Assembly: GCA_022841505.1 (NCBI GenBank)
Contig: JALHRK010000004.1
Location: 1-51,541 of the forward strand
Reading direction: 5' to 3'
Origin: Saprospiraceae bacterium
Lineage (GTDB): Bacteria; Bacteroidota; Bacteroidia; Chitinophagales; Saprospiraceae
Length of the DNA: 51,541 bases
A model generated the notes under the pieces. The model saw only the letters and a list, made by a program, of their open reading frames with translations, searched no databases and had not been told where the DNA came from. Made by a program: the position numbers and the translations under genes. Of the stretch, positions 1 to 51,541 are shown piece by piece. The stretch's first letter is position 1. Every line of letters starts with the position of its first letter.

Positions 1-38
1 AATCATGTAATCGTCAATCATCAATAAAAAATAAAAAT
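1..38. repeat. Dispersed AT-rich repeat (TCAATCATCAATAAAA type)
   Basis: The first bases read ATCATGTAATCGTCAATC followed by ATCAATAAAAAATAAAA. The same string closes the tandem array at about 9640-9679. It lies downstream of the xseA stop and probably continues beyond the window. It is non-coding, and the rest of 1-109 shows only this repeat and the hairpin at 79-99. Confidence 0.75.
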
Positions 39-78
39 GAACGATTAAGTATCATTTTATAGAACTGATCACCTCTGG

Positions 79-99
79 GGGCGACCCTCGCGGTCGTCC
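79..99. repeat. Short palindrome GGGCGACC/GGTCGTCC downstream of xseA
   Basis: Arms of 8 bases (one G-T pair) enclose the loop CTCGC. The element at 27808-27828 is the same sequence in reverse orientation (loop GCGAG), so this is a dispersed palindrome. It lies 11 bases past the xseA stop and could act as an RNA 3'-end hairpin, but it has no following T-run in the xseA direction. Confidence 0.6.
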
Positions 100-109
100 T
101 GTGTGCATT

Positions 110-1345
110 CTAAATTTCGCTGGAGACTTCGCCATCCGAAAAATGCGTATTAATCCGGTCGCCGGGTTTTAATGCAGCGGCAGAACGCACAATTTTTCCG
201 TCTTTTGTCGTCAGTGTAAAGCCGCGTTTCAGTGTGTTTTCCACACTCAGCAATTCCACCAGCGCCTCCTGTTGTTGTAATTCCAGGGCGCTTTCGCGCA
301 ATCGCTGGCGGAACAACCTGGGAAGGGCGTCTTCCACATATTTCAAAGCCTGTTGTTCCGTCCGGATTTTCTGGCGAATGGCCAAATTGCATTGCTGCGC
401 CAGGTATTCCAACGATAGATTGGCTGTTTCCAAACTTTTCCAGAGGGAATCACGGATTGAAAGTTGCAGTTGAACCAGCGCACTTTCAAAGTGTAAGTTG
501 TGGCCAATCAAAAAATCAGCCACGGCGGTTGGCGTTTTCAGGGCCGTGTGGGCGACGAGGTCAAGCACGGTTTCATCCGCGTCGTGGCCAATGCCGCTGA
601 GCACCGGCATCGGTAGGCCGGCCATTTGCGCGCAGACTTCAAAGCTGTCGAAAGCCGTCAGATCGAGCCGAGCCCCGCCGCCGCGGATGACAACCACGCA
701 ATCGAAACCCTCGCGCTTCGCCCTGATTTTTTTCAACTGCCTCAATACTTCCTGCTCCGCCTGGTCTCCCTGCACCGCAACCGGAAACAAGACCATGGAA
801 AACCCGTAATCGTATCGGTTGTCCTGCAAATGTTTCCAAAAATCCTGAAAACCGGCGGCATTGCGCGAGGAAAGCACAGCGATGCGTTGTAGGACCAAAG
901 GCAGAGGCAGGCGCCGGTTGAGGTCGAGCAAGCCCGCTTCCTGTAATTTTTGAATGGTATTCCGGCGCTCCAGTTCAAGTTTGCCGAGCGTATAAGCCGG
1001 GTCAATGTCCTGGATCAGGAGTTTGAACCCGTAGCGTTCGTGGAATTCCACCCGCACTTTAAGCAAAACTTCCACGCCGGCCCGCAGGAGGTCGTGCCAG
1101 ATTTTGCCCAACTGGAATTGCAAATTCCGGGCCGTTTGTTGCCAGATGACGGCTTCCGCCTGCGCTAAGATGTCTTCTTTTGCGCCGCCTTTTTCCACCA
1201 GACTTAAGTAAAAATGTCCGCGACTTTCATTGACCTGGGCAATTTCGGCGCGCACCCACAGCGCATCCGGCAGGTTAAGCGCCAGAACGCGCCTGACGTG
1301 TTCGTTCAGGTCGAATAAGGAATAAGTCGTCCCGGAGTCTGGCAT
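110..1345 (-). CDS. xseA: Exodeoxyribonuclease VII large subunit
   Basis: Large subunit of exonuclease VII, the cytoplasmic nuclease that degrades single-stranded DNA into oligonucleotides from both ends. The 411-residue protein begins with the OB-fold typical of the family (VRAEIAQVNESRGHFYLSLVEK, residues about 31-52). The central catalytic region carries IAVLSSRNAAGFQDF (about 155-169), VVVIRGGGARLDL (about 218-230) and GIGHDADETVLD (about 253-264). A C-terminal tail (about 385-408) shows the usual LxRGFTLTT...GD pattern. The length is normal. The small subunit gene xseB, often adjacent, is not seen within the 109 bases downstream. The ATG lies 2 bases after the upstream lipoprotein's stop, so the two genes are probably co-transcribed. 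Confidence 0.96.
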   Translation of the reverse strand: MPDSGTTYSLFDLNEHVRRVLALNLPDALWVRAEIAQVNESRGHFYLSLVEKGGAKEDILAQAEAVIWQQTARNLQFQLGKIWHDLLRAGVEVLLKVRVEFHERYGFKLLIQDIDPAYTLGKLELERRNTIQKLQEAGLLDLNRRLPLPLVLQRIAVLSSRNAAGFQDFWKHLQDNRYDYGFSMVLFPVAVQGDQAEQEVLRQLKKIRAKREGFDCVVVIRGGGARLDLTAFDSFEVCAQMAGLPMPVLSGIGHDADETVLDLVAHTALKTPTAVADFLIGHNLHFESALVQLQLSIRDSLWKSLETANLSLEYLAQQCNLAIRQKIRTEQQALKYVEDALPRLFRQRLRESALELQQQEALVELLSVENTLKRGFTLTTKDGKIVRSAAALKPGDRINTHFSDGEVSSEI

Positions 1346-1347
1346 AA

Positions 1348-1794
1348 CTACTCTGACTCAAAGGTGAAGCGACCGTCGTGATAGCGTACGGAAGGCAAAT
1401 AGCGATAGCCTTCCACTTCCTGTGCTTCATCCACAGCAGCGTGGTATACCGTCAAACCGGCATCCTGGCGCAGCACGTAGAAATAATCGCCGCCGCCAGC
1501 CCACCATCCGCCTACGGCTACGACGGCCTCTTTTGGGATGTCGTAGGTCGCATAATCGGCAGGAGCGATTTGATCGCAGGCATTGATGTCGGCAATTTTG
1601 GTTTTGCTTTCATTGACAATGACAAAAACGCCGTTTTGTGGATTGTCCGGATCTTCGCCGGTTGCCTCGCAAATGAGTTGCACATTGAGGGGCTGAGGCG
1701 TGGTAGTAGTGTCCTGGTCCGCTTTTTTGTCTGTATTACAGGCCGTGAGCAGCAATAGGCCAAGAAAAATGATGGATGTGGAAAGGTGTTTCAT
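1348..1794 (-). CDS. Small hypothetical lipoprotein
   Basis: A 148-residue protein with a clear lipoprotein signal: basic start, hydrophobic core and lipobox LLTAC (Cys19), followed by NTDKKADQDTTT. It should be lipid-anchored outside the inner membrane, and the acidic residues after the Cys may favour surface display as known for some Bacteroidota lipoproteins. The mature part contains GVFVIVNESKTKIADINAC and a Gly-rich VGGWWAGGGDYFYVLRQD stretch. No family is recognised. The gene ends 2 bases before the xseA start, so it is the leading gene of a likely two-gene unit. A link to DNA repair is not implied. Confidence 0.8.
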   Translation of the reverse strand: MKHLSTSIIFLGLLLLTACNTDKKADQDTTTTPQPLNVQLICEATGEDPDNPQNGVFVIVNESKTKIADINACDQIAPADYATYDIPKEAVVAVGGWWAGGGDYFYVLRQDAGLTVYHAAVDEAQEVEGYRYLPSVRYHDGRFTFESE

Positions 1795-1914
1795 TATATA
1801 AAAATTATGAATTTTTAGTTTTGATAATCAGTCAGTTGATTTGTTTTGGACTTTGATTAGTCCGGACAGCCCAAAAATCAGCCAGCCTTTTATGAAATAT
1901 TTATCCCAACCTGT

Positions 1915-1944
1915 TTTGACTGAAAGGGAACTTTTGTAAATTTG
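1915..1944 (+). promoter_or_regulatory. Bacteroidota-type promoter of tRNA-His
   Basis: TTTG at 1915-1918 and TAAATTTG at 1937-1944 are separated by 18 bases. This matches the Bacteroidota primary sigma consensus (TTTG, about 19 bases, TAnnTTTG). Transcription would start a few bases before the tRNA at 1962. Confidence 0.75.
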
Positions 1945-1961
1945 CGTCGCTTTTTAAAGAT

Positions 1962-2036
1962 GGTGAGTGTAGCTCAGTAGGTTAGAGCATCGGATTGTGG
2001 TTCCGAAGGCCGCCGGTTCGAGCCCGGTCATTCACC
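1962..2036 (+). tRNA. tRNA-His (anticodon GTG)
   Basis: The sequence folds into a full cloverleaf. The anticodon stem TCGGA/TCCGA encloses loop TTGTGGT, giving anticodon GTG (histidine). The acceptor stem has 8 pairs, including the extra G-1:C73 pair specific to tRNA-His. The D-arm begins GCTC and the T-arm has GCCGG, TTCGAGC, CCGGT. CCA is not encoded. The gene has its own promoter upstream and a rho-independent terminator downstream. Confidence 0.97.
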
Positions 2037-2046
2037 CTAAAAAGTT

Positions 2047-2076
2047 AGCCTCTGCTCTTTTGCAGGGGCTTTTTTT
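2047..2076 (+). terminator. Rho-independent terminator after tRNA-His
   Basis: Stem AGCCTCTGC / GCAGGGGCT (2047-2055 with 2062-2070, one G-T pair) is followed by a run of seven T. It starts 10 bases after the tRNA and faces the convergent lptE gene. Confidence 0.9.
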
Positions 2077-2089
2077 ATGCCCGCTTAAT

Positions 2090-2590
2090 TCACCAGTTGG
2101 TGAAAGCCTTATTAAAAATATCCTCCATAATCTGATCTCCAATGGCTTGAATGGCTTCCTCCTGCACGGAGGTCAGACTGGTTGCGCTCGGGAAATTGTA
2201 GAAAAAAGTGAAATTCTGTTTCCAGTTTTTCGCCTCATTCTTACGATTGATGTATTCGATCGCAGTTACAATGGTCAAACGGTTCAGCGCGGTTCGCTCT
2301 CCAGGCTGCGGCGATTCGGCAGTTACCCGAAAATCAACAATGGCGCCTTTGAACTCTATGTCCGGGTTCTTATCATCCAAAACCAGCCTCGATTCGGTCC
2401 GGATTTTTTCTTTCAAAGCTTCCGTAAACGTTTGTGGCAGGGAAGGCGCTGCATCCAACGCATTGTTTTTAAACTGCTCGACATAGTAAGTGCGCGTTTC
2501 CGCGTCTATGTCTATGCCGCGGAAAGAATAACACCCGTGCCAGCAGGTAAGGGAAAGCAGGGAAAGTATTAATGAGAGACGCGTTGTCAT
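2090..2590 (-). CDS. lptE: LptE-like LPS-assembly lipoprotein
   Basis: Probable outer-membrane lipoprotein of the LptDE complex, which inserts lipopolysaccharide into the outer leaflet. The 166-residue protein has a lipoprotein signal ending at WHGC (Cys20) followed by YSFRGIDIDAETRTYYVEQF, typical of Bacteroidota LptE. Later segments DIEFKGAIVDFRV and NRLTIVTAIEYINRKNE are the expected beta strands. An in-frame upstream ATG at 2662 lies in low-complexity repeat DNA and would hide the signal peptide, so the ATG at 2588-2590 is preferred. The order miaB - sigma-54 activator - lptE is common in Bacteroidota and supports the call; lptD is not in the window. Confidence 0.85.
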   Translation of the reverse strand: MTTRLSLILSLLSLTCWHGCYSFRGIDIDAETRTYYVEQFKNNALDAAPSLPQTFTEALKEKIRTESRLVLDDKNPDIEFKGAIVDFRVTAESPQPGERTALNRLTIVTAIEYINRKNEAKNWKQNFTFFYNFPSATSLTSVQEEAIQAIGDQIMEDIFNKAFTNW

Positions 2591-2616
2591 GGAATGTTTT
2601 TTTTTTGAGGGATGAG

Positions 2617-2714
2617 TATCTGAGTATTTGGTTATCTGAGTATTTGAGTATTCGATTCCCAAGCGACCAAATCTTCAAATCTTCAAATCCTCAAATCTTC
2701 AAATCTTCATTTCC
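2617..2714. repeat. Short-unit repeat between the sigma-54 activator gene and lptE
   Basis: On the minus strand, several GAAGATTTGA/GAGGATTTGA units directly follow the TGA stop of the sigma-54 activator gene, then TGAGTATTTG-like units. The same unit occurs downstream of the response regulator (25399-25510) and the ECF sigma factor (51405-51482), in the same orientation relative to the gene each time. No promoter or gene is visible in it. Confidence 0.8.
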
Positions 2715-4007
2715 TCACTGAATATCATATTCCTTAATCTTCCTGTACAAAGTGCGTTCAGAAATGCCAAGGTCCTGCGAGGCTTCTTTTCGTTTGCCAC
2801 TGTGTTTGCGCAAAGCCTTGCGAATCAATTCTTTTTCATTTTCTTCAATGGAAAGCGTTTCTTCTACCACCTCCGTTGAGTCATAGGTCGAATGGCCCTG
2901 ACCATCGAGAATAATGGGCTTGGAGGGCGAAGGCGCGTCGAAGTTTTCAGCAGCGCTGCGCGTCGGCTCCGGCATGGGTTTGCGGTTAAACTCCATGGCG
3001 CGTTCGGTTTCCATATTGTAGTCCGGCATCTGCAAACCGCGGAGGGTTGCGTTGTCGGGCATATTCAGATCATTGCTCCGGATGAGTTCAAAAACGAGCG
3101 ACTTGAGGTCATTCAGGTCGCGTTTCATATCAAACAGGAGTTTGTACAGGATTTCCCGTTCCTGAAAACCATTGCTGTCCTGCCCATTCCGATCCCGGAT
3201 AGCAGGCAGGTTGCGCTGCGCAATGGTAGGGATCAGCAGCAGCAGATCCTCAGCCGAAATCATGCGGTTTTCTGATAAAACGGAGAGTTGTTCCGCAACA
3301 TTTTTAAGCTCCCGGATATTCCCGGGCCAGTTGTAATTTTCGATCAGCAACTGCGCCCGTTCGTCTAATTGAACCGGTGGTGTTCTGTATTTTTCAGCAA
3401 AATCGGATACAAATTTCCGGAACAGGAGGTAAATGTCTTCCTGGCGTTCGCGCAAAGCGGGCAAGCGGATGGGCACCGTATTGAGCCGGAAATAGAGGTC
3501 TTCCCGAAACTTGTTCTTGCGGATGTTTTCGTCTAAGTTGACGTTCGTGGCGGCAATGATGCGCACGTCGGTTTTTTGGGTTTGGGACGACCCGACCCGT
3601 ATGAACTCCCCGCTTTCCAGCACCCGAAGGAGGTATGCCTGGGTGTCTAAAGGCATTTCTGCGATTTCATCCAGAAAGATCGTTCCGCCGTCGTAGGTTT
3701 CGAAATAGCCTTTGCGGTCTCCCGTAGCACCCGTGAATGCGCCTTTTTCGTGACCAAACAACTCCGAATTGATCGTGCCTTCCGGAATGGCGCCGCAGTT
3801 GATGGCAATGAACTTGTTGTGTTTGCGCGCGCTTTGTTCGTGGATGATGCGCGAAAAAACTTCCTTACCCACACCGCTTTCCCCGGTAATCAGTACCGAT
3901 AAATTGGTGTTGGCTACGCGCAATGCTGTACTGAGTGCCCGGTCGAGTTGTTCCGACCTGCCCACGATGCCGTAGCGCTGTTTTATCGTTTGGAGGGTGT
4001 TGCTCAT
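2715..4007 (-). CDS. Sigma-54-dependent activator (AAA+ and Fis-type HTH, no receiver domain)
   Basis: Cytoplasmic bacterial enhancer-binding protein that would remodel sigma-54 RNA polymerase by ATP hydrolysis. Visible motifs are Walker A GESGVGKE (residues 42-49), the sigma-54-contact loop GAFTGA (89-94), Walker B GGTIFLDE (about 107-114), and the arginine-finger region with FREDLYFRLN and LPALRERQEDI. A Fis-type HTH lies at the end (ELIRKALRKHSGKRKEASQD...SERTLYRKI). No N-terminal receiver or GAF domain is present, since the AAA+ domain begins near residue 12, so regulation must come from partners or expression. The 110-residue linker before the HTH is of unknown role. It sits between miaB and lptE on the same strand, about 40 bases from miaB. 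Confidence 0.93.
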   Translation of the reverse strand: MSNTLQTIKQRYGIVGRSEQLDRALSTALRVANTNLSVLITGESGVGKEVFSRIIHEQSARKHNKFIAINCGAIPEGTINSELFGHEKGAFTGATGDRKGYFETYDGGTIFLDEIAEMPLDTQAYLLRVLESGEFIRVGSSQTQKTDVRIIAATNVNLDENIRKNKFREDLYFRLNTVPIRLPALRERQEDIYLLFRKFVSDFAEKYRTPPVQLDERAQLLIENYNWPGNIRELKNVAEQLSVLSENRMISAEDLLLLIPTIAQRNLPAIRDRNGQDSNGFQEREILYKLLFDMKRDLNDLKSLVFELIRSNDLNMPDNATLRGLQMPDYNMETERAMEFNRKPMPEPTRSAAENFDAPSPSKPIILDGQGHSTYDSTEVVEETLSIEENEKELIRKALRKHSGKRKEASQDLGISERTLYRKIKEYDIQ

Positions 4008-4047
4008 TCGATAGGAGACAAAAGATGTCAGATGTTAGATATTAGAT

Positions 4048-5487
4048 TTACACCAGTTCCCCACGCAATGTCGCGCTGGAAGCGTCCGTGATTTTTACCA
4101 AGGCATAATCGCCTGGCTTCAGGTCTTCCCTTTTCGGGAACACCACCACTTTGTTCTGCGAATTCCGGCCTTTGAATTCGAGTTCCGAGCGTTTAGAATC
4201 CCCCTCAACCAGCACTTCTACCGTTTTTCCAATATCGGCAAGGTTGTGTTTCAGCGAAATCTGATTTTGCAGGCGGATAATTTCTTCCAGCCGGCGTTTC
4301 TTCACTTCCTCCGGAATATCGTCTTCAAATTTTCGGGCAGCCAGCGTTCCCGGGCGTTCAGAATACGTAAACATATAAGACATGCTGAAATTGGCAAATT
4401 CCATCATGCTGAGCGTATCCTGGTGTTCGGGTTCGGTTTCGGTGCAAAAACCTGCAATAATGTCAGAAGAAATCGTGCAATCGGGTAAAATGCGGTTGAT
4501 GGCGCGCACCCGATCCATGTACCACTCACGGTCGTAGGTGCGGTTCATCAGCTCCAGCACACGGCTGTTACCCGATTGCACCGGCAAGTGGATGTATTTG
4601 CAAATATTGTCGTAGCGTGCCATGGTGTGGAGCACGTCGTCGTTCATGTCTTTGGGATGGGAAGTGGAAAAACGCACCCGCAATTGAGGATGCACTTTCG
4701 CCACCAATTCCAGCAAATTGGCAAAACTGAGTACCGAGCCGGTTTCCGGGTTCTCCCATTTGTAAGAATCCACATTTTGCCCCAGCAGCGTTACTTCGCG
4801 GTAGCCGCGGGCGAACAATTCAGTGGCTTCCGCAACAATGCTGAACGCGTCGCGGCTGCGTTCCCGACCCCGGGTGAAAGGCACCACGCAGAACGAGCAC
4901 ATGTTGTCGCAACCGCGCATAATGGATATGAAGGCCGCAACGCCATTGCTGTCTAAGCGCAGCGGACTGATGTCGGCATAGGTTTCTTCGCGGGAAAGGT
5001 AGACGTTGATGCCCTTGTCGCCTTCTTCGGCATTGGCAATCAAATTGGGCAAATCGCGGTAAGCGTCCGGGCCAACGACAATGTCCACTAATTTTTCCTG
5101 TTCGAGGAACTGCTTTTTCAGGCGTTCGGCCATGCAGCCCAACACGCCCACCAGCGTTCCCGGGCGTTGTTGTTTAATTTTATCGAAAATGCGCAACCGC
5201 TTGCGCACCGTGTCTTCTGCTTTTTCCCGAATGGAACAGGTATTGATCAGGATGAGGTCGGATTGCTCGGCATTGCGCGTTGGGCGATAGCCGAGGTCTG
5301 CAAGAATGGAGGCGACAATCTCGCTGTCGCTGAAGTTCATCTGGCAACCGTAGCTTTCGATGTAAAAATGTTTGCCGGCGGGCTGCCCCTCCGCTGTTGC
5401 TTCCTGCAAAAACACCTCGCCCTGACGGGTTTCGTCAATGACTTTGGGCAGGTCGTTCAGCGTTGGGTTATTGTCGTAAAGCAGCAT
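4048..5487 (-). CDS. miaB: tRNA-2-methylthio-N6-dimethylallyladenosine synthase MiaB
   Basis: Radical-SAM methylthiotransferase that adds a methylthio group to i6A37 of tRNAs reading UNN codons. The 479-residue protein shows the three domains in order. The N-terminal MTTase domain has cluster cysteines in ESYGCQMN (Cys48), NTCSIREKA (Cys84) and LGCMAERL (Cys118). The radical-SAM motif is CDNMCSFC (CxxxCxxC) within [21 protein letters not shown]-terminal TRAM domain follows ([10 protein letters not shown]...). An upstream in-frame ATG at 5553 would add 22 residues not expected for the family; MLLYDNN at 5487 is chosen. It heads the miaB - sigma-54 activator - lptE group. Confidence 0.95.
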
Positions 5488-5614
5488 ATTGTAAATTAAT
5501 TGCAGGTTGTTGAAATCCGGTTCAGCGGTACGGTTCTTCAAAAAACAGCGCAAAGGTACGGAATTTTTAGCGGAAAAGTGCCATTTTGTCAGCGCAAAGA
5601 TGTGTGTCTATTTA

Positions 5615-5747
5615 GTGTCTGTCTTTATAGCTCGATAGCTGCGTTATGCGAAGGGCCAAAATTGGTCATTTACGCGAGTAAACTCCCACTTTTGGCCCTT
5701 CGCACGCCTTGCTCTCAAACTCTAAAGAGCAGACACCCGACTAAATG
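5615..5747. repeat. Variable-stem inverted repeat, copy 1
   Basis: First of three related ~125-135 bp elements (others at 38998-39123 and 39446-39579). Outer arms GTGTCTG...TATAGC and CAGACAC, followed by CCGACTAAATGG, are conserved. So are the inner GATAGCTGCGTTATGC and GCCTTGCTCTC segments and the apex TTTACGCGAGTAAA. The inner stem GAAGGGCCAAAA (5650-5661) pairs perfectly with TTTTGGCCCTTC (5690-5701), and this stem differs in each copy while staying complementary. This copy lies between divergent miaB and the 2H phosphoesterase gene. A possible ATG for the latter (5745) falls inside the element's conserved end. No ORF or transposase is present. Confidence 0.9.
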
Positions 5748-5768
5748 GAAAGAAAGTCTTTAAATCCA

Positions 5769-6326
5769 ATGCTTATGGCTGATGCCATTTATTTTATCGC
5801 CATCCTGGTGGAAGGGGAAGCCGGCGAAACCATCACGGGGTTTAAACAGGATGCCGCACGGCAGTTTGGCGCATCCCGGGCGTTGAATTCACCGCCGCAC
5901 CTGACCCTGATCCCCCCGTTTACTTTACCAGCCGAAGCGTTGCAAGCGCTTTCGGAAGTCCTTTCCGGGTTTATGGCAGGGCATCCCATGCCAGTTGTTC
6001 GGTTGCTCAACTTCAACTGTTTTTCGCCCCGCGTCATTTATGTGGATGTTGAGTCGAATCCTGAACTGAGCAATTTTCAACAGGCTTTAGAAACGCACTT
6101 GGAACAACAGCTCAGCATCCGGACTGACCGCCAATACGGGTTTCATCCACACGTTACAATTGCCTTCAAAGACCTGCGCGAAGCGGTATTCCCGGAGGCT
6201 TGGGCCTATTTTTCCACACAAATATTTGCCCATGCTTTTCAACCGCCTGGCATTGCGTTGCTCCAGCATACGGGGTCATGTTGGGAAGTGAAATCAAAAT
6301 TCTCTACTTTTACCCAAAACTGCTAA
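5769..6326 (+). CDS. 2'-5' RNA ligase / 2H phosphoesterase superfamily protein
   Basis: Member of the 2H phosphoesterase fold that acts on 2',3'-cyclic or 2'-5' nucleotide phosphates; the exact substrate cannot be told from sequence. Two HxT motifs typical of the catalytic pair are visible: PPHLTLIPPF near residue 45 and FHPHVTIAF near residue 133. The length, about 185 residues, is normal. Starts possible at 5745, 5769 or 5775. The first lies in the conserved end of a dispersed repeat and is therefore unlikely, while 5775 (MADAIYF) remains possible. The pullulanase gene follows after 2 bases, so they are probably co-transcribed, without an obvious functional link. Confidence 0.85.
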   Translation: MLMADAIYFIAILVEGEAGETITGFKQDAARQFGASRALNSPPHLTLIPPFTLPAEALQALSEVLSGFMAGHPMPVVRLLNFNCFSPRVIYVDVESNPELSNFQQALETHLEQQLSIRTDRQYGFHPHVTIAFKDLREAVFPEAWAYFSTQIFAHAFQPPGIALLQHTGSCWEVKSKFSTFTQNC

Positions 6327-6328
6327 CC

Positions 6329-8329
6329 ATGAAGCGACTTCAGGTTTTTACTTTAGTGTTCATTACGCTGCTCATGTCCTGTAAAACAACAATGCCAATT
6401 GTGGGTGCTTACGACGCTTATCCTGTTTATACCGGAACCGACCTCGGACTAACCTGGTCGCCTGGAAAATCGGTGTTTAAACTCTGGTCGCCTCCGGCAG
6501 AAGAAGCCAGGATCCTGTTTTATGCAGACGGGCAGGGCGGATCGCCACTGAAAACGTTGCCTTTGAAAAAAGGCAAAAAAGGGGTGTGGTCGGCCACCGT
6601 GAAAGAAAATATTGAAGGCCAGTTTTATGCTTTTCAAGTCAAAATCAAAGGGCAGTGGCTGGCTGAAGTGCCCGACCCTTATGCGAAAGCGGTAGGTGTC
6701 AACGGCAAGCGCGGCATGGTAGTGGATCCTGCAAAAACAAATCCGTCCGGTTGGGATAACGACCGAAGACCCGTATTGAAAAACTACACTGATATTGTCA
6801 TTTATGAATTGCATGTCCGGGATTTGTCGAGCGATGACAATTCGGGGATCCGAAACAAAGGCAAGTTTTTGGGGCTTACGGAAACCGGAACCCGCAGTAA
6901 AGAAGGCGAAGCGACGGGGATAGACCACCTCGTTGACCTTGGCGTCACCCACGTTCACCTGTTGCCTTCATACGATTACCTGTCCATAGACGAATCGAAA
7001 CCCTACGACCCCAAGGTTTACAACTGGGGGTATGATCCCCAAAACTACAATGTCCCCGAGGGCAGTTACGCCACCAATGCAGAAAACGGTGCGGTGCGCA
7101 TCCGCGAGTTCAAACAAATGGTGAAAGCCCTGCACGACAAGGGCATTCGCGTCATTCTGGATGTGGTCTACAACCATACCGGTGTGACAGAAGCTTCCAA
7201 TTTTAACCAATTGGTACCCGGTTACTACTATCGGCAAAACGAAAAGGGCGGATTTTCAGATGCTTCTGCTTGTGGCAATGAAACCGCTTCCGAACGGGCC
7301 ATGATGCGCAAATTCATTGTCGAATCGGTGAAATATTGGGCAACCGAGTACCATTTGGACGGTTTTCGCTTCGACCTGATGGGCATTCACGACATGGAGA
7401 CCATGAATGAAGTGAGTCGGGAATTGCGAAAAATTGATCCCAGCATTTTTGTATACGGGGAAGGCTGGACCGCAGGCGCCAGTCCGCTGCCCGACGAGCG
7501 CAAAGCCATCAAAAAGAATACCCACCTGATGGAAAACGTGGCTGCGTTCAGCGACGACATGCGCGACGGGATCAAGGGCCATGTATTTCACCCCGAGCAA
7601 AAAGGTTTTGTGAGCGGGCTGGCCGGATTGGAAGAAAGCGTGAAATTTGGCGTCGTTGCCTCCACGCAGCACCCGCAGGTCAACTACCAAAAAATCAATT
7701 ATTCCCAAGCGCCCTGGGCAAAGGAACCGCACCAAACCATCAATTATGCCTCCTGTCACGACAACCATACCCTGTGGGATCGCCTCGCCATTTCGGCGCC
7801 TGAAGCCAGCGAAGCCAACCGCATCCGGATGCACAAACTTGCAGGCGCCATGGTGCTGACTTCGCAGGGCGTTGCTTTCCTGCATGCGGGTGTGGAACTG
7901 TTGCGCACGAAAAAAGGAGAAGAAAATTCCTACAAGTCGCCCGACGACATCAACCGCTTAGATTGGTCGCGCAAGGCCAAACACAAAGACGTATACACTT
8001 ATTTTAAAGGCTTGATTGCTTTGCGCAAAAACCACCCGGCACTTCGGATGACCAGCGCAGAAATGATCCGGAAACACCTGAAATTTCTGGAGCTGAGTGA
8101 ATCCAATCTGGTGGCCTACACCATTTCGGGCAACGCCAACGGAGATAGCTGGAAAGAGATTCTAGTGGTTTTTAACGGCAACCCCGGCGATAAAAAATTC
8201 GAAATTCCGGGTGGAAAATGGACGGTCGCCGTGAACGGCAATCAAATCAACGAACAGGGTTTGGACAGCATCGGCAATGGCAGTATGAGCATCCCGCCCT
8301 ATACGGCAATGGTGCTTTACCAACAGTAA
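6329..8329 (+). CDS. pulA: Type I pullulanase, lipoprotein (GH13)
   Basis: Debranching enzyme hydrolysing alpha-1,6 bonds in pullulan, glycogen or limit dextrins. The 666-residue protein starts with a lipoprotein signal (lipobox LLMSC, Cys18), so it acts in the periplasm or on the cell surface. An N-terminal CBM48-like domain (KSVFKLWSPPAEEARILFY) precedes the GH13 barrel. The type I signature YNWGYDP is near residue 230. The conserved regions are DVVYNHT (about 277), GFRFDLMGIHD with the nucleophile Asp (about 345), YGEGW with the acid Glu (about 375) and SCHDNHT (about 475). A C-terminal beta domain closes it. No SusCD-type locus is nearby. The upstream in-frame start at 6200 overlaps the previous gene and removes the signal, so 6329 is chosen. 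Confidence 0.93.
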   Translation: MKRLQVFTLVFITLLMSCKTTMPIVGAYDAYPVYTGTDLGLTWSPGKSVFKLWSPPAEEARILFYADGQGGSPLKTLPLKKGKKGVWSATVKENIEGQFYAFQVKIKGQWLAEVPDPYAKAVGVNGKRGMVVDPAKTNPSGWDNDRRPVLKNYTDIVIYELHVRDLSSDDNSGIRNKGKFLGLTETGTRSKEGEATGIDHLVDLGVTHVHLLPSYDYLSIDESKPYDPKVYNWGYDPQNYNVPEGSYATNAENGAVRIREFKQMVKALHDKGIRVILDVVYNHTGVTEASNFNQLVPGYYYRQNEKGGFSDASACGNETASERAMMRKFIVESVKYWATEYHLDGFRFDLMGIHDMETMNEVSRELRKIDPSIFVYGEGWTAGASPLPDERKAIKKNTHLMENVAAFSDDMRDGIKGHVFHPEQKGFVSGLAGLEESVKFGVVASTQHPQVNYQKINYSQAPWAKEPHQTINYASCHDNHTLWDRLAISAPEASEANRIRMHKLAGAMVLTSQGVAFLHAGVELLRTKKGEENSYKSPDDINRLDWSRKAKHKDVYTYFKGLIALRKNHPALRMTSAEMIRKHLKFLELSESNLVAYTISGNANGDSWKEILVVFNGNPGDKKFEIPGGKWTVAVNGNQINEQGLDSIGNGSMSIPPYTAMVLYQQ

Positions 8330-8483
8330 TCCCTCAAAAGAATAAAACCAGAAAGTAGAATTATCCGGAGGCTATTGCTAATTTTGACTTCCGTATTAAA
8401 GCCCGGTTGTGCATTGTCGCAACAAAAAATTGTGGACAACGCATTGAAAAGCAAGGCGAAAAACAACAAAAGCAATTACAATT

Positions 8484-9347
8484 ATGAGTTGGTTCAAACG
8501 GCTCAAGGAAGGGATTCAAACCGCAACACGGAACAAGAAAGAGGCGCCGGAAGGGCTTTGGTATAAGTGCAAGCGTTGCAGGCATACCTCTACCGTGAAG
8601 GAACTCAGGGATAATTTTTATAAATGCCCTCAGTGTAATTACCACGTCCGCATCAGTTCGCAGGAGTATTTCGAGTTGCTTTTTGACGGCACGTATGAAG
8701 AGCTGTTTGGAGAGTTGCGGGCAAGGGACATGCTTGAGTTCACAGACATCAAACCTTATCCTGATCGCTTAGCGGAAGCTGCACTAAATACGGGGCTCAC
8801 TGACGCCATTGCTGTCGCAAAAGGCAAAATCAACAAAAGGCCGTTGGTGATTGCCGCAATGGATTTCAAGTTCATCGGTGGTTCCATGGGGTCTGTGGTC
8901 GGACAAAAAATTGCCATGGCGATTGACCTTTGCATTGAAACGCATACCCCGTTGCTCATCATTTCCAAATCGGGTGGTGCGCGCATGATGGAATCTGCTT
9001 TTTCGCTGATGCAAATGGCGAAAACGGCAGCCAAGCTCACTCAATTGGCCAAAGCCCGAATTCCTTATTTTTCCTTGATGACCGACCCGACTACTGGCGG
9101 CGTAACGGCCTCTTTTGCCATGCTGGGCGACATCAATTTTGCTGAACCGGAAGCGCTGATTGGCTTTGCCGGACCGCGGGTAATCAAAGAAACCATCAAA
9201 CGCGATTTGCCGGAAGGTTTCCAAAGCGCAGAATCGGTACTGGAACACGGGTTTCTCGACTTCATTGTGGATCGGAAAGACCTGAAAGAACAGTTGTCGG
9301 ATTTGCTGGCCTTGTTCAGCGGTGTGGAGAAAGTAGGGGAGGAGTAG
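8484..9347 (+). CDS. accD: Acetyl-CoA carboxylase carboxyltransferase subunit beta
   Basis: Beta subunit of the carboxyltransferase that moves CO2 from biotin carrier protein to acetyl-CoA, giving malonyl-CoA for fatty-acid synthesis. The 287-residue protein has the N-terminal zinc ribbon with Cys29, Cys32, Cys48 and Cys51 (CKRC...CPQC). The crotonase-like core follows, with FKFIGGSMGSVVGQKI, SKSGGARMMESAFSLMQMAK and MTDPTTGGVTASFAMLGD, and the oxyanion-hole region GFAGPRVI. The length is normal. accA is not in the window. The 154-base spacer upstream shows no clear promoter, and a repeat array follows downstream. Confidence 0.96.
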   Translation: MSWFKRLKEGIQTATRNKKEAPEGLWYKCKRCRHTSTVKELRDNFYKCPQCNYHVRISSQEYFELLFDGTYEELFGELRARDMLEFTDIKPYPDRLAEAALNTGLTDAIAVAKGKINKRPLVIAAMDFKFIGGSMGSVVGQKIAMAIDLCIETHTPLLIISKSGGARMMESAFSLMQMAKTAAKLTQLAKARIPYFSLMTDPTTGGVTASFAMLGDINFAEPEALIGFAGPRVIKETIKRDLPEGFQSAESVLEHGFLDFIVDRKDLKEQLSDLLALFSGVEKVGEE

Positions 9348-9362
9348 GCCAGCAACAAAAAA

Positions 9363-9680
9363 GATAATTGATGATAGATGATTGATAAATGATGATTGAT
9401 GATGTGAAGTCCACATTATTTGATTTTTTGGGTTCGTATCGTGTTCATTATCAATCATGTAATTGTCAATCGTCAATAAAAGTAATTAAGTAGTGAATCT
9501 ACTCCTATTGATGTTTTGGGTCCTGTCGTGTCCATCATCAATTATCAATCATGTAATCGTCAATCATCAATAAAAGTAATTAAGTAGTGAATCTACTCCT
9601 ATTGATGTTTTGGGTCGTGTCGTGTCCATCATCAATTATCAATCATGTAATCGTCAATCATCAATAAAAAATAAAAGTAT
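9363..9680. repeat. 94-bp tandem repeat array of TCAAT-rich units after accD
   Basis: This 353-base gap between accD and the M28 gene holds no gene. It begins with GATTGATGATTGATAAAT-like sequence, then about three copies of a unit starting TGTTTTGGGTC (9512 and 9606, period 94; a divergent first copy near 9421). Each has TCAATCATGTAATCGTCAAT, and the first two also have AGTAGTGAATCTACTCC, which contains the palindrome AGTAG..CTACT. The last copy ends in the string found at 1-38. The start (9363-9403) is roughly the reverse complement of the array's CATCATCAATTATCAATC motif. Confidence 0.85.
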
Positions 9681-9700
9681 CAGGCATTGACGCTACAACT

Positions 9701-11074
9701 ATGAAGCATAACTTACTTTTCTTCCTGGTCTGTTATTTCACTGCCACGTTCGCCATTGGCCAGTCAGCCATTGCGCCGCAACTGGATCCGCGCCTGTATA
9801 AAATTGCCGGAGCGCCTTCTGCTCAACGTCTTGAAAAAGACATCCGCGCCTTAGCGGGTTTTGGCACGCGCAGCACGCTGTCCGATACCTTGTCAGAAAC
9901 GCGGGGCATCGGCGCGGCCCGGCGCTGGATCAAAGCAGAATTTGAAAAAATCTCCAAAGACTGTGGCGGTTGCCTGGAAGTCTTTTACCAGCGCACGTTG
10001 TTCAAAGGCGGCGTCAATCCGCGCATCCCGAACGACGTTTGGATCGTCAACGTGGTTGCCATCCAGCGCGGCACGAGGTATCCCAACCGCTACGTCATTA
10101 TGTCCGGCGATATAGATTCCCGGCCTTCCAATCCCAGCGACGGCGAAAGCGATTCGCCCGGCGCCAACGACAACGCATCCGGCATGGCCGGCACGATTGA
10201 AGCAGCGCGGGTGCTGACGCAATACAAATTTCCCAACAGTGTCATTTATGTGGGCCTTTCCGGCGAAGAACAGGGCCTGATCGGCGGTCAGCACATGGCA
10301 GAAATGGCCAAAAAAGACGGCTGGGAAATCCTCGGCGTGCTGAACAACGACATGATTGGCAACATCGAGGGCATCAACGGGGTGATTGACAACCGGACCT
10401 TCCGCATTTTTTCGGAACCCGTTCCCGCCACGGAAACCGAGCAGCAGCGCGCCTGGCACCGGGTATATGGCGGCGAAGTGGACGGGCCTTCGCGGCAATT
10501 GGCGCGCTACGTAGATAAACTCACAGATTTATATACCACCAACCTCGATGCGATGCTGGTATACCGCCTTGACCGATTCGGGCGCGGCGGGCACCACAAA
10601 CCCTTCAACGACCTGGGTTTTCCTGGTATCCGCATCATGGAAACCTGGGAAAACTACAACCGCCAGCACCAGAATGTGCGCACCGAAGACGGCGTTGCTT
10701 ACGGCGACGTAATCGAAGGCGTGAATTTTGAATACGCGGCCAAACTCACCGGGGTGAACGCCATCACTTTAGCTGCTTTGGCCTGGGCGCCGCCTGCGCC
10801 GGCCAACGTCATGATTGGCGGGGTGGTAGAACCTTCCACCCGCCTGAAATGGGACGCAGTGAACGACCCCGACCTGGCCGGCTACAAGGTCTACTGGCGC
10901 GAAACGACTGCCCCGCAATGGCAGTTTTCCCGGTATGTGGACAAAAGCCTAACCAATATTACGCTCGAAAACATTGTTATTGATAATTATTTGTTTGGGG
11001 TCGCCGCAGTGGGGAAAGATGGGCATGAGAGTTTGGTGGTGTATCCGGTGACTTTGATTCCGAGAAGGCAATGA
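9701..11074 (+). CDS. Secreted M28-family metallopeptidase with C-terminal FN3-like domain
   Basis: Predicted zinc aminopeptidase-type enzyme, exported by a signal peptide ending near FAIGQ (residue 21). The M28 core shows SGDIDSR (136-140), [11 protein letters not shown] (154-164), the catalytic Glu pair in LSGEEQGL (Glu189-Glu190), NNDMIGN (Asp217) and a late [19 protein letters not shown]...YNRQHQ segment with the last ligand. The usual first His of the HxD motif is Asp137 here, so one zinc ligand may differ. A roughly 85-residue C-terminal domain resembles fibronectin type III ([22 protein letters not shown]). No T9SS C-terminal domain is evident. The stop overlaps the next gene's ATG by 4 bases. 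Confidence 0.88.
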
Positions 11075-11874
11075 GCCTGAAAAAACACACAACCATGACC
11101 AACCTATCCATCAAAACCATGGCCGAAATGGCCGCTGCGGGCGAAACGCCGGAAATTCTCTTCTGGGTGGGCTGCGCCGGAAGTTTCGATGCGCGCGCGC
11201 AGAAAGTGACGCGGGCCGTGTGCGAAATCCTGCAACAGGCGGGCATTAGTTACGCCATTCTCGGCAACGAAGAAAACTGCACCGGCGATCCGGCACGCCG
11301 CGCCGGCAACGAGTTTTTGTTCCAAATGATGGCCCTGCAAAATATTCAGACCTTAGATATGTACGCCGTGAAGCGCATCGTGGCGGCCTGCCCGCATTGC
11401 TTCAACACCCTCAAAAACGAATACCCGGCACTGGGCGGCAATTATGAAGTCATCCACCATACCCAACTCATCCACCAACTCATTGCCGACGGCAAATTGA
11501 AGCTGAAAGAAGGCGGTAGTTTCAAAGGCAAAAAAATTACCTACCACGATTCCTGCTACTTAGGTCGCGTGAACGGCGTGTACGAAGCGCCGCGCAAAGT
11601 CCTTGAAGCGCTCGACGCTGACCTGGCTGAAATGAAGCGCAGCCGGACCAACGGCCTGTGCTGCGGGGCCGGCGGCGCACAAATGTGGAAAGAAGACGAA
11701 CCCGGCGACAAGCGCATCAACGTCGAACGTGCCGAAGAAGCGCTGGCCACCGGGGCGCAGGTTATTGCCGTGAATTGCCCGTTTTGCCTCACCATGATGA
11801 GCGATGGCGTGAAAGCCAAAGACCGGCAGGATGAGGTGATGGTGTATGATATTTCGGAGCTGATTGTGGGGTAG
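11071..11874 (+). CDS. (Fe-S)-binding CCG-domain protein (HdrB/LutA-like)
   Basis: A 267-residue cytoplasmic protein with two cysteine-rich CCG-type domains as in heterodisulfide reductase HdrB, GlpC and LutA subunits. Motifs are [29 protein letters not shown] and [14 protein letters not shown] in the first half, and [19 protein letters not shown] and NCPFCLTMM in the second. The first domain has a single Cys (NCTGD) where a CCG pair would be. Its electron partner is not encoded here; Bacteroidota relatives often sit next to another Fe-S protein. The ATG at 11071 has GAGAAGG just upstream and overlaps the peptidase stop (ATGA), suggesting coupling. Relatives may instead begin at 11095 (MTNLSIKTM). 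Confidence 0.88.
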
Positions 11875-11877
11875 CCT

Positions 11878-12774
11878 TCAATCCAGCGGCGGCCTTACAA
11901 TCGTAAACACCCGGGAAATATTGAATCCAAAATGGATGCCGCCATCTTCCCACTTGTTGGTCGTTTCTGCGATGAATCCTTTTTCGACCATAATTCTGGA
12001 ATTGCTGAAGTGCAACTGGAAGACGTGGCCGCCCGTTTCGATGTCGAGGCCAACGGAAAGCGAATTTACAAACTGGGGCGCAAGTTGATCCGGCAGCACG
12101 TAGATGTATTCCAGGTTGATGGCCATGCGCTTCGTTAGTTTGATGCGCGTGCCAATGCCCAGAGCCAGTACGTCGTTGGACTCATCGAAAGTGGCCACAA
12201 GGTTTCGGTGTACGATGGTCGGCGACAACTGAAGGCTGAATCCTTCGCTGATTTTTCGGCCAATGATCAATTGCCCGGTGTAGTAAAGGCGTGAAGAGAA
12301 ATGGTTGTCGCGATCGGGATTTGCCCATTTCAGCGTTTGCATGGCCACGCTGCCAAAAGCCGCTAAAGTGATGGGCATGTTGCGTTTTCCTTTACTTTGG
12401 CGCAGAATTTTATACTTGGCAAAGCCGTCTAAGGTTTTTTCATAATTACTCCTGCCGATTCCAATCACCAGCCGGTCTGTCACGCCATAGTCAAAACCGA
12501 TGCGCAGGTTGGCACCATCCAACCCAAAAAAGTCGTAAAGCCCGTTTTGTACCGTATTGAACCGGTGCGAAATTTTAAAATCCAATACCCCGCTCGCCGT
12601 ATTTTCTAACGAGTGCAGGTTGATCACCCGGCTGGTTTTGAAGCTGGCCGTGGCGTAGTCGGTGGTTTCTTCCTCTTCGCCGAGCAGGGAAAGCAAGTCT
12701 TCCTGCGCGAAAAGCGGAAGCGCGGCCATACTCAGGGCCAATGACATCAACAGGGTGTAAAGGTGCTTTTTCAT
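11878..12774 (-). CDS. DUF5777-type outer-membrane beta-barrel protein
   Basis: A 298-residue exported protein with a signal peptide cleaved near LFAQ|EDL. The rest alternates polar and hydrophobic residues as in outer-membrane beta strands (DYGVTDRLVIGIGRSNYE, MAINLEYIYVLPDQ). It ends with the family pattern HFSNSRIMVEKGFIAETTNKWEDGGIHFGFNISRVF. Function is unknown; relatives in Bacteroidota occur near YceI and cytochrome c genes, as here. It is the last gene of the minus-strand group. A strong hairpin at 12806-12836 separates it from yceI, so part of the mRNA may stop before it. Its stop lies 3 bases from that of the convergent Fe-S gene. Confidence 0.85.
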   Translation of the reverse strand: MKKHLYTLLMSLALSMAALPLFAQEDLLSLLGEEEETTDYATASFKTSRVINLHSLENTASGVLDFKISHRFNTVQNGLYDFFGLDGANLRIGFDYGVTDRLVIGIGRSNYEKTLDGFAKYKILRQSKGKRNMPITLAAFGSVAMQTLKWANPDRDNHFSSRLYYTGQLIIGRKISEGFSLQLSPTIVHRNLVATFDESNDVLALGIGTRIKLTKRMAINLEYIYVLPDQLAPQFVNSLSVGLDIETGGHVFQLHFSNSRIMVEKGFIAETTNKWEDGGIHFGFNISRVFTIVRPPLD

Positions 12775-12805
12775 TTGTCCGTATATTTTATGAATAAATG
12801 CAAAA

Positions 12806-12836
12806 TGCTACCCGTTCAAAAGCTGAACGGGTAGCA
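12806..12836 (-). terminator. Intercistronic terminator-like hairpin between the YceI-like and DUF5777 genes
   Basis: A perfect 13-bp stem TGCTACCCGTTCA / TGAACGGGTAGCA has a 5-base loop, followed on the minus strand by ATTTTGC. It lies between the YceI stop and the DUF5777 start. The short T-tract makes full termination uncertain. Confidence 0.65.
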
Positions 12837-12861
12837 AGTTAAAAAATCGTTTGATCAAGGA

Positions 12862-13425
12862 TTAAGAACCTTTCTTCAATTCCTGATAAGTAAGCGATAC
12901 GTCAATTTTTACCGTTTTGGCAATGTTGTCGCGCACCACCGCCGGAATGACGATACCATAATCCGCTACGGCAACCTCAAAAGTTGAAGCAGCAGCAATG
13001 ACGCCGCCTTTGACGGTAAATTTGCCGTCCGCTTCTACGTCTTTTGTAACGCCATGTATGCTGAGCTGCCCTTTGACTTTCACGGGATAAACGCCGTCTT
13101 TCGCCAAATTTACCGCTTTGAAATCGGTAACGGTTCCTTTAAAGCTCGCCTTTGGAAACTTGTCGCTTTCCATGTAATTTTCATTGAAATGCTCCTGCAT
13201 CAGGGCTTTTTCAAACTGGAAAGCTTTAATGAGTACAGCAAATTCCATTTTACCGGTTGCTGCATCGTAAACGCTGGTCGCCGTTTTGTTGACTGCTTCA
13301 ATTTTTTCAACCTTCGCGTCGGAAGAGAAAGACACTTTGCCTTCGCGGGTGAAATACTTCTGAGCATGAACACCACTGACGGCGAACAGGCCAAACAGCG
13401 CGAAAAGGATGCACTTTTTGAACAT
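12862..13425 (-). CDS. YceI-like periplasmic protein
   Basis: A 187-residue exported protein of the YceI lipocalin-like family, whose known members bind long isoprenoid or amide ligands in an eight-strand barrel. The signal peptide is MFKKCILFALFGLFAVSGVHAQ. The mature part has GKVSFSSDAKVEKIEAVNK, FEKALMQEHFNENYMESDKFPKASF, GQLSIHGVTKDVE and a C-terminal VKIDVSLTYQ strand, matching the family order. An in-frame upstream start at 13635 runs through repeat DNA, so the ATG at 13425 just before the signal peptide is preferred. In this setting a quinone or polyprenyl ligand is an attractive but unproven idea. Confidence 0.9.
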   Translation of the reverse strand: MFKKCILFALFGLFAVSGVHAQKYFTREGKVSFSSDAKVEKIEAVNKTATSVYDAATGKMEFAVLIKAFQFEKALMQEHFNENYMESDKFPKASFKGTVTDFKAVNLAKDGVYPVKVKGQLSIHGVTKDVEADGKFTVKGGVIAAASTFEVAVADYGIVIPAVVRDNIAKTVKIDVSLTYQELKKGS

Positions 13426-13448
13426 GATATGTATGGTTTGAATGAGTG

Positions 13449-13691
13449 AATTCCCCGAAGGGGGGTGTTTATCTATTTGTTTCGTTGTTCGTTGTTGGTT
13501 GATCGTTGTTCGTTGAGCGGCTTCTACCGAGCGGCTTCTACTGAGCGAAGTCGAAGTAAGTCGAGGTAAGTCGAACAAGGTTGATCGTTGATCTTTGTTC
13601 ATTGTGGCGTCAGAACGGGTTTGAAGGGAGTACAACTTTTATCTGAACCAAACCCCAACGAACAACGCTCAACGAACAACGTTCACCTAAC
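13449..13691. repeat. Low-complexity intergenic repeats (AACAACGCTCAACG and GAGCGGCTTCTAC types)
   Basis: The 266-base gap between the OB-fold gene and yceI is mostly repeats. It holds CGTTGTTCGTTG strings near 13487-13517, two tandem GAGCGGCTTCTACY units, CTGAGCGAAGTCGAAG, two GTAAGTCGA units, and AACGAACAACGCTCAACGAAC at 13658-13681, directly after the OB-fold gene stop. The same AACGAACAACGCTCAACG string recurs at 16837-16867 and 51488-51520. Confidence 0.8.
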
Positions 13692-14111
13692 TTACTTCAT
13701 AACTTCCACACAACGCGTCAGCACCACATCCATCAAAACGCCGTCGCATTTGCCTTTCAGCTTTACTTGTTCGCCGCTTTGAAAAGTGGTACGTTTGTGT
13801 TCCGATAAGGGATCTAATTCGCAAATGATGCCGCCCAGTTCGCTGCCGCTGTCGAGCATCACCTTTACGGTGCCGCCTTCGTCAGTAGTGGTTTCCCGAA
13901 CCGTGCCGCTCACTTCCACAATTTTTCCTAAGTATTTGGCATTTGCTGCGGCTTCATCGGTTTCGTATTCGCTGTAAAGCGTAACGGCGTCCACTTTCAC
14001 CTCGGCATCGGCATTGACCATGTTTTGGTGGGGTTTATTCCACATCATATAACCGGCGCCCCCCGCAATAACTGCTGCTGCCAGGAGACCCCAAAGAAGG
14101 AATTTTTTCAT
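13692..14111 (-). CDS. OB-fold (tRNA_anti-like) exported protein
   Basis: A 139-residue protein with one N-terminal hydrophobic helix (LLWGLLAAAVIAGGAGYMMW), acting as a membrane anchor or uncleaved signal, then a short OB-fold. The fold shows the tRNA_anti-like pattern KYLGKIVEVSGTVRE, GGTVKVMLDSGSELGGIICEL and VKLKGKCDGVLMDVVLTRC. Proteins of this type are common in Bacteroidota envelopes and their ligand is unknown. The two Cys could form a disulfide. It sits between a cytochrome c-like lipoprotein and the YceI-like protein on the same strand, so a role in the same envelope process is likely but inferred. Confidence 0.8.
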   Translation of the reverse strand: MKKFLLWGLLAAAVIAGGAGYMMWNKPHQNMVNADAEVKVDAVTLYSEYETDEAAANAKYLGKIVEVSGTVRETTTDEGGTVKVMLDSGSELGGIICELDPLSEHKRTTFQSGEQVKLKGKCDGVLMDVVLTRCVEVMK

Positions 14112-14203
14112 AATGCTGAAGATTTAGTTAAGTGATGCAAAATAAATACTTGAGTCATGCCGGATTTTGGTTGCGGTCCCATCGGGACCTAATATCGGTA
14201 ACG

Positions 14204-14572
14204 CTAATTATCCAAAGCGCCATCGGCAATCCAGGCTTCAATCTTGTCAATATTACACGCCGATAATTTCGCAGCGCCCTGTGGCATTGCAGGAAACCTG
14301 GAATCGTGGTTGATGACGCCGACCAATTTGCTGTTGTCTACATAAACTTTAAGGTTGGCGTACCCTTGCAGCGTAACATTTCCTAAACCCACGCCCTGCG
14401 CATGACACACATAACAATTGGTTTGAAGGATCGGAACGATGTCGGTTGCGTAACTCATGTTTGTGGTTGTGCAATCACCCACAGGATATAAATCCTCTTC
14501 TACGTCGTAGTAACAACCGCCTGCTACTAAGACCGCGCTTATTGCAAGAGCGCTCAGAAACTGTTTTTTCAT
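14204..14572 (-). CDS. Cytochrome c-like lipoprotein (single heme motif)
   Basis: A 122-residue lipoprotein: signal with lipobox VAGGC (Cys20), then one cytochrome c-type domain with heme motif CYVCH and later MPQGAAKLSACNIDKIEAWIADGA. The C-terminal 85 residues align with the second half of the neighbouring longer protein (NMSYATDIVPILQTNC versus NMSFANDIRPIIQNAC), so the two are paralogues. Probably periplasmic or outer-membrane-anchored electron carrier. ATG at 14572 gives the signal peptide; 14605 is only an upstream in-frame start. Six-base-arm hairpin GGTCCC/GGGACC follows at 14175-14189. Confidence 0.85.
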   Translation of the reverse strand: MKKQFLSALAISAVLVAGGCYYDVEEDLYPVGDCTTTNMSYATDIVPILQTNCYVCHAQGVGLGNVTLQGYANLKVYVDNSKLVGVINHDSRFPAMPQGAAKLSACNIDKIEAWIADGALDN

Positions 14573-14705
14573 GTTATACTGCATGTTTTTAGAGATAAGA
14601 ATCAATGAATTGATATAATACGGTGTTTTGATACAAAAAGGCTGCGGCGGTTTAGCATAAGACTGTCCGCTATTTTACCATTCTGATTTTCGCACCGCAA
14701 ACATA

Positions 14706-15449
14706 TCAATTGTTTGGCGCGCCTGCATCAATCCAGGCTTTGATCTTATCAACAGAACACTGCGGCAGCTGGTTTCCCCCAAAAGGCATGGCCACAAAAC
14801 CTGGTTGCCTTGCAATGGCGCCGTAAAGTCTGCCATTATTGGCTACGGCTGCTACGCCGTTGTGCGCCGACAGGTTGATTCCGCCGGAGGGCGCCGTTCC
14901 GCTGTGGCAACCCTGGCAGGCGTTTTGGATAATGGGGCGGATGTCGTTGGCGAAAGACATGTTTTGGGTATTGCATTGACCTGCGCTGGCATCGCATTCC
15001 AGGTTCTGGGCGCCTTGCACAATCCATTTCCTGATCAGGTCAATTTGATCCTGCGAAAGCGGCGCATTCGGCGATTGTGGCATGCGGTCTTCGGGGTCGT
15101 CGTCGGTTATGGCTTTATATAAATCGCTTTCGTTCGGATTGAAAGGGCTTACATCAGCCGTTTGCATCACTTTCTGATAAGACGTCAACACCACGCCATT
15201 CTGCGCCGAAGCTTCGTTGTGGCAGCCTGAAAAAGCGCAACGCGATTGCAAAATCGGCAGGATCTCCAGGTCAAAATAAACCACATTGGGATCGCAGGGC
15301 GTGCCGCCGGTTCCTGTGGTATCGTTCGGAATCGTGTCCGTTATGATCGGATCGTCGTCCAAAGGGCCCAGGCCGTTGTGTTTGCAGGAAAAGCTCAGTA
15401 AAATCGTCCCTGTCATAAAAAGGAGCATCCAATAGCTGCTGATTTTCAT
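14706..15449 (-). CDS. Two-domain cytochrome c-like lipoprotein
   Basis: A 247-residue lipoprotein (lipobox LLSFSC) with two cytochrome-like halves. The first half carries CAFSGCH (CX4CH rather than CXXCH) and the second a standard CQGCH. Each half ends in a run such as MPQSPNAPLSQDQIDLIRKWIVQGA or MPFGGNQLPQCSVDKIKAWIDAGA, with a possible Met heme ligand. A Thr/Pro/Gly-rich linker (DTIPNDTTGTGGTPCDP) follows the anchor. The domain type resembles Bacteroidota cytochrome domains found next to surface proteins. ATG at 15449 is preferred over the GTG two codons upstream. First gene of the minus-strand group reaching to DUF5777. Confidence 0.85.
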   Translation of the reverse strand: MKISSYWMLLFMTGTILLSFSCKHNGLGPLDDDPIITDTIPNDTTGTGGTPCDPNVVYFDLEILPILQSRCAFSGCHNEASAQNGVVLTSYQKVMQTADVSPFNPNESDLYKAITDDDPEDRMPQSPNAPLSQDQIDLIRKWIVQGAQNLECDASAGQCNTQNMSFANDIRPIIQNACQGCHSGTAPSGGINLSAHNGVAAVANNGRLYGAIARQPGFVAMPFGGNQLPQCSVDKIKAWIDAGAPNN

Positions 15450-15464
15450 TATCACTCGTTTTTC

Positions 15465-15511
15465 GTAATTCTTTGTTGGGGCAGAAAATTTTCTGCCCGG
15501 TAATTCTTTGA
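15465..15511. repeat. Palindrome GGGCAGAAAATTTTCTGCCC flanked by 11-bp direct repeats
   Basis: The perfect 20-bp palindrome at 15478-15497 lies between two identical GTAATTCTTTG copies (15465-15475 and 15500-15510), which look like a target-site duplication. The core resembles the palindrome near 49443-49464 (GGGGCAGAAAATATTCTGCC). It lies upstream of the two-domain cytochrome gene. Confidence 0.8.
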
Positions 15512-15665
15512 TGCTTATAACGCCAAAGGTAGGTCAGGGTCTTGTTAAGGGAAAAGTAAAGCTTGCTGAACGGGAAAAAAGGCGCACTGAACCGGGAAAA
15601 AGCGGTCAAGTATCAACTATTTGAATAAATAATTGAAAACATACCCGATAAATGAACTGTATTGT

Positions 15666-15673
15666 TATTTTTG
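15666..15673 (+). promoter_or_regulatory. -7 promoter element (TATTTTTG) of the S24 regulator gene
   Basis: TATTTTTG matches TAnnTTTG and lies 45 bases before the ATG of the S24 regulator. No good TTTG element is seen about 20 bases upstream, so the call is moderate. Confidence 0.45.
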
Positions 15674-15718
15674 TTCGACGACTTTTAATGCCTCTCTGTT
15701 AAAGCAGACTCCGATACT

Positions 15719-16567
15719 ATGAATAGCATCATTACGCAACGGTTCATTAAGTGCCATGACCGGCTCCGCGAGGAAGGGCGTGTGCGTTCCAGCAGGCAAT
15801 TTGCAATGTCGTTGGACTACCTTCCGCAGAGTTTAAGCGAAATATTGAAAAACCGTCGTGATGTAACAATCGAGTTGCTGAGGAAAGCCATTGAAAAATA
15901 CAAAATGAACCCCGTGTACGTCCTGACTGGCGATGGCCCGATGTTCATGACCGAAGAAGATCACAAAACGTTTCGGGTGCTGACCATCGTTACGGATTCA
16001 AAAGACGAAGAGCGCATCGTTCACGTACCGGTTCCCGCGCAAGCCGGATATGCCGCCGAAATGGCCGGCCCTTCATTTGTCCATGATTTGCCTTCATTTA
16101 CGCTGCCCGACTATAAATATAAAGCAGGCACCCATCGTTCTTTTGATGTAGCGGGCGACAGCATGGAACCCACTTTGTTTGAAGGCGACAAGGTCATTTG
16201 CAGCTACGTTGAACCCGTTTTGTGGGAAAACGCCATCAAAGACAACTACGTTTATGTGGTAGTCACCCGGGGCGATGTTTTGGTAAAACGGGTTTTCAAC
16301 CATTTGAAAGACGAAAAAGCCCTGTTGCTGGCTTCAGACAATGTATTTTACGAACCTTACCGGGTTTTTATGAACGATATCCGGGAGCTTTGGTACGTCC
16401 GGGCAAAAATCAGCCCTTTTTTACCTTCTCCTCAAAACCTCCAAAACCGGATCCACGAGGAAATGCGCGAGCTTCGGCATACGGTGCAGCAGCAAAGCAA
16501 ACAACTCGACCTGATGCATTCCACGATTGAAAAAATTTTCACGAACAACGGAAACAACCATGAGTAA
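15719..16567 (+). CDS. LexA/CI-like transcriptional regulator with S24 autoprotease domain
   Basis: A 282-residue repressor-type protein. The N-terminal helix-turn-helix region is about residues 1-75 (SSRQFAMSLDYLPQSLSEILKN). The C-terminal S24 domain has all the features for self-cleavage: an Ala109-Gly110 site in PVPAQAGYAAEM, catalytic Ser148 in GDSMEPT and Lys190 in GDVLVKRVF. The protein therefore probably responds to DNA damage or a similar signal, as known LexA/CI proteins do. A C-terminal extension (EEMRELRHTVQQQSKQLDL) is predicted coiled coil and may aid oligomerisation. Its targets are not shown; the divergent cytochrome/YceI group is one candidate. The stop overlaps the next small gene. 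Confidence 0.88.
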   Translation: MNSIITQRFIKCHDRLREEGRVRSSRQFAMSLDYLPQSLSEILKNRRDVTIELLRKAIEKYKMNPVYVLTGDGPMFMTEEDHKTFRVLTIVTDSKDEERIVHVPVPAQAGYAAEMAGPSFVHDLPSFTLPDYKYKAGTHRSFDVAGDSMEPTLFEGDKVICSYVEPVLWENAIKDNYVYVVVTRGDVLVKRVFNHLKDEKALLLASDNVFYEPYRVFMNDIRELWYVRAKISPFLPSPQNLQNRIHEEMRELRHTVQQQSKQLDLMHSTIEKIFTNNGNNHE

Positions 16568-16787
16568 CTTCACAATAAAAGGCAAAGTCGTTTACAACAA
16601 ACTTGGTATGGGATTCTGGGGCATCATAGACGATGCAGGCAACCAATGGGAGCCGGTGAATCTGCCCAATCAGATCAAATACGACGGAAAGCAGGTGGAA
16701 GTCGTTGCCAAAGAAACCCACGAAGACTCCATCAACATGTGGGGTCGGACGGTGAAAATTGTTTCGTTTAGTACGATGATGCCGTGA
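16560..16787 (+). CDS. Small hypothetical protein coupled to the S24 regulator
   Basis: A 75-residue protein starting MSNFTIKGKVVYNK with beta-rich sequence (GFWGIIDDAGNQWEPVNLP, INMWGRTVKIVSFST), suggesting a single small beta-barrel fold. No function is recognised. Its ATG overlaps the last 8 bases of the regulator gene in another frame, which points to translational coupling. An in-frame start at 16527 lies further inside the regulator gene and seems less likely. It could be a partner or simply the next gene of the unit. Confidence 0.7.
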   Translation: MSNFTIKGKVVYNKLGMGFWGIIDDAGNQWEPVNLPNQIKYDGKQVEVVAKETHEDSINMWGRTVKIVSFSTMMP

Positions 16788-16836
16788 GAAGCCGTTGATC
16801 GTTGGGGATACATAATTCGATGACGAGTAATTGTTA

Positions 16837-16867
16837 ACGAACAACGCTCAACGAACAACGCTCAACC
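16837..16867. repeat. AACGAACAACGCTCAACG repeat at the 3' end of the PfkB gene
   Basis: Two tandem ACGAACAACGCTCA units lie directly downstream of, and partly inside, the PfkB gene. On the gene's sense strand the TGA stop is part of the repeat (GGTTGAGCGTTGTTCG). Same family as 13658-13681 and 51488-51520. Confidence 0.8.
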
Positions 16868-17851
16868 TCCATAACTCATCCGAATAATCTCCTCCGTTTC
16901 CGCCCGCGTGCGAAAAACATCGAAGGTTGTTCCCTGGGTTCTTAAAGCGCCGAGCGCGTTGGCAAACTGCGCCGCCCGCACATAGTTATCACGGTCTTCC
17001 AGCAACCCGAACGCCAGTCCGCCGGCAAACGAATCGCCGCAGCCGGTAGTGTCAATGACTTCCTCGACCCAAACCGATTTCACAAAATCTGCCTTCATTT
17101 CCCCCTGAGCGTCTAAAGAATACACCATGCAGCCCCGAGCGTCGAGGGTAATACAAAGCGCTTTCAAACCCAGATTCAGCACATACCGCGCAAAATCAGC
17201 CATATCGGTTTCGCTCAATTCCTGATAGGTTTCGGTGAGTTCATCTTCTGCGTATTCTTTTTTAAACCAGCAACAGCCGGCTTCTTCAATGTTCATTTTC
17301 AGGATGTCAATGTAAGGCAGCCACAAATCCCGCTCTACCCAAAAACGCCGAAGCCGGTCGCCGGTGGTCGTCACCGTAGTGGTCGGGCCGTGCGCGTCGA
17401 AGATGGTAATAGCGTCCGGCTTTCGATGCGCATGGATATAGCGCAGCGTTTCCAGCGGAACTTCATAATCGGAGATCGGAACGCCAACAAACACATCGCT
17501 GTCCAAAACCAACTGAACATCCCGCGGGCTGATTGGCGGCATAAACGCCGTTTGTTTTTCAAGGCGGTTGTTCTGATCTACGAAACGGAGTTGGATTACA
17601 TCGCCCTGGTCGGCTTCGTCAAAAATGGTTTCCAGCTCAATATTGTCGTAAGCGCCCAGCAGTTCGCGAACGGCTGCAGTGTCCTTTTTCCGGATATGGG
17701 TCACCGGCGCCACCGTTCCAATCCCTTCCATCAACTTGGCCAAAGCGATCACCGGATGGGTGGCACAACCGTATTTGACAATCTTCATTCCTTTGCTGGT
17801 GGTGATGTGGTCATACGGAATTGGGCCGAGGACCGCGATTTTATAGCTCAT
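16862..17851 (-). CDS. PfkB-family carbohydrate/nucleoside kinase
   Basis: A 329-residue cytoplasmic kinase of the ribokinase/PfkB fold, transferring phosphate from ATP to a sugar or nucleoside; the substrate is not clear. The PfkB signature VIDTTGCGDSFAGGLAFGLL lies near residues 265-284, with the catalytic Asp in GCGD. The N-terminal IAVLGPIPYDHITTSKGM and THPVIALAKL place the substrate lid. Relatives occur widely in Bacteroidota next to unrelated genes. The in-frame start at 17875 adds 8 residues, and MSYKIAVL at 17851 is chosen. The stop lies inside a dispersed repeat. Confidence 0.88.
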   Translation of the reverse strand: MSYKIAVLGPIPYDHITTSKGMKIVKYGCATHPVIALAKLMEGIGTVAPVTHIRKKDTAAVRELLGAYDNIELETIFDEADQGDVIQLRFVDQNNRLEKQTAFMPPISPRDVQLVLDSDVFVGVPISDYEVPLETLRYIHAHRKPDAITIFDAHGPTTTVTTTGDRLRRFWVERDLWLPYIDILKMNIEEAGCCWFKKEYAEDELTETYQELSETDMADFARYVLNLGLKALCITLDARGCMVYSLDAQGEMKADFVKSVWVEEVIDTTGCGDSFAGGLAFGLLEDRDNYVRAAQFANALGALRTQGTTFDVFRTRAETEEIIRMSYGG

Positions 17852-17933
17852 TCGTTTTTCATTTTGTCGAACCAAGATACACCTAATGGTTAAATTTCAT
17901 TGCAGGATGCCCTATTTTCAATTTCAGTTCGAT

Positions 17934-17941
17934 TACTTTTG
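17934..17941 (+). promoter_or_regulatory. -7 promoter element (TACTTTTG) upstream of purM
   Basis: TACTTTTG matches TAnnTTTG, 79 bases before the purM ATG. The matching TTTG is weak. The predicted 5' leader would contain the 33-bp palindrome at 17959-17991. Confidence 0.45.
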
Positions 17942-17958
17942 CGTCCTGTATGGAGCTG

Positions 17959-17991
17959 AAACCTATAAGGTTTTCAAAACCTTATAGGTTT
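17959..17991. repeat. 33-bp perfect palindrome AAACCTATAAGGTTTT-C-mirror
   Basis: Arms of 16 bases (AAACCTATAAGGTTTT and its reverse complement) flank one base. Further copies are at 27723-27755 and, imperfect, at 41595-41626, so it is a dispersed element. Here it lies in the predicted purM leader, where it would form an RNA hairpin. Confidence 0.9.
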
Positions 17992-18019
17992 GCATGATCA
18001 CTAAAATCCAATCGCACGA

Positions 18020-19195
18020 ATGTCTGAACGATATAAATACGACCAACGGGGAGTTTCCGCAACCAAAGACGAGGTACATGCCGCCGTTCAGCACCTAGAC
18101 AAAGGCTTGTTTCCCAATGCATTCTGCAAAATACTGCCCGATGTGGCTGCGGGCGACCCCAATTACTGCAACATCATGCACGCCGATACAGCCGGCACCA
18201 AAACCAGTCTGGCCTACCTCTACTGGAAAGAAACGGGCAACCTCGACATCTGGGAAGGCATTGCGCAGGACGCCATTGTCATGAACCTCGACGACATGGC
18301 CTGTGTGGGTTGTGTGGATGAGATCATCCTTTCTTCCACCATCGGGCGTAACAAACATTTAGTGGATGGTTCGGTTATCGGAGCCGTCATCGGCGGAACA
18401 TCCCGGTTTGTGGAAAAAATGCAGGAATATGGCATCCGGATCCATTTGGCAGGCGGCGAAACCGCCGACGTGGGCGATATCGTGCGCACCATTGACGTTG
18501 GATTCACCGCGTTTGCCCGGATGAAACGCGCCGACCTGGTGATCAACGACATCCGGCCCGGCGACGTGGTAGTTGGCCTGGCGTCTTATGGACAAGCCAT
18601 TTACGAAGACACCTACAACGGCGGAACCGGCAGCAATGGCCTCACCTCCGCCCGGCACGACATCCTGAACAAAATATATGCTGAGCGCTTCCCGGAAAGC
18701 TACGACCCGCGCACGCCCTTAGATTTTATCTACACCGGCAGCAGGCGCCTGACTGACAAAATAAACATAGGCGGCAAATCCATTGACGTTGGCCAGCTCA
18801 TTCTTTCGCCCACCCGCACCTATTTACCAGTTTTGAAAGAGGTGCTGCACCAACTCCGCCCGCATTTGCACGGCCTCATCCACTGCACCGGGGGCGGGCA
18901 AACGAAAGTGCTCAAATTCATCGAAAATGCCCGCGTGGTGAAAAACAACCTCCTGCCACTGCCACCGCTGTTTCAATTGGTACGCGACGAATCCGGAACA
19001 AGCTGGAAAGAAATGTACCAGGTTTTCAATATGGGGCACCGCCTGGAGGTTTATTTGCCCGAAGCACATGCCCAGCGGGTGATAGACATTTCGGCGGCTT
19101 TCGGCATCGAAGCGGCGGTGATCGGGCATGTGGAAGCCCACCAGGGCAGCGCGGTTCGCATCGAAAGCCCGCACGGAACCTTTGAATACCAATAA
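18020..19195 (+). CDS. purM: Phosphoribosylformylglycinamidine cyclo-ligase (AIR synthase)
   Basis: Purine pathway enzyme that closes the imidazole ring of FGAM with ATP to give AIR. The 391-residue protein has the PurM fold: the N-terminal HADTAGTKTSLA segment (residues about 54-65), then NLDDMACVGCVDEI, RIHLAGGETADVGDIVRTIDVG, GDVVVGLASYGQAIYEDTYNGGTGSNGL and LIHCTGGGQTKVLKFIENARVV. It is longer than the ~345-residue E. coli protein, as is common in Bacteroidota. Its stop is 1 base before the nth start, so the two are probably one unit. Confidence 0.95.
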   Translation: MSERYKYDQRGVSATKDEVHAAVQHLDKGLFPNAFCKILPDVAAGDPNYCNIMHADTAGTKTSLAYLYWKETGNLDIWEGIAQDAIVMNLDDMACVGCVDEIILSSTIGRNKHLVDGSVIGAVIGGTSRFVEKMQEYGIRIHLAGGETADVGDIVRTIDVGFTAFARMKRADLVINDIRPGDVVVGLASYGQAIYEDTYNGGTGSNGLTSARHDILNKIYAERFPESYDPRTPLDFIYTGSRRLTDKINIGGKSIDVGQLILSPTRTYLPVLKEVLHQLRPHLHGLIHCTGGGQTKVLKFIENARVVKNNLLPLPPLFQLVRDESGTSWKEMYQVFNMGHRLEVYLPEAHAQRVIDISAAFGIEAAVIGHVEAHQGSAVRIESPHGTFEYQ

Positions 19196-19196
19196 G

Positions 19197-19841
19197 ATGG
19201 CGCTCGGAAAAAAACAAAAAGCTGCGGCCATTGCGGCCATACTCGAAAACTTGTTTCCGGAAACGCCCATTCCGCTGTCGCATGAAGACGCTTACACGCT
19301 GCTGATTGCTGTGCTTTTATCCGCGCAGTGTACCGACGAGCGGGTGAATAAAATCACGCCAATCCTGTTTGCGCGGGCCGACAATCCATTCGATATGGTC
19401 AAACTCGAAGTGGATGAAATCCGGGAGATCATCAAACCCTGTGGCCTTTCACCCCGCAAATCGCAGGCCATTTTCAGCTTATCGCAAATTTTGATTGAAA
19501 AATACGGGGGCCGCGTTCCCGACAGCTTTGAAGCCCTGGAAGCCCTGCCCGGCGTGGGCCACAAAACGGCTTCGGTGGTGATGTCGCAAGCCTTTGGCGT
19601 GCCCGCTTTTCCGGTGGACACGCATATCCACCGCTTAGCCTGGCGCTGGGGCCTGAGCAGCGGCAAAAACGTGGAGCAAACCGAAGCCGACCTCAAGCAC
19701 CTCTTTCCAAAAGACACCTGGAATAAACTGCACCTGCAGATTATTTTTTTTGGACGCCAGTATTGTCCCGCCCGGGGGCATGATCCGGTGAAGTGTCCGA
19801 TATGCAGTAAGTATGGAATTAAGGCTTTGTTTGAGGGGTAG
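19197..19841 (+). CDS. nth: Endonuclease III with degenerate Fe-S region
   Basis: DNA glycosylase/AP lyase removing oxidised pyrimidines. The 214-residue protein shows the helix-hairpin-helix LPGVGHKTASVV with catalytic Lys123 and VDTHIHRL with catalytic Asp141. The C-terminal iron-sulfur region is incomplete: Cys190, Cys200 and Cys203 are present (QYC...KCPIC), but spacing differs from the usual CX6CX2CX5C and no fourth Cys follows. The cluster may thus be absent or altered, as in some Bacteroidota relatives. A start at 19128 would overlap purM; ATG 19197 follows its stop by 1 base. Confidence 0.9.
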   Translation: MALGKKQKAAAIAAILENLFPETPIPLSHEDAYTLLIAVLLSAQCTDERVNKITPILFARADNPFDMVKLEVDEIREIIKPCGLSPRKSQAIFSLSQILIEKYGGRVPDSFEALEALPGVGHKTASVVMSQAFGVPAFPVDTHIHRLAWRWGLSSGKNVEQTEADLKHLFPKDTWNKLHLQIIFFGRQYCPARGHDPVKCPICSKYGIKALFEG

Positions 19842-19850
19842 GAGGGAAGT

Positions 19851-20034
19851 TGTACTGCTTGAACTCCGATTCAGCGGAGGGGGGGAAGTTGTACCGCTGA
19901 ACTCCGATTCAGCGAAGGGGGGAAGTTGTACCGCTGAACTCCGATTCAGCGGAGGGGGGGAAGCTGTACCGCTGAGCTCCGATTCAGCGGAGGGGGGGAA
20001 GCTGTACCGCTGAACTCCGATTCAGCGGAGGGTT
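19851..20034. repeat. Five-unit ~38-bp tandem hairpin array with G-runs
   Basis: Five units with periods of 37-38 bases, each CCGCTGAACTCCGATTCAGCGG (stem CCGCTGAA/TTCAGCGG, loop CTCCGA), joined by GAGGGGGGGAAG-type G-runs. The first unit is divergent. It fills most of the 349-base gap after nth. No gene is supported in the gap. Units are near identical, with no spacers, so it is not a CRISPR. Confidence 0.9.
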
Positions 20035-20190
20035 GCCGATTATCGAAATCCAGGTTGTGCGGTGCACTCAGGTGCGGTTAAAATTCCGTTAAATCCTTAA
20101 GCGGATAGAGGTTTTTGCAATAGATATGCTATTTTTAGGACAATTGTATTTGAAAGAACCAATTGTTTTCCTCACCAAAACCATTTCACA

Positions 20191-21174
20191 ATGCGTATCT
20201 CTATTTCCCTGACGGCCATCGCCGTATTCTTCTTCTCAGGCATTTTTGAAATTCAGGCGCAGATGCCTGCTCAGGCAAATGAATCCACCCTGCTCGATGT
20301 GCCTATCCCGCCCCACAACCGGAATGTAGAAACTTACTTTTCTGGTGAATCCAGACCGGCCAAGTCCTACCTGCACCTGAAATATTTGAGCGCAAAAAAA
20401 ACAGGCCACGACGACCTGAACCAGCTCGTACTGGATTTAAAAAAGCAGGCCCAGGCGAGTGGCGCTGACGCCATCATTGTTTTGGCAACTCAAAAAACGG
20501 CAAATGAGTTTTTTTCTGATGGTAATTCCGGGATTGTTGAAACCGCCACGATGGATGCATTGGCTGTGGTGTATCCGGAAAACCTGAAATTCATTCCGGG
20601 CAGCGTCAAGGCATGGAAAGTCCACCTGCCCGGCAAAGACGGACAAACCTGGCAACTGGCTGCCACGCAGGAATTTAATTTCATGGAACAGCCGGCAAGC
20701 AGTACGGGAACCTTGAAATGGATCGGCTGGCTGAAAAAATGGAACCATGCATACCTGCTGGAAAGACCAGAATTGGTTGAAAAAGTGGTTATGGGCGATT
20801 TTAACCGCGAAAAAAAGCGGGTTTTAGCGGACAACCGATCCGTGCGCATCTTCTACAAGCCAAATAGCACCAGTAAAGAAATTGAAAAACTCAAAATTTC
20901 CACAAGCAATGTGAATGAACAAACGGTATATTACCACTATACAGATGATGGTAAAAAGGTGGCCAGCCGGGAGATGATTTTCGATTATTCGCCAAATGTC
21001 CGATATATTGAATACCCGGAATTCGATGAAAACGGGAATGTCAAGGGCTATTTGTATTTAATGCAGGAAGGCGAAAAGAAAGAACAATTTTTGCGCCTTG
21101 ATTTCGATTTCTACACGGAAGAAGACTGGGATGCTCATGTGAAAGAATTGATTGTTAAAGAGTTGGGTGAATAA
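20191..21174 (+). CDS. Hypothetical exported protein
   Basis: A 327-residue protein with a signal peptide cleaved after IQAQ (residue about 24). No family is firmly recognised. A region DLNQLVLDLKKQAQASGADAIIVLA (about residues 72-97) resembles the helix-strand element of small YbjQ/RcsF-like folds. The second half is beta-rich, with a repeated DENGNVKGYLYLMQEG style. Gene neighbours give no clue; it starts after a repeat array and is followed by a DUF4397 lipoprotein on the same strand with about 160 bases between. Confidence 0.75.
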   Translation: MRISISLTAIAVFFFSGIFEIQAQMPAQANESTLLDVPIPPHNRNVETYFSGESRPAKSYLHLKYLSAKKTGHDDLNQLVLDLKKQAQASGADAIIVLATQKTANEFFSDGNSGIVETATMDALAVVYPENLKFIPGSVKAWKVHLPGKDGQTWQLAATQEFNFMEQPASSTGTLKWIGWLKKWNHAYLLERPELVEKVVMGDFNREKKRVLADNRSVRIFYKPNSTSKEIEKLKISTSNVNEQTVYYHYTDDGKKVASREMIFDYSPNVRYIEYPEFDENGNVKGYLYLMQEGEKKEQFLRLDFDFYTEEDWDAHVKELIVKELGE

Positions 21175-21333
21175 AATTCATATTTAAAAGCAAGGTTGCA
21201 AATTGTTGTGAAAAAGTGGATGTTTTAGGGTGTTTGTCAAATTGATGTCAAAACAGAGACTTGTTGTGCACAAAAACCAAGTTGTCTTGTTAGAGCCTCC
21301 AATACTAATTTTTTCACCCAAAACAATTCACGC

Positions 21334-22032
21334 ATGTTCAAAGCACTTTTGAAAAAGCACGCAGTTTTATCGGCTGTAGTGCTCGCGCTCTTCACGACAA
21401 TGACTTTTTCTGCCTGCGACGACGATGACGATCCGGCTCAGGGCAGGGTATTGGTAGTACATGCTTCTCCCGATGCTCCGGGAGTAGATCTGCTGGTAGA
21501 TGATACCAAAGTGAATGCTGCTGCGCTCTCTTTCCCAAACAATACCGGTTATCTCGATGTAGAGGCTGGCAACCGCAACTTCAAGGTGAATGCAGCTGGC
21601 ACAACGACTTCGGTGATTAATGCCAATGCAACCGTGGATCCGAATACAAATTACTCGTTGTTCGCCATCAACCGCCTCAGCAGCATCGAAGCTTTGTTGT
21701 TGGTGGACGACCTCACGACGCCCGCAGCAGGCAAAGCGCACGTGCGTTTCGTACACCTTAGCCCTGATGCACCGGCAGTAGATGTGACGCTCACAGATGG
21801 TACGGTTGTATTTGGCAATACCAGCTTCAAATCGGGCACGGCCTTTACGCCACTCAATGCAGGTACGTACAACCTTCAGGCAAGAGTCGCCGGTACAGCA
21901 ACGGTTGCGTTGGAAATTCCTAACGTTACCCTCACAGCAGGTAAAATTTACACGGTATTTGCAAGGGGATTCCTCGCGCCGCCGGCGGGTAACACGAACA
22001 CTTTGGGTGTTACGATTATCGCAAACAACTAA
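21334..22032 (+). CDS. DUF4397 domain lipoprotein
   Basis: A 232-residue lipoprotein with lipobox FSAC (Cys27) followed by DDDDDPAQG. The Asp cluster right after the Cys resembles the surface-export signal known in some Bacteroidota lipoproteins. The mature part has two DUF4397 units, each opening VLVVHASPDAPGVDLLVDD and VRFVHLSPDAPAVDVTLTDG, predicted beta-sandwiches. Function is unknown, though the family is often secreted. A strong terminator follows at 22059, so the unit ends here. Confidence 0.88.
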   Translation: MFKALLKKHAVLSAVVLALFTTMTFSACDDDDDPAQGRVLVVHASPDAPGVDLLVDDTKVNAAALSFPNNTGYLDVEAGNRNFKVNAAGTTTSVINANATVDPNTNYSLFAINRLSSIEALLLVDDLTTPAAGKAHVRFVHLSPDAPAVDVTLTDGTVVFGNTSFKSGTAFTPLNAGTYNLQARVAGTATVALEIPNVTLTAGKIYTVFARGFLAPPAGNTNTLGVTIIANN

Positions 22033-22058
22033 AAAAAATAGTGAATTTGCATTCGCTC

Positions 22059-22097
22059 ATCCGCTCTGTGGTTTTGGCCGCAGAGCGGATTTTTTTT
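22059..22097 (+). terminator. Rho-independent terminator after the DUF4397 gene
   Basis: Stem ATCCGCTCTGTGG / CCGCAGAGCGGAT (one G-T pair, 13 bp), loop TTTTGG, then eight T. It sits 27 bases after the stop and also faces the convergent sensor kinase gene. Confidence 0.92.
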
Positions 22098-22187
22098 GCC
22101 CTGCTCGCGCGTAGGCTCCGCTTCGCGTGTACTATTCCTGCGGGCTTCGCCTGATTTTAGGAGTCTGCCGGCTAAAGCCAGCGACCA

Positions 22188-25100
22188 CTACGCAAACTTC
22201 TTCATCGTCAACCGCACCGTATACCCATTATCCCGAATAATCTGGAGCGACGCATTCAGGCGTTGAGCGCGCATTTGAATGTTGGAAAGGCCCTGGCCGG
22301 TTTTGAAAGAACTTCGAGCGCGGCCGTTCCCGTTGTCCTTGATGGACATTTCAAAAATATTGCCTGCATTGACAAATTCGACCCAGACTTTGGTGGCGTT
22401 GGCGTGTTTGGCAATGTTGTTGATCGCTTCGTTGTAAATAAAATACAGGTTTTGGCGCAGGTGAACCGGCATTTTTTCCTGCAGGTCAATTTTGTCAATT
22501 TTTAATTCGTAGGTCACGTCCATGGGCAGGAGCATGTCGTCGGCGTGTTCCCGCATGCGCTGGATGAGGTCTTCCACTTTGTCTTTCCGGGAATCTATCG
22601 CCCAGATGACGTCGCTGAGTTTGGACATGGCTTTGCGGCTTGCTTCCCCGATGGTATGCAGCCGGGCTTTGCTGTCTTCGTCCTGGATTTTCATTTGCAG
22701 CATATCGCTTTGCATGGCAATGCCAGAAAGCAAACCGCTGACCTCGTCGTGCAGGTCGCTGGACAATTTCATGCGCAGTTTTTCGATGCTCAGCTGCTGT
22801 TTCAGGCGGTTGGTGGTAAACGCATAGATCCCACCAACAATCAGCAACCCGATCAGCATATAAAACAACGCCCGGTTGTAGAATGGCTTGTTGACGACAA
22901 TGGGAATGAGCAGGTCTGTTGCGCTCCAGTTGCCGTTGGGGGGGACGCCTCTTACATGCAGGGTGTATTTCCCCGGCGGCAGGCTGTTAAACCGGATATT
23001 GTTGCTGAAACCGAGGTACGACCAGTCGGAATCAAAACCTTCCAACCGGGCCATGTACTGACTTTTTCGCGGATTGCCGAAATCGGGAAGCGCAAAATGG
23101 ATCAGGAAATACGTGTCGGAAGGGTCCATGGTGATGCCCTTCGCAAAGGCCGTTTCATATTGAGTCAGCAGGCTGTCTTTGGCGGAATTAAAGCGAACAA
23201 TTTTGGTCAGGATCGGAGCAGGGGTTGGGGTGTCGTTGAGTAAATTATTTGGATAGAATACATTCAAACCATTGACTCCGCCAAAATAGTAACGCCCGGT
23301 TTCGTCTTTGTAAAAGGAAAAGCGGTTGAATTCATCGTGGGTGAGGCCGTCCGACTGGAAAAAATTGCGAAAATTTTGGGCTTTGGTATCGAAGTACGAC
23401 AAGCCATTGAAGGTACTGATCCAGTAATTTCCTTTTTCATCGGGCAAAATGCCACAAACGGTATTGCTGGCCATTCCCCCTTTAATTTTGTTGTAAATTT
23501 CTACCTTTTTGGTGTTCAAATCACAAACATTGAGCCCGTTTTTGGTGCCCAGCCAAAGCCTGCCCTTTGGGTCCTCGTAGATTACATAAATCGTATAATC
23601 GCTTAGTGTAAGCCGACCGCTTTCATTGCTGTCGGCATATTTTTCAAGGATTTTAGCCTTTTGATCAAAGCGAAATAATCCATCTTCAGTGCCAATCCAG
23701 ATCGTCCCGTCCTGCGCTTCTGTGATGTAGCGGGGCACCACTTTTTTGAGGGGATTTTCCCCATCAGGGTTAAGGAAAACAGTGAATTTCTCCGTAGCCG
23801 GATTAAAACGCACTAAAGACCCTTCCCCGTTATGCGACTCGCAAAGCATCCAGAAGGTGTCATTGCGGGTGACCATAAATGCCCTGAAATTGTCTTTGTA
23901 TAAAAACCGCCTTGTGGTACATTGTTCCGTGTCGTAAAGCAAAAGTTGTCCCTGGGTGGAATAGTAGCAGGTGATGCCCCAAAGCTGGCGGCCGCGCAGG
24001 AACAAATCGAGGCCACAAGTGAAATTAATGGGCTGATTGGTTGCCTGATCAATGAGTTGCAGGGTATCGAGCTGATCCGTTTTTGTATCCAGGACGTACC
24101 AATGGAGGGATTCTCTGGCCATGTAGAGCAAGCCTTTCCCGTTTCCAGTCATGCCACGCATCACGGCTCCCCGCTGTTGGTTGGGGGCATCGAGGTTTTT
24201 GGCCAAAAAGGACTTTACACCCGAGCGGTTGTTCCGGACAATTTTTAAGCCCGTATCCATGCCCATAAAGATTGTTTTGGAAAAGTCCTTGCTGTAAAGG
24301 CAGGTGTATATTTCATTGGCGACAAGCAAATTCGGTGCTTCCCGGATTTTCTGGTCGGGGTTGCAGCGGTATATTTTTTTCGGTTGCGGATAGGCGCCAA
24401 CGCCATTGGAAGCAACAAAAAGCAGGTTTCCTTTCCGGTCTTCCGAAAGGTAGCTGATCAGCTCTTTTTCCAGGATCCGGTTAACTGAATAATTACCGGA
24501 ATTTTCGGGAATGAGGTTGTAAACACCGGGGATGTTTTTGAACGCTACCCGGACGATGCCTTTCCGGTCTTCGTGCAGAAACCAGGTCGCTGACGGAAAT
24601 TGATGCGCGCTATCGGGTATGATATCGAAATCCGTTGCGTGGTAGGTTTTGACAACCGAACCGCCTGCATTCACCAGGCGCAGTCCTTTTTCGGTGTCAT
24701 TGAGCAGGAAATTGCCGTTTCGACAGTGCAACATCTGGGCAATCGTACCGGTATCCGTGCGCGCTTCCTTCAGTTCAAAACGTTGAAACAACTTTTCAGC
24801 CTCGTAGTCGTACTGCCACACTGCAATCCCGGTTTGACTGGTCACCATGAGCAGCAGATCGCCTGCCTGGTCTACGGTGACATGCCGGATAATGCCCCTG
24901 ACTTCCTGTTGAAACGGAACCACTTTTTTTACCTGGTGCGTATAAGGATTCAGGATGTCAAAAAAAGCATATCCATTTTGATAAAGGAGCACAATGTTGC
25001 CAAGTTTGTCTTCCTGAATCTCTTTGATGTCTATAGCCGACAGGATCGGGCGCTGGCTGGCGCTGTTGCTTTTGCCAAAGGTGACGAATTCGTAGCCGTC

Positions 25101-25304
25101 GAATCGGTTCAAACCATTAGTGGTCGCCACCCACACAAATCCAAAACGGCTTTGCAGCACGTCGGTCACTAAGCGGTCAGACAACCCGTCGTTCAACGTG
25201 TAGTAGACTGCCTGGGATGGGGTGGTCTGCTGCGCACACAGCGCAACCGGAGCCAATAACCCCCAAAGGCTTAGCATACAAGCATGTACTGAGTTTCTCA
25301 ACAT
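22188..25304 (-). CDS. Propeller-type sensor histidine kinase (Reg_prop, Y_Y_Y, HisKA_3, HATPase)
   Basis: A 1038-residue membrane sensor. A signal peptide (MLRNSVHACMLSLWG...LCAQQ) precedes a large beta-propeller region with repeats such as GFVWVATTNGLNRFDG, GTIWIGTEDGLFRFD, GRLWLGTKNGLNVCD and GNYWISTFNGLSYFD, then a Y_Y_Y domain (YMARLEGFDSDWSYLGFSNN). One membrane helix (FYMLIGLLIVGGIYAF, about residue 818) leads to the NarX-type H-box LSSDLHDEVSGLLSG with the phospho-His, an N-box (YNEAINNIAKHA) and G-box (DNGNG...GQGLSNI). The ligand is unknown. It pairs with the NarL-type regulator directly upstream. The ATG at 25304 is chosen to expose the signal peptide; others occur at 25325 and 25355. 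Confidence 0.92.
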   Translation of the reverse strand: MLRNSVHACMLSLWGLLAPVALCAQQTTPSQAVYYTLNDGLSDRLVTDVLQSRFGFVWVATTNGLNRFDGYEFVTFGKSNSASQRPILSAIDIKEIQEDKLGNIVLLYQNGYAFFDILNPYTHQVKKVVPFQQEVRGIIRHVTVDQAGDLLLMVTSQTGIAVWQYDYEAEKLFQRFELKEARTDTGTIAQMLHCRNGNFLLNDTEKGLRLVNAGGSVVKTYHATDFDIIPDSAHQFPSATWFLHEDRKGIVRVAFKNIPGVYNLIPENSGNYSVNRILEKELISYLSEDRKGNLLFVASNGVGAYPQPKKIYRCNPDQKIREAPNLLVANEIYTCLYSKDFSKTIFMGMDTGLKIVRNNRSGVKSFLAKNLDAPNQQRGAVMRGMTGNGKGLLYMARESLHWYVLDTKTDQLDTLQLIDQATNQPINFTCGLDLFLRGRQLWGITCYYSTQGQLLLYDTEQCTTRRFLYKDNFRAFMVTRNDTFWMLCESHNGEGSLVRFNPATEKFTVFLNPDGENPLKKVVPRYITEAQDGTIWIGTEDGLFRFDQKAKILEKYADSNESGRLTLSDYTIYVIYEDPKGRLWLGTKNGLNVCDLNTKKVEIYNKIKGGMASNTVCGILPDEKGNYWISTFNGLSYFDTKAQNFRNFFQSDGLTHDEFNRFSFYKDETGRYYFGGVNGLNVFYPNNLLNDTPTPAPILTKIVRFNSAKDSLLTQYETAFAKGITMDPSDTYFLIHFALPDFGNPRKSQYMARLEGFDSDWSYLGFSNNIRFNSLPPGKYTLHVRGVPPNGNWSATDLLIPIVVNKPFYNRALFYMLIGLLIVGGIYAFTTNRLKQQLSIEKLRMKLSSDLHDEVSGLLSGIAMQSDMLQMKIQDEDSKARLHTIGEASRKAMSKLSDVIWAIDSRKDKVEDLIQRMREHADDMLLPMDVTYELKIDKIDLQEKMPVHLRQNLYFIYNEAINNIAKHANATKVWVEFVNAGNIFEMSIKDNGNGRARSSFKTGQGLSNIQMRAQRLNASLQIIRDNGYTVRLTMKKFA

Positions 25305-25398
25305 AAGCGTGTTTTCTACCGGCATTAAGTCCCTAACGAAACTACCGGTATCCAAAACCCTGGATGATTTGGTGTAACCTCATTCATTCCATCCATCC

Positions 25399-25510
25399 AA
25401 TTTTCAAATCCTTTTTTGGGTTATTGGTTATCGGTTACTGGTTATTAGTCTGTTGCCCCATCTTCAAATTTTCAAATCTCCCCGCACCATCTTCAAATCT
25501 TCAAATCAAA
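25399..25510. repeat. AAATCTTC-type repeat at the 3' end of the response regulator
   Basis: On the minus strand the regulator's TGA stop is inside a GAGATTTGATTTGAAGATTTGAAG run, which continues with AGATTTGAAAATTTG units. A GGTTATTGGTTATCGGTTA stretch also lies here. Same family as 2617-2714 and 51405-51482. Confidence 0.75.
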
Positions 25511-26135
25511 TCTCTCCATCCAACTTCTTCCGAATCACCTCCGCCTTACTATTCACCTGGAGTTTTTTATAAATTTTTTTGATGTGATCCCTCACTGTTT
25601 CCACAGAAATCAGGTATTTATCGGCGATCATTTTATAACTCAATCCATCTACAAGGCCCTGAACGACTTGCTCTTGTCTGCCGGTCAGGTGGTGATCCTC
25701 GTCGTCTTTTTTGCTGGGGGCGAAATAATCCACCACTTTCCGTGCAATGGAGGGCGACATATAGGCTCCGCCCTGAAACACGGTATTTAATGCCTCCCGA
25801 ATATTCGGCAGGCTCGTTCTTTTGGAGATATAAGACACCGCGCCGGCGCACAATGCCTTAAAAACCTTGTCGGAGTCGTCGTAGGCAGACAACACAATGA
25901 TGTCTGCATCGGGGCATTTATTGCGAATGTGCCGAATGCCTTCCAACCCCGACATGCCTGGCAAGTTAATGTCTAACAACAACATATTCAATGGCGTGCC
26001 TACTGAAAAACGGCGCAGAAACGCTTCTACTGAATCGGTGCTGAGCACTACTTTAACATCGGACTGACCGCCCATAAATTCTTCAAGATTCTCCCTGACG
26101 AGTTTTTCATCTTCAATTATACCCAGATAGATCAT
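25506..26135 (-). CDS. NarL/FixJ-family response regulator
   Basis: A 209-residue two-component regulator. The receiver domain has an acidic pair (IEDEKL), phospho-acceptor Asp in LLLDINLPGMSG and the switch Ser/Lys in LSAYDD and SYISKR. The C-terminal LuxR-type HTH (LTGRQEQVVQGLVDGLSYKMIADKYLISVETVRDHIKKIYKKLQV) binds DNA. It lies upstream of the HisKA_3-type sensor kinase on the same strand, and this kinase class normally partners with such regulators. The longer in-frame ORF to 26240 is less likely because the receiver starts at MIYLGIIEDE (26135). The final codons and stop come from a dispersed repeat. Targets are unknown. Confidence 0.92.
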   Translation of the reverse strand: MIYLGIIEDEKLVRENLEEFMGGQSDVKVVLSTDSVEAFLRRFSVGTPLNMLLLDINLPGMSGLEGIRHIRNKCPDADIIVLSAYDDSDKVFKALCAGAVSYISKRTSLPNIREALNTVFQGGAYMSPSIARKVVDYFAPSKKDDEDHHLTGRQEQVVQGLVDGLSYKMIADKYLISVETVRDHIKKIYKKLQVNSKAEVIRKKLDGEI

Positions 26136-26153
26136 GGTTTTGTGTTTGGGTGT

Positions 26154-26175
26154 AACACTTCCTCTGGGAAGTGTT
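26154..26175. repeat. Inverted repeat AACACTTCC/GGAAGTGTT upstream of the response regulator
   Basis: Perfect 9-bp arms with a 4-base TCTG centre, 19 bases upstream of the regulator ATG. It could be an operator or leader hairpin, or another dispersed palindrome; sequence alone does not decide. Confidence 0.6.
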
Positions 26176-26366
26176 GATTCATAGTGTGTGTTCATTCGTA
26201 CGTTGCTAATCTGCGATAAAATTAAGGATATTTTAGTCAATCCGGAACATTGATTTTACGGTTAAACGATGAAACCTTCCAATTCATCTAAAGGATTTGG
26301 CTTTTTACCAATCCGCTGCTTACCTTCCGCTTCGATTTTGACCATTCTATCTCCACTGTTGGTGTT

Positions 26367-27620
26367 ATGAAGACATTGAACAAAATTATTCTGGAAAGCA
26401 TAGGCCAGGCCCTCCAGCAGCTGCGGGGCAACCGCCTGCGCAGTTTCCTTTCCCTGCTGGGTATTTCCATCGGCATTTTTTGCATTATTGGGGTCTTGTC
26501 GGCGGTAGATTCGCTGGAAGACAACGTGCGCGGCAGCCTGGAAAAGCTGGGCAATAACGTCGTTTACGTCAAAAAATGGCCGTGGGCGGATGCCAGCGAC
26601 AATTGGTGGAATTATATGAAACGGCCTAATCCGGATCACGAGGATTATGAAGCCGTCCTGGCAAAATCGCGTTACGCCACGCTGACTGCCTATCACGTGG
26701 TCGTCGGGTTTAAAACCCTGAAATTCAACTCAAACAGCGTGGAAGGGGCCGTCCTTATCGGCGCTTCTGAGGAATTTTCTGATATGTTCAAACTGGAATT
26801 TGAACAGGGGCGTTATTTTTCGCCTGCTGAATATTATTACGGCGCCAACAAAATCATCCTGGGCCACAAGGTTGCCGAGGGGTTGTTTGGCCCATTAGAT
26901 CCCATTGGGCGCAGCATTAAGCTATCGGGCCGGACTTATGAAGTAATCGGGATCATTGAAAAAGCCGGCGACGACCTGATCAATCCGCTGGATTTCGATG
27001 ACTGCATCATCGTTTCTTATCCAAATGCCCGCGGCCTCGCTAATTTGAAAGCCAACCAGATTTTCGATGCTACCGTTACGGTCAAAGCTTCCGATAATGT
27101 GAGCCTGGATATTTTAAAAGATGAACTCACCGGCATCCTGCGCGCACACCACCGCCTGAAACCCAAACAGGAAGAAGATTTTTCGTTGAATGAAATGTCT
27201 ATGATCGCGAGTTTTATGGATAGCTTTTTTGGGGTTCTGAATCTTCTGGGCTGGCTGATCGGCGGGTTCTCCATGGTAGTTGGCGGCGTCAGCGTGGCCA
27301 ATATCATGTTTGTTTCAGTCAAGGAACGCACCAACATCATTGGCATTAAAAAAGCCCTGGGCGCCAGGCGTTATATGATTCTGCTGGAGTTTCTCATCGA
27401 ATCTATCATCCTTTGCGTGATCGGCGGGTTGATGGGGCTGTTCTTCGTTTTTCTGATTACGAAAGCGCTCACAGCGATCATTGGTTTCGACATCTACCTC
27501 GACCTTGGCAATATAATGGTGGGGATTGTTTTCTCCGTCATCATCGGGGTCATTGCCGGTTTTATCCCAGCCATGCAGGCCGCCCGGATGGACCCAGTGG
27601 TTGCGATGCGCCAGCAGTAG
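26367..27620 (+). CDS. ABC transporter permease (MacB/FtsX type)
   Basis: A 417-residue inner-membrane protein of the MacB/FtsX permease class. One N-terminal membrane helix (LRSFLSLLGISIGIFCIIGVLSAV) is followed by a ~220-residue periplasmic MacB_PCD domain. Three further helices lie at the C-terminus, with the typical VSVKERTNIIGIKKALGARRYMIL loop and ending MDPVVAMRQQ. Such proteins transmit ATPase motion across the membrane rather than forming a pore. The ATPase partner is not in the window. It lies divergent to the response regulator gene, so regulation by that system is possible but unproven. Its likely substrate (lipoproteins, peptides, drugs) is unknown. Confidence 0.9.
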   Translation: MKTLNKIILESIGQALQQLRGNRLRSFLSLLGISIGIFCIIGVLSAVDSLEDNVRGSLEKLGNNVVYVKKWPWADASDNWWNYMKRPNPDHEDYEAVLAKSRYATLTAYHVVVGFKTLKFNSNSVEGAVLIGASEEFSDMFKLEFEQGRYFSPAEYYYGANKIILGHKVAEGLFGPLDPIGRSIKLSGRTYEVIGIIEKAGDDLINPLDFDDCIIVSYPNARGLANLKANQIFDATVTVKASDNVSLDILKDELTGILRAHHRLKPKQEEDFSLNEMSMIASFMDSFFGVLNLLGWLIGGFSMVVGGVSVANIMFVSVKERTNIIGIKKALGARRYMILLEFLIESIILCVIGGLMGLFFVFLITKALTAIIGFDIYLDLGNIMVGIVFSVIIGVIAGFIPAMQAARMDPVVAMRQQ

Positions 27621-27722
27621 TCCCATGTGTAAAGAGGCAAAAGGCAAATTGGCAAAAGACAAAAGGTAATTTGCTTCGTAAAGCTTGATTGAATTAACCA
27701 ATGAATTGATAAACAGCAATTT

Positions 27723-27755
27723 AAACCTATAAGGTTTTTAAAACCTTATAGGTTT
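27723..27755. repeat. 33-bp palindrome AAACCTATAAGGTTTT, second copy
   Basis: Perfect 16-base arms, as at 17959-17991, with centre base T. It lies in a 619-base gap without a gene that also holds a second palindrome at 27808-27828 and a possible small RNA. Confidence 0.9.
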
Positions 27756-27807
27756 TGCCCGTGATTGCAGCTCCGAACACAGCTGATCATTTACATTGAC
27801 ATCACAA

Positions 27808-27828
27808 GGGCGACCGCGAGGGTCGCCC
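27808..27828. repeat. Palindrome GGGCGACC-GCGAG-GGTCGCCC
   Basis: Perfect 8-base arms with a 5-base loop. It is the reverse complement of the element at 79-99, apart from one arm base. It lies in the intergenic space after the permease gene, followed by a pyrimidine-rich run. Confidence 0.8.
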
Positions 27829-27869
27829 CTACCGTCTTACCCCCTCTCACCCTCTCTCTCTCAAATTTC

Positions 27870-27884
27870 TGGCACGGTTTTAGT
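27870..27884 (+). promoter_or_regulatory. Possible sigma-54-type promoter for a small RNA
   Basis: TGGCACG matches the -24 element of sigma-54 promoters exactly, but the -12 part is TAGT rather than TTGC. The call is therefore weak. The window does encode a sigma-54 activator (2715-4007). Confidence 0.3.
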
Positions 27885-27894
27885 ATCCTATAAA

Positions 27895-28052
27895 AACGTA
27901 GGCAATCATTTCGCCAAACGCCAATCCGATCGAAGTCCTGAAAGCTGCATGCGTTGAAAAAATCCAATTTCTGGCTGTGGCAATTCGCGCAGTATATATT
28001 GTTTCAAGTGTTTCAGCTGCCCGGAAGCTTATTGCGACCGGGCAGTTTTTTT
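27895..28052 (+). ncRNA. Putative small RNA ending in a terminator
   Basis: No ORF fits between 27890 and 28052, yet a strong intrinsic terminator is present: CTGCCCGG (28017-28024) pairs with CCGGGCAG (28038-28045) and seven T follow. The permease gene stops 397 bases upstream, beyond several palindromes, so a separate short transcript is the simpler reading. The 5' end is guessed from the sigma-54-like site. No known RNA family is recognised. Confidence 0.35.
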
Positions 28053-28174
28053 ATTTTTGACCAATAGTCCTCCTAAAGCGTCCATACCCCGCTCCAGACC
28101 GACCACTTTCTAAATGCAAATGTTAAAACTAAAAATAGGTTTTCACATCCGCTCCCGAATCCAAACCAAACTTA

Positions 28175-28182
28175 TATCTTTG
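28175..28182 (+). promoter_or_regulatory. -7 promoter element (TATCTTTG) of the PorP/SprF gene
   Basis: TATCTTTG is a full match to the TAnnTTTG consensus, 58 bases before the ATG. A clear -33 TTTG is not evident. Confidence 0.55.
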
Positions 28183-28239
28183 GTCGCGTTTTTTCAGACA
28201 GATTAAACGCTAACTTTACGGGTCTCAAAAACTTATCCC

Positions 28240-29181
28240 ATGACGCGAATCCTCCCACTACTCTTGTTGTCATTGGCGCCTATTGCCGTCTTTGCTCAAC
28301 AACTCTCCCTGTTTACCCAATATCGGGAAAACGCCACATTGATCAATCCTGCTGCCATTGAAGGTGATTACTTCGCCTATGGCCAGAACCTGACTTTCGG
28401 CGTTTCCTACCGGGCACAATGGGTTGGGTTGGCAAACGGCCCGCGCACCCAAACCCTTCGGGGTTCTTATTTGAATACGGAATACTCCGGCGTGACCCTG
28501 CTTGCAGGCGGCCACCTGATCAACGACCAAACCGGCCCTACAGGGTTTACCGGCGTTTACGGGCGGATTGGCGGAGTGGTCAGCGGAGACCCTGAATACA
28601 GCGGCCTTTCCATCGCGCTCAGCGCCGGTTTAGTTCAGTATCGGGTGGATGCTTCAAAAATCCGCCTCCGCGATCCCAACGATGTCATCGGCGAACAAGA
28701 CCAGGCCCAACTCTTTCCCGATGTAGGTCTCGGCGTTTATTATTACCAGATGGTTGGTGACGGCGATTTCTTTTACACGGGCGTTTCCGTGCCGCAGGTC
28801 ATTGGCCTCGACCTGACTTTCCAGGACGAAAACGGCGAGTTTTACACCAAACGCGTTCAACACTTCTATGGCCTCCTTGGCTTTTATAAGTTTTTCGACA
28901 ACGACAGTTTTCTCGAACCTTCCGTATGGGTGAAATACGCGCCGAATGCGCCCATCAACGCGGACATTAACCTGCGTTACCAGATGCCAAGCAGCTTTTG
29001 GATCGGTACCGGGGTCTCCACCGGAGGAAACTTCCACATGGATGCGGGCATCATCATCGGCCAAAACACCTTTGATAATACCATACGCATCGGTTATGGT
29101 TTCGACTACTCCTTCAGTTCTTTTGGCCCAACCGCCGGAAGCACACACGAAATCAACCTCACTTTTTCATTTGAAAAATAG
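28240..29181 (+). CDS. PorP/SprF-family type IX secretion protein
   Basis: Outer-membrane beta-barrel protein of the PorP/SprF family, known to act with the T9SS in surface delivery of large adhesins with type B C-terminal domains. The 313-residue protein has a signal peptide (cleavage near VFAQ|QLSLF) and the family opening LFTQYRENATLINPAAIEGDY. Amphipathic strands and a C-terminal strand (EINLTFSFEK) follow. The next gene downstream on the same strand is a 1946-residue type B T9SS protein, the usual partner arrangement. A TATCTTTG promoter element precedes it. Confidence 0.9.
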   Translation: MTRILPLLLLSLAPIAVFAQQLSLFTQYRENATLINPAAIEGDYFAYGQNLTFGVSYRAQWVGLANGPRTQTLRGSYLNTEYSGVTLLAGGHLINDQTGPTGFTGVYGRIGGVVSGDPEYSGLSIALSAGLVQYRVDASKIRLRDPNDVIGEQDQAQLFPDVGLGVYYYQMVGDGDFFYTGVSVPQVIGLDLTFQDENGEFYTKRVQHFYGLLGFYKFFDNDSFLEPSVWVKYAPNAPINADINLRYQMPSSFWIGTGVSTGGNFHMDAGIIIGQNTFDNTIRIGYGFDYSFSSFGPTAGSTHEINLTFSFEK

Positions 29182-29304
29182 AAGTTTTCCTTCGCGGCCA
29201 CGCGCTGCAAGGAGACTTCGCTATTTGGATCTTGTATCTGAACTGACGTAGAATGTCTCATGAGTAAAACGAGCGTATCCTGCATCCCAAACTTATTCGG
29301 TTCC

Positions 29305-32300
29305 ATGAAAAAATTTCTTACCCTCCTGATTTTTGGTATGACCCTTGGCGTTTCAGCCATCGCGCAGCCAACCATCAACTTTTCCACGGAGTCGCCCTGT
29401 AACGGGCAGAACTTCTGTATGGATGTTACTGTAGAAGATTTTACGGACATCAAGTCCATGAAATTTACCATTCAGTTTGATCCTTCTGTTTTGGGAAACC
29501 CATCGGCGGCCAGCATTGGTTTGCCCGCTCCCGCGCCGACTTTTAATTTTAGCACGCCGGGTTTTATAGAAGTTATATGGGAAAGTTCGCCATGCGGTTC
29601 GCCTACGCCAGGTGTAGACCTGCCGGATGGTAGCTTAATTTTCCAACTTTGCTTTACCGCGATGGGGACTTATGCCCAAACGGCCGAAGTTTGTGTTGCC
29701 GGGCTTCCCGTACCAGAGGTCTACCGGGAAGGAACCGGATGTGCGAACATCGGTTTGCTCAGTACCTGCGGCTTAGTGTCGGTTTGCGTACGACCGGTGG
29801 AATTGCTCATTTCGAGTACCTCCGGCCAGGAAGGCGACTTAGTTTGTGTGGATTTCCGGGTCACCGGTTTCGATGCCCTGCGCAGTATGCAGTATACCAT
29901 CAACTGGAACCCTGATGTACTGAATTTTGAAAACTGTGTGGTCGGATCGGTACCCAACCTGAGTTGTGCCAGCAGTTTTGGGGTGCCCCCGTCGCTTCCG
30001 GAAGGGACAGCCACTTTTTCCTGGTCTTATACGCTCCCGGACGAACCCGGCATTACCCTACAGGATAGTTTTCTCATGTTTCAACTCTGTTTCCGCGTGG
30101 TCGGGAACTGTGAAGAATCTACGCTCATCGAAATTTCCGATGCGCCAACCATGATTGAGGTCACCAACGACATCGTCGCCGGAACAAACATCACGTTCCT
30201 GCCGCGCGTAGGAACGGTGACTGTGGGCGATTGCGACCCAACTGGTTTGCAATTGAGTGCCAACTGCGGCGCTCCAGTTAATTTAAATGATACCAACGTT
30301 TGTGTGGAGGTGATTGCTGGCGGCAACTTCAACAACATCTCGGATTTTTCGTACCTGATGCAGTGGAACGCCAGTATTCTGGAATACGCTACTGTGACAA
30401 ATTTTAACCCGCTCATCAGCAATTTTAATATTAGCGATTTCAATATTTCGCAGGTGGACAACGGCGTCCTCGGGGTGAACTGGGAATCAACGCCCTTTCC
30501 CAATGAAACCCTGCCCGCTGGCACCGTCATGTACGAAGTTTGTTTTAACGTGATCGGCCTTGGCGGCAACAGCCCGTTCAACTTTACCGGCCCAACCAAC
30601 GTGCAGGTGGGCAATGGCCCGGACATCGGCATCAACCCGACCAACTGCGAAGTGCAGGTGATCCAACCGGCGGGCGTCGTGATGAACCTCGCCAACGCGG
30701 AAGCCGTCCCCGGCGATGTTGCTTGCGTGGAAGTGAGCGTTTCCAATTTCAACGAAATCGTCAGCTATCAGTTTTCCATGGCCTGGGATCCAACCCACAT
30801 GGAGTATCAGGGCATCAATAATATTACGCTTCCTGAAGCAGACATTAATAACTTCGGCCTTGGAGCTATTGGCGCCGGGCTGCTGTTTTTTTCCTGGGAT
30901 CCTTCTACCGATCACACCGTAGTGGACGGCACGGCAATTTTTGAGCTCTGTTTCACCATGCTCAGCCAACCCAATATTTGCGACGACCTGATGCTGGTTG
31001 ATCTCCCGTTGGTTGCAGAAGCGGTCAGCACTACGTCCAATGGCGAAAATATCGGTGTCACGAGCAACGTCTCCGAAGTTTGTACGCTGTTCCCCGAAGG
31101 CTATGGGCTCATCGTGGCAGCGGCAGAAGGCGACCGTTTGGATACGGCCTGCGTGGCATTTTCGGTGACCTCCTTTGACGGCATCACCAGTACCAGCTTT
31201 GAAATCAGCTGGGATCCAAGCGCCCTGCAATATACCAGCGTCCAACTTGCCAATACCTGGCCAGGGCTGACCATACCCGGTGATTTCATCCTTACCAATA
31301 CAGGCGTCGGTTCTATAATCGTAGACTGGGCCAACCCGGCAGGCGCAAACATTGGCGCTCCGAACGACACCACTGTCGTTTTTGAAGTCTGCTACGCGCT
31401 CATCGGCACGCCCGGTGAATGTTTCCCGGTAGAAATTTCCGAAAACCCTGCGTCGGTGGTTCAAACCCTGAACGGTCCTGGCAGCCTATTGGCTACCGAT
31501 GGAGAAATGTGCATTAATGATCGTTTGATTATAGAAATGGTATCCATCACGCCAGCGAGTTGCGCAGGCACTTGCGATGGTGAAGTACAGCTGTTGGTGA
31601 CTGGCGGACAGGGCCCACTCGGTACGACCTGGACACAAGGGACTTTTACCCAGTTTACGCCGCTGACTGTTGGCGACCTTTGTTCCACAGTAGCCAGCGG
31701 AGATACGCTGTTTGTCCGGGTATACGATCTGGGAACGAACCCTTCGCTTTTTGTGGATACCTTCTTTATTATTCCGCTTGGCCCCGATCAGCCGGTTTCA
31801 GATGCCGGAGAGGATAAGATTTCAGGTTGCGATCCCGAGGGCGCAATTGCTGTTGGTAATGGTTCTACGGGGGCTGGTTTTTCTTACACTTGGCAAACCA
31901 TTCAAGGTGGTGTCGTTGGTACGCAAGTTATGACAGGCGTTTCACAGCTTTTACCTGGTGTAGGTTTGTATGAATACATTGTAGACAATGGAGCAGGTTG
32001 TACTGCACGGGATACCATGGAAGTCCTCGCGCCCCCCGTCCCCGTTGCGGATGCTGGCGCTGCTCAAACCATAGATTGCACGAATGAAACTGCCGTTCTC
32101 GACGGATCGGCTTCAACAGCTATGGATGTCACTTACCTTTGGACGCCAATAGATGGCGGCGCAGTTGCAGCTGGCGAAACAATGATGGCAGTCGCTACGG
32201 CTGTCGTTCCGGGATCTTATGAACTGCGGGTGAGGTACGTGGCGACCAACTGCGAGGCCAGAGATACCGTCGTCATTGCAGACGCACAGGAACTGCCAAA

Positions 32301-35145
32301 CGCCAACGCTGGTGCGGAACAACGCGAATTAGGTTGTACAGGAGATGCCATTACTCTCGATGGTTCGGCTTCTACCAATCCTCCTGACCTGAACCTGACT
32401 TACCAGTGGTTTGACCCCAACGGTGTTGCATTGGCACCGGGCATCACGGTAGACGTAGCCGAATTAGGTATCTACACCTTTGTTGTAACCAATACAGACA
32501 ACAGTTGCCGCGATACGGCCACGGTAGAGCTGATTCCAAGCCTGGACTACCCGCAGATTGCTTTTAGCGGGGATTCCACCGTAACTTGTGACCGGTTAAG
32601 CGCCATGTTCACCGCTGCGCTTTCGCCCGATACCGTGTTGTATGATTTTAGCTGGACGGTAATTTCTGGCGGCCCGATTGTGTCTCCGACCGAAATGACC
32701 TTGTCCCCGGAAGCAGGAGCTGGCGTTTACCAGCTTTCTGTCACCAACCCGAACAACAGTTGTACGACCCTCGACACGTTTATCGTGCAGGCGAATAACC
32801 TGCCTCCGATTGCGGATGCAGGGGAAGATTTTACGATTACCTGCAACAATTCGTCCTTTATCCTGACAGCAAACGGCTCCACGCTGGGAGACTCGATCAG
32901 CGTCATTTGGACAGGGCCGGCAGGGGACACCATTCCTTCCAATAACCTGGAAGTGAGCACTCCCGGTATTTATACGCTCGAAATTCTGAACAATAATACG
33001 GGCTGTTCGGCCACGGACGAAATGGAGTTGCTTACAGATGGCACCCCTCCTCCAATGGTTACAATTACACAACCTGGTCCAATCACTTGTACGAATACTT
33101 TTGCAACCCTGACCGCAACTGTAACACCTGCGGGAGGTACGTATGAATACCTTTGGTCCGTTCAGGGCGGTGGAGGCAACATCATCGGGGCGACCGATGC
33201 CGCCGTTACCCAGGTGAATCAGGCAGGAATCTATCAGGTCTCGGTAACCGATACCAACAATGGCTGCTTCGACATCGAAACGGTTACCGTTGTATCAGAT
33301 ACCATTGCTCCGATCGTAAACGCGGCCAATACGACGCCGGCCCTGGTCATTACCTGCGCAACGCCATCCGTCACGCTGGGCGGAGACGGCACCTCTGTTG
33401 GCCCGGATTATACCTACCAGTGGACGACTGTGGTCGGCTCCGGCGCTACGGTGCCCAGCCCGAATAATATTTTTACGGCAGAAGCAACATCGGGCGGTTT
33501 GTACATCCTCACTGTTCGCGACATAACCAATGGCTGTCTTGCGAGGGATACCGCGTTGGTGACTGCCGATACGGCCAGTGTGGTTATCCCGGATGTGACT
33601 GCTGAAAAACTTACCTGCGTTGTGGAATCCGTGACGCTGGATGCTTCCGCTACGCTGCCCAATACGAATATCACGATTCTATGGACAGGTTCGAACGGTG
33701 CGCCAAGTCCGGTAGACCAATTGATCACAACGGCGACCGTAGCCGGTACTTATACCCTTACCGTTCGGAACAACGCCAATGGTTGTGAAACCAGCGTAGA
33801 TGTGGAAGTCGGTGAAAACCGGACACCACCGGACATTTCTTTTGTAGCACCGCCGCTGTTCTCCTGCGCGTTCCCATCCGTTGTCGTGGACGCTTCGGGT
33901 ACCGGCCAGGCTGCCAGTTTCTCTACCATTACCTGGGCCGTCATAGATGGCGGAACGATTACCCCGCCGAGCGGCGCGCTGATTGTCACGGTAGATGCCC
34001 CTGGTACTTATGAACTGACTGTGGTGCGTGCCGACAATGGTTGCACCGTCACTGAATCAGTTGAGGTTTTACCGGCAAATGATACGCCGGTCGCGGATGC
34101 AGGCCCTGATTTCACCATCGGTTGCGGTGAAATGACCGTATTGGATGGGTCGGGTTCAACCGCGGGTACATACCAATGGTCGAACATCAGTGGTGGCGCA
34201 ACGCCTACTCCGGCAACCGCCCAAAACCCGTCTATTGATGCGCCGGGCACCTACCGGTTGCTGGTCACCAACCCGCTGAATAACTGTATGGACGCGGATA
34301 CCGTGGTGGTTACCCTGATCAATAGCCTGGCGAATGCCAACGCCGGCCCAGATCAGGATATTTGTGGCGATTTGACCACCCTGAACGCTAACCTGCCTGC
34401 GGGGGCGACCGGTTTGTGGACCAGCGTATCCAGCGCCGTGGTTGCAACGCCGGATCAGGGAACAACTGAAGTCACTAACCTGCGCAATGGCGCAACGACT
34501 TTCGTCTGGACGCTTTCTGCACCAGGATGCGCCAATTACAGCGCCGATACAGTCGTTGTAGTTTCGTCAGGAAAACCGGAAGCCAATAATGATGCGCTCA
34601 ACATTGGCGAAGATACACGCAGTGGATCGGTCAACGTATCGTCTAATGACATCCTTACGGGCATCACGAACTTTGAAGCAACCCTGTTGGGCAATCCTTC
34701 TTTCGGTATGATAGACAGTTTTGTAAACAATACCCTGTTTTTTAGTGTGGGTATTGGCGCAGAAGGCACCACCGAGCTGGCCTACCAGATTTGCAACCTC
34801 GATTGTCCGGGTCAATGCGACACTGCTCTTATTATCATCAATGTTGAAAATGATGGCAAAGAGCCTGAACTTCCGAACACCATCACCCCCAATGGCGATG
34901 GATTGAATGAAGCGCTGGTTTTTGATATCTTATTGAGCAACCCGGCAGAAGAATTTCCGAACAACGAACTGATCGTTTTCAACCGCTGGGGAGACATCGT
35001 TTACCAGGCCAAACCGTACGCAAATAACTGGCAGGGGACCAACAGTGATGGAAAAGAGTTGCCACACGGCACCTACTACTACATCCTGAGGCTGGATATT
35101 GGTAACCGGGATATTATTCGCGGCGACGTGACCATTGTAAAATAA
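29305..35145 (+). CDS. Giant T9SS-secreted protein with cohesin-like and Ig/PKD repeats
   Basis: A 1946-residue secreted protein. After a signal peptide, five cohesin-like modules (about residues 20-735) each open with a C(V/M)xVxVxxFxxIxSxxFxxxWDPxxLxY pattern. A SprB-like module follows (about 740-820), then about eleven Ig/PKD-like repeats opening PxADAGxDxTIxC (about 829-1752) and a Big_9-like module (KPEANNDALNIGEDTRSGSV). The C-terminus is a gliding-motility-associated (type B, CHU_C) T9SS domain from TPNGDGLNEAL to DIIRGDVTIVK. It should be displayed on the cell surface, probably as an adhesin, with PorP/SprF upstream. No dockerin partner is seen. An in-frame start at 29260 precedes the signal peptide and is less likely. 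Confidence 0.93.
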   Translation: MKKFLTLLIFGMTLGVSAIAQPTINFSTESPCNGQNFCMDVTVEDFTDIKSMKFTIQFDPSVLGNPSAASIGLPAPAPTFNFSTPGFIEVIWESSPCGSPTPGVDLPDGSLIFQLCFTAMGTYAQTAEVCVAGLPVPEVYREGTGCANIGLLSTCGLVSVCVRPVELLISSTSGQEGDLVCVDFRVTGFDALRSMQYTINWNPDVLNFENCVVGSVPNLSCASSFGVPPSLPEGTATFSWSYTLPDEPGITLQDSFLMFQLCFRVVGNCEESTLIEISDAPTMIEVTNDIVAGTNITFLPRVGTVTVGDCDPTGLQLSANCGAPVNLNDTNVCVEVIAGGNFNNISDFSYLMQWNASILEYATVTNFNPLISNFNISDFNISQVDNGVLGVNWESTPFPNETLPAGTVMYEVCFNVIGLGGNSPFNFTGPTNVQVGNGPDIGINPTNCEVQVIQPAGVVMNLANAEAVPGDVACVEVSVSNFNEIVSYQFSMAWDPTHMEYQGINNITLPEADINNFGLGAIGAGLLFFSWDPSTDHTVVDGTAIFELCFTMLSQPNICDDLMLVDLPLVAEAVSTTSNGENIGVTSNVSEVCTLFPEGYGLIVAAAEGDRLDTACVAFSVTSFDGITSTSFEISWDPSALQYTSVQLANTWPGLTIPGDFILTNTGVGSIIVDWANPAGANIGAPNDTTVVFEVCYALIGTPGECFPVEISENPASVVQTLNGPGSLLATDGEMCINDRLIIEMVSITPASCAGTCDGEVQLLVTGGQGPLGTTWTQGTFTQFTPLTVGDLCSTVASGDTLFVRVYDLGTNPSLFVDTFFIIPLGPDQPVSDAGEDKISGCDPEGAIAVGNGSTGAGFSYTWQTIQGGVVGTQVMTGVSQLLPGVGLYEYIVDNGAGCTARDTMEVLAPPVPVADAGAAQTIDCTNETAVLDGSASTAMDVTYLWTPIDGGAVAAGETMMAVATAVVPGSYELRVRYVATNCEARDTVVIADAQELPNANAGAEQRELGCTGDAITLDGSASTNPPDLNLTYQWFDPNGVALAPGITVDVAELGIYTFVVTNTDNSCRDTATVELIPSLDYPQIAFSGDSTVTCDRLSAMFTAALSPDTVLYDFSWTVISGGPIVSPTEMTLSPEAGAGVYQLSVTNPNNSCTTLDTFIVQANNLPPIADAGEDFTITCNNSSFILTANGSTLGDSISVIWTGPAGDTIPSNNLEVSTPGIYTLEILNNNTGCSATDEMELLTDGTPPPMVTITQPGPITCTNTFATLTATVTPAGGTYEYLWSVQGGGGNIIGATDAAVTQVNQAGIYQVSVTDTNNGCFDIETVTVVSDTIAPIVNAANTTPALVITCATPSVTLGGDGTSVGPDYTYQWTTVVGSGATVPSPNNIFTAEATSGGLYILTVRDITNGCLARDTALVTADTASVVIPDVTAEKLTCVVESVTLDASATLPNTNITILWTGSNGAPSPVDQLITTATVAGTYTLTVRNNANGCETSVDVEVGENRTPPDISFVAPPLFSCAFPSVVVDASGTGQAASFSTITWAVIDGGTITPPSGALIVTVDAPGTYELTVVRADNGCTVTESVEVLPANDTPVADAGPDFTIGCGEMTVLDGSGSTAGTYQWSNISGGATPTPATAQNPSIDAPGTYRLLVTNPLNNCMDADTVVVTLINSLANANAGPDQDICGDLTTLNANLPAGATGLWTSVSSAVVATPDQGTTEVTNLRNGATTFVWTLSAPGCANYSADTVVVVSSGKPEANNDALNIGEDTRSGSVNVSSNDILTGITNFEATLLGNPSFGMIDSFVNNTLFFSVGIGAEGTTELAYQICNLDCPGQCDTALIIINVENDGKEPELPNTITPNGDGLNEALVFDILLSNPAEEFPNNELIVFNRWGDIVYQAKPYANNWQGTNSDGKELPHGTYYYILRLDIGNRDIIRGDVTIVK

Positions 35146-35155
35146 GAGTGTGGGT

Positions 35156-35320
35156 AGTGAGGGTGTCGCTCTAAGTGTAGGTTTTTTAGGTGTCATCTGC
35201 TGAGGCACGAAGCAGGTGACATCTCAAAAAACCGGTTCCCGAATCGCGAAAATTGAGACGACACCTGCCGCTTAGGGCGGCGAGATGTCGCCTCAATTTT
35301 CGCTAAGTGACGCCCTCACT
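35156..35320. repeat. Predicted three-way-junction element after the giant gene
   Basis: An outer stem (35156-35170 with 35306-35320, 15 bp, two G-T pairs) encloses two long hairpins: 35180-35233 and 35246-35303 (GCGAAAATTGAG near its base). Both hairpins contain AGATGTCRCC-related sequence. The spacing leaves almost no single-stranded bases at the junction. It lies 11 bases past the giant gene stop. The 366-base gap also holds the terminator and promoter at 35351-35409. No gene is seen. Confidence 0.75.
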
Positions 35321-35350
35321 TGCCCCTCCTAAATAACCATTCTTTTTGTA

Positions 35351-35382
35351 AAAACGCGCCCTTGGAAACGAGGGCGCGTTTT
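35351..35382. terminator. Bidirectional terminator-like hairpin
   Basis: Perfect 12-bp stem AAAACGCGCCCT / AGGGCGCGTTTT with an 8-base loop. The T-tract of the stem overlaps the -33 element of the following promoter. Confidence 0.75.
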
Positions 35383-35409
35383 GTGTTTAAAAAAATAAGA
35401 TTACCTTTG
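35380..35409 (+). promoter_or_regulatory. Promoter of the 1161-residue T9SS protein gene
   Basis: TTTG (35380-35383) and TACCTTTG (35402-35409) are separated by 18 bases, matching the Bacteroidota consensus. The start point would be near 35416, giving a ~95-base leader. Confidence 0.7.
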
Positions 35410-35511
35410 CCAAGCAAACTATCTCATCCCCGCTTTGCGTTTCCATGCAAGGCTGCTATATTTCGCCTGCCGACCCGGCGCGTCGCCCTTCAAATACGAT
35501 AAAAATCAATA

Positions 35512-38500
35512 ATGATGCGGGTAAAACTTTTACTCTTGCTCTGCGCGTTAGGCTGCTCCGTGCGCCTGTACAGCCAGATTGACGTCCAAATTACCATCAA
35601 CAGCGGCGTGGCGACCACGACCTGTAGTGACCTGTTCAGCGGGCCTGACCCCCTTTGGCAGGTGAACATCAACAACGAAGGCTGGGAAACCTATCCCCAG
35701 GAAGCGTTGTGCTTTAATAGTTTACCCAATTTGCAATATACGGCTTCCTACGCCTGTCCGGCCGATGTACCGGCCCAAATCACCGTGTGTTTCCGGGCAT
35801 TTGAAAACGACGGGCTGTTTCCGGTTTTTTGCCAAATTGACGCCGCTTGCAGCGAAACCATCTGCCAGGATTTTTCCCTGCCGGCTCCCGGCACGAGCAT
35901 CAGCCATACGCTGGCTTTAGCGGCAGGCCTCAGTTCGGGAGGCGAAGTGAGTTTCACCATCAGCAGCGCAAACCAGGGCGTTGCAACAAATGACCTGCTT
36001 TGCAATGCAATAGACCTTGGCGTACTCACTTTTGGGGATACGATCGGCGATGCAAACCTGGGGCAATTTAGCAACTATTGCGCCACCAACGCCAACGAGC
36101 CCAACCCGGGAAGCCAGGGATATTTTGTGAACGACGTGGGCGTCTGGTTTCGGTTTCAAACAGGACCCACCCCGGGATCCCTGATTTTGCTGGATGTTTT
36201 AAGCGACCCGGAAGCGACGGGCGACCCCATTGAGTTGCAGGCCGCTGCCTATTTATCGTCAGATGAAACCTGTAACGGAACCATGACTTTAGTTTCCGAG
36301 AGCGCGTTTTTAGATTACGTGCCCGGGAATGACCTCCAATTCCGGCTGGTCTGCCCGCAGCCCAATCGCACCTACTATGTGCTGGTGGACGGCAACGGGA
36401 TGAACGACCCCGATTTATTGCAAGGGGTGTTTGGCATCGCGGTGAGCTCGCTGGACGTACAGGAAGGTGGCAACCTGCGCTGCCAGTTTGAAGACCTTGG
36501 CCCCGTACCTCCCAACGGTTCGGTAAGTACCAACGGCCCGCGTTCCAATTATTGCGCAACCGCAATAGGCGACCCGTTCATTGCCGCTTTCATCAGCCAG
36601 CATTCGGTCTGGTTTCGCTTTGTTGCGCCGCCTTCCGGGCACGTGGTTATTCAGGGGATCAGCGACCCAACAGTTGATCCACTGGGGGTTCAAATTGCGG
36701 TTTACCGTTCGCTGAACAACAGTTGCAACGGATTTTTCAGCCACGTGGGCAGTGGATACACCGACATTGACCTCGATGAGCAGTTGGAATTGAGTTGTTT
36801 GTTTCCCGGCACGCCTTACTGGATCCTTATAGATGGCGATGGCGGCAACGGCCAGGGCGTTTTTTCTTTGAACGTGTACGATGCCGGAGACATCACCCCG
36901 GTAACGATGCTGGACACCACCCTTTGCGCCGGACAAAGTCTCCAGGTTGGGAATTCGCTGTACAATGCCACCGGTATTTACAACGATACCCTCCAGGTTT
37001 TTGCCGGTTGCGACAGCATCATCATTTCCAACATCACCGTGTTGTCGCCCATAGACGTCACCGTGGTACAAACGATGCTGGCAATCGGGGAAGGCAACAA
37101 CAACGGCGCGGCCACGGTTAGCGCCACCGGGGGCGCCGGAAATTATACCTATGCCTGGTGCAGCGGAGAAACCACCGCGCAGGCCATCGCACTGACTGGT
37201 GGCGCCAATTGCTGCGTAACCGTCACCGACGCAGCCGGCTGTGAAATGGAGCATTGTTTTGAAGTGGATTTTACAACACAAATCATTCCTACCATTACCA
37301 ACGACACGGTTGCCTGCCATGGGAATACGGATGGCGAATTGGTCTTTTCAGCGATCAATGGTTTTCCTCCTTACCAATATACCTGGCGAAACCAGAACAA
37401 CACCATCAACGGTTCCGGTACGATAATGGCAGCCGGCGATGAAATTTCAATCCCCAACCTGCCTGCCGGTACGTATACCTTTTCAGTTTTTGACGCTTTC
37501 TACGATACGACGTTCACCGCTTTGGTGGTAGAACCGGATCCTTTAGTAATTGATATTTTGAATATTGACGACGCGTCGTGTTTCGGCTTTTGCGATGGCG
37601 GATTGCAGGTAGAAGTTACCGGGGGTACTGGCGCTTACCAGTTGAGTTGGTCAGGGGGCGTCCCTCCTGTTTCCAATCCCAATCAACTCTGCGCGGGCAA
37701 TTACCGCCTGACGGTGACGGATGCCAACGCCTGTATGAGTACGCTGGAAGTGAATGTGGGGCAACCGGCGGAGTTCATTGCAAACGCTGCGCTGGTGAAT
37801 CCGGTTTCCTGTTTTGGCGGCAGCGATGGCCGGATAACGGTTGTCACCAATGGTACCCCAACCCAATACATTTGGAGCAACGGCCAGAATACCGCTAATG
37901 TTGGCGGCCTGACCACGGGCTTTTACGATGTGACGGTGGTGAACAGCGATGGTTGCGAAGATTATTCGAGTATACAGGTGCCACAACCGAATCAGCCGCT
38001 GCTCGCAACGATCGAAGTGCTTAAACCCATCAGTTGTTTTGGCGAAAGCGACGGTACTTTGCAAACGACCGTTACCGGGGATGCCCTTTCTTTGAGTTAC
38101 AACTGGAGCAATGGCGCGGCCTCACAGGCAGCTACCGGCCTGGCTAAGGGAACCTATTCCGTTACCGCAACCAATGAAAAAGGCTGTACGGCAACCAATA
38201 CCTTCCAACTTGCTGAACCTTCGGATATTACAGCTTCGTTGAGCGTCAAAAACCTCAACTGTCTGGACGGGCCTTCTGATGGCATTATCTTCATAGATGC
38301 GGTTAGCGGTGGCACGCCTGATTACCGGTTTTCAGTAGACGGGGTTGTGTTCACCAGCATTCCCGAACTGCGCAACCTGCCTCCCGCGACCTATGATGTG
38401 GTCGTTGCGGATGCGGCCGGGTGCGAAAAAAGCTACCCGGCAACCATTATGGGGCCGCCAGTGTTGAATGTTACAGCAGGGGAAGATATTTTGATTCCGC

Positions 38501-38997
38501 TTGGAGCAACCGTTGAATTGACGGCGCTTGCAAACAGTGTGAACATCACCTATTCCTGGTCGCCCGGGGATACGTCCGGCGTGAAAAACACCCCTTCCAT
38601 CCGCGTGATGCCGTTAGAGTCTACTTTGTACAATGTACAAGTGATGGATACCACGACCTTCTGCAAAGCGGCCGACAACATCTTCGTTACGGTGAGCAAG
38701 GAACGCAAGGTGTTCATTCCCAATGCCTTCACTCCGGATGGAGACGGCATCAATGACGGGCTGATGATTTTTGGCGGACTGGGTATCCGGGCCGTGAAAA
38801 GTTTTCGGGTTTTTACCCGAACAGGAAGTATGGTTTTTGAGCAAACCGGTTTCCAGCCCAACGATCCTGCTTATTCCTGGTTTGGAAATTTTAACGACCA
38901 GCCTTTGAATAGCGGCGTTTATGTTTATCTGGCAGAGATCGAATTTTTGGACGGGCTTACTGAAGTCTTTAAAGGTGACGTAACCCTCCTTCGGTAA
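35512..38997 (+). CDS. T9SS-secreted SprB-repeat protein (type B C-terminal domain)
   Basis: A 1161-residue exported protein. The signal peptide ends near LYSQ|IDVQ. Two Cys-containing beta-sandwich modules (around NYCATN...GVWFRFQTG and NYCATAIGDP...SVWFRFVAP) fill residues about 160-470. About six SprB-type repeats (e.g. VSCFGGSDGRITVVTNG, ISCFGESDGTLQTTVTG, each with GTYxVTVTxxxGC) span about 530-1000. The C-terminal CHU_C/type B domain runs from IPNAFTPDGDGINDGL to EVFKGDVTLLR. SprB repeats are known from adhesins used in gliding. Its own promoter lies at 35380. The stop codon directly touches a copy of the variable-stem inverted repeat. Confidence 0.92.
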   Translation: MMRVKLLLLLCALGCSVRLYSQIDVQITINSGVATTTCSDLFSGPDPLWQVNINNEGWETYPQEALCFNSLPNLQYTASYACPADVPAQITVCFRAFENDGLFPVFCQIDAACSETICQDFSLPAPGTSISHTLALAAGLSSGGEVSFTISSANQGVATNDLLCNAIDLGVLTFGDTIGDANLGQFSNYCATNANEPNPGSQGYFVNDVGVWFRFQTGPTPGSLILLDVLSDPEATGDPIELQAAAYLSSDETCNGTMTLVSESAFLDYVPGNDLQFRLVCPQPNRTYYVLVDGNGMNDPDLLQGVFGIAVSSLDVQEGGNLRCQFEDLGPVPPNGSVSTNGPRSNYCATAIGDPFIAAFISQHSVWFRFVAPPSGHVVIQGISDPTVDPLGVQIAVYRSLNNSCNGFFSHVGSGYTDIDLDEQLELSCLFPGTPYWILIDGDGGNGQGVFSLNVYDAGDITPVTMLDTTLCAGQSLQVGNSLYNATGIYNDTLQVFAGCDSIIISNITVLSPIDVTVVQTMLAIGEGNNNGAATVSATGGAGNYTYAWCSGETTAQAIALTGGANCCVTVTDAAGCEMEHCFEVDFTTQIIPTITNDTVACHGNTDGELVFSAINGFPPYQYTWRNQNNTINGSGTIMAAGDEISIPNLPAGTYTFSVFDAFYDTTFTALVVEPDPLVIDILNIDDASCFGFCDGGLQVEVTGGTGAYQLSWSGGVPPVSNPNQLCAGNYRLTVTDANACMSTLEVNVGQPAEFIANAALVNPVSCFGGSDGRITVVTNGTPTQYIWSNGQNTANVGGLTTGFYDVTVVNSDGCEDYSSIQVPQPNQPLLATIEVLKPISCFGESDGTLQTTVTGDALSLSYNWSNGAASQAATGLAKGTYSVTATNEKGCTATNTFQLAEPSDITASLSVKNLNCLDGPSDGIIFIDAVSGGTPDYRFSVDGVVFTSIPELRNLPPATYDVVVADAAGCEKSYPATIMGPPVLNVTAGEDILIPLGATVELTALANSVNITYSWSPGDTSGVKNTPSIRVMPLESTLYNVQVMDTTTFCKAADNIFVTVSKERKVFIPNAFTPDGDGINDGLMIFGGLGIRAVKSFRVFTRTGSMVFEQTGFQPNDPAYSWFGNFNDQPLNSGVYVYLAEIEFLDGLTEVFKGDVTLLR

Positions 38998-39123
38998 GTG
39001 TCTGTTTTTATAGTCCGATAGCTGCGTTATGCCAGGCCCAAAAAACGGTCACTTACTCGAGTAGGCTCCCGTTTTTTGGGCCTGGCATGCCTTGCTCTCG
39101 GACGCTAAAAATCAGACAATAAA
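38998..39123. repeat. Variable-stem inverted repeat, copy 2
   Basis: Same architecture as 5615-5747. The inner stem CAGGCCCAAAAAACGG (39033-39048) pairs with CCGTTTTTTGGGCCTG (39069-39084), a different sequence from copies 1 and 3. The apex is TTACTCGAGTA. It begins right after the TAA of the SprB-repeat gene. With copy 3 it flanks the dodecin gene in inverted orientation. Confidence 0.9.
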
Positions 39124-39164
39124 TACGTTAGTGAGTATTATTTCTTCACCATAAAACTATAATT

Positions 39165-39377
39165 ATGGCCATTGTAAAAGTCATCGAAGTGATTGCTTCG
39201 TCAGAAAAAAGTATCGAAGATGCGATTCAAAATGCAGTTTCGGAAGTGTCAAAAAGCATCCGCAACATTGATTCCGTTTATGTGAAAGACATCAAGGCAC
39301 ACGTGAAAGATGGAAAAATCACCACGTATGGGGTAATTTGCAACCTCTCCTTTCGGGTTGACAATGCAGCAGACTAA
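39165..39377 (+). CDS. Dodecin-family flavin-binding protein
   Basis: A 70-residue protein typical of dodecins, small cytoplasmic dodecamers that bind flavins and buffer free riboflavin/FMN. The sequence VKVIEVIASSEKSIEDAIQNAVSEVSKSIRNIDSVYVKDIKAHV, with the beta-alpha-beta-beta pattern and C-terminal YGVICNLSFRVD, matches the family. The usual ring-stacking Trp is replaced by Tyr39 (VYVKD). It stands alone between copies 2 and 3 of the variable-stem repeat, each about 40-70 bases away, and is followed by its own terminator-like hairpin. Confidence 0.92.
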   Translation: MAIVKVIEVIASSEKSIEDAIQNAVSEVSKSIRNIDSVYVKDIKAHVKDGKITTYGVICNLSFRVDNAAD

Positions 39378-39387
39378 GTGCTTTGTT

Positions 39388-39421
39388 TTCAGGAGGCTGT
39401 GTTATCATGCAGCCTCCTGAA
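39388..39421 (+). terminator. Terminator-like hairpin after the dodecin gene
   Basis: Perfect 12-bp stem TTCAGGAGGCTG / CAGCCTCCTGAA, 10-base loop, followed by ATTCATTTTAC. The T-tract is weak but the hairpin lies 10 bases past the stop. Confidence 0.7.
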
Positions 39422-39445
39422 ATTCATTTTACTAATTAGTACCCG

Positions 39446-39579
39446 CCCATTTAGTCAGTGTCTGTTCTTTAGAGTTCGAGAGCAAGGCATGCAAAGGCCA
39501 GAAAATCGGAGTTTACTCGCGTAAATGACGCTTTTCTGGCCTTTGCATAACGCAGCTATCGGGCTATAAAGACAGACAC
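39446..39579. repeat. Variable-stem inverted repeat, copy 3 (reverse orientation)
   Basis: Reverse-orientation copy of the element at 5615 and 38998. Inner stem AAAGGCCAGAAAA (39493-39505) pairs with TTTTCTGGCCTTT (39532-39544). The apex is TTTACTCGCGTAAA. CATTTAGTCAGTGTCTG at 39448-39464 matches the end of copy 1. It ends 3 bases from the stop of the CBS-pair gene and, on that gene's sense strand, the same arm follows the stop as in copy 2. Confidence 0.9.
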
Positions 39580-39582
39580 TGA

Positions 39583-40017
39583 TCAAGCCTGGGTAATGTA
39601 ATGTTCTAAGCTTTCAATACGAAAAGCCTGCTCGTTGATGAACGCCGACACAATGTCTCCAATGCTCAATACCCCGATGACCTGATCGCCTTCTTTTACC
39701 GGCAAGTGCCGGAACCGCTTCTCAGACATCAACTTCAGGCAATCCTCTATGGTATGCTGGCGGGAAACAAAAAACGGGTTGCCCGACATAACCTCCGAAA
39801 TAGGGGTGCTTTTTGCTTTTCGACCTTTGATAATCCCCTTCCGGGCATAATCGCGTTCTGAAAATACACCTACCAATGCTTCGCCTTCCATGACCAGCAC
39901 AGCACCAATGTTATAGGTTTCCATCACCTCCAGCGCTTCGATCACCATTTGATCCGGGCGCACAGCGTAGACTTTATTGACTTTTTTATGGGAAAGTAGT
40001 TGGTTAACGGTAAGCAT
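39583..40017 (-). CDS. CBS-domain pair protein
   Basis: A 144-residue cytoplasmic protein made of two CBS domains: residues about 15-65 (IEALEVMETYNIGAVLVMEGEALVGVFSERDYARKG) and about 75-130 (MSGNPFFVSRQHTIEDCLKLM...RHLPVKEGDQVIGVLSIGDIV). CBS pairs bind adenine nucleotides such as AMP or ATP and sense energy state. No catalytic domain is attached, so its target is unknown. The gene ends next to a variable-stem repeat. Confidence 0.9.
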   Translation of the reverse strand: MLTVNQLLSHKKVNKVYAVRPDQMVIEALEVMETYNIGAVLVMEGEALVGVFSERDYARKGIIKGRKAKSTPISEVMSGNPFFVSRQHTIEDCLKLMSEKRFRHLPVKEGDQVIGVLSIGDIVSAFINEQAFRIESLEHYITQA

Positions 40018-40148
40018 AGTTGAAACGTAGTTTTAAGCGCCTGTTCAAATCCCGAACAAACTCTAAGTTAGGACTTCGATTGTAATTGCCTAAAAATATT
40101 GTTTATGTTTTGAATTTCGCAAAATTTTGATCTTATTTTTTGTTTGAA

Positions 40149-41564
40149 TCAAGAATTACTTCCTTTTTCCAGCACCCGCTGCATCAACCAATCTTTTTCA
40201 GCCAACAGCTCCGTTTCCAGAATTTCCTGCCGCAATTGTTGCCGGGCCGCCATTTTGCCGGGCGGTAACATGATGAGTTTGCGTACAAACCGAATGGTAT
40301 TGAGGTAGGCCGTTTGTTGTTGCTCGCCGATTTGGCGTTTGCGCCGCAGGTAGGTATGCAGGCTGTCCAACAAGCTGTCCAGCGCATTGTGGGCGCCCGT
40401 TTCGTAATACATGCGAACCAGCATGGTTTTGGCAACTAAGTTGTGCAAAACATCGTCGAAATCCATTTTCTGGAGCAGTGGCATAGCCTGGTCGTAATGG
40501 CCGGTTTCGCAATAATAGCGCGCTAAATTGAAGGCATAAGCGCCTTCCCGTTGCGCTTCCGGGAGTTTTTCGCGGTAGGTTTCCAAAAAATTACGCACCC
40601 ACTCAAATTCGTTGCCACGCAGCGCCACCAGCGCAATATTGGTGTAGGTGAACCGGGAAAGTTGACCGTGTTCCAGAAAGGCGTCGGCAGCAAGGCCGGC
40701 CTGGTACAAATCGAGCACTTCACGCAGCCATATATTTTGCCGAAGGTTGATGCGGTTGATGCAAAAATTAACCGCTAGCAAATAAATGTCGCGCAATTCG
40801 TGCTGTGGAAATTGTTGATTAGCAGCCTCCAATTGGGCTTTCAACGCAAAAAAATGCGCTTCTTCCTGCGGTTCGCTGAGCGATAAATAGCCGTAATAAT
40901 ATACGGCAATGGCAGGGATATTCAGCAATTGCGGGCGTTCGCGTACATAATTTAGGACGGCGGGCAAGATGCCTGCGTCAAATTCAGCTTGCAGGACTTT
41001 ACGCCGGCTTTGCACCATGCAGGCATTTTTCAACTTTTCAGCAATGAAAGCTATGTCGTGCCATTCAGATAGCCGCTGCAGCCGCTCTGCCTCCGAACGC
41101 CCCGACTGGATGGAGTGCTGGTAGTCTTCCATCGCGAGCCGGTAGTTGAACCGGTAATGGGGGGCATCGCGCTGTGGCCGGGCTTCGTGGAGCTGACGAA
41201 GCCGCTCGTAAGTGGTCTGGAAATGGCGTTCCAACCCGCGTTGCCGGCAGGCGCTCAACAGATTAAGCAACTGTTCTGATTCATCAGCCTGCCATTCATC
41301 CCAAGCCAGATAAGCCTCTGCTGCGCGCAATAGGTAGTTGGAAACATGGTGCACTTTTGCCGGATTTTCAGGGGCTTCAGGAAATAGAAATGCAGATAAA
41401 TTTTCCGAGGTTGTCTCCATGCGATCGCTCGGCTTTTGTTGCCTGAAATACTGAAACAACCGTTGCACAGCGGAATGTTTGTTGTGCAGCGGGCTCGCTA
41501 AAAACTTTCCAAACCAGTGCCAGTCTTTTTTTTGAAATGAATTCAGGATTTCTAAAGCCTTCAT
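40149..41564 (-). CDS. Hypothetical helical-repeat (TPR-like) protein
   Basis: A 471-residue cytoplasmic-type protein with no signal peptide. It is rich in aromatic and Leu/Ala positions in helical pairs (AYAFNLARYYCETGHYDQAMPLLQKM; SRFTYTNIALVALRGNEFEWVRNFLETYREKLPEA), suggesting TPR-like solenoid helices in the second half. The N-terminus begins MKALEILNSFQKKDWHWFGKFLASPLHNKH. No known domain is recognised. It resembles a family seen in Saprospiria-type genomes, but this is from memory only. Divergent from the type A T9SS gene, so a shared promoter region of about 160 bases lies upstream. Confidence 0.75.
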   Translation of the reverse strand: MKALEILNSFQKKDWHWFGKFLASPLHNKHSAVQRLFQYFRQQKPSDRMETTSENLSAFLFPEAPENPAKVHHVSNYLLRAAEAYLAWDEWQADESEQLLNLLSACRQRGLERHFQTTYERLRQLHEARPQRDAPHYRFNYRLAMEDYQHSIQSGRSEAERLQRLSEWHDIAFIAEKLKNACMVQSRRKVLQAEFDAGILPAVLNYVRERPQLLNIPAIAVYYYGYLSLSEPQEEAHFFALKAQLEAANQQFPQHELRDIYLLAVNFCINRINLRQNIWLREVLDLYQAGLAADAFLEHGQLSRFTYTNIALVALRGNEFEWVRNFLETYREKLPEAQREGAYAFNLARYYCETGHYDQAMPLLQKMDFDDVLHNLVAKTMLVRMYYETGAHNALDSLLDSLHTYLRRKRQIGEQQQTAYLNTIRFVRKLIMLPPGKMAARQQLRQEILETELLAEKDWLMQRVLEKGSNS

Positions 41565-41594
41565 AGGAGTACGAATTGTTTGCGTGCGTGCAAT

Positions 41595-41626
41595 AAACCT
41601 ATAAGTTTCTAAAACCTTATAGGCTT
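41595..41626. repeat. Imperfect palindrome AAACCTATAAG..CTTATAGG, third copy
   Basis: Related to the perfect 33-bp palindromes at 17959 and 27723 but with several changes (GTTTCT centre, AGGCTTT end). It lies in the divergent promoter region between the helical-repeat protein and type A T9SS genes. Confidence 0.75.
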
Positions 41627-41667
41627 TCCGAAAGGTAAAAAAAATCCGAGAATCGCTCTTTTTTGTT

Positions 41668-41700
41668 TTTGATAAAAGGCAGCAAACAGGTGTACTTTTG
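41668..41700 (+). promoter_or_regulatory. Promoter of the type A T9SS protein gene
   Basis: TTTG at 41668-41671 and TACTTTTG at 41693-41700, separated by 21 bases. The -7 box fits TAnnTTTG. The ATG is 28 bases downstream. Confidence 0.6.
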
Positions 41701-41727
41701 ACTCAACATTTTGAATAACGATTCCGT

Positions 41728-44562
41728 ATGCGTCAATACCTAGTAATTGTCCTTTTATGCTTACCCCTCCTGCTTTCTGCTCAAGGCTGGCAGCGCTATT
41801 ACAGCGGTAGCCGGTTTTTTTCGTTGCAGGAATTGCCCGACGGCTCTTTGGCGTTGGCAGGAAATGCAGTGGACACGGGAGGGCAGAGCAACTGGTACTG
41901 GTTGCATGCCGACGCGCTGGGACAGGTGTTGTCAGAACAAACCTTCGGGGATCAATTCCGGCAGGAAGGCGCGCAACTCCTTGTTCCTGTTGGAAATAGC
42001 TGGCGTGTTTTTGGAAACAGCAGTGGCGTCAACGACAGCATCACGACAGTATTATTGGATGAACAGGGACAACCGCTTGCTTTTACGCCCCTATTGGAAG
42101 GGCTTTTGTACAACGGCCAGACGGCTCCGGATGGCAGCATCCTGCTTTGCGGAAGCACCCCAACCTCAGCCGCATGGTGTGCAAAAACGGACGCCAACGG
42201 CCAACCGCTCTGGAGCCGTTCGGATAGTTTGGGCGTTTACGCCACCGGGCGGGATATGATTCCTCTGCCTGCGGATGGAGCGTGGTTGCTCGGCGAATCC
42301 CTCAATGACGCCCCGACACCCAATCATGATTTTTTCCTGTTGAAATTAGACGCTTCCGGCCAGTTGCTGGAAACGAAAACCTACCCCTGGCCCGACGACG
42401 ACTTCCCCGCAGTGATCGTCCAACAGGCGCCGGATCGCTGGATGGTTGCCGGTTCAGTGCGGAATGCATCCAATCCGGCTTATTTGGATGAAGACCTGAT
42501 GCTGGTGGCAATCAACGAAGCCGGCGATACCCTTTGGCGGAAACACTATCCCATAACCGGATTTCAGTTGCCTCATGCAGCAAAAGTCCTGCCCAACGGC
42601 AATTTAGCCTTAGTTGGCGAAACGCGCCCTGAATTTTCGGGCAGCCGCGACGCTTTTATGGCCTTGATTGACGGAGACGGTAATTTGTTGTGGTTCAAGA
42701 CTTACGGAGGCATTCGGGGCGATATTTTCTGGGATGTGCTGGCAATGCCCGACGGCAGTTTTGCGCTGGCTGGACAAACCGCTTCTTTTGGAGATACCGC
42801 ACTGAAAGCCTGGCTCGTGCGCACCGATTCAACCGGAACGGTTTGGAGCAACCGCATTCAGGGTACCGTGACTTTTGATTCGGTGCAAAATTGCCAACCG
42901 GATACCCTCGAATTGCCTTTGGCCAACTGGCTTGTGGCGGCAAGCGGCACGCCAGGTACTTATTATGGCTTCACGGATGCCAACGGGCAATACGATATTG
43001 CTCTGGACACCGGCGTCTGGGCGGTTTCGGTGCTGCCCCCTTCCGGATACTGGGCCGCTTGTTCGGATTCCATTCCGGTTTGGTTGCCGGATTTTGGAGC
43101 AACTGTTCTTCTCGATGTTCCGGTGCAGGCTGCTTACCATTGTCCGCTGATGCAGGTGGACCTGACCACGCCATATTTGAGGCGCTGTTTCGAAAATACC
43201 TTCACCGTTCGCTACCACAATTACGGCACGGCCCTTGCTGAGCAGGTACGCGTTGCGGTTGTGCCGGATACTTACCTGACCCCGACCGGCAGCAGTTTGC
43301 CCTACACCCTTGCCGGGGATACCCTGTTGTTCGACCTTGGAGCTGTGGCGCCGTTGCAAGGCGGGAGTTTTACTTTTACAGCGCTGTTGGACTGCGACAG
43401 CACGGTTTTGGGGCAAACCCATTGCAGCGAAGCCTTCATCCTGCCCGACTCTCTTTGTTACAGCATCAACCCGGATTGGGATGGAGCAGCCCTGGAAGTC
43501 AGCGGCTATTGCGCAGCCGATTCAGTGGTTTTGCAAATTTCCAATACGGGACTGGGGATGCAAAACCCGGTGGCCTACGTCATTACGGAGGATCAGGTTA
43601 TTTTCAGGCAGGCCCAGTTGTTTTTAGGCGCAGGTCAGGACACAACTTTTGTCTTGTACCCCAACGGCGCTACCGTGACTTTAGTTGTAGATCAAACGGA
43701 GGGTTATCCCGGCAATGGCACGCCAACTTTAGTCATCGAAGGCTGCGGCAGTTTTCCGTTTTCCACGGGCTATGCCCTTCAATTTCCCACCGGCGACGGC
43801 GATCCTTTTTACGACATTGAGTGCCGCTCAAACATCGGCTCTTTGGATCCGAACGATAAAACTGGCCTCCCGCTTGGCGTGGAAGAAGCTGGTTACATCG
43901 CTGCCGGAAGCGCCATTGAATACCTGATTCGCTTTCAGAATACGGGTACTGACACCGCTTTTCGGGTGGAAATAAGGGATACCCTGCCTCCGGAGCTGGA
44001 TCTGATAACACTGGAACAAGGCGGGAGTAGTCATCCTTATCGATTGGAAATCAATGGCTCGGGGGTGCTGCGGTTTATTTTTGACCCCATTTCCCTGCCC
44101 GATTCTTTTGCAAATGCCGATGCTTCTCAAGGTTTTGTAAAATACAGGATCAATACTAAAAAAGTGTTGGAAACCGGCACGCCCATTCAGAACCGCGCGG
44201 CGATTTATTTTGATTTCAACGCGCCGGTACTCACAGATTATACTTTACACACCATCGGCGATCCGCTGGATTATCTGCTGGTGGATGTTGAGGAACCCAT
44301 GCTGCCGGAAACTCCGGTTTCCAGACTAAAAGCCACACCGAACCCTTTCCGGGAATCCACCTTGCTGGAATGGCCGGAGGGTAGGGGAGGCGACCCTTAC
44401 CGGGTACAAGTCTGGGATGCTCAGGGGCGGTTGTTGCGGGAAGCTGAGTGCCGGGAGGCCGCTTACCGCCTGGAAATGGATAACATGAAGGAAAATATTA
44501 TGATGATTCGCGTGTCGCACCGCGGGGAAACCATTGCGGTTGGAAAAGTGGTGCGGCACTGA
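41728..44562 (+). CDS. T9SS-secreted protein with propeller-like and DUF7619 domains (type A C-terminal domain)
   Basis: A 944-residue exported protein. The signal peptide ends near LLSAQ|GWQ. Residues about 20-380 contain repeated GDTLWRKxY / GxxDAFMALIDGDGNLLWFKTYGG motifs, a beta-propeller often seen in secreted Bacteroidota proteins. A DUF7619-like domain follows (SLDPNDKTGLPLGVEEAGYIAAGSAIEYLIRFQNTG...RAAIYFDFNAPVLTDYTLHTIG). The C-terminal ~80 residues (KATPNPFRESTLLEW to VGKVVRH) are a type A T9SS sorting domain. It is likely surface-attached or released. The next large gene starts 27 bases downstream, so they may be co-transcribed. Confidence 0.9.
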   Translation: MRQYLVIVLLCLPLLLSAQGWQRYYSGSRFFSLQELPDGSLALAGNAVDTGGQSNWYWLHADALGQVLSEQTFGDQFRQEGAQLLVPVGNSWRVFGNSSGVNDSITTVLLDEQGQPLAFTPLLEGLLYNGQTAPDGSILLCGSTPTSAAWCAKTDANGQPLWSRSDSLGVYATGRDMIPLPADGAWLLGESLNDAPTPNHDFFLLKLDASGQLLETKTYPWPDDDFPAVIVQQAPDRWMVAGSVRNASNPAYLDEDLMLVAINEAGDTLWRKHYPITGFQLPHAAKVLPNGNLALVGETRPEFSGSRDAFMALIDGDGNLLWFKTYGGIRGDIFWDVLAMPDGSFALAGQTASFGDTALKAWLVRTDSTGTVWSNRIQGTVTFDSVQNCQPDTLELPLANWLVAASGTPGTYYGFTDANGQYDIALDTGVWAVSVLPPSGYWAACSDSIPVWLPDFGATVLLDVPVQAAYHCPLMQVDLTTPYLRRCFENTFTVRYHNYGTALAEQVRVAVVPDTYLTPTGSSLPYTLAGDTLLFDLGAVAPLQGGSFTFTALLDCDSTVLGQTHCSEAFILPDSLCYSINPDWDGAALEVSGYCAADSVVLQISNTGLGMQNPVAYVITEDQVIFRQAQLFLGAGQDTTFVLYPNGATVTLVVDQTEGYPGNGTPTLVIEGCGSFPFSTGYALQFPTGDGDPFYDIECRSNIGSLDPNDKTGLPLGVEEAGYIAAGSAIEYLIRFQNTGTDTAFRVEIRDTLPPELDLITLEQGGSSHPYRLEINGSGVLRFIFDPISLPDSFANADASQGFVKYRINTKKVLETGTPIQNRAAIYFDFNAPVLTDYTLHTIGDPLDYLLVDVEEPMLPETPVSRLKATPNPFRESTLLEWPEGRGGDPYRVQVWDAQGRLLREAECREAAYRLEMDNMKENIMMIRVSHRGETIAVGKVVRH

Positions 44563-44589
44563 TTTTTTGGCTAAAGAAAATGAAATACT

Positions 44590-47500
44590 ATGCGTTGTTT
44601 TTACTTTGCTATTTTGGTGTTATGCCTGGCCATCAGTGCAAAAGCACAGGAATGTCTCCCCGGGACAGAGTGTGAAAGCGCACCCTATTTTTGTGGATAT
44701 GCATTTGAAAATAAACTGTTTATAAATATAGAATCCTGTTGGCATACGTCCACGCCGCCTTCCTGTATTCAAGCGTTGCACAATAGCAACTGGTTTCGGA
44801 TTGTTCCCTGCGATGTTGAATTGAACCTGATGATCAATGTGGAAAACTGTAACGGGTCGTCCGGGCTTCAGGCGGCCTTGTTTGACGAATGCGGACCTAA
44901 TGCAAACGTTTTGGATTGCTATTCCGGTGGGATTGCTTCTACATTCTTTATTAATGCGATTGTCGAACCGGGAAGGCCTTATTTGTTACAAATAGATGGA
45001 AACGAGGGAGATATATGCGAATACGGAATTTTGGTTCTAAGCGGGTTGGATATGTCTCCACCCCCGTTGAATATAGCGAATGGCGCGATCACAGGAGCAA
45101 CAGGGGGCCATTGTAATGGTTCCGGGAGTATTCCTGCGACCTTTAGCGCATCCTGGCAGGGTTGCGGAGATTTTGAAAATGGGGTAATTTGTTATTCGGC
45201 TCCCCCAGACAGTTGCAATGGCGTTCAATGGACTTTTCCCCCAGGCGCCCTTATCTTAGGCAACCCGAATGCCAATCTGGTCACGGTCAGTTTTCAAAAC
45301 GTTCTGGCCGGTACTTACCTGATCAAAGCAAAGCGCGCTGTTTGTCCCGATATTATGTGCCCCGACTGCTATTGTCCGGTCGAAGAACTCACTATGGAAA
45401 TTACAATAGGCGGTTCCTGCAACTACGATTGCGAAGATTTCAACGTTCCTGCTCCCCCCGGCGACGATTGCAGCGAGGCGCCTTTCCTTTGCGGGAATTA
45501 TTTGGACGGCTATTGCAGCAGCAATGCCGGCCTGGACACCGATAATCTTGGAGGGAGTTTATTACGAAATAGTGGATTTTTAAGACTCGCGCCTTGTGAA
45601 GCATCCGACTCAATCCATCTGCGACTTCGGGTTCGCGATTGCACCCAGGGAAACAGGTTGGTTTTTCACCTGGTTCGGGATGCCTGTGGTACGCCGGTAT
45701 TCATTAGTTCTATTACGGTTCTCAATGGCGCTACTGCTGATTTTTTTGTAGACAACCTGGTTCCGGGTACGACTTATTATTTAGTTTTTGAAGGCGGATC
45801 TTTTTTCTCAATATGCGAATTTTTCATTGAAGTTATTGCCGGTATTGGTACAGCTTCCCCCGGGAGCGGCAGCATTGTTGATTGCAATTGCACCGATGCC
45901 ACCATTGGAGGGCCGGATGAGTTGTGCCCCGGCGACATTGCTAATTTTTTTATTGCTTCTCCGGGGTTTTGCCTGCCAACCATCTCCCCTGACCCGAATC
46001 CTTCCCCCGGCCCAAATACCCGGCTGGGGAACGGGTATTTTTGCTGCCCTGAGTCCGGGGATTCGATGCGAATCGTTTGGCATATTCCTTCGGCTATGAA
46101 TTTCCTGAGCGACAGCGTGGGCGTTAACACCATTACGGTTCAGGTAGACACGAATTTACTGGGGATTGATACCTTGATCATGGATTCGGTCTGGTTCAGC
46201 TTCGAGCCGGTTAATTCCGGTCCTTTGGATACGCTGGTATTTTGCGACCCCTGCCAGGGTTGTTTTCCCGGAGTGCAGCCTAAACCAGTCACGATACGCC
46301 ATGAAGTTGAATTTTATACTTGTTTTTTAGATTGTTATGACCCGTTTTGTCAAATCGGAACCAGGGTCTTTTTCAATGAAGTCCAGGATACTTTTAGCAG
46401 CAGTTGCCTGACAGAGATCGTTTGGGTTTTTGATGATAGAAGCCCGCCTTTTGGTCTGATCACCCCTGCCCAACCTGTACTGACCTGTAATTTTCCAGCA
46501 ATAGCTTTGACCGCAACCCCCTTTCAATCCAACCTGTCTTCCGTAGCGTTTTCCTGGACCGGGCCGGGCATTGCCTCTGCTGCAAATGCGCAGACTATTT
46601 TTGTAGATGAACCCGGTTTATATTCCTGCCTGATCACCAACCTGCATAACGGATGTACCGCAACAGCTTCTAAAATGGTGTTTCGGGACATTTTTCCGCC
46701 AGTAGCAATAGCCAGCGCAGACGTAACGATATGCATCGGACAAACCACTAATCTTAATTCGACAGGAAGTAGTTCCGGAGGGCAATACGCTTATACGTGG
46801 AGCAGTCCAACGGCTACTTTTTCAGGCCCTAACTTAAGCGTATCGCCTGCGACAACAACCCAATATGAATTGGAAGTATCGAATGTAATTAATGGCTGTT
46901 CTTCAATTGACGTTGTCGTGGTAACCGTTATTCCGCCGGATACGTTGGAATTAGGGTTGGTGGGGATAATTACCTGCCAGCAACCCTGTGTGAATTATTT
47001 AGGAAATGACTATTGCACGCCCGGGGTGTACATGGTACAGACTTCCCCTTGCGAAATCAGCCGGTTTACTATTGGAGAAGACCTGACCATACCCACAGTG
47101 AACTTGCCGGTTGTGTTCTTGTGCGAAGGGCAGTGCTATCAATTTTATGGCCAGGAATACTGCTTTTCGGAACTTGTTATGCAAGAAGATAACTGTACGA
47201 ATTTTGTACAGCAAATCATTGTGATTACACCAGATACGATGGAACTGGGACTAGTAGGCGAAATTACCTGCGTGCAACCTTGCGTGTCTTACCTCGGCGA
47301 CGAATATTGTGCGCCCGGGGAGTACCTGGTTCCAACCGGCTTCTGCGAAATCAGCCGGTTTACCATCGGAGAAAACCTGAATTTGCCCACGGTCACTCTG
47401 CCTGTGGTGGCCCTTTGTCTAGGGGAATGCCATTCATTTTACGGCCAGGAATATTGCACGACAACGACGGTTTCCCAGGAAGAGAACTGCACCATTTTTA

Positions 47501-49434
47501 TTCAGGAAATCATCGTAAATGCGCCGGATACGCTGGAATTGGGCCTTGTGGGAGCAATTACCTGCATGCAACCCTGCGTGAATTATCAGGGCACTGATTA
47601 TTGTGCGCCGGGCACTTATACCCTGCAACTCAGCCCTTGTGAAATTGGCCGCTTTATCATTGAAGAAGACTCCGCATTGCCCACGGTGACCTTACCAGTT
47701 GTGACCTTGTGCGAAGGGCAGTGCTATGAATTTTACGGCCAGGAATATTGCACAACAACGACGGTTTTCCAGGAAGAGAACTGCACCATTTTTGTACAGG
47801 AAATCATCGTGAACCCACCGGCGATTGTTCAGGCAGGCTTGATTGGGAATATGTCCTGCGGGGCAACCTGTATTGATTATCTGGGGGGGACTTATTGTGA
47901 TCCCGGCCAATATGTAGATACGGGCGCCTGCGTGTTGACGTATTTTGAAATCGGATTTGTCCGCGACACGCTGCAACTCGGGCAGATCGGTACAATCAGT
48001 TGCCAGCAACCCTGCGTTTCTTTTATGCAGGATTTGTATTGCACACCGGGGAACTATACCGTTGAAGATTTTTGTACAGTCTTCCATTTCAGTGTTGGCG
48101 GAAACCAGGCTGCACCGGGAACCAGCAACCCCAATCTCCACTGCTTGCCTGATAACCATCAATATACCGTTAGTTTTACAATCACGGGTACGCCACCCTA
48201 CAAGGTGAACGGGGAAAATATTACCGGGTCGTATTTCACCTCAGCGCCTTATGCCAACGGCGCTCCATACGCCTTCGTCATCGAACAGGTCAACAACGGC
48301 TGCCAAACAGTCGTCAATGGTGCGCACGACTGCTCGTTTATGTGCAGCGGCAACCCGGGGGGTATGCTCCCTGAAGGGTTGGACGTTTGTATTGGATCAA
48401 CCGTACAGGCCTTTCCTGAAACCCTGCCCCAACCGGCGCCGGGCCAGGTGGTTCGCTATCTCCTGCATACCCAACCGGGGACGACGCCCGGAACCATCCT
48501 TGCTGAAAACGCTGATGGTGTTTTTAGCTTCGATCCGGCCACAATGGTCGCGGAAGTAACGTATTACCTGTCTTGCGGAATTGGTACGCTTGCCGCAAAT
48601 GGAGCATTAGATTTCGCCAACCTGTGTACGCGGATTGCGCCCGGCCAGCCGGTCATTTTCCATGCACCGCCCCGGTTTGTTGATATTCTGGTTGAAAATC
48701 CGACCTGCTTCGGCGCCAACGATGGCGCACTGAACGTACTGTTTGCCGACGGGAGCCCGCCACTGACTTACGCGCTTGACGGCGGCCCGTTCGGCAGCAC
48801 TACGCTGTTTGGAGGATTGACCGCCGGCGCCTACGACCTTGCCCTACGCGACGTTTATGGCTGTCAGACCGATACCTCGCTGACCCTGACGGAACCGGAT
48901 TCCGTTTGGCTGAGCCTGGGGCCGGATCGGGATGTGATTCGAGGCGAAAAGGTTTTGTTGCAACCGCAAACGAACATCACCGGCCCTGCTTTCGCCTGGT
49001 CTAATAATCAAAATACTGCTGTGCACCAGGGGCCCGATTGGTTGGTACAGCCAGCCTTGACGACGCTGTACAACTGTGTGGCGCAGGATGCAAATGGCTG
49101 TGCCGCCACTGCCAGCGTGTTGCTTACCATAAAATCAGGCAGCGTTTACTACCCCAACGTGTTGTCGCGGGGCAGCCAGGAGCCGGCTAACCGGAATTTT
49201 ACGCTGTTTGCACGGGAAGGCTATATTCAACAAATCAACAGCCTGAAAATTTTCGACCGCTGGGGCGGGCTGGCTTTCCAACGCAATTTTTTCTCCCCGA
49301 ACCTGCCCGAATTGGGCTGGGACGGCGCGGTTGACGGCCAACCGGTTAATTCCGGCGTCTTCGTTTTTGTGGCAGAAGTGTTGTTGTTCGACGGATCGGT
49401 GGAGGTGGTGAAAGGCGATGTGACGGTGTTGTAA
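44590..49434 (+). CDS. T9SS-secreted protein with Cys-rich tandem repeats
   Basis: A 1614-residue exported protein; the signal peptide is MRCFYFAILVLCLAISAKAQ. The N-terminal half holds Cys-rich beta domains (APYFCGYAF...NSNWFRIVPC; APFLCGNYLDGYCSS). An Ig-like module follows (ITPAQPVLTCNFPAIALTATPF...). Three ~98-residue tandem repeats plus partial units (about residues 782-1167) carry CxxPCVxYxGxxYCxPG and LCxGxCxxFYGQEYC motifs. A SprB-like repeat (PTCFGANDGALNVLFADG) and a CHU_C/type B T9SS domain (SVYYPNVLSRG...VEVVKGDVTVL) close it. Stable disulfide-linked surface fibres are a reasonable inference. The stop codon lies in a 60-bp palindrome. Confidence 0.9.
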   Translation: MRCFYFAILVLCLAISAKAQECLPGTECESAPYFCGYAFENKLFINIESCWHTSTPPSCIQALHNSNWFRIVPCDVELNLMINVENCNGSSGLQAALFDECGPNANVLDCYSGGIASTFFINAIVEPGRPYLLQIDGNEGDICEYGILVLSGLDMSPPPLNIANGAITGATGGHCNGSGSIPATFSASWQGCGDFENGVICYSAPPDSCNGVQWTFPPGALILGNPNANLVTVSFQNVLAGTYLIKAKRAVCPDIMCPDCYCPVEELTMEITIGGSCNYDCEDFNVPAPPGDDCSEAPFLCGNYLDGYCSSNAGLDTDNLGGSLLRNSGFLRLAPCEASDSIHLRLRVRDCTQGNRLVFHLVRDACGTPVFISSITVLNGATADFFVDNLVPGTTYYLVFEGGSFFSICEFFIEVIAGIGTASPGSGSIVDCNCTDATIGGPDELCPGDIANFFIASPGFCLPTISPDPNPSPGPNTRLGNGYFCCPESGDSMRIVWHIPSAMNFLSDSVGVNTITVQVDTNLLGIDTLIMDSVWFSFEPVNSGPLDTLVFCDPCQGCFPGVQPKPVTIRHEVEFYTCFLDCYDPFCQIGTRVFFNEVQDTFSSSCLTEIVWVFDDRSPPFGLITPAQPVLTCNFPAIALTATPFQSNLSSVAFSWTGPGIASAANAQTIFVDEPGLYSCLITNLHNGCTATASKMVFRDIFPPVAIASADVTICIGQTTNLNSTGSSSGGQYAYTWSSPTATFSGPNLSVSPATTTQYELEVSNVINGCSSIDVVVVTVIPPDTLELGLVGIITCQQPCVNYLGNDYCTPGVYMVQTSPCEISRFTIGEDLTIPTVNLPVVFLCEGQCYQFYGQEYCFSELVMQEDNCTNFVQQIIVITPDTMELGLVGEITCVQPCVSYLGDEYCAPGEYLVPTGFCEISRFTIGENLNLPTVTLPVVALCLGECHSFYGQEYCTTTTVSQEENCTIFIQEIIVNAPDTLELGLVGAITCMQPCVNYQGTDYCAPGTYTLQLSPCEIGRFIIEEDSALPTVTLPVVTLCEGQCYEFYGQEYCTTTTVFQEENCTIFVQEIIVNPPAIVQAGLIGNMSCGATCIDYLGGTYCDPGQYVDTGACVLTYFEIGFVRDTLQLGQIGTISCQQPCVSFMQDLYCTPGNYTVEDFCTVFHFSVGGNQAAPGTSNPNLHCLPDNHQYTVSFTITGTPPYKVNGENITGSYFTSAPYANGAPYAFVIEQVNNGCQTVVNGAHDCSFMCSGNPGGMLPEGLDVCIGSTVQAFPETLPQPAPGQVVRYLLHTQPGTTPGTILAENADGVFSFDPATMVAEVTYYLSCGIGTLAANGALDFANLCTRIAPGQPVIFHAPPRFVDILVENPTCFGANDGALNVLFADGSPPLTYALDGGPFGSTTLFGGLTAGAYDLALRDVYGCQTDTSLTLTEPDSVWLSLGPDRDVIRGEKVLLQPQTNITGPAFAWSNNQNTAVHQGPDWLVQPALTTLYNCVAQDANGCAATASVLLTIKSGSVYYPNVLSRGSQEPANRNFTLFAREGYIQQINSLKIFDRWGGLAFQRNFFSPNLPELGWDGAVDGQPVNSGVFVFVAEVLLFDGSVEVVKGDVTVL
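46935..48090 (+). repeat. Intragenic tandem repeat of ~294 bp (98 residues)
   Basis: Units begin at GATACG(T/A/C)TGGAA (about 46938, 47231 and 47525), period 293-294 bases, with two shorter partial units after. Each unit encodes two half-modules with CxxxCxxxxGxxYC. The DNA is strongly conserved between units 2 and 3, for example TTTTACGGCCAGGAATATTG at 47439 and 47729. Confidence 0.85.
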
Positions 49435-49483
49435 TTTCCGTAGGGGCAGAAAATATTCTGCCCCTACGGAAATTACAACACCG
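49424..49483. repeat. 60-bp palindrome with perfect 28-bp arms
   Basis: Left arm 49424-49451 and right arm 49456-49483 are perfect reverse complements around AATA. The core GTAGGGGCAGAA/TTCTGCCCCTAC is a dispersed palindrome (related to 15478-15497). The left arm contains the last codons and TAA of the 1614-residue protein gene (CGGTGTTGTAATTTCCG), and the right arm runs up to the convergent cysteine synthase stop. It could serve as a two-way terminator hairpin. Confidence 0.95.
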
Positions 49484-49484
49484 C

Positions 49485-50576
49485 CTATATCTTCAACGTT
49501 TGCCGGATATACCTCGAATATTTTCGCCGGTAAACCTTGTAAATGCGTTTGAGGTGTTGGTAGCTGTATTGTGAAGAATGGTGCAGGTCGTCCGTTGGGG
49601 TGTGGAGGAAGCCCTGTTGTTTCATCCAGTCGTCGTTGTAGATTTTGCCGAGGTAGCGGCTGCCGTGGTCGGGCATGAGGACGACGACGACGTCTTCCGG
49701 TGTCAGGTGCTTGCGGAGTTTGAACACGCCTTCTAAGGCGGCGCCGCTGGAATAGCCGAGCATCAGGCCCTCTTTGAGCGCCATTTGACGGGCACGGACG
49801 GCGCTGTTCCGGTCGGTCACTTTTACAAAATCATCAATCAGGTCAAAGGCTACGTTTTCCGGGATGATGGTTTTGCCGAGACCCTCCACTTTCCAGGGGT
49901 AAATTTCCGATTGATCCAATAATCCGGTTTCCCAGTATTTTTTCAGCACCGAGCCATACGCGTCAATGCCAATGACGTGGATATCCGGGTTTTGCTCCTT
50001 CAGGTAGCGTGCAGTACCCGACAAGCTGCCGCCGGTGCCTACGCAACAAATGTAATGTGTGATTTTTCCTTCTGTTTCGCGCCAGATTTCCGGGCCGGTG
50101 GTATAATAATGCGCGTTGGAATTGTCGAGGTTGAAATTCTGGCCAAGGTAGTAGGAATTTGGAATGTTCTGCGCCAACTGTTCCGCCCTGGAATAGTAGG
50201 AGCGAGGGTCTTCTGCGGTGGCGTCAGCCGGGCAAACCACCACTTCGGCGCCCATCGAGCGGAGTAGCGACAGTTTTTCCTGTGAGGCTTTGCTGGTCAC
50301 CGTCAGCACACATTTATAGCCCTTCATGCTACAAATCATAGCTAAGCTAAAGCCAGTATTGCCCGAGGTGGCCTCGATGATCGTATCGCCTGGATGAAGT
50401 TTTCCTTCTTTTTCTGCCTGTTCAACCATGTAGAGTGCAATTCGATCTTTTGCAGAGTGACCAGGATTGTAGGCTTCAATTTTTCCCAGGATGGTGCCGG
50501 GAATATCTTTACATACCCGATCGAGCCGGATTAGTGGCGTGTTGCCAATAGTTGCGAGTACGTTTTCGTAGATCAT
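49485..50576 (-). CDS. PLP-dependent cysteine synthase family protein
   Basis: A 363-residue type II PLP enzyme, cysteine synthase or cystathionine beta-synthase-like, which replaces a beta substituent of serine or O-acetylserine with a thiol. Motifs: IGNTPLIRL, PLP-Lys motif NPGHSAKDRIA (Lys44), SGNTGFSLAM (about 72-81), GTGGSLSGTARYL phosphate-binding loop and GLMLGYSSGAAL. A C-terminal tail of about 45 residues (HTPTDDLHHSSQYSYQHLKRIYK) is longer than in CysK and fits Bacteroidota members. An in-frame GTG at 50687 would add 37 residues with no motif; ATG 50576 follows AAGGAAA. A short leader ORF lies upstream. Confidence 0.93.
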   Translation of the reverse strand: MIYENVLATIGNTPLIRLDRVCKDIPGTILGKIEAYNPGHSAKDRIALYMVEQAEKEGKLHPGDTIIEATSGNTGFSLAMICSMKGYKCVLTVTSKASQEKLSLLRSMGAEVVVCPADATAEDPRSYYSRAEQLAQNIPNSYYLGQNFNLDNSNAHYYTTGPEIWRETEGKITHYICCVGTGGSLSGTARYLKEQNPDIHVIGIDAYGSVLKKYWETGLLDQSEIYPWKVEGLGKTIIPENVAFDLIDDFVKVTDRNSAVRARQMALKEGLMLGYSSGAALEGVFKLRKHLTPEDVVVVLMPDHGSRYLGKIYNDDWMKQQGFLHTPTDDLHHSSQYSYQHLKRIYKVYRRKYSRYIRQTLKI

Positions 50577-50629
50577 AGTTGTTTCCTTGTTTGCCTGATT
50601 AAGAACCGGCTGACTTAGGGAGTTTTCGG

Positions 50630-50692
50630 TTACAATAATACAGCGGTCAGTTTTCCGGGCAAAGTTTTCCGGATGCAAATTATACACTTCAT
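50630..50692 (-). CDS. Possible 20-residue leader peptide before the cysteine synthase gene
   Basis: A short ORF MKCIICIRKTLPGKLTAVLL begins with ATG at 50690-50692, 7 bases after a strong AAAGGAG ribosome-binding site. It has two Cys codons close to the start and lies 53 bases upstream of the cysteine synthase ATG. Strong Shine-Dalgarno sites are unusual in Bacteroidota. A cysteine-sensing leader is a possible role. It overlaps an in-frame extension of the downstream gene in another frame, so it may be chance. The remaining part of the 304-base gap (50693-50880) shows no clear gene. Confidence 0.3.
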   Translation of the reverse strand: MKCIICIRKTLPGKLTAVLL

Positions 50693-50880
50693 ATTGGTTC
50701 TCCTTTATATGAAGGCTATTATGAGACTTAAGGTTGAACGGATAACGAAAATAGATGTAAAATTCTTACCTTCAATTTTACTGCGGCCCCTTTGCACAGT
50801 CATAGGATTGAAAAAAAAACAGGAACCAGGCAACCCTTTGCCGGCTTTTCACACCATCTTATCAAAATGCAGTATTTAAC

Positions 50881-51435
50881 GTGTCGGAACAAGAACTGGT
50901 CGAACAATGTCTGAACGGGAAACGAAGCGCGTGGCAGGAGCTGTACGAACGATACAAAACGCCCCTGTTCCGCTTGTGTCTGCGTTATGCCGCCAGCCGT
51001 CAGGAAGCGGAAGACTGGTTGCAGGACGCATTCGTTCGGGCTTTTGCCGACCTCGCTCAATACCGGAGCGGCGGACCTTTAGGCGCCTGGTTGCGTAAAG
51101 TTGCGCTGAACACCGCGCTGCAAAACCTGCGCAAAAAGAAAGCATTTTTTACAGACACAGATATTGCCACTTTTTCAGATACCCGGGAAGCGGAAGACGT
51201 CCATATTCTTGCAGATATTGACGCACAACGGCTCATCGCACTGATGCAAAAATTGCCGGATGGCTACCGGACGGTTTTTAACCTGTATGTCATCGAAGGG
51301 TATACGCACGAAGAAATTGCCGGGTTGCTGGGCATACAATCCGGAACCTCAAAATCACAGTTGTCGAAAGCGAAAGCGATGATGCGGGGGCTGCTGGAAC
51401 CAGCGAATTCGGAATTTGAAAACTTGAGGATTTGA
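50881..51435 (+). CDS. ECF-type RNA polymerase sigma-70 factor
   Basis: A 184-residue sigma factor of the extracytoplasmic-function group. Region 2 (SAWQELYERYKTPLFRLCLRYAASRQEAEDWLQDAFVRAFADLAQYR) binds RNA polymerase and the -10 element. Region 4 (LPDGYRTVFNLYVIEGYTHEEIAGLLGIQSGTSKSQLSKAKAMMRGLL) binds -35 DNA. No anti-sigma gene follows within the window, but the window ends 106 bases later. The start is GTG at 50881; no in-frame ATG precedes it. The last codons, AACTTGAGGATTTGA, come from a dispersed repeat. Confidence 0.92.
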   Translation: MSEQELVEQCLNGKRSAWQELYERYKTPLFRLCLRYAASRQEAEDWLQDAFVRAFADLAQYRSGGPLGAWLRKVALNTALQNLRKKKAFFTDTDIATFSDTREAEDVHILADIDAQRLIALMQKLPDGYRTVFNLYVIEGYTHEEIAGLLGIQSGTSKSQLSKAKAMMRGLLEPANSEFENLRI

Positions 51436-51482
51436 AAATTTGAGGATCCGAGGATTTGAAGATTTGAAGATTTGAGGATGTG
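51405..51482. repeat. GAAGATTTGA repeat at the 3' end of the ECF sigma gene
   Basis: Units such as GAGGATTTGAAAATTTGAGG and GAAGATTTGAAGATTTGAGG run through and past the sigma gene stop, giving its last residues ENLRI and the TGA. Same family as 2617-2714 and 25399-25510, same sense orientation. Confidence 0.8.
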
Positions 51483-51487
51483 AGAAC

Positions 51488-51541
51488 AGAACGAACAACG
51501 CTCAACAGACAACGAACAACTTCGTTTCGACTCCGGTCAAC
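51488..51541. repeat. AACGAACAACGCTCAAC repeat at the window end
   Basis: GAACGAACAACGCTCAACAG and GACAACGAACAACTTCG resemble the repeats at 13658 and 16837, then TTTCGACTCCGGTCAAC. It continues past the window edge. Confidence 0.7.

Follow-up and report, generated by a model that had tools for sequence, protein, structure and literature searches.

In a 51,541-nt stretch of a draft Saprospiraceae genome (assembly GCA_022841505.1, contig JALHRK010000004.1, positions 1 to 51,541 of the forward strand; hereafter the window), two convergent genes are separated by a perfect palindrome whose center is a dispersed repeat of the double-foot REP kind and whose outer arms are found nowhere else among the genome matches we inspected. 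We consider it somewhat better than an even bet that the REP hairpin at these two 3' ends was lengthened by a replication template switch that copied its left flank. The support for this reading comes from the geometry of the site, from the conservation of the gene end that makes up much of the left arm, and from the flanks of sister repeats.

A palindrome that includes a stop codon

We searched the window for inverted repeats with arms of at least 16 nt and a spacing of at most 200 nt. This search returned the arms 49424-49451 and 49456-49483, which are 28 nt long, 100% complementary and 4 nt apart; the remaining perfect pairs it listed have 16-nt arms only. Taken with the ORF coordinates, this confirms the perfect 28-bp-arm palindrome that the original prediction had described as including the stop codon of a 4.8-kb gene (Table 1). 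The palindrome begins at an ACG codon, the fourth from the end of the 1614-aa ORF when the stop is counted, and ends 1 nt short of the stop codon of the convergent 400-aa ORF. It occupies 49 of the 50 nt that separate the two stop codons and is in that sense the symmetrical spacer between convergent genes that had been proposed. Also as predicted, the mirror runs 16 bases beyond the core into the last codons and TAA of the plus-strand gene: on the left side, 11 of these 16 bases belong to the ORF with its stop, and 5 (TTTCC) are non-coding.

Table 1. Coordinates of the palindrome and of the genes that flank it (positions of the window).
Feature	Position	Strand	Details
ORF of 1614 aa for a large protein whose C-terminal tail (...GDVTVL*) is conserved	44590..49434	+	stop TAA 49432-49434
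Left outer arm, 16 bp	49424..49439	+	last 11 nt of the plus-strand ORF including TAA, then TTTCC; likely original
Left half of double-foot REP core, GTAGGGGCAGAA	49440..49451	+
Loop AATA, 4 nt	49452..49455
Right half of REP core, TTCTGCCCCTAC on the plus strand	49456..49467	-
Right outer arm, 16 bp	49468..49483		exact reverse complement of 49424-49439, non-coding; likely a derived copy
Convergent ORF, PLP-dependent enzyme	49485..50687	-	PALP, E 2e-76; stop TAG at 49487-49485
Outer palindrome, arms on either side of the core			CGGTGTTGTAATTTCC/GGAAATTACAACACCG

The 1614-aa ORF has a SprB repeat, scored under the family cut-off, as its sole domain match, and its last 96 aa have 39 matches in the genome of the window, a count that includes the ORF itself. 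The conserved tail may have a sorting role in type IX secretion. The convergent ORF resembles cysteine or cystathionine synthases, under the equivalog cut-offs. As its ending, LKI-TAG, is also that of the gene in two relatives (read by eye), the right arm begins in non-coding DNA.

To compare gene ends, we used the best 30 loci of the longer match list; the end could be recognized in 21 of them, the window included, and could not be in the other 9. The 20 other homologues all finish with a C-terminal tail of the window's type, and a palindrome reaching into the codons is present at only one of the 21 ends, that of the window. The coding part of the left arm, GATGTGACGGTGTTGTA, is identical in the sole same-genus match, which reads GATGTGACGGTGTTGTAG and then diverges, has no palindrome, and continues into downstream DNA that is not homologous to that of the window. 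A homologue elsewhere in the window's own genome (C542) carries the same REP, beginning at its stop codon. Because the left arm ends a conserved tail and the same-genus match is without the palindrome, the left outer arm is probably the original and the right outer arm probably a derived copy of it. The expectation of a conserved coding left arm is thus upheld by the same-genus identity and by the tail in 20 homologues, while the companion expectation of a new right arm stands in a weaker form: this arm is non-coding, lies 1 nt past the intact minus-strand stop and is probably derived.

Folded as RNA, the segment 49400-49510 reaches -61 kcal/mol (z = -9.8; 0 of 200 shuffles were equally stable). 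With a simple consensus scan, no T-tract terminator was called at the palindrome on either strand. The outer arm is neither GC-rich nor provided with a T-tract, and for want of that tract a canonical intrinsic terminator at 49424-49483 is not supported. The 28-bp stem is shared by the two genes at their 3' ends and may influence termination or processing there.

The window holds other palindromes. Three imperfect ones of about 60 bp, at 5647-5704, 39029-39088 and 39489-39548, have similar centers, and their outer arms differ between copies and pair within each copy (ATGCCAGGCC/GGCCTGGCAT, ATGCAAAGGCC/GGCCTTTGCAT and TGCGAAGGGCC/GGCCCTTCGCA, respectively); these may form a second palindrome family. 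At 17959-17991 and 27723-27755 lie two copies of the perfect palindrome AAACCTATAAGGTTTT-N-AAAACCTTATAGGTTT, which differ in the central base alone.

The repeat at the center

Within the window, the exact 12-mer GTAGGGGCAGAA is confined to the two arms. Across the 7.5-Mb draft genome, the core pattern GGGGCAGA-N{0,12}-TCTGCCCC is found at 12 places on 10 contigs, and the reversed control pattern at none. The core is therefore a dispersed palindrome, as had been proposed, with a dispersal that is visible genome-wide and not inside the window. Ten of the 12 copies have an AATT center and are full palindromes at those sites. The dispersed element is the inner 28 bp (GTAG...CTAC), at 49440-49467, whose feet, GTAGGGGC...GCCCCTAC, fit the 5' GT[AG]G and the 3' complement C[TC]AC of a double-foot REP.

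We also considered a longer dispersed element. Among the own-genome matches listed, no second place matches the whole 60 bp, and we rejected this candidate on that ground; the others cover the core and its near surroundings only, the longest being 42 nt at 86% (C542). Judged by these matches, the outer arms are no part of the dispersed element and are unique in the genome.

One own-genome copy, C3, lies in frame within an ORF (L009:720-1430), where it is translated as VGAENFLPL and sits between the HuH and Y motifs; read by eye, the motifs of this ORF are ...NHVHGIIEL...VGAENFLPL...WQ...YILNNP. The ORF matches the NCBIfam model NF047646 (REP-associated tyrosine transposase) with 49.8 bits and E 3.3e-13, which does not reach the curated cut-off of 80 bits, and matches no Pfam family at E ≤ 0.001. 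The REP insert may split the model match. On these scores we describe the ORF as RAYT-like only. The genome's Y1_Tnp (PF01797) matches are two weak ones (C308 and C197), and the C3 ORF is not among them.

Three further ORFs with an in-frame REP are present in two other genomes (L139 in one, L222 and L264 in the other), and the Y motif of the L222 and L264 ORFs departs from the published list. The in-frame REPs occupy a similar protein position in these transposase-like ORFs (L009:1068-1095, L139:650-677, L222:1501-1528 and L264:301-328), with a core type, VGAENFLPL or VGAKNFSPL, that varies by genome. Overall, the 28-bp-type pattern is present in 8 of 61 genomes of the family. At L036 (own-genome C542), L143 and L348 (the last by eye), the GTAG foot of the REP supplies the TAG stop of the adjoining gene.

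Passages of a study of TnpA-REP proteins (RAYTs) describe a subclass 2.4, reported from Bacteroidetes among others, with the motifs NHVH, WQ and YILNNP, with double-foot REPs, and with in-frame REPs in the transposase gene (Quentin et al., 2018; PMC6006769). Like the REPs described there, the window core has GTAG at one end, CTAC at the other and a long stem. Since a copy of it lies in frame in a REP-transposase-like ORF with subclass 2.4 motifs, we file the core, by its sequence, as a double-foot REP, a known kind of element. Unlike those REPs, the window copy has a further 16 mirrored bp on each side that come from the neighboring gene, and the same passages make no mention of flank mirroring.

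Mirrored flanks at sister repeats

We collected 129 own-genome and public copies of the repeat, with duplicates dropped by flank, and used 58 of them, window included, in which GTA is present at either end and the flanks measure 40 nt or more; of those left out, 64 do not have GTA at both ends and 7 have flanks that are too short. Expected mirroring was obtained by pairing flanks from different sites (6,612 pairings among the 58 repeats). The mirror extends at least 3 nt beyond the GTA foot at 13 sites, compared to 2.1 expected, at least 6 nt at 5 sites, window included (0.1 expected), and at least 10 nt at 3 sites (0.02 expected). The 16 nt of the window are the longest of all 58. As none of the 6,612 cross-site pairings mirrors even 11 bases, we reject chance as the source of the window's mirror. 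Complementarity beginning at offset positions shows no excess among the 58 sites. A mirror excess that is contiguous with the repeat but not offset from it fits strand-switch copying.

Three of the five long mirrors have features of their own: L108, a Fluviicola site, has an A/T tract, an A7/T7 tract adjoins the repeat at L090, and both of these look terminator-like; L139, within a transposase-like ORF, is a run of trinucleotides. Given these features, terminator recruitment or repeat expansion may account for part of the excess, and the five need not all share one kind of event. We also examined a 71-site set from which the Fluviicola loci L108, L122, L133 and L162 were excluded and which may still include unrecognized Fluviicola sites. 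Here, 45 sites are without a single mirrored base, 5 mirror 6-16 bases, and 7 mirror exactly 3 nt, a count that includes two sites from one repeat cluster and for which no expectation was computed. Such heavy-tailed mirror lengths suit rare single events.

Within the window's own genome, a copy inside an open reading frame (C137; L033:1364-1385) mirrors 6 nt, GGCGGT, beyond a foot, with one mismatch. This copy and that of the window are the two in the genome with a AAAATATT center, and it has GGCGGTGTTG in common with the right flank of the window copy. Another copy, C301, mirrors at least 8 bases beyond the foot, but a contig begins with it, and it was set aside.

Mirroring of a different character is seen in Fluviicola. 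In a 78-site set, 35 sites mirror at least 6 bases compared to 1.8 expected, and two Fluviicola genomes (G079 and G081) account for 32 of the 35; mirrored flanks there are near-universal and terminator-like, mostly with an A-tract and a T-tract. At 52 sites of these two genomes (L224-L276), bases 1-3 beside the REP vary from site to site and pair in 52, 51 and 51 of the 52 cases (20-23 expected). At position 4 there is pairing in 46 (35 expected), positions 5-6 form an A/T tract near expectation, and farther out pairing is about at or below expectation. One conserved gene end has such palindromes in 5 of 13 orthologous loci (L284-L288, in five genomes), and GTAG feet in 4 of the 5; the cores differ, and arm bases are altered on both sides together. 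Ordinary hairpins or none are seen by eye in the other 8. At another Fluviicola site, L248, where two genomes have the REP, the mirrored 8 bp lie, except for 2 nt, outside the flanks conserved in REP-free orthologues, in which other palindromes occupy the gap. Comparisons of orthologous sites in other genomes yielded REP-bearing and REP-free sites and no unmirrored REP at a mirrored site.

The Fluviicola REPs look as if they had been recruited as terminators. As the window copy has no T-tract and a unique, partly coding arm, we place it, on its sequence features, in the sporadic class. Mirrored flanks can thus be of more than one origin.

Origin of the longer hairpin

The model we favor starts from a core (49440-49467) that is a double-foot REP, one of the short palindromes linked to single-strand (HUH/Y1) REP transposases, residing at two convergent 3' ends. 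At its strong hairpin, a template switch would later have taken place during replication. A nascent strand that had passed through the left flank and the repeat would have turned back at the hairpin, copied 16 nt of the left flank, with the end and stop codon of the plus-strand gene, as a reverse complement, and rejoined the main template next to the minus-strand stop. The resulting 28-bp hairpin, which has no T-tract, would now shape both transcripts at their 3' ends, serving as a non-canonical terminator or as an RNase III target. What is observed at the site is a reverse-complement copy that is perfect and directly adjoins the seed hairpin; which event came first, which way the copying ran and the fold-back during replication are what we infer. 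The original prediction of insertion followed by strand-switch copying is accordingly supported in part: geometry, the conserved coding left arm and the contiguous mirror excess speak for it, but at the window junction we found no relative that has the repeat and lacks the copied arm.

Template-switch mutations have been described as making perfect hairpins in a single event (passages of Monttinen and Löytynoja, 2022; PMC8794818). Like the switches described there, the window has a perfect reverse-complement arm beside existing sequence; those cases are in RNA genes, whereas ours is at a REP between bacterial protein-coding genes.

Alternatively, the outer arms could be an older palindrome, such as a bidirectional terminator lying over the stop codon, with the REP inserted at its center. 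We regard this as unlikely, though it has precedents. REPs of the GTAG-tagged superfamily are palindromes of 20-40 bp found mostly between unidirectional and convergent genes, and three families of them, in three species, lie inside longer palindromes, termed targets, with free outer palindromes known in one species (passages of Di Nocera et al., 2013; PMC3733652). The window REP is likewise GTAG-tagged, between convergent genes and inside a longer palindrome, but the outer palindromes of those passages follow a family consensus, whereas the window's outer arms are genome-unique and partly coding. The two Fluviicola genomes, in which nearly all REPs lie between mirrored bases and A/T tracts, fit insertion into a pre-existing palindrome, as do the 5 of 13 orthologous loci described above and a homologue of the plus-strand gene (L330) that has, a few nt past its stop, a REP-free, terminator-like perfect palindrome with 19-bp arms that include A/T tracts. 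For the window, however, the older palindrome must have been perfect and loopless and have been hit at its exact center; a leftover loop would appear as offset complementarity, for which the 58 sites show no excess. Nor does the window's outer arm have the GC-richness or T-tract of a terminator, and no palindrome enters the codons at any of the 20 other gene ends inspected.

The mirror might instead have formed during REP insertion itself, if the 3' end of the hairpin primed fold-back synthesis and left an inverted copy of the target. The three flanking bases that pair at 51-52 of 52 Fluviicola sites, though they vary between sites, would be explained in this way, and so would the 7 of 71 sites with exactly 3 mirrored nt. 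Yet 45 of the 71 copies mirror nothing, and selection for terminator stems could also explain the 3-bp pairs; we find an insertion-coupled origin of the window's mirror quite improbable. The broader proposition, that REP insertion regularly leaves a mirrored flank behind, in most cases of about 3 bp, as seen in Fluviicola, and now and then of 6-16 bp, as seen in the window, strikes us as improbable too.

A stem built up by point mutations and selected as a terminator or as an mRNA-protecting hairpin would suit the position at both 3' ends and the very stable RNA fold, but the left arm is under coding constraint, all 16 extra pairs are Watson-Crick and no T-tract terminator is called there, which leaves this route very improbable. 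An assembly or amplification artefact, for which one could point to the 999-contig draft and to the repeat copy at a contig start (C301), is harder still to credit, as different unique sequence and intact gene ends lie beyond each arm, whereas a fold-back artefact should run on as the complement of the left side.

The REP type, the positions that REPs take, REPs within longer palindromes and hairpin-making template switches are already known. What appears to be new is that a flank both unique and partly coding is mirrored at a REP, and that such extensions occur in measured excess; in the open literature, under the wordings we searched, we found no paper that joins REPs and template switching. 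To our knowledge, how REPs insert and what marks they leave is still an open question. Where mirror-copied flanks are in measurable excess, as at this one REP type, they provide a sequence footprint by which insertion, template switching and terminator recruitment could be told apart. It also suggests that a mobile palindrome can extend the hairpin at two gene ends in one step. If insertion-coupled mirror copying proved to be true, it would be an unrecognized insertion signature of single-strand transposition.
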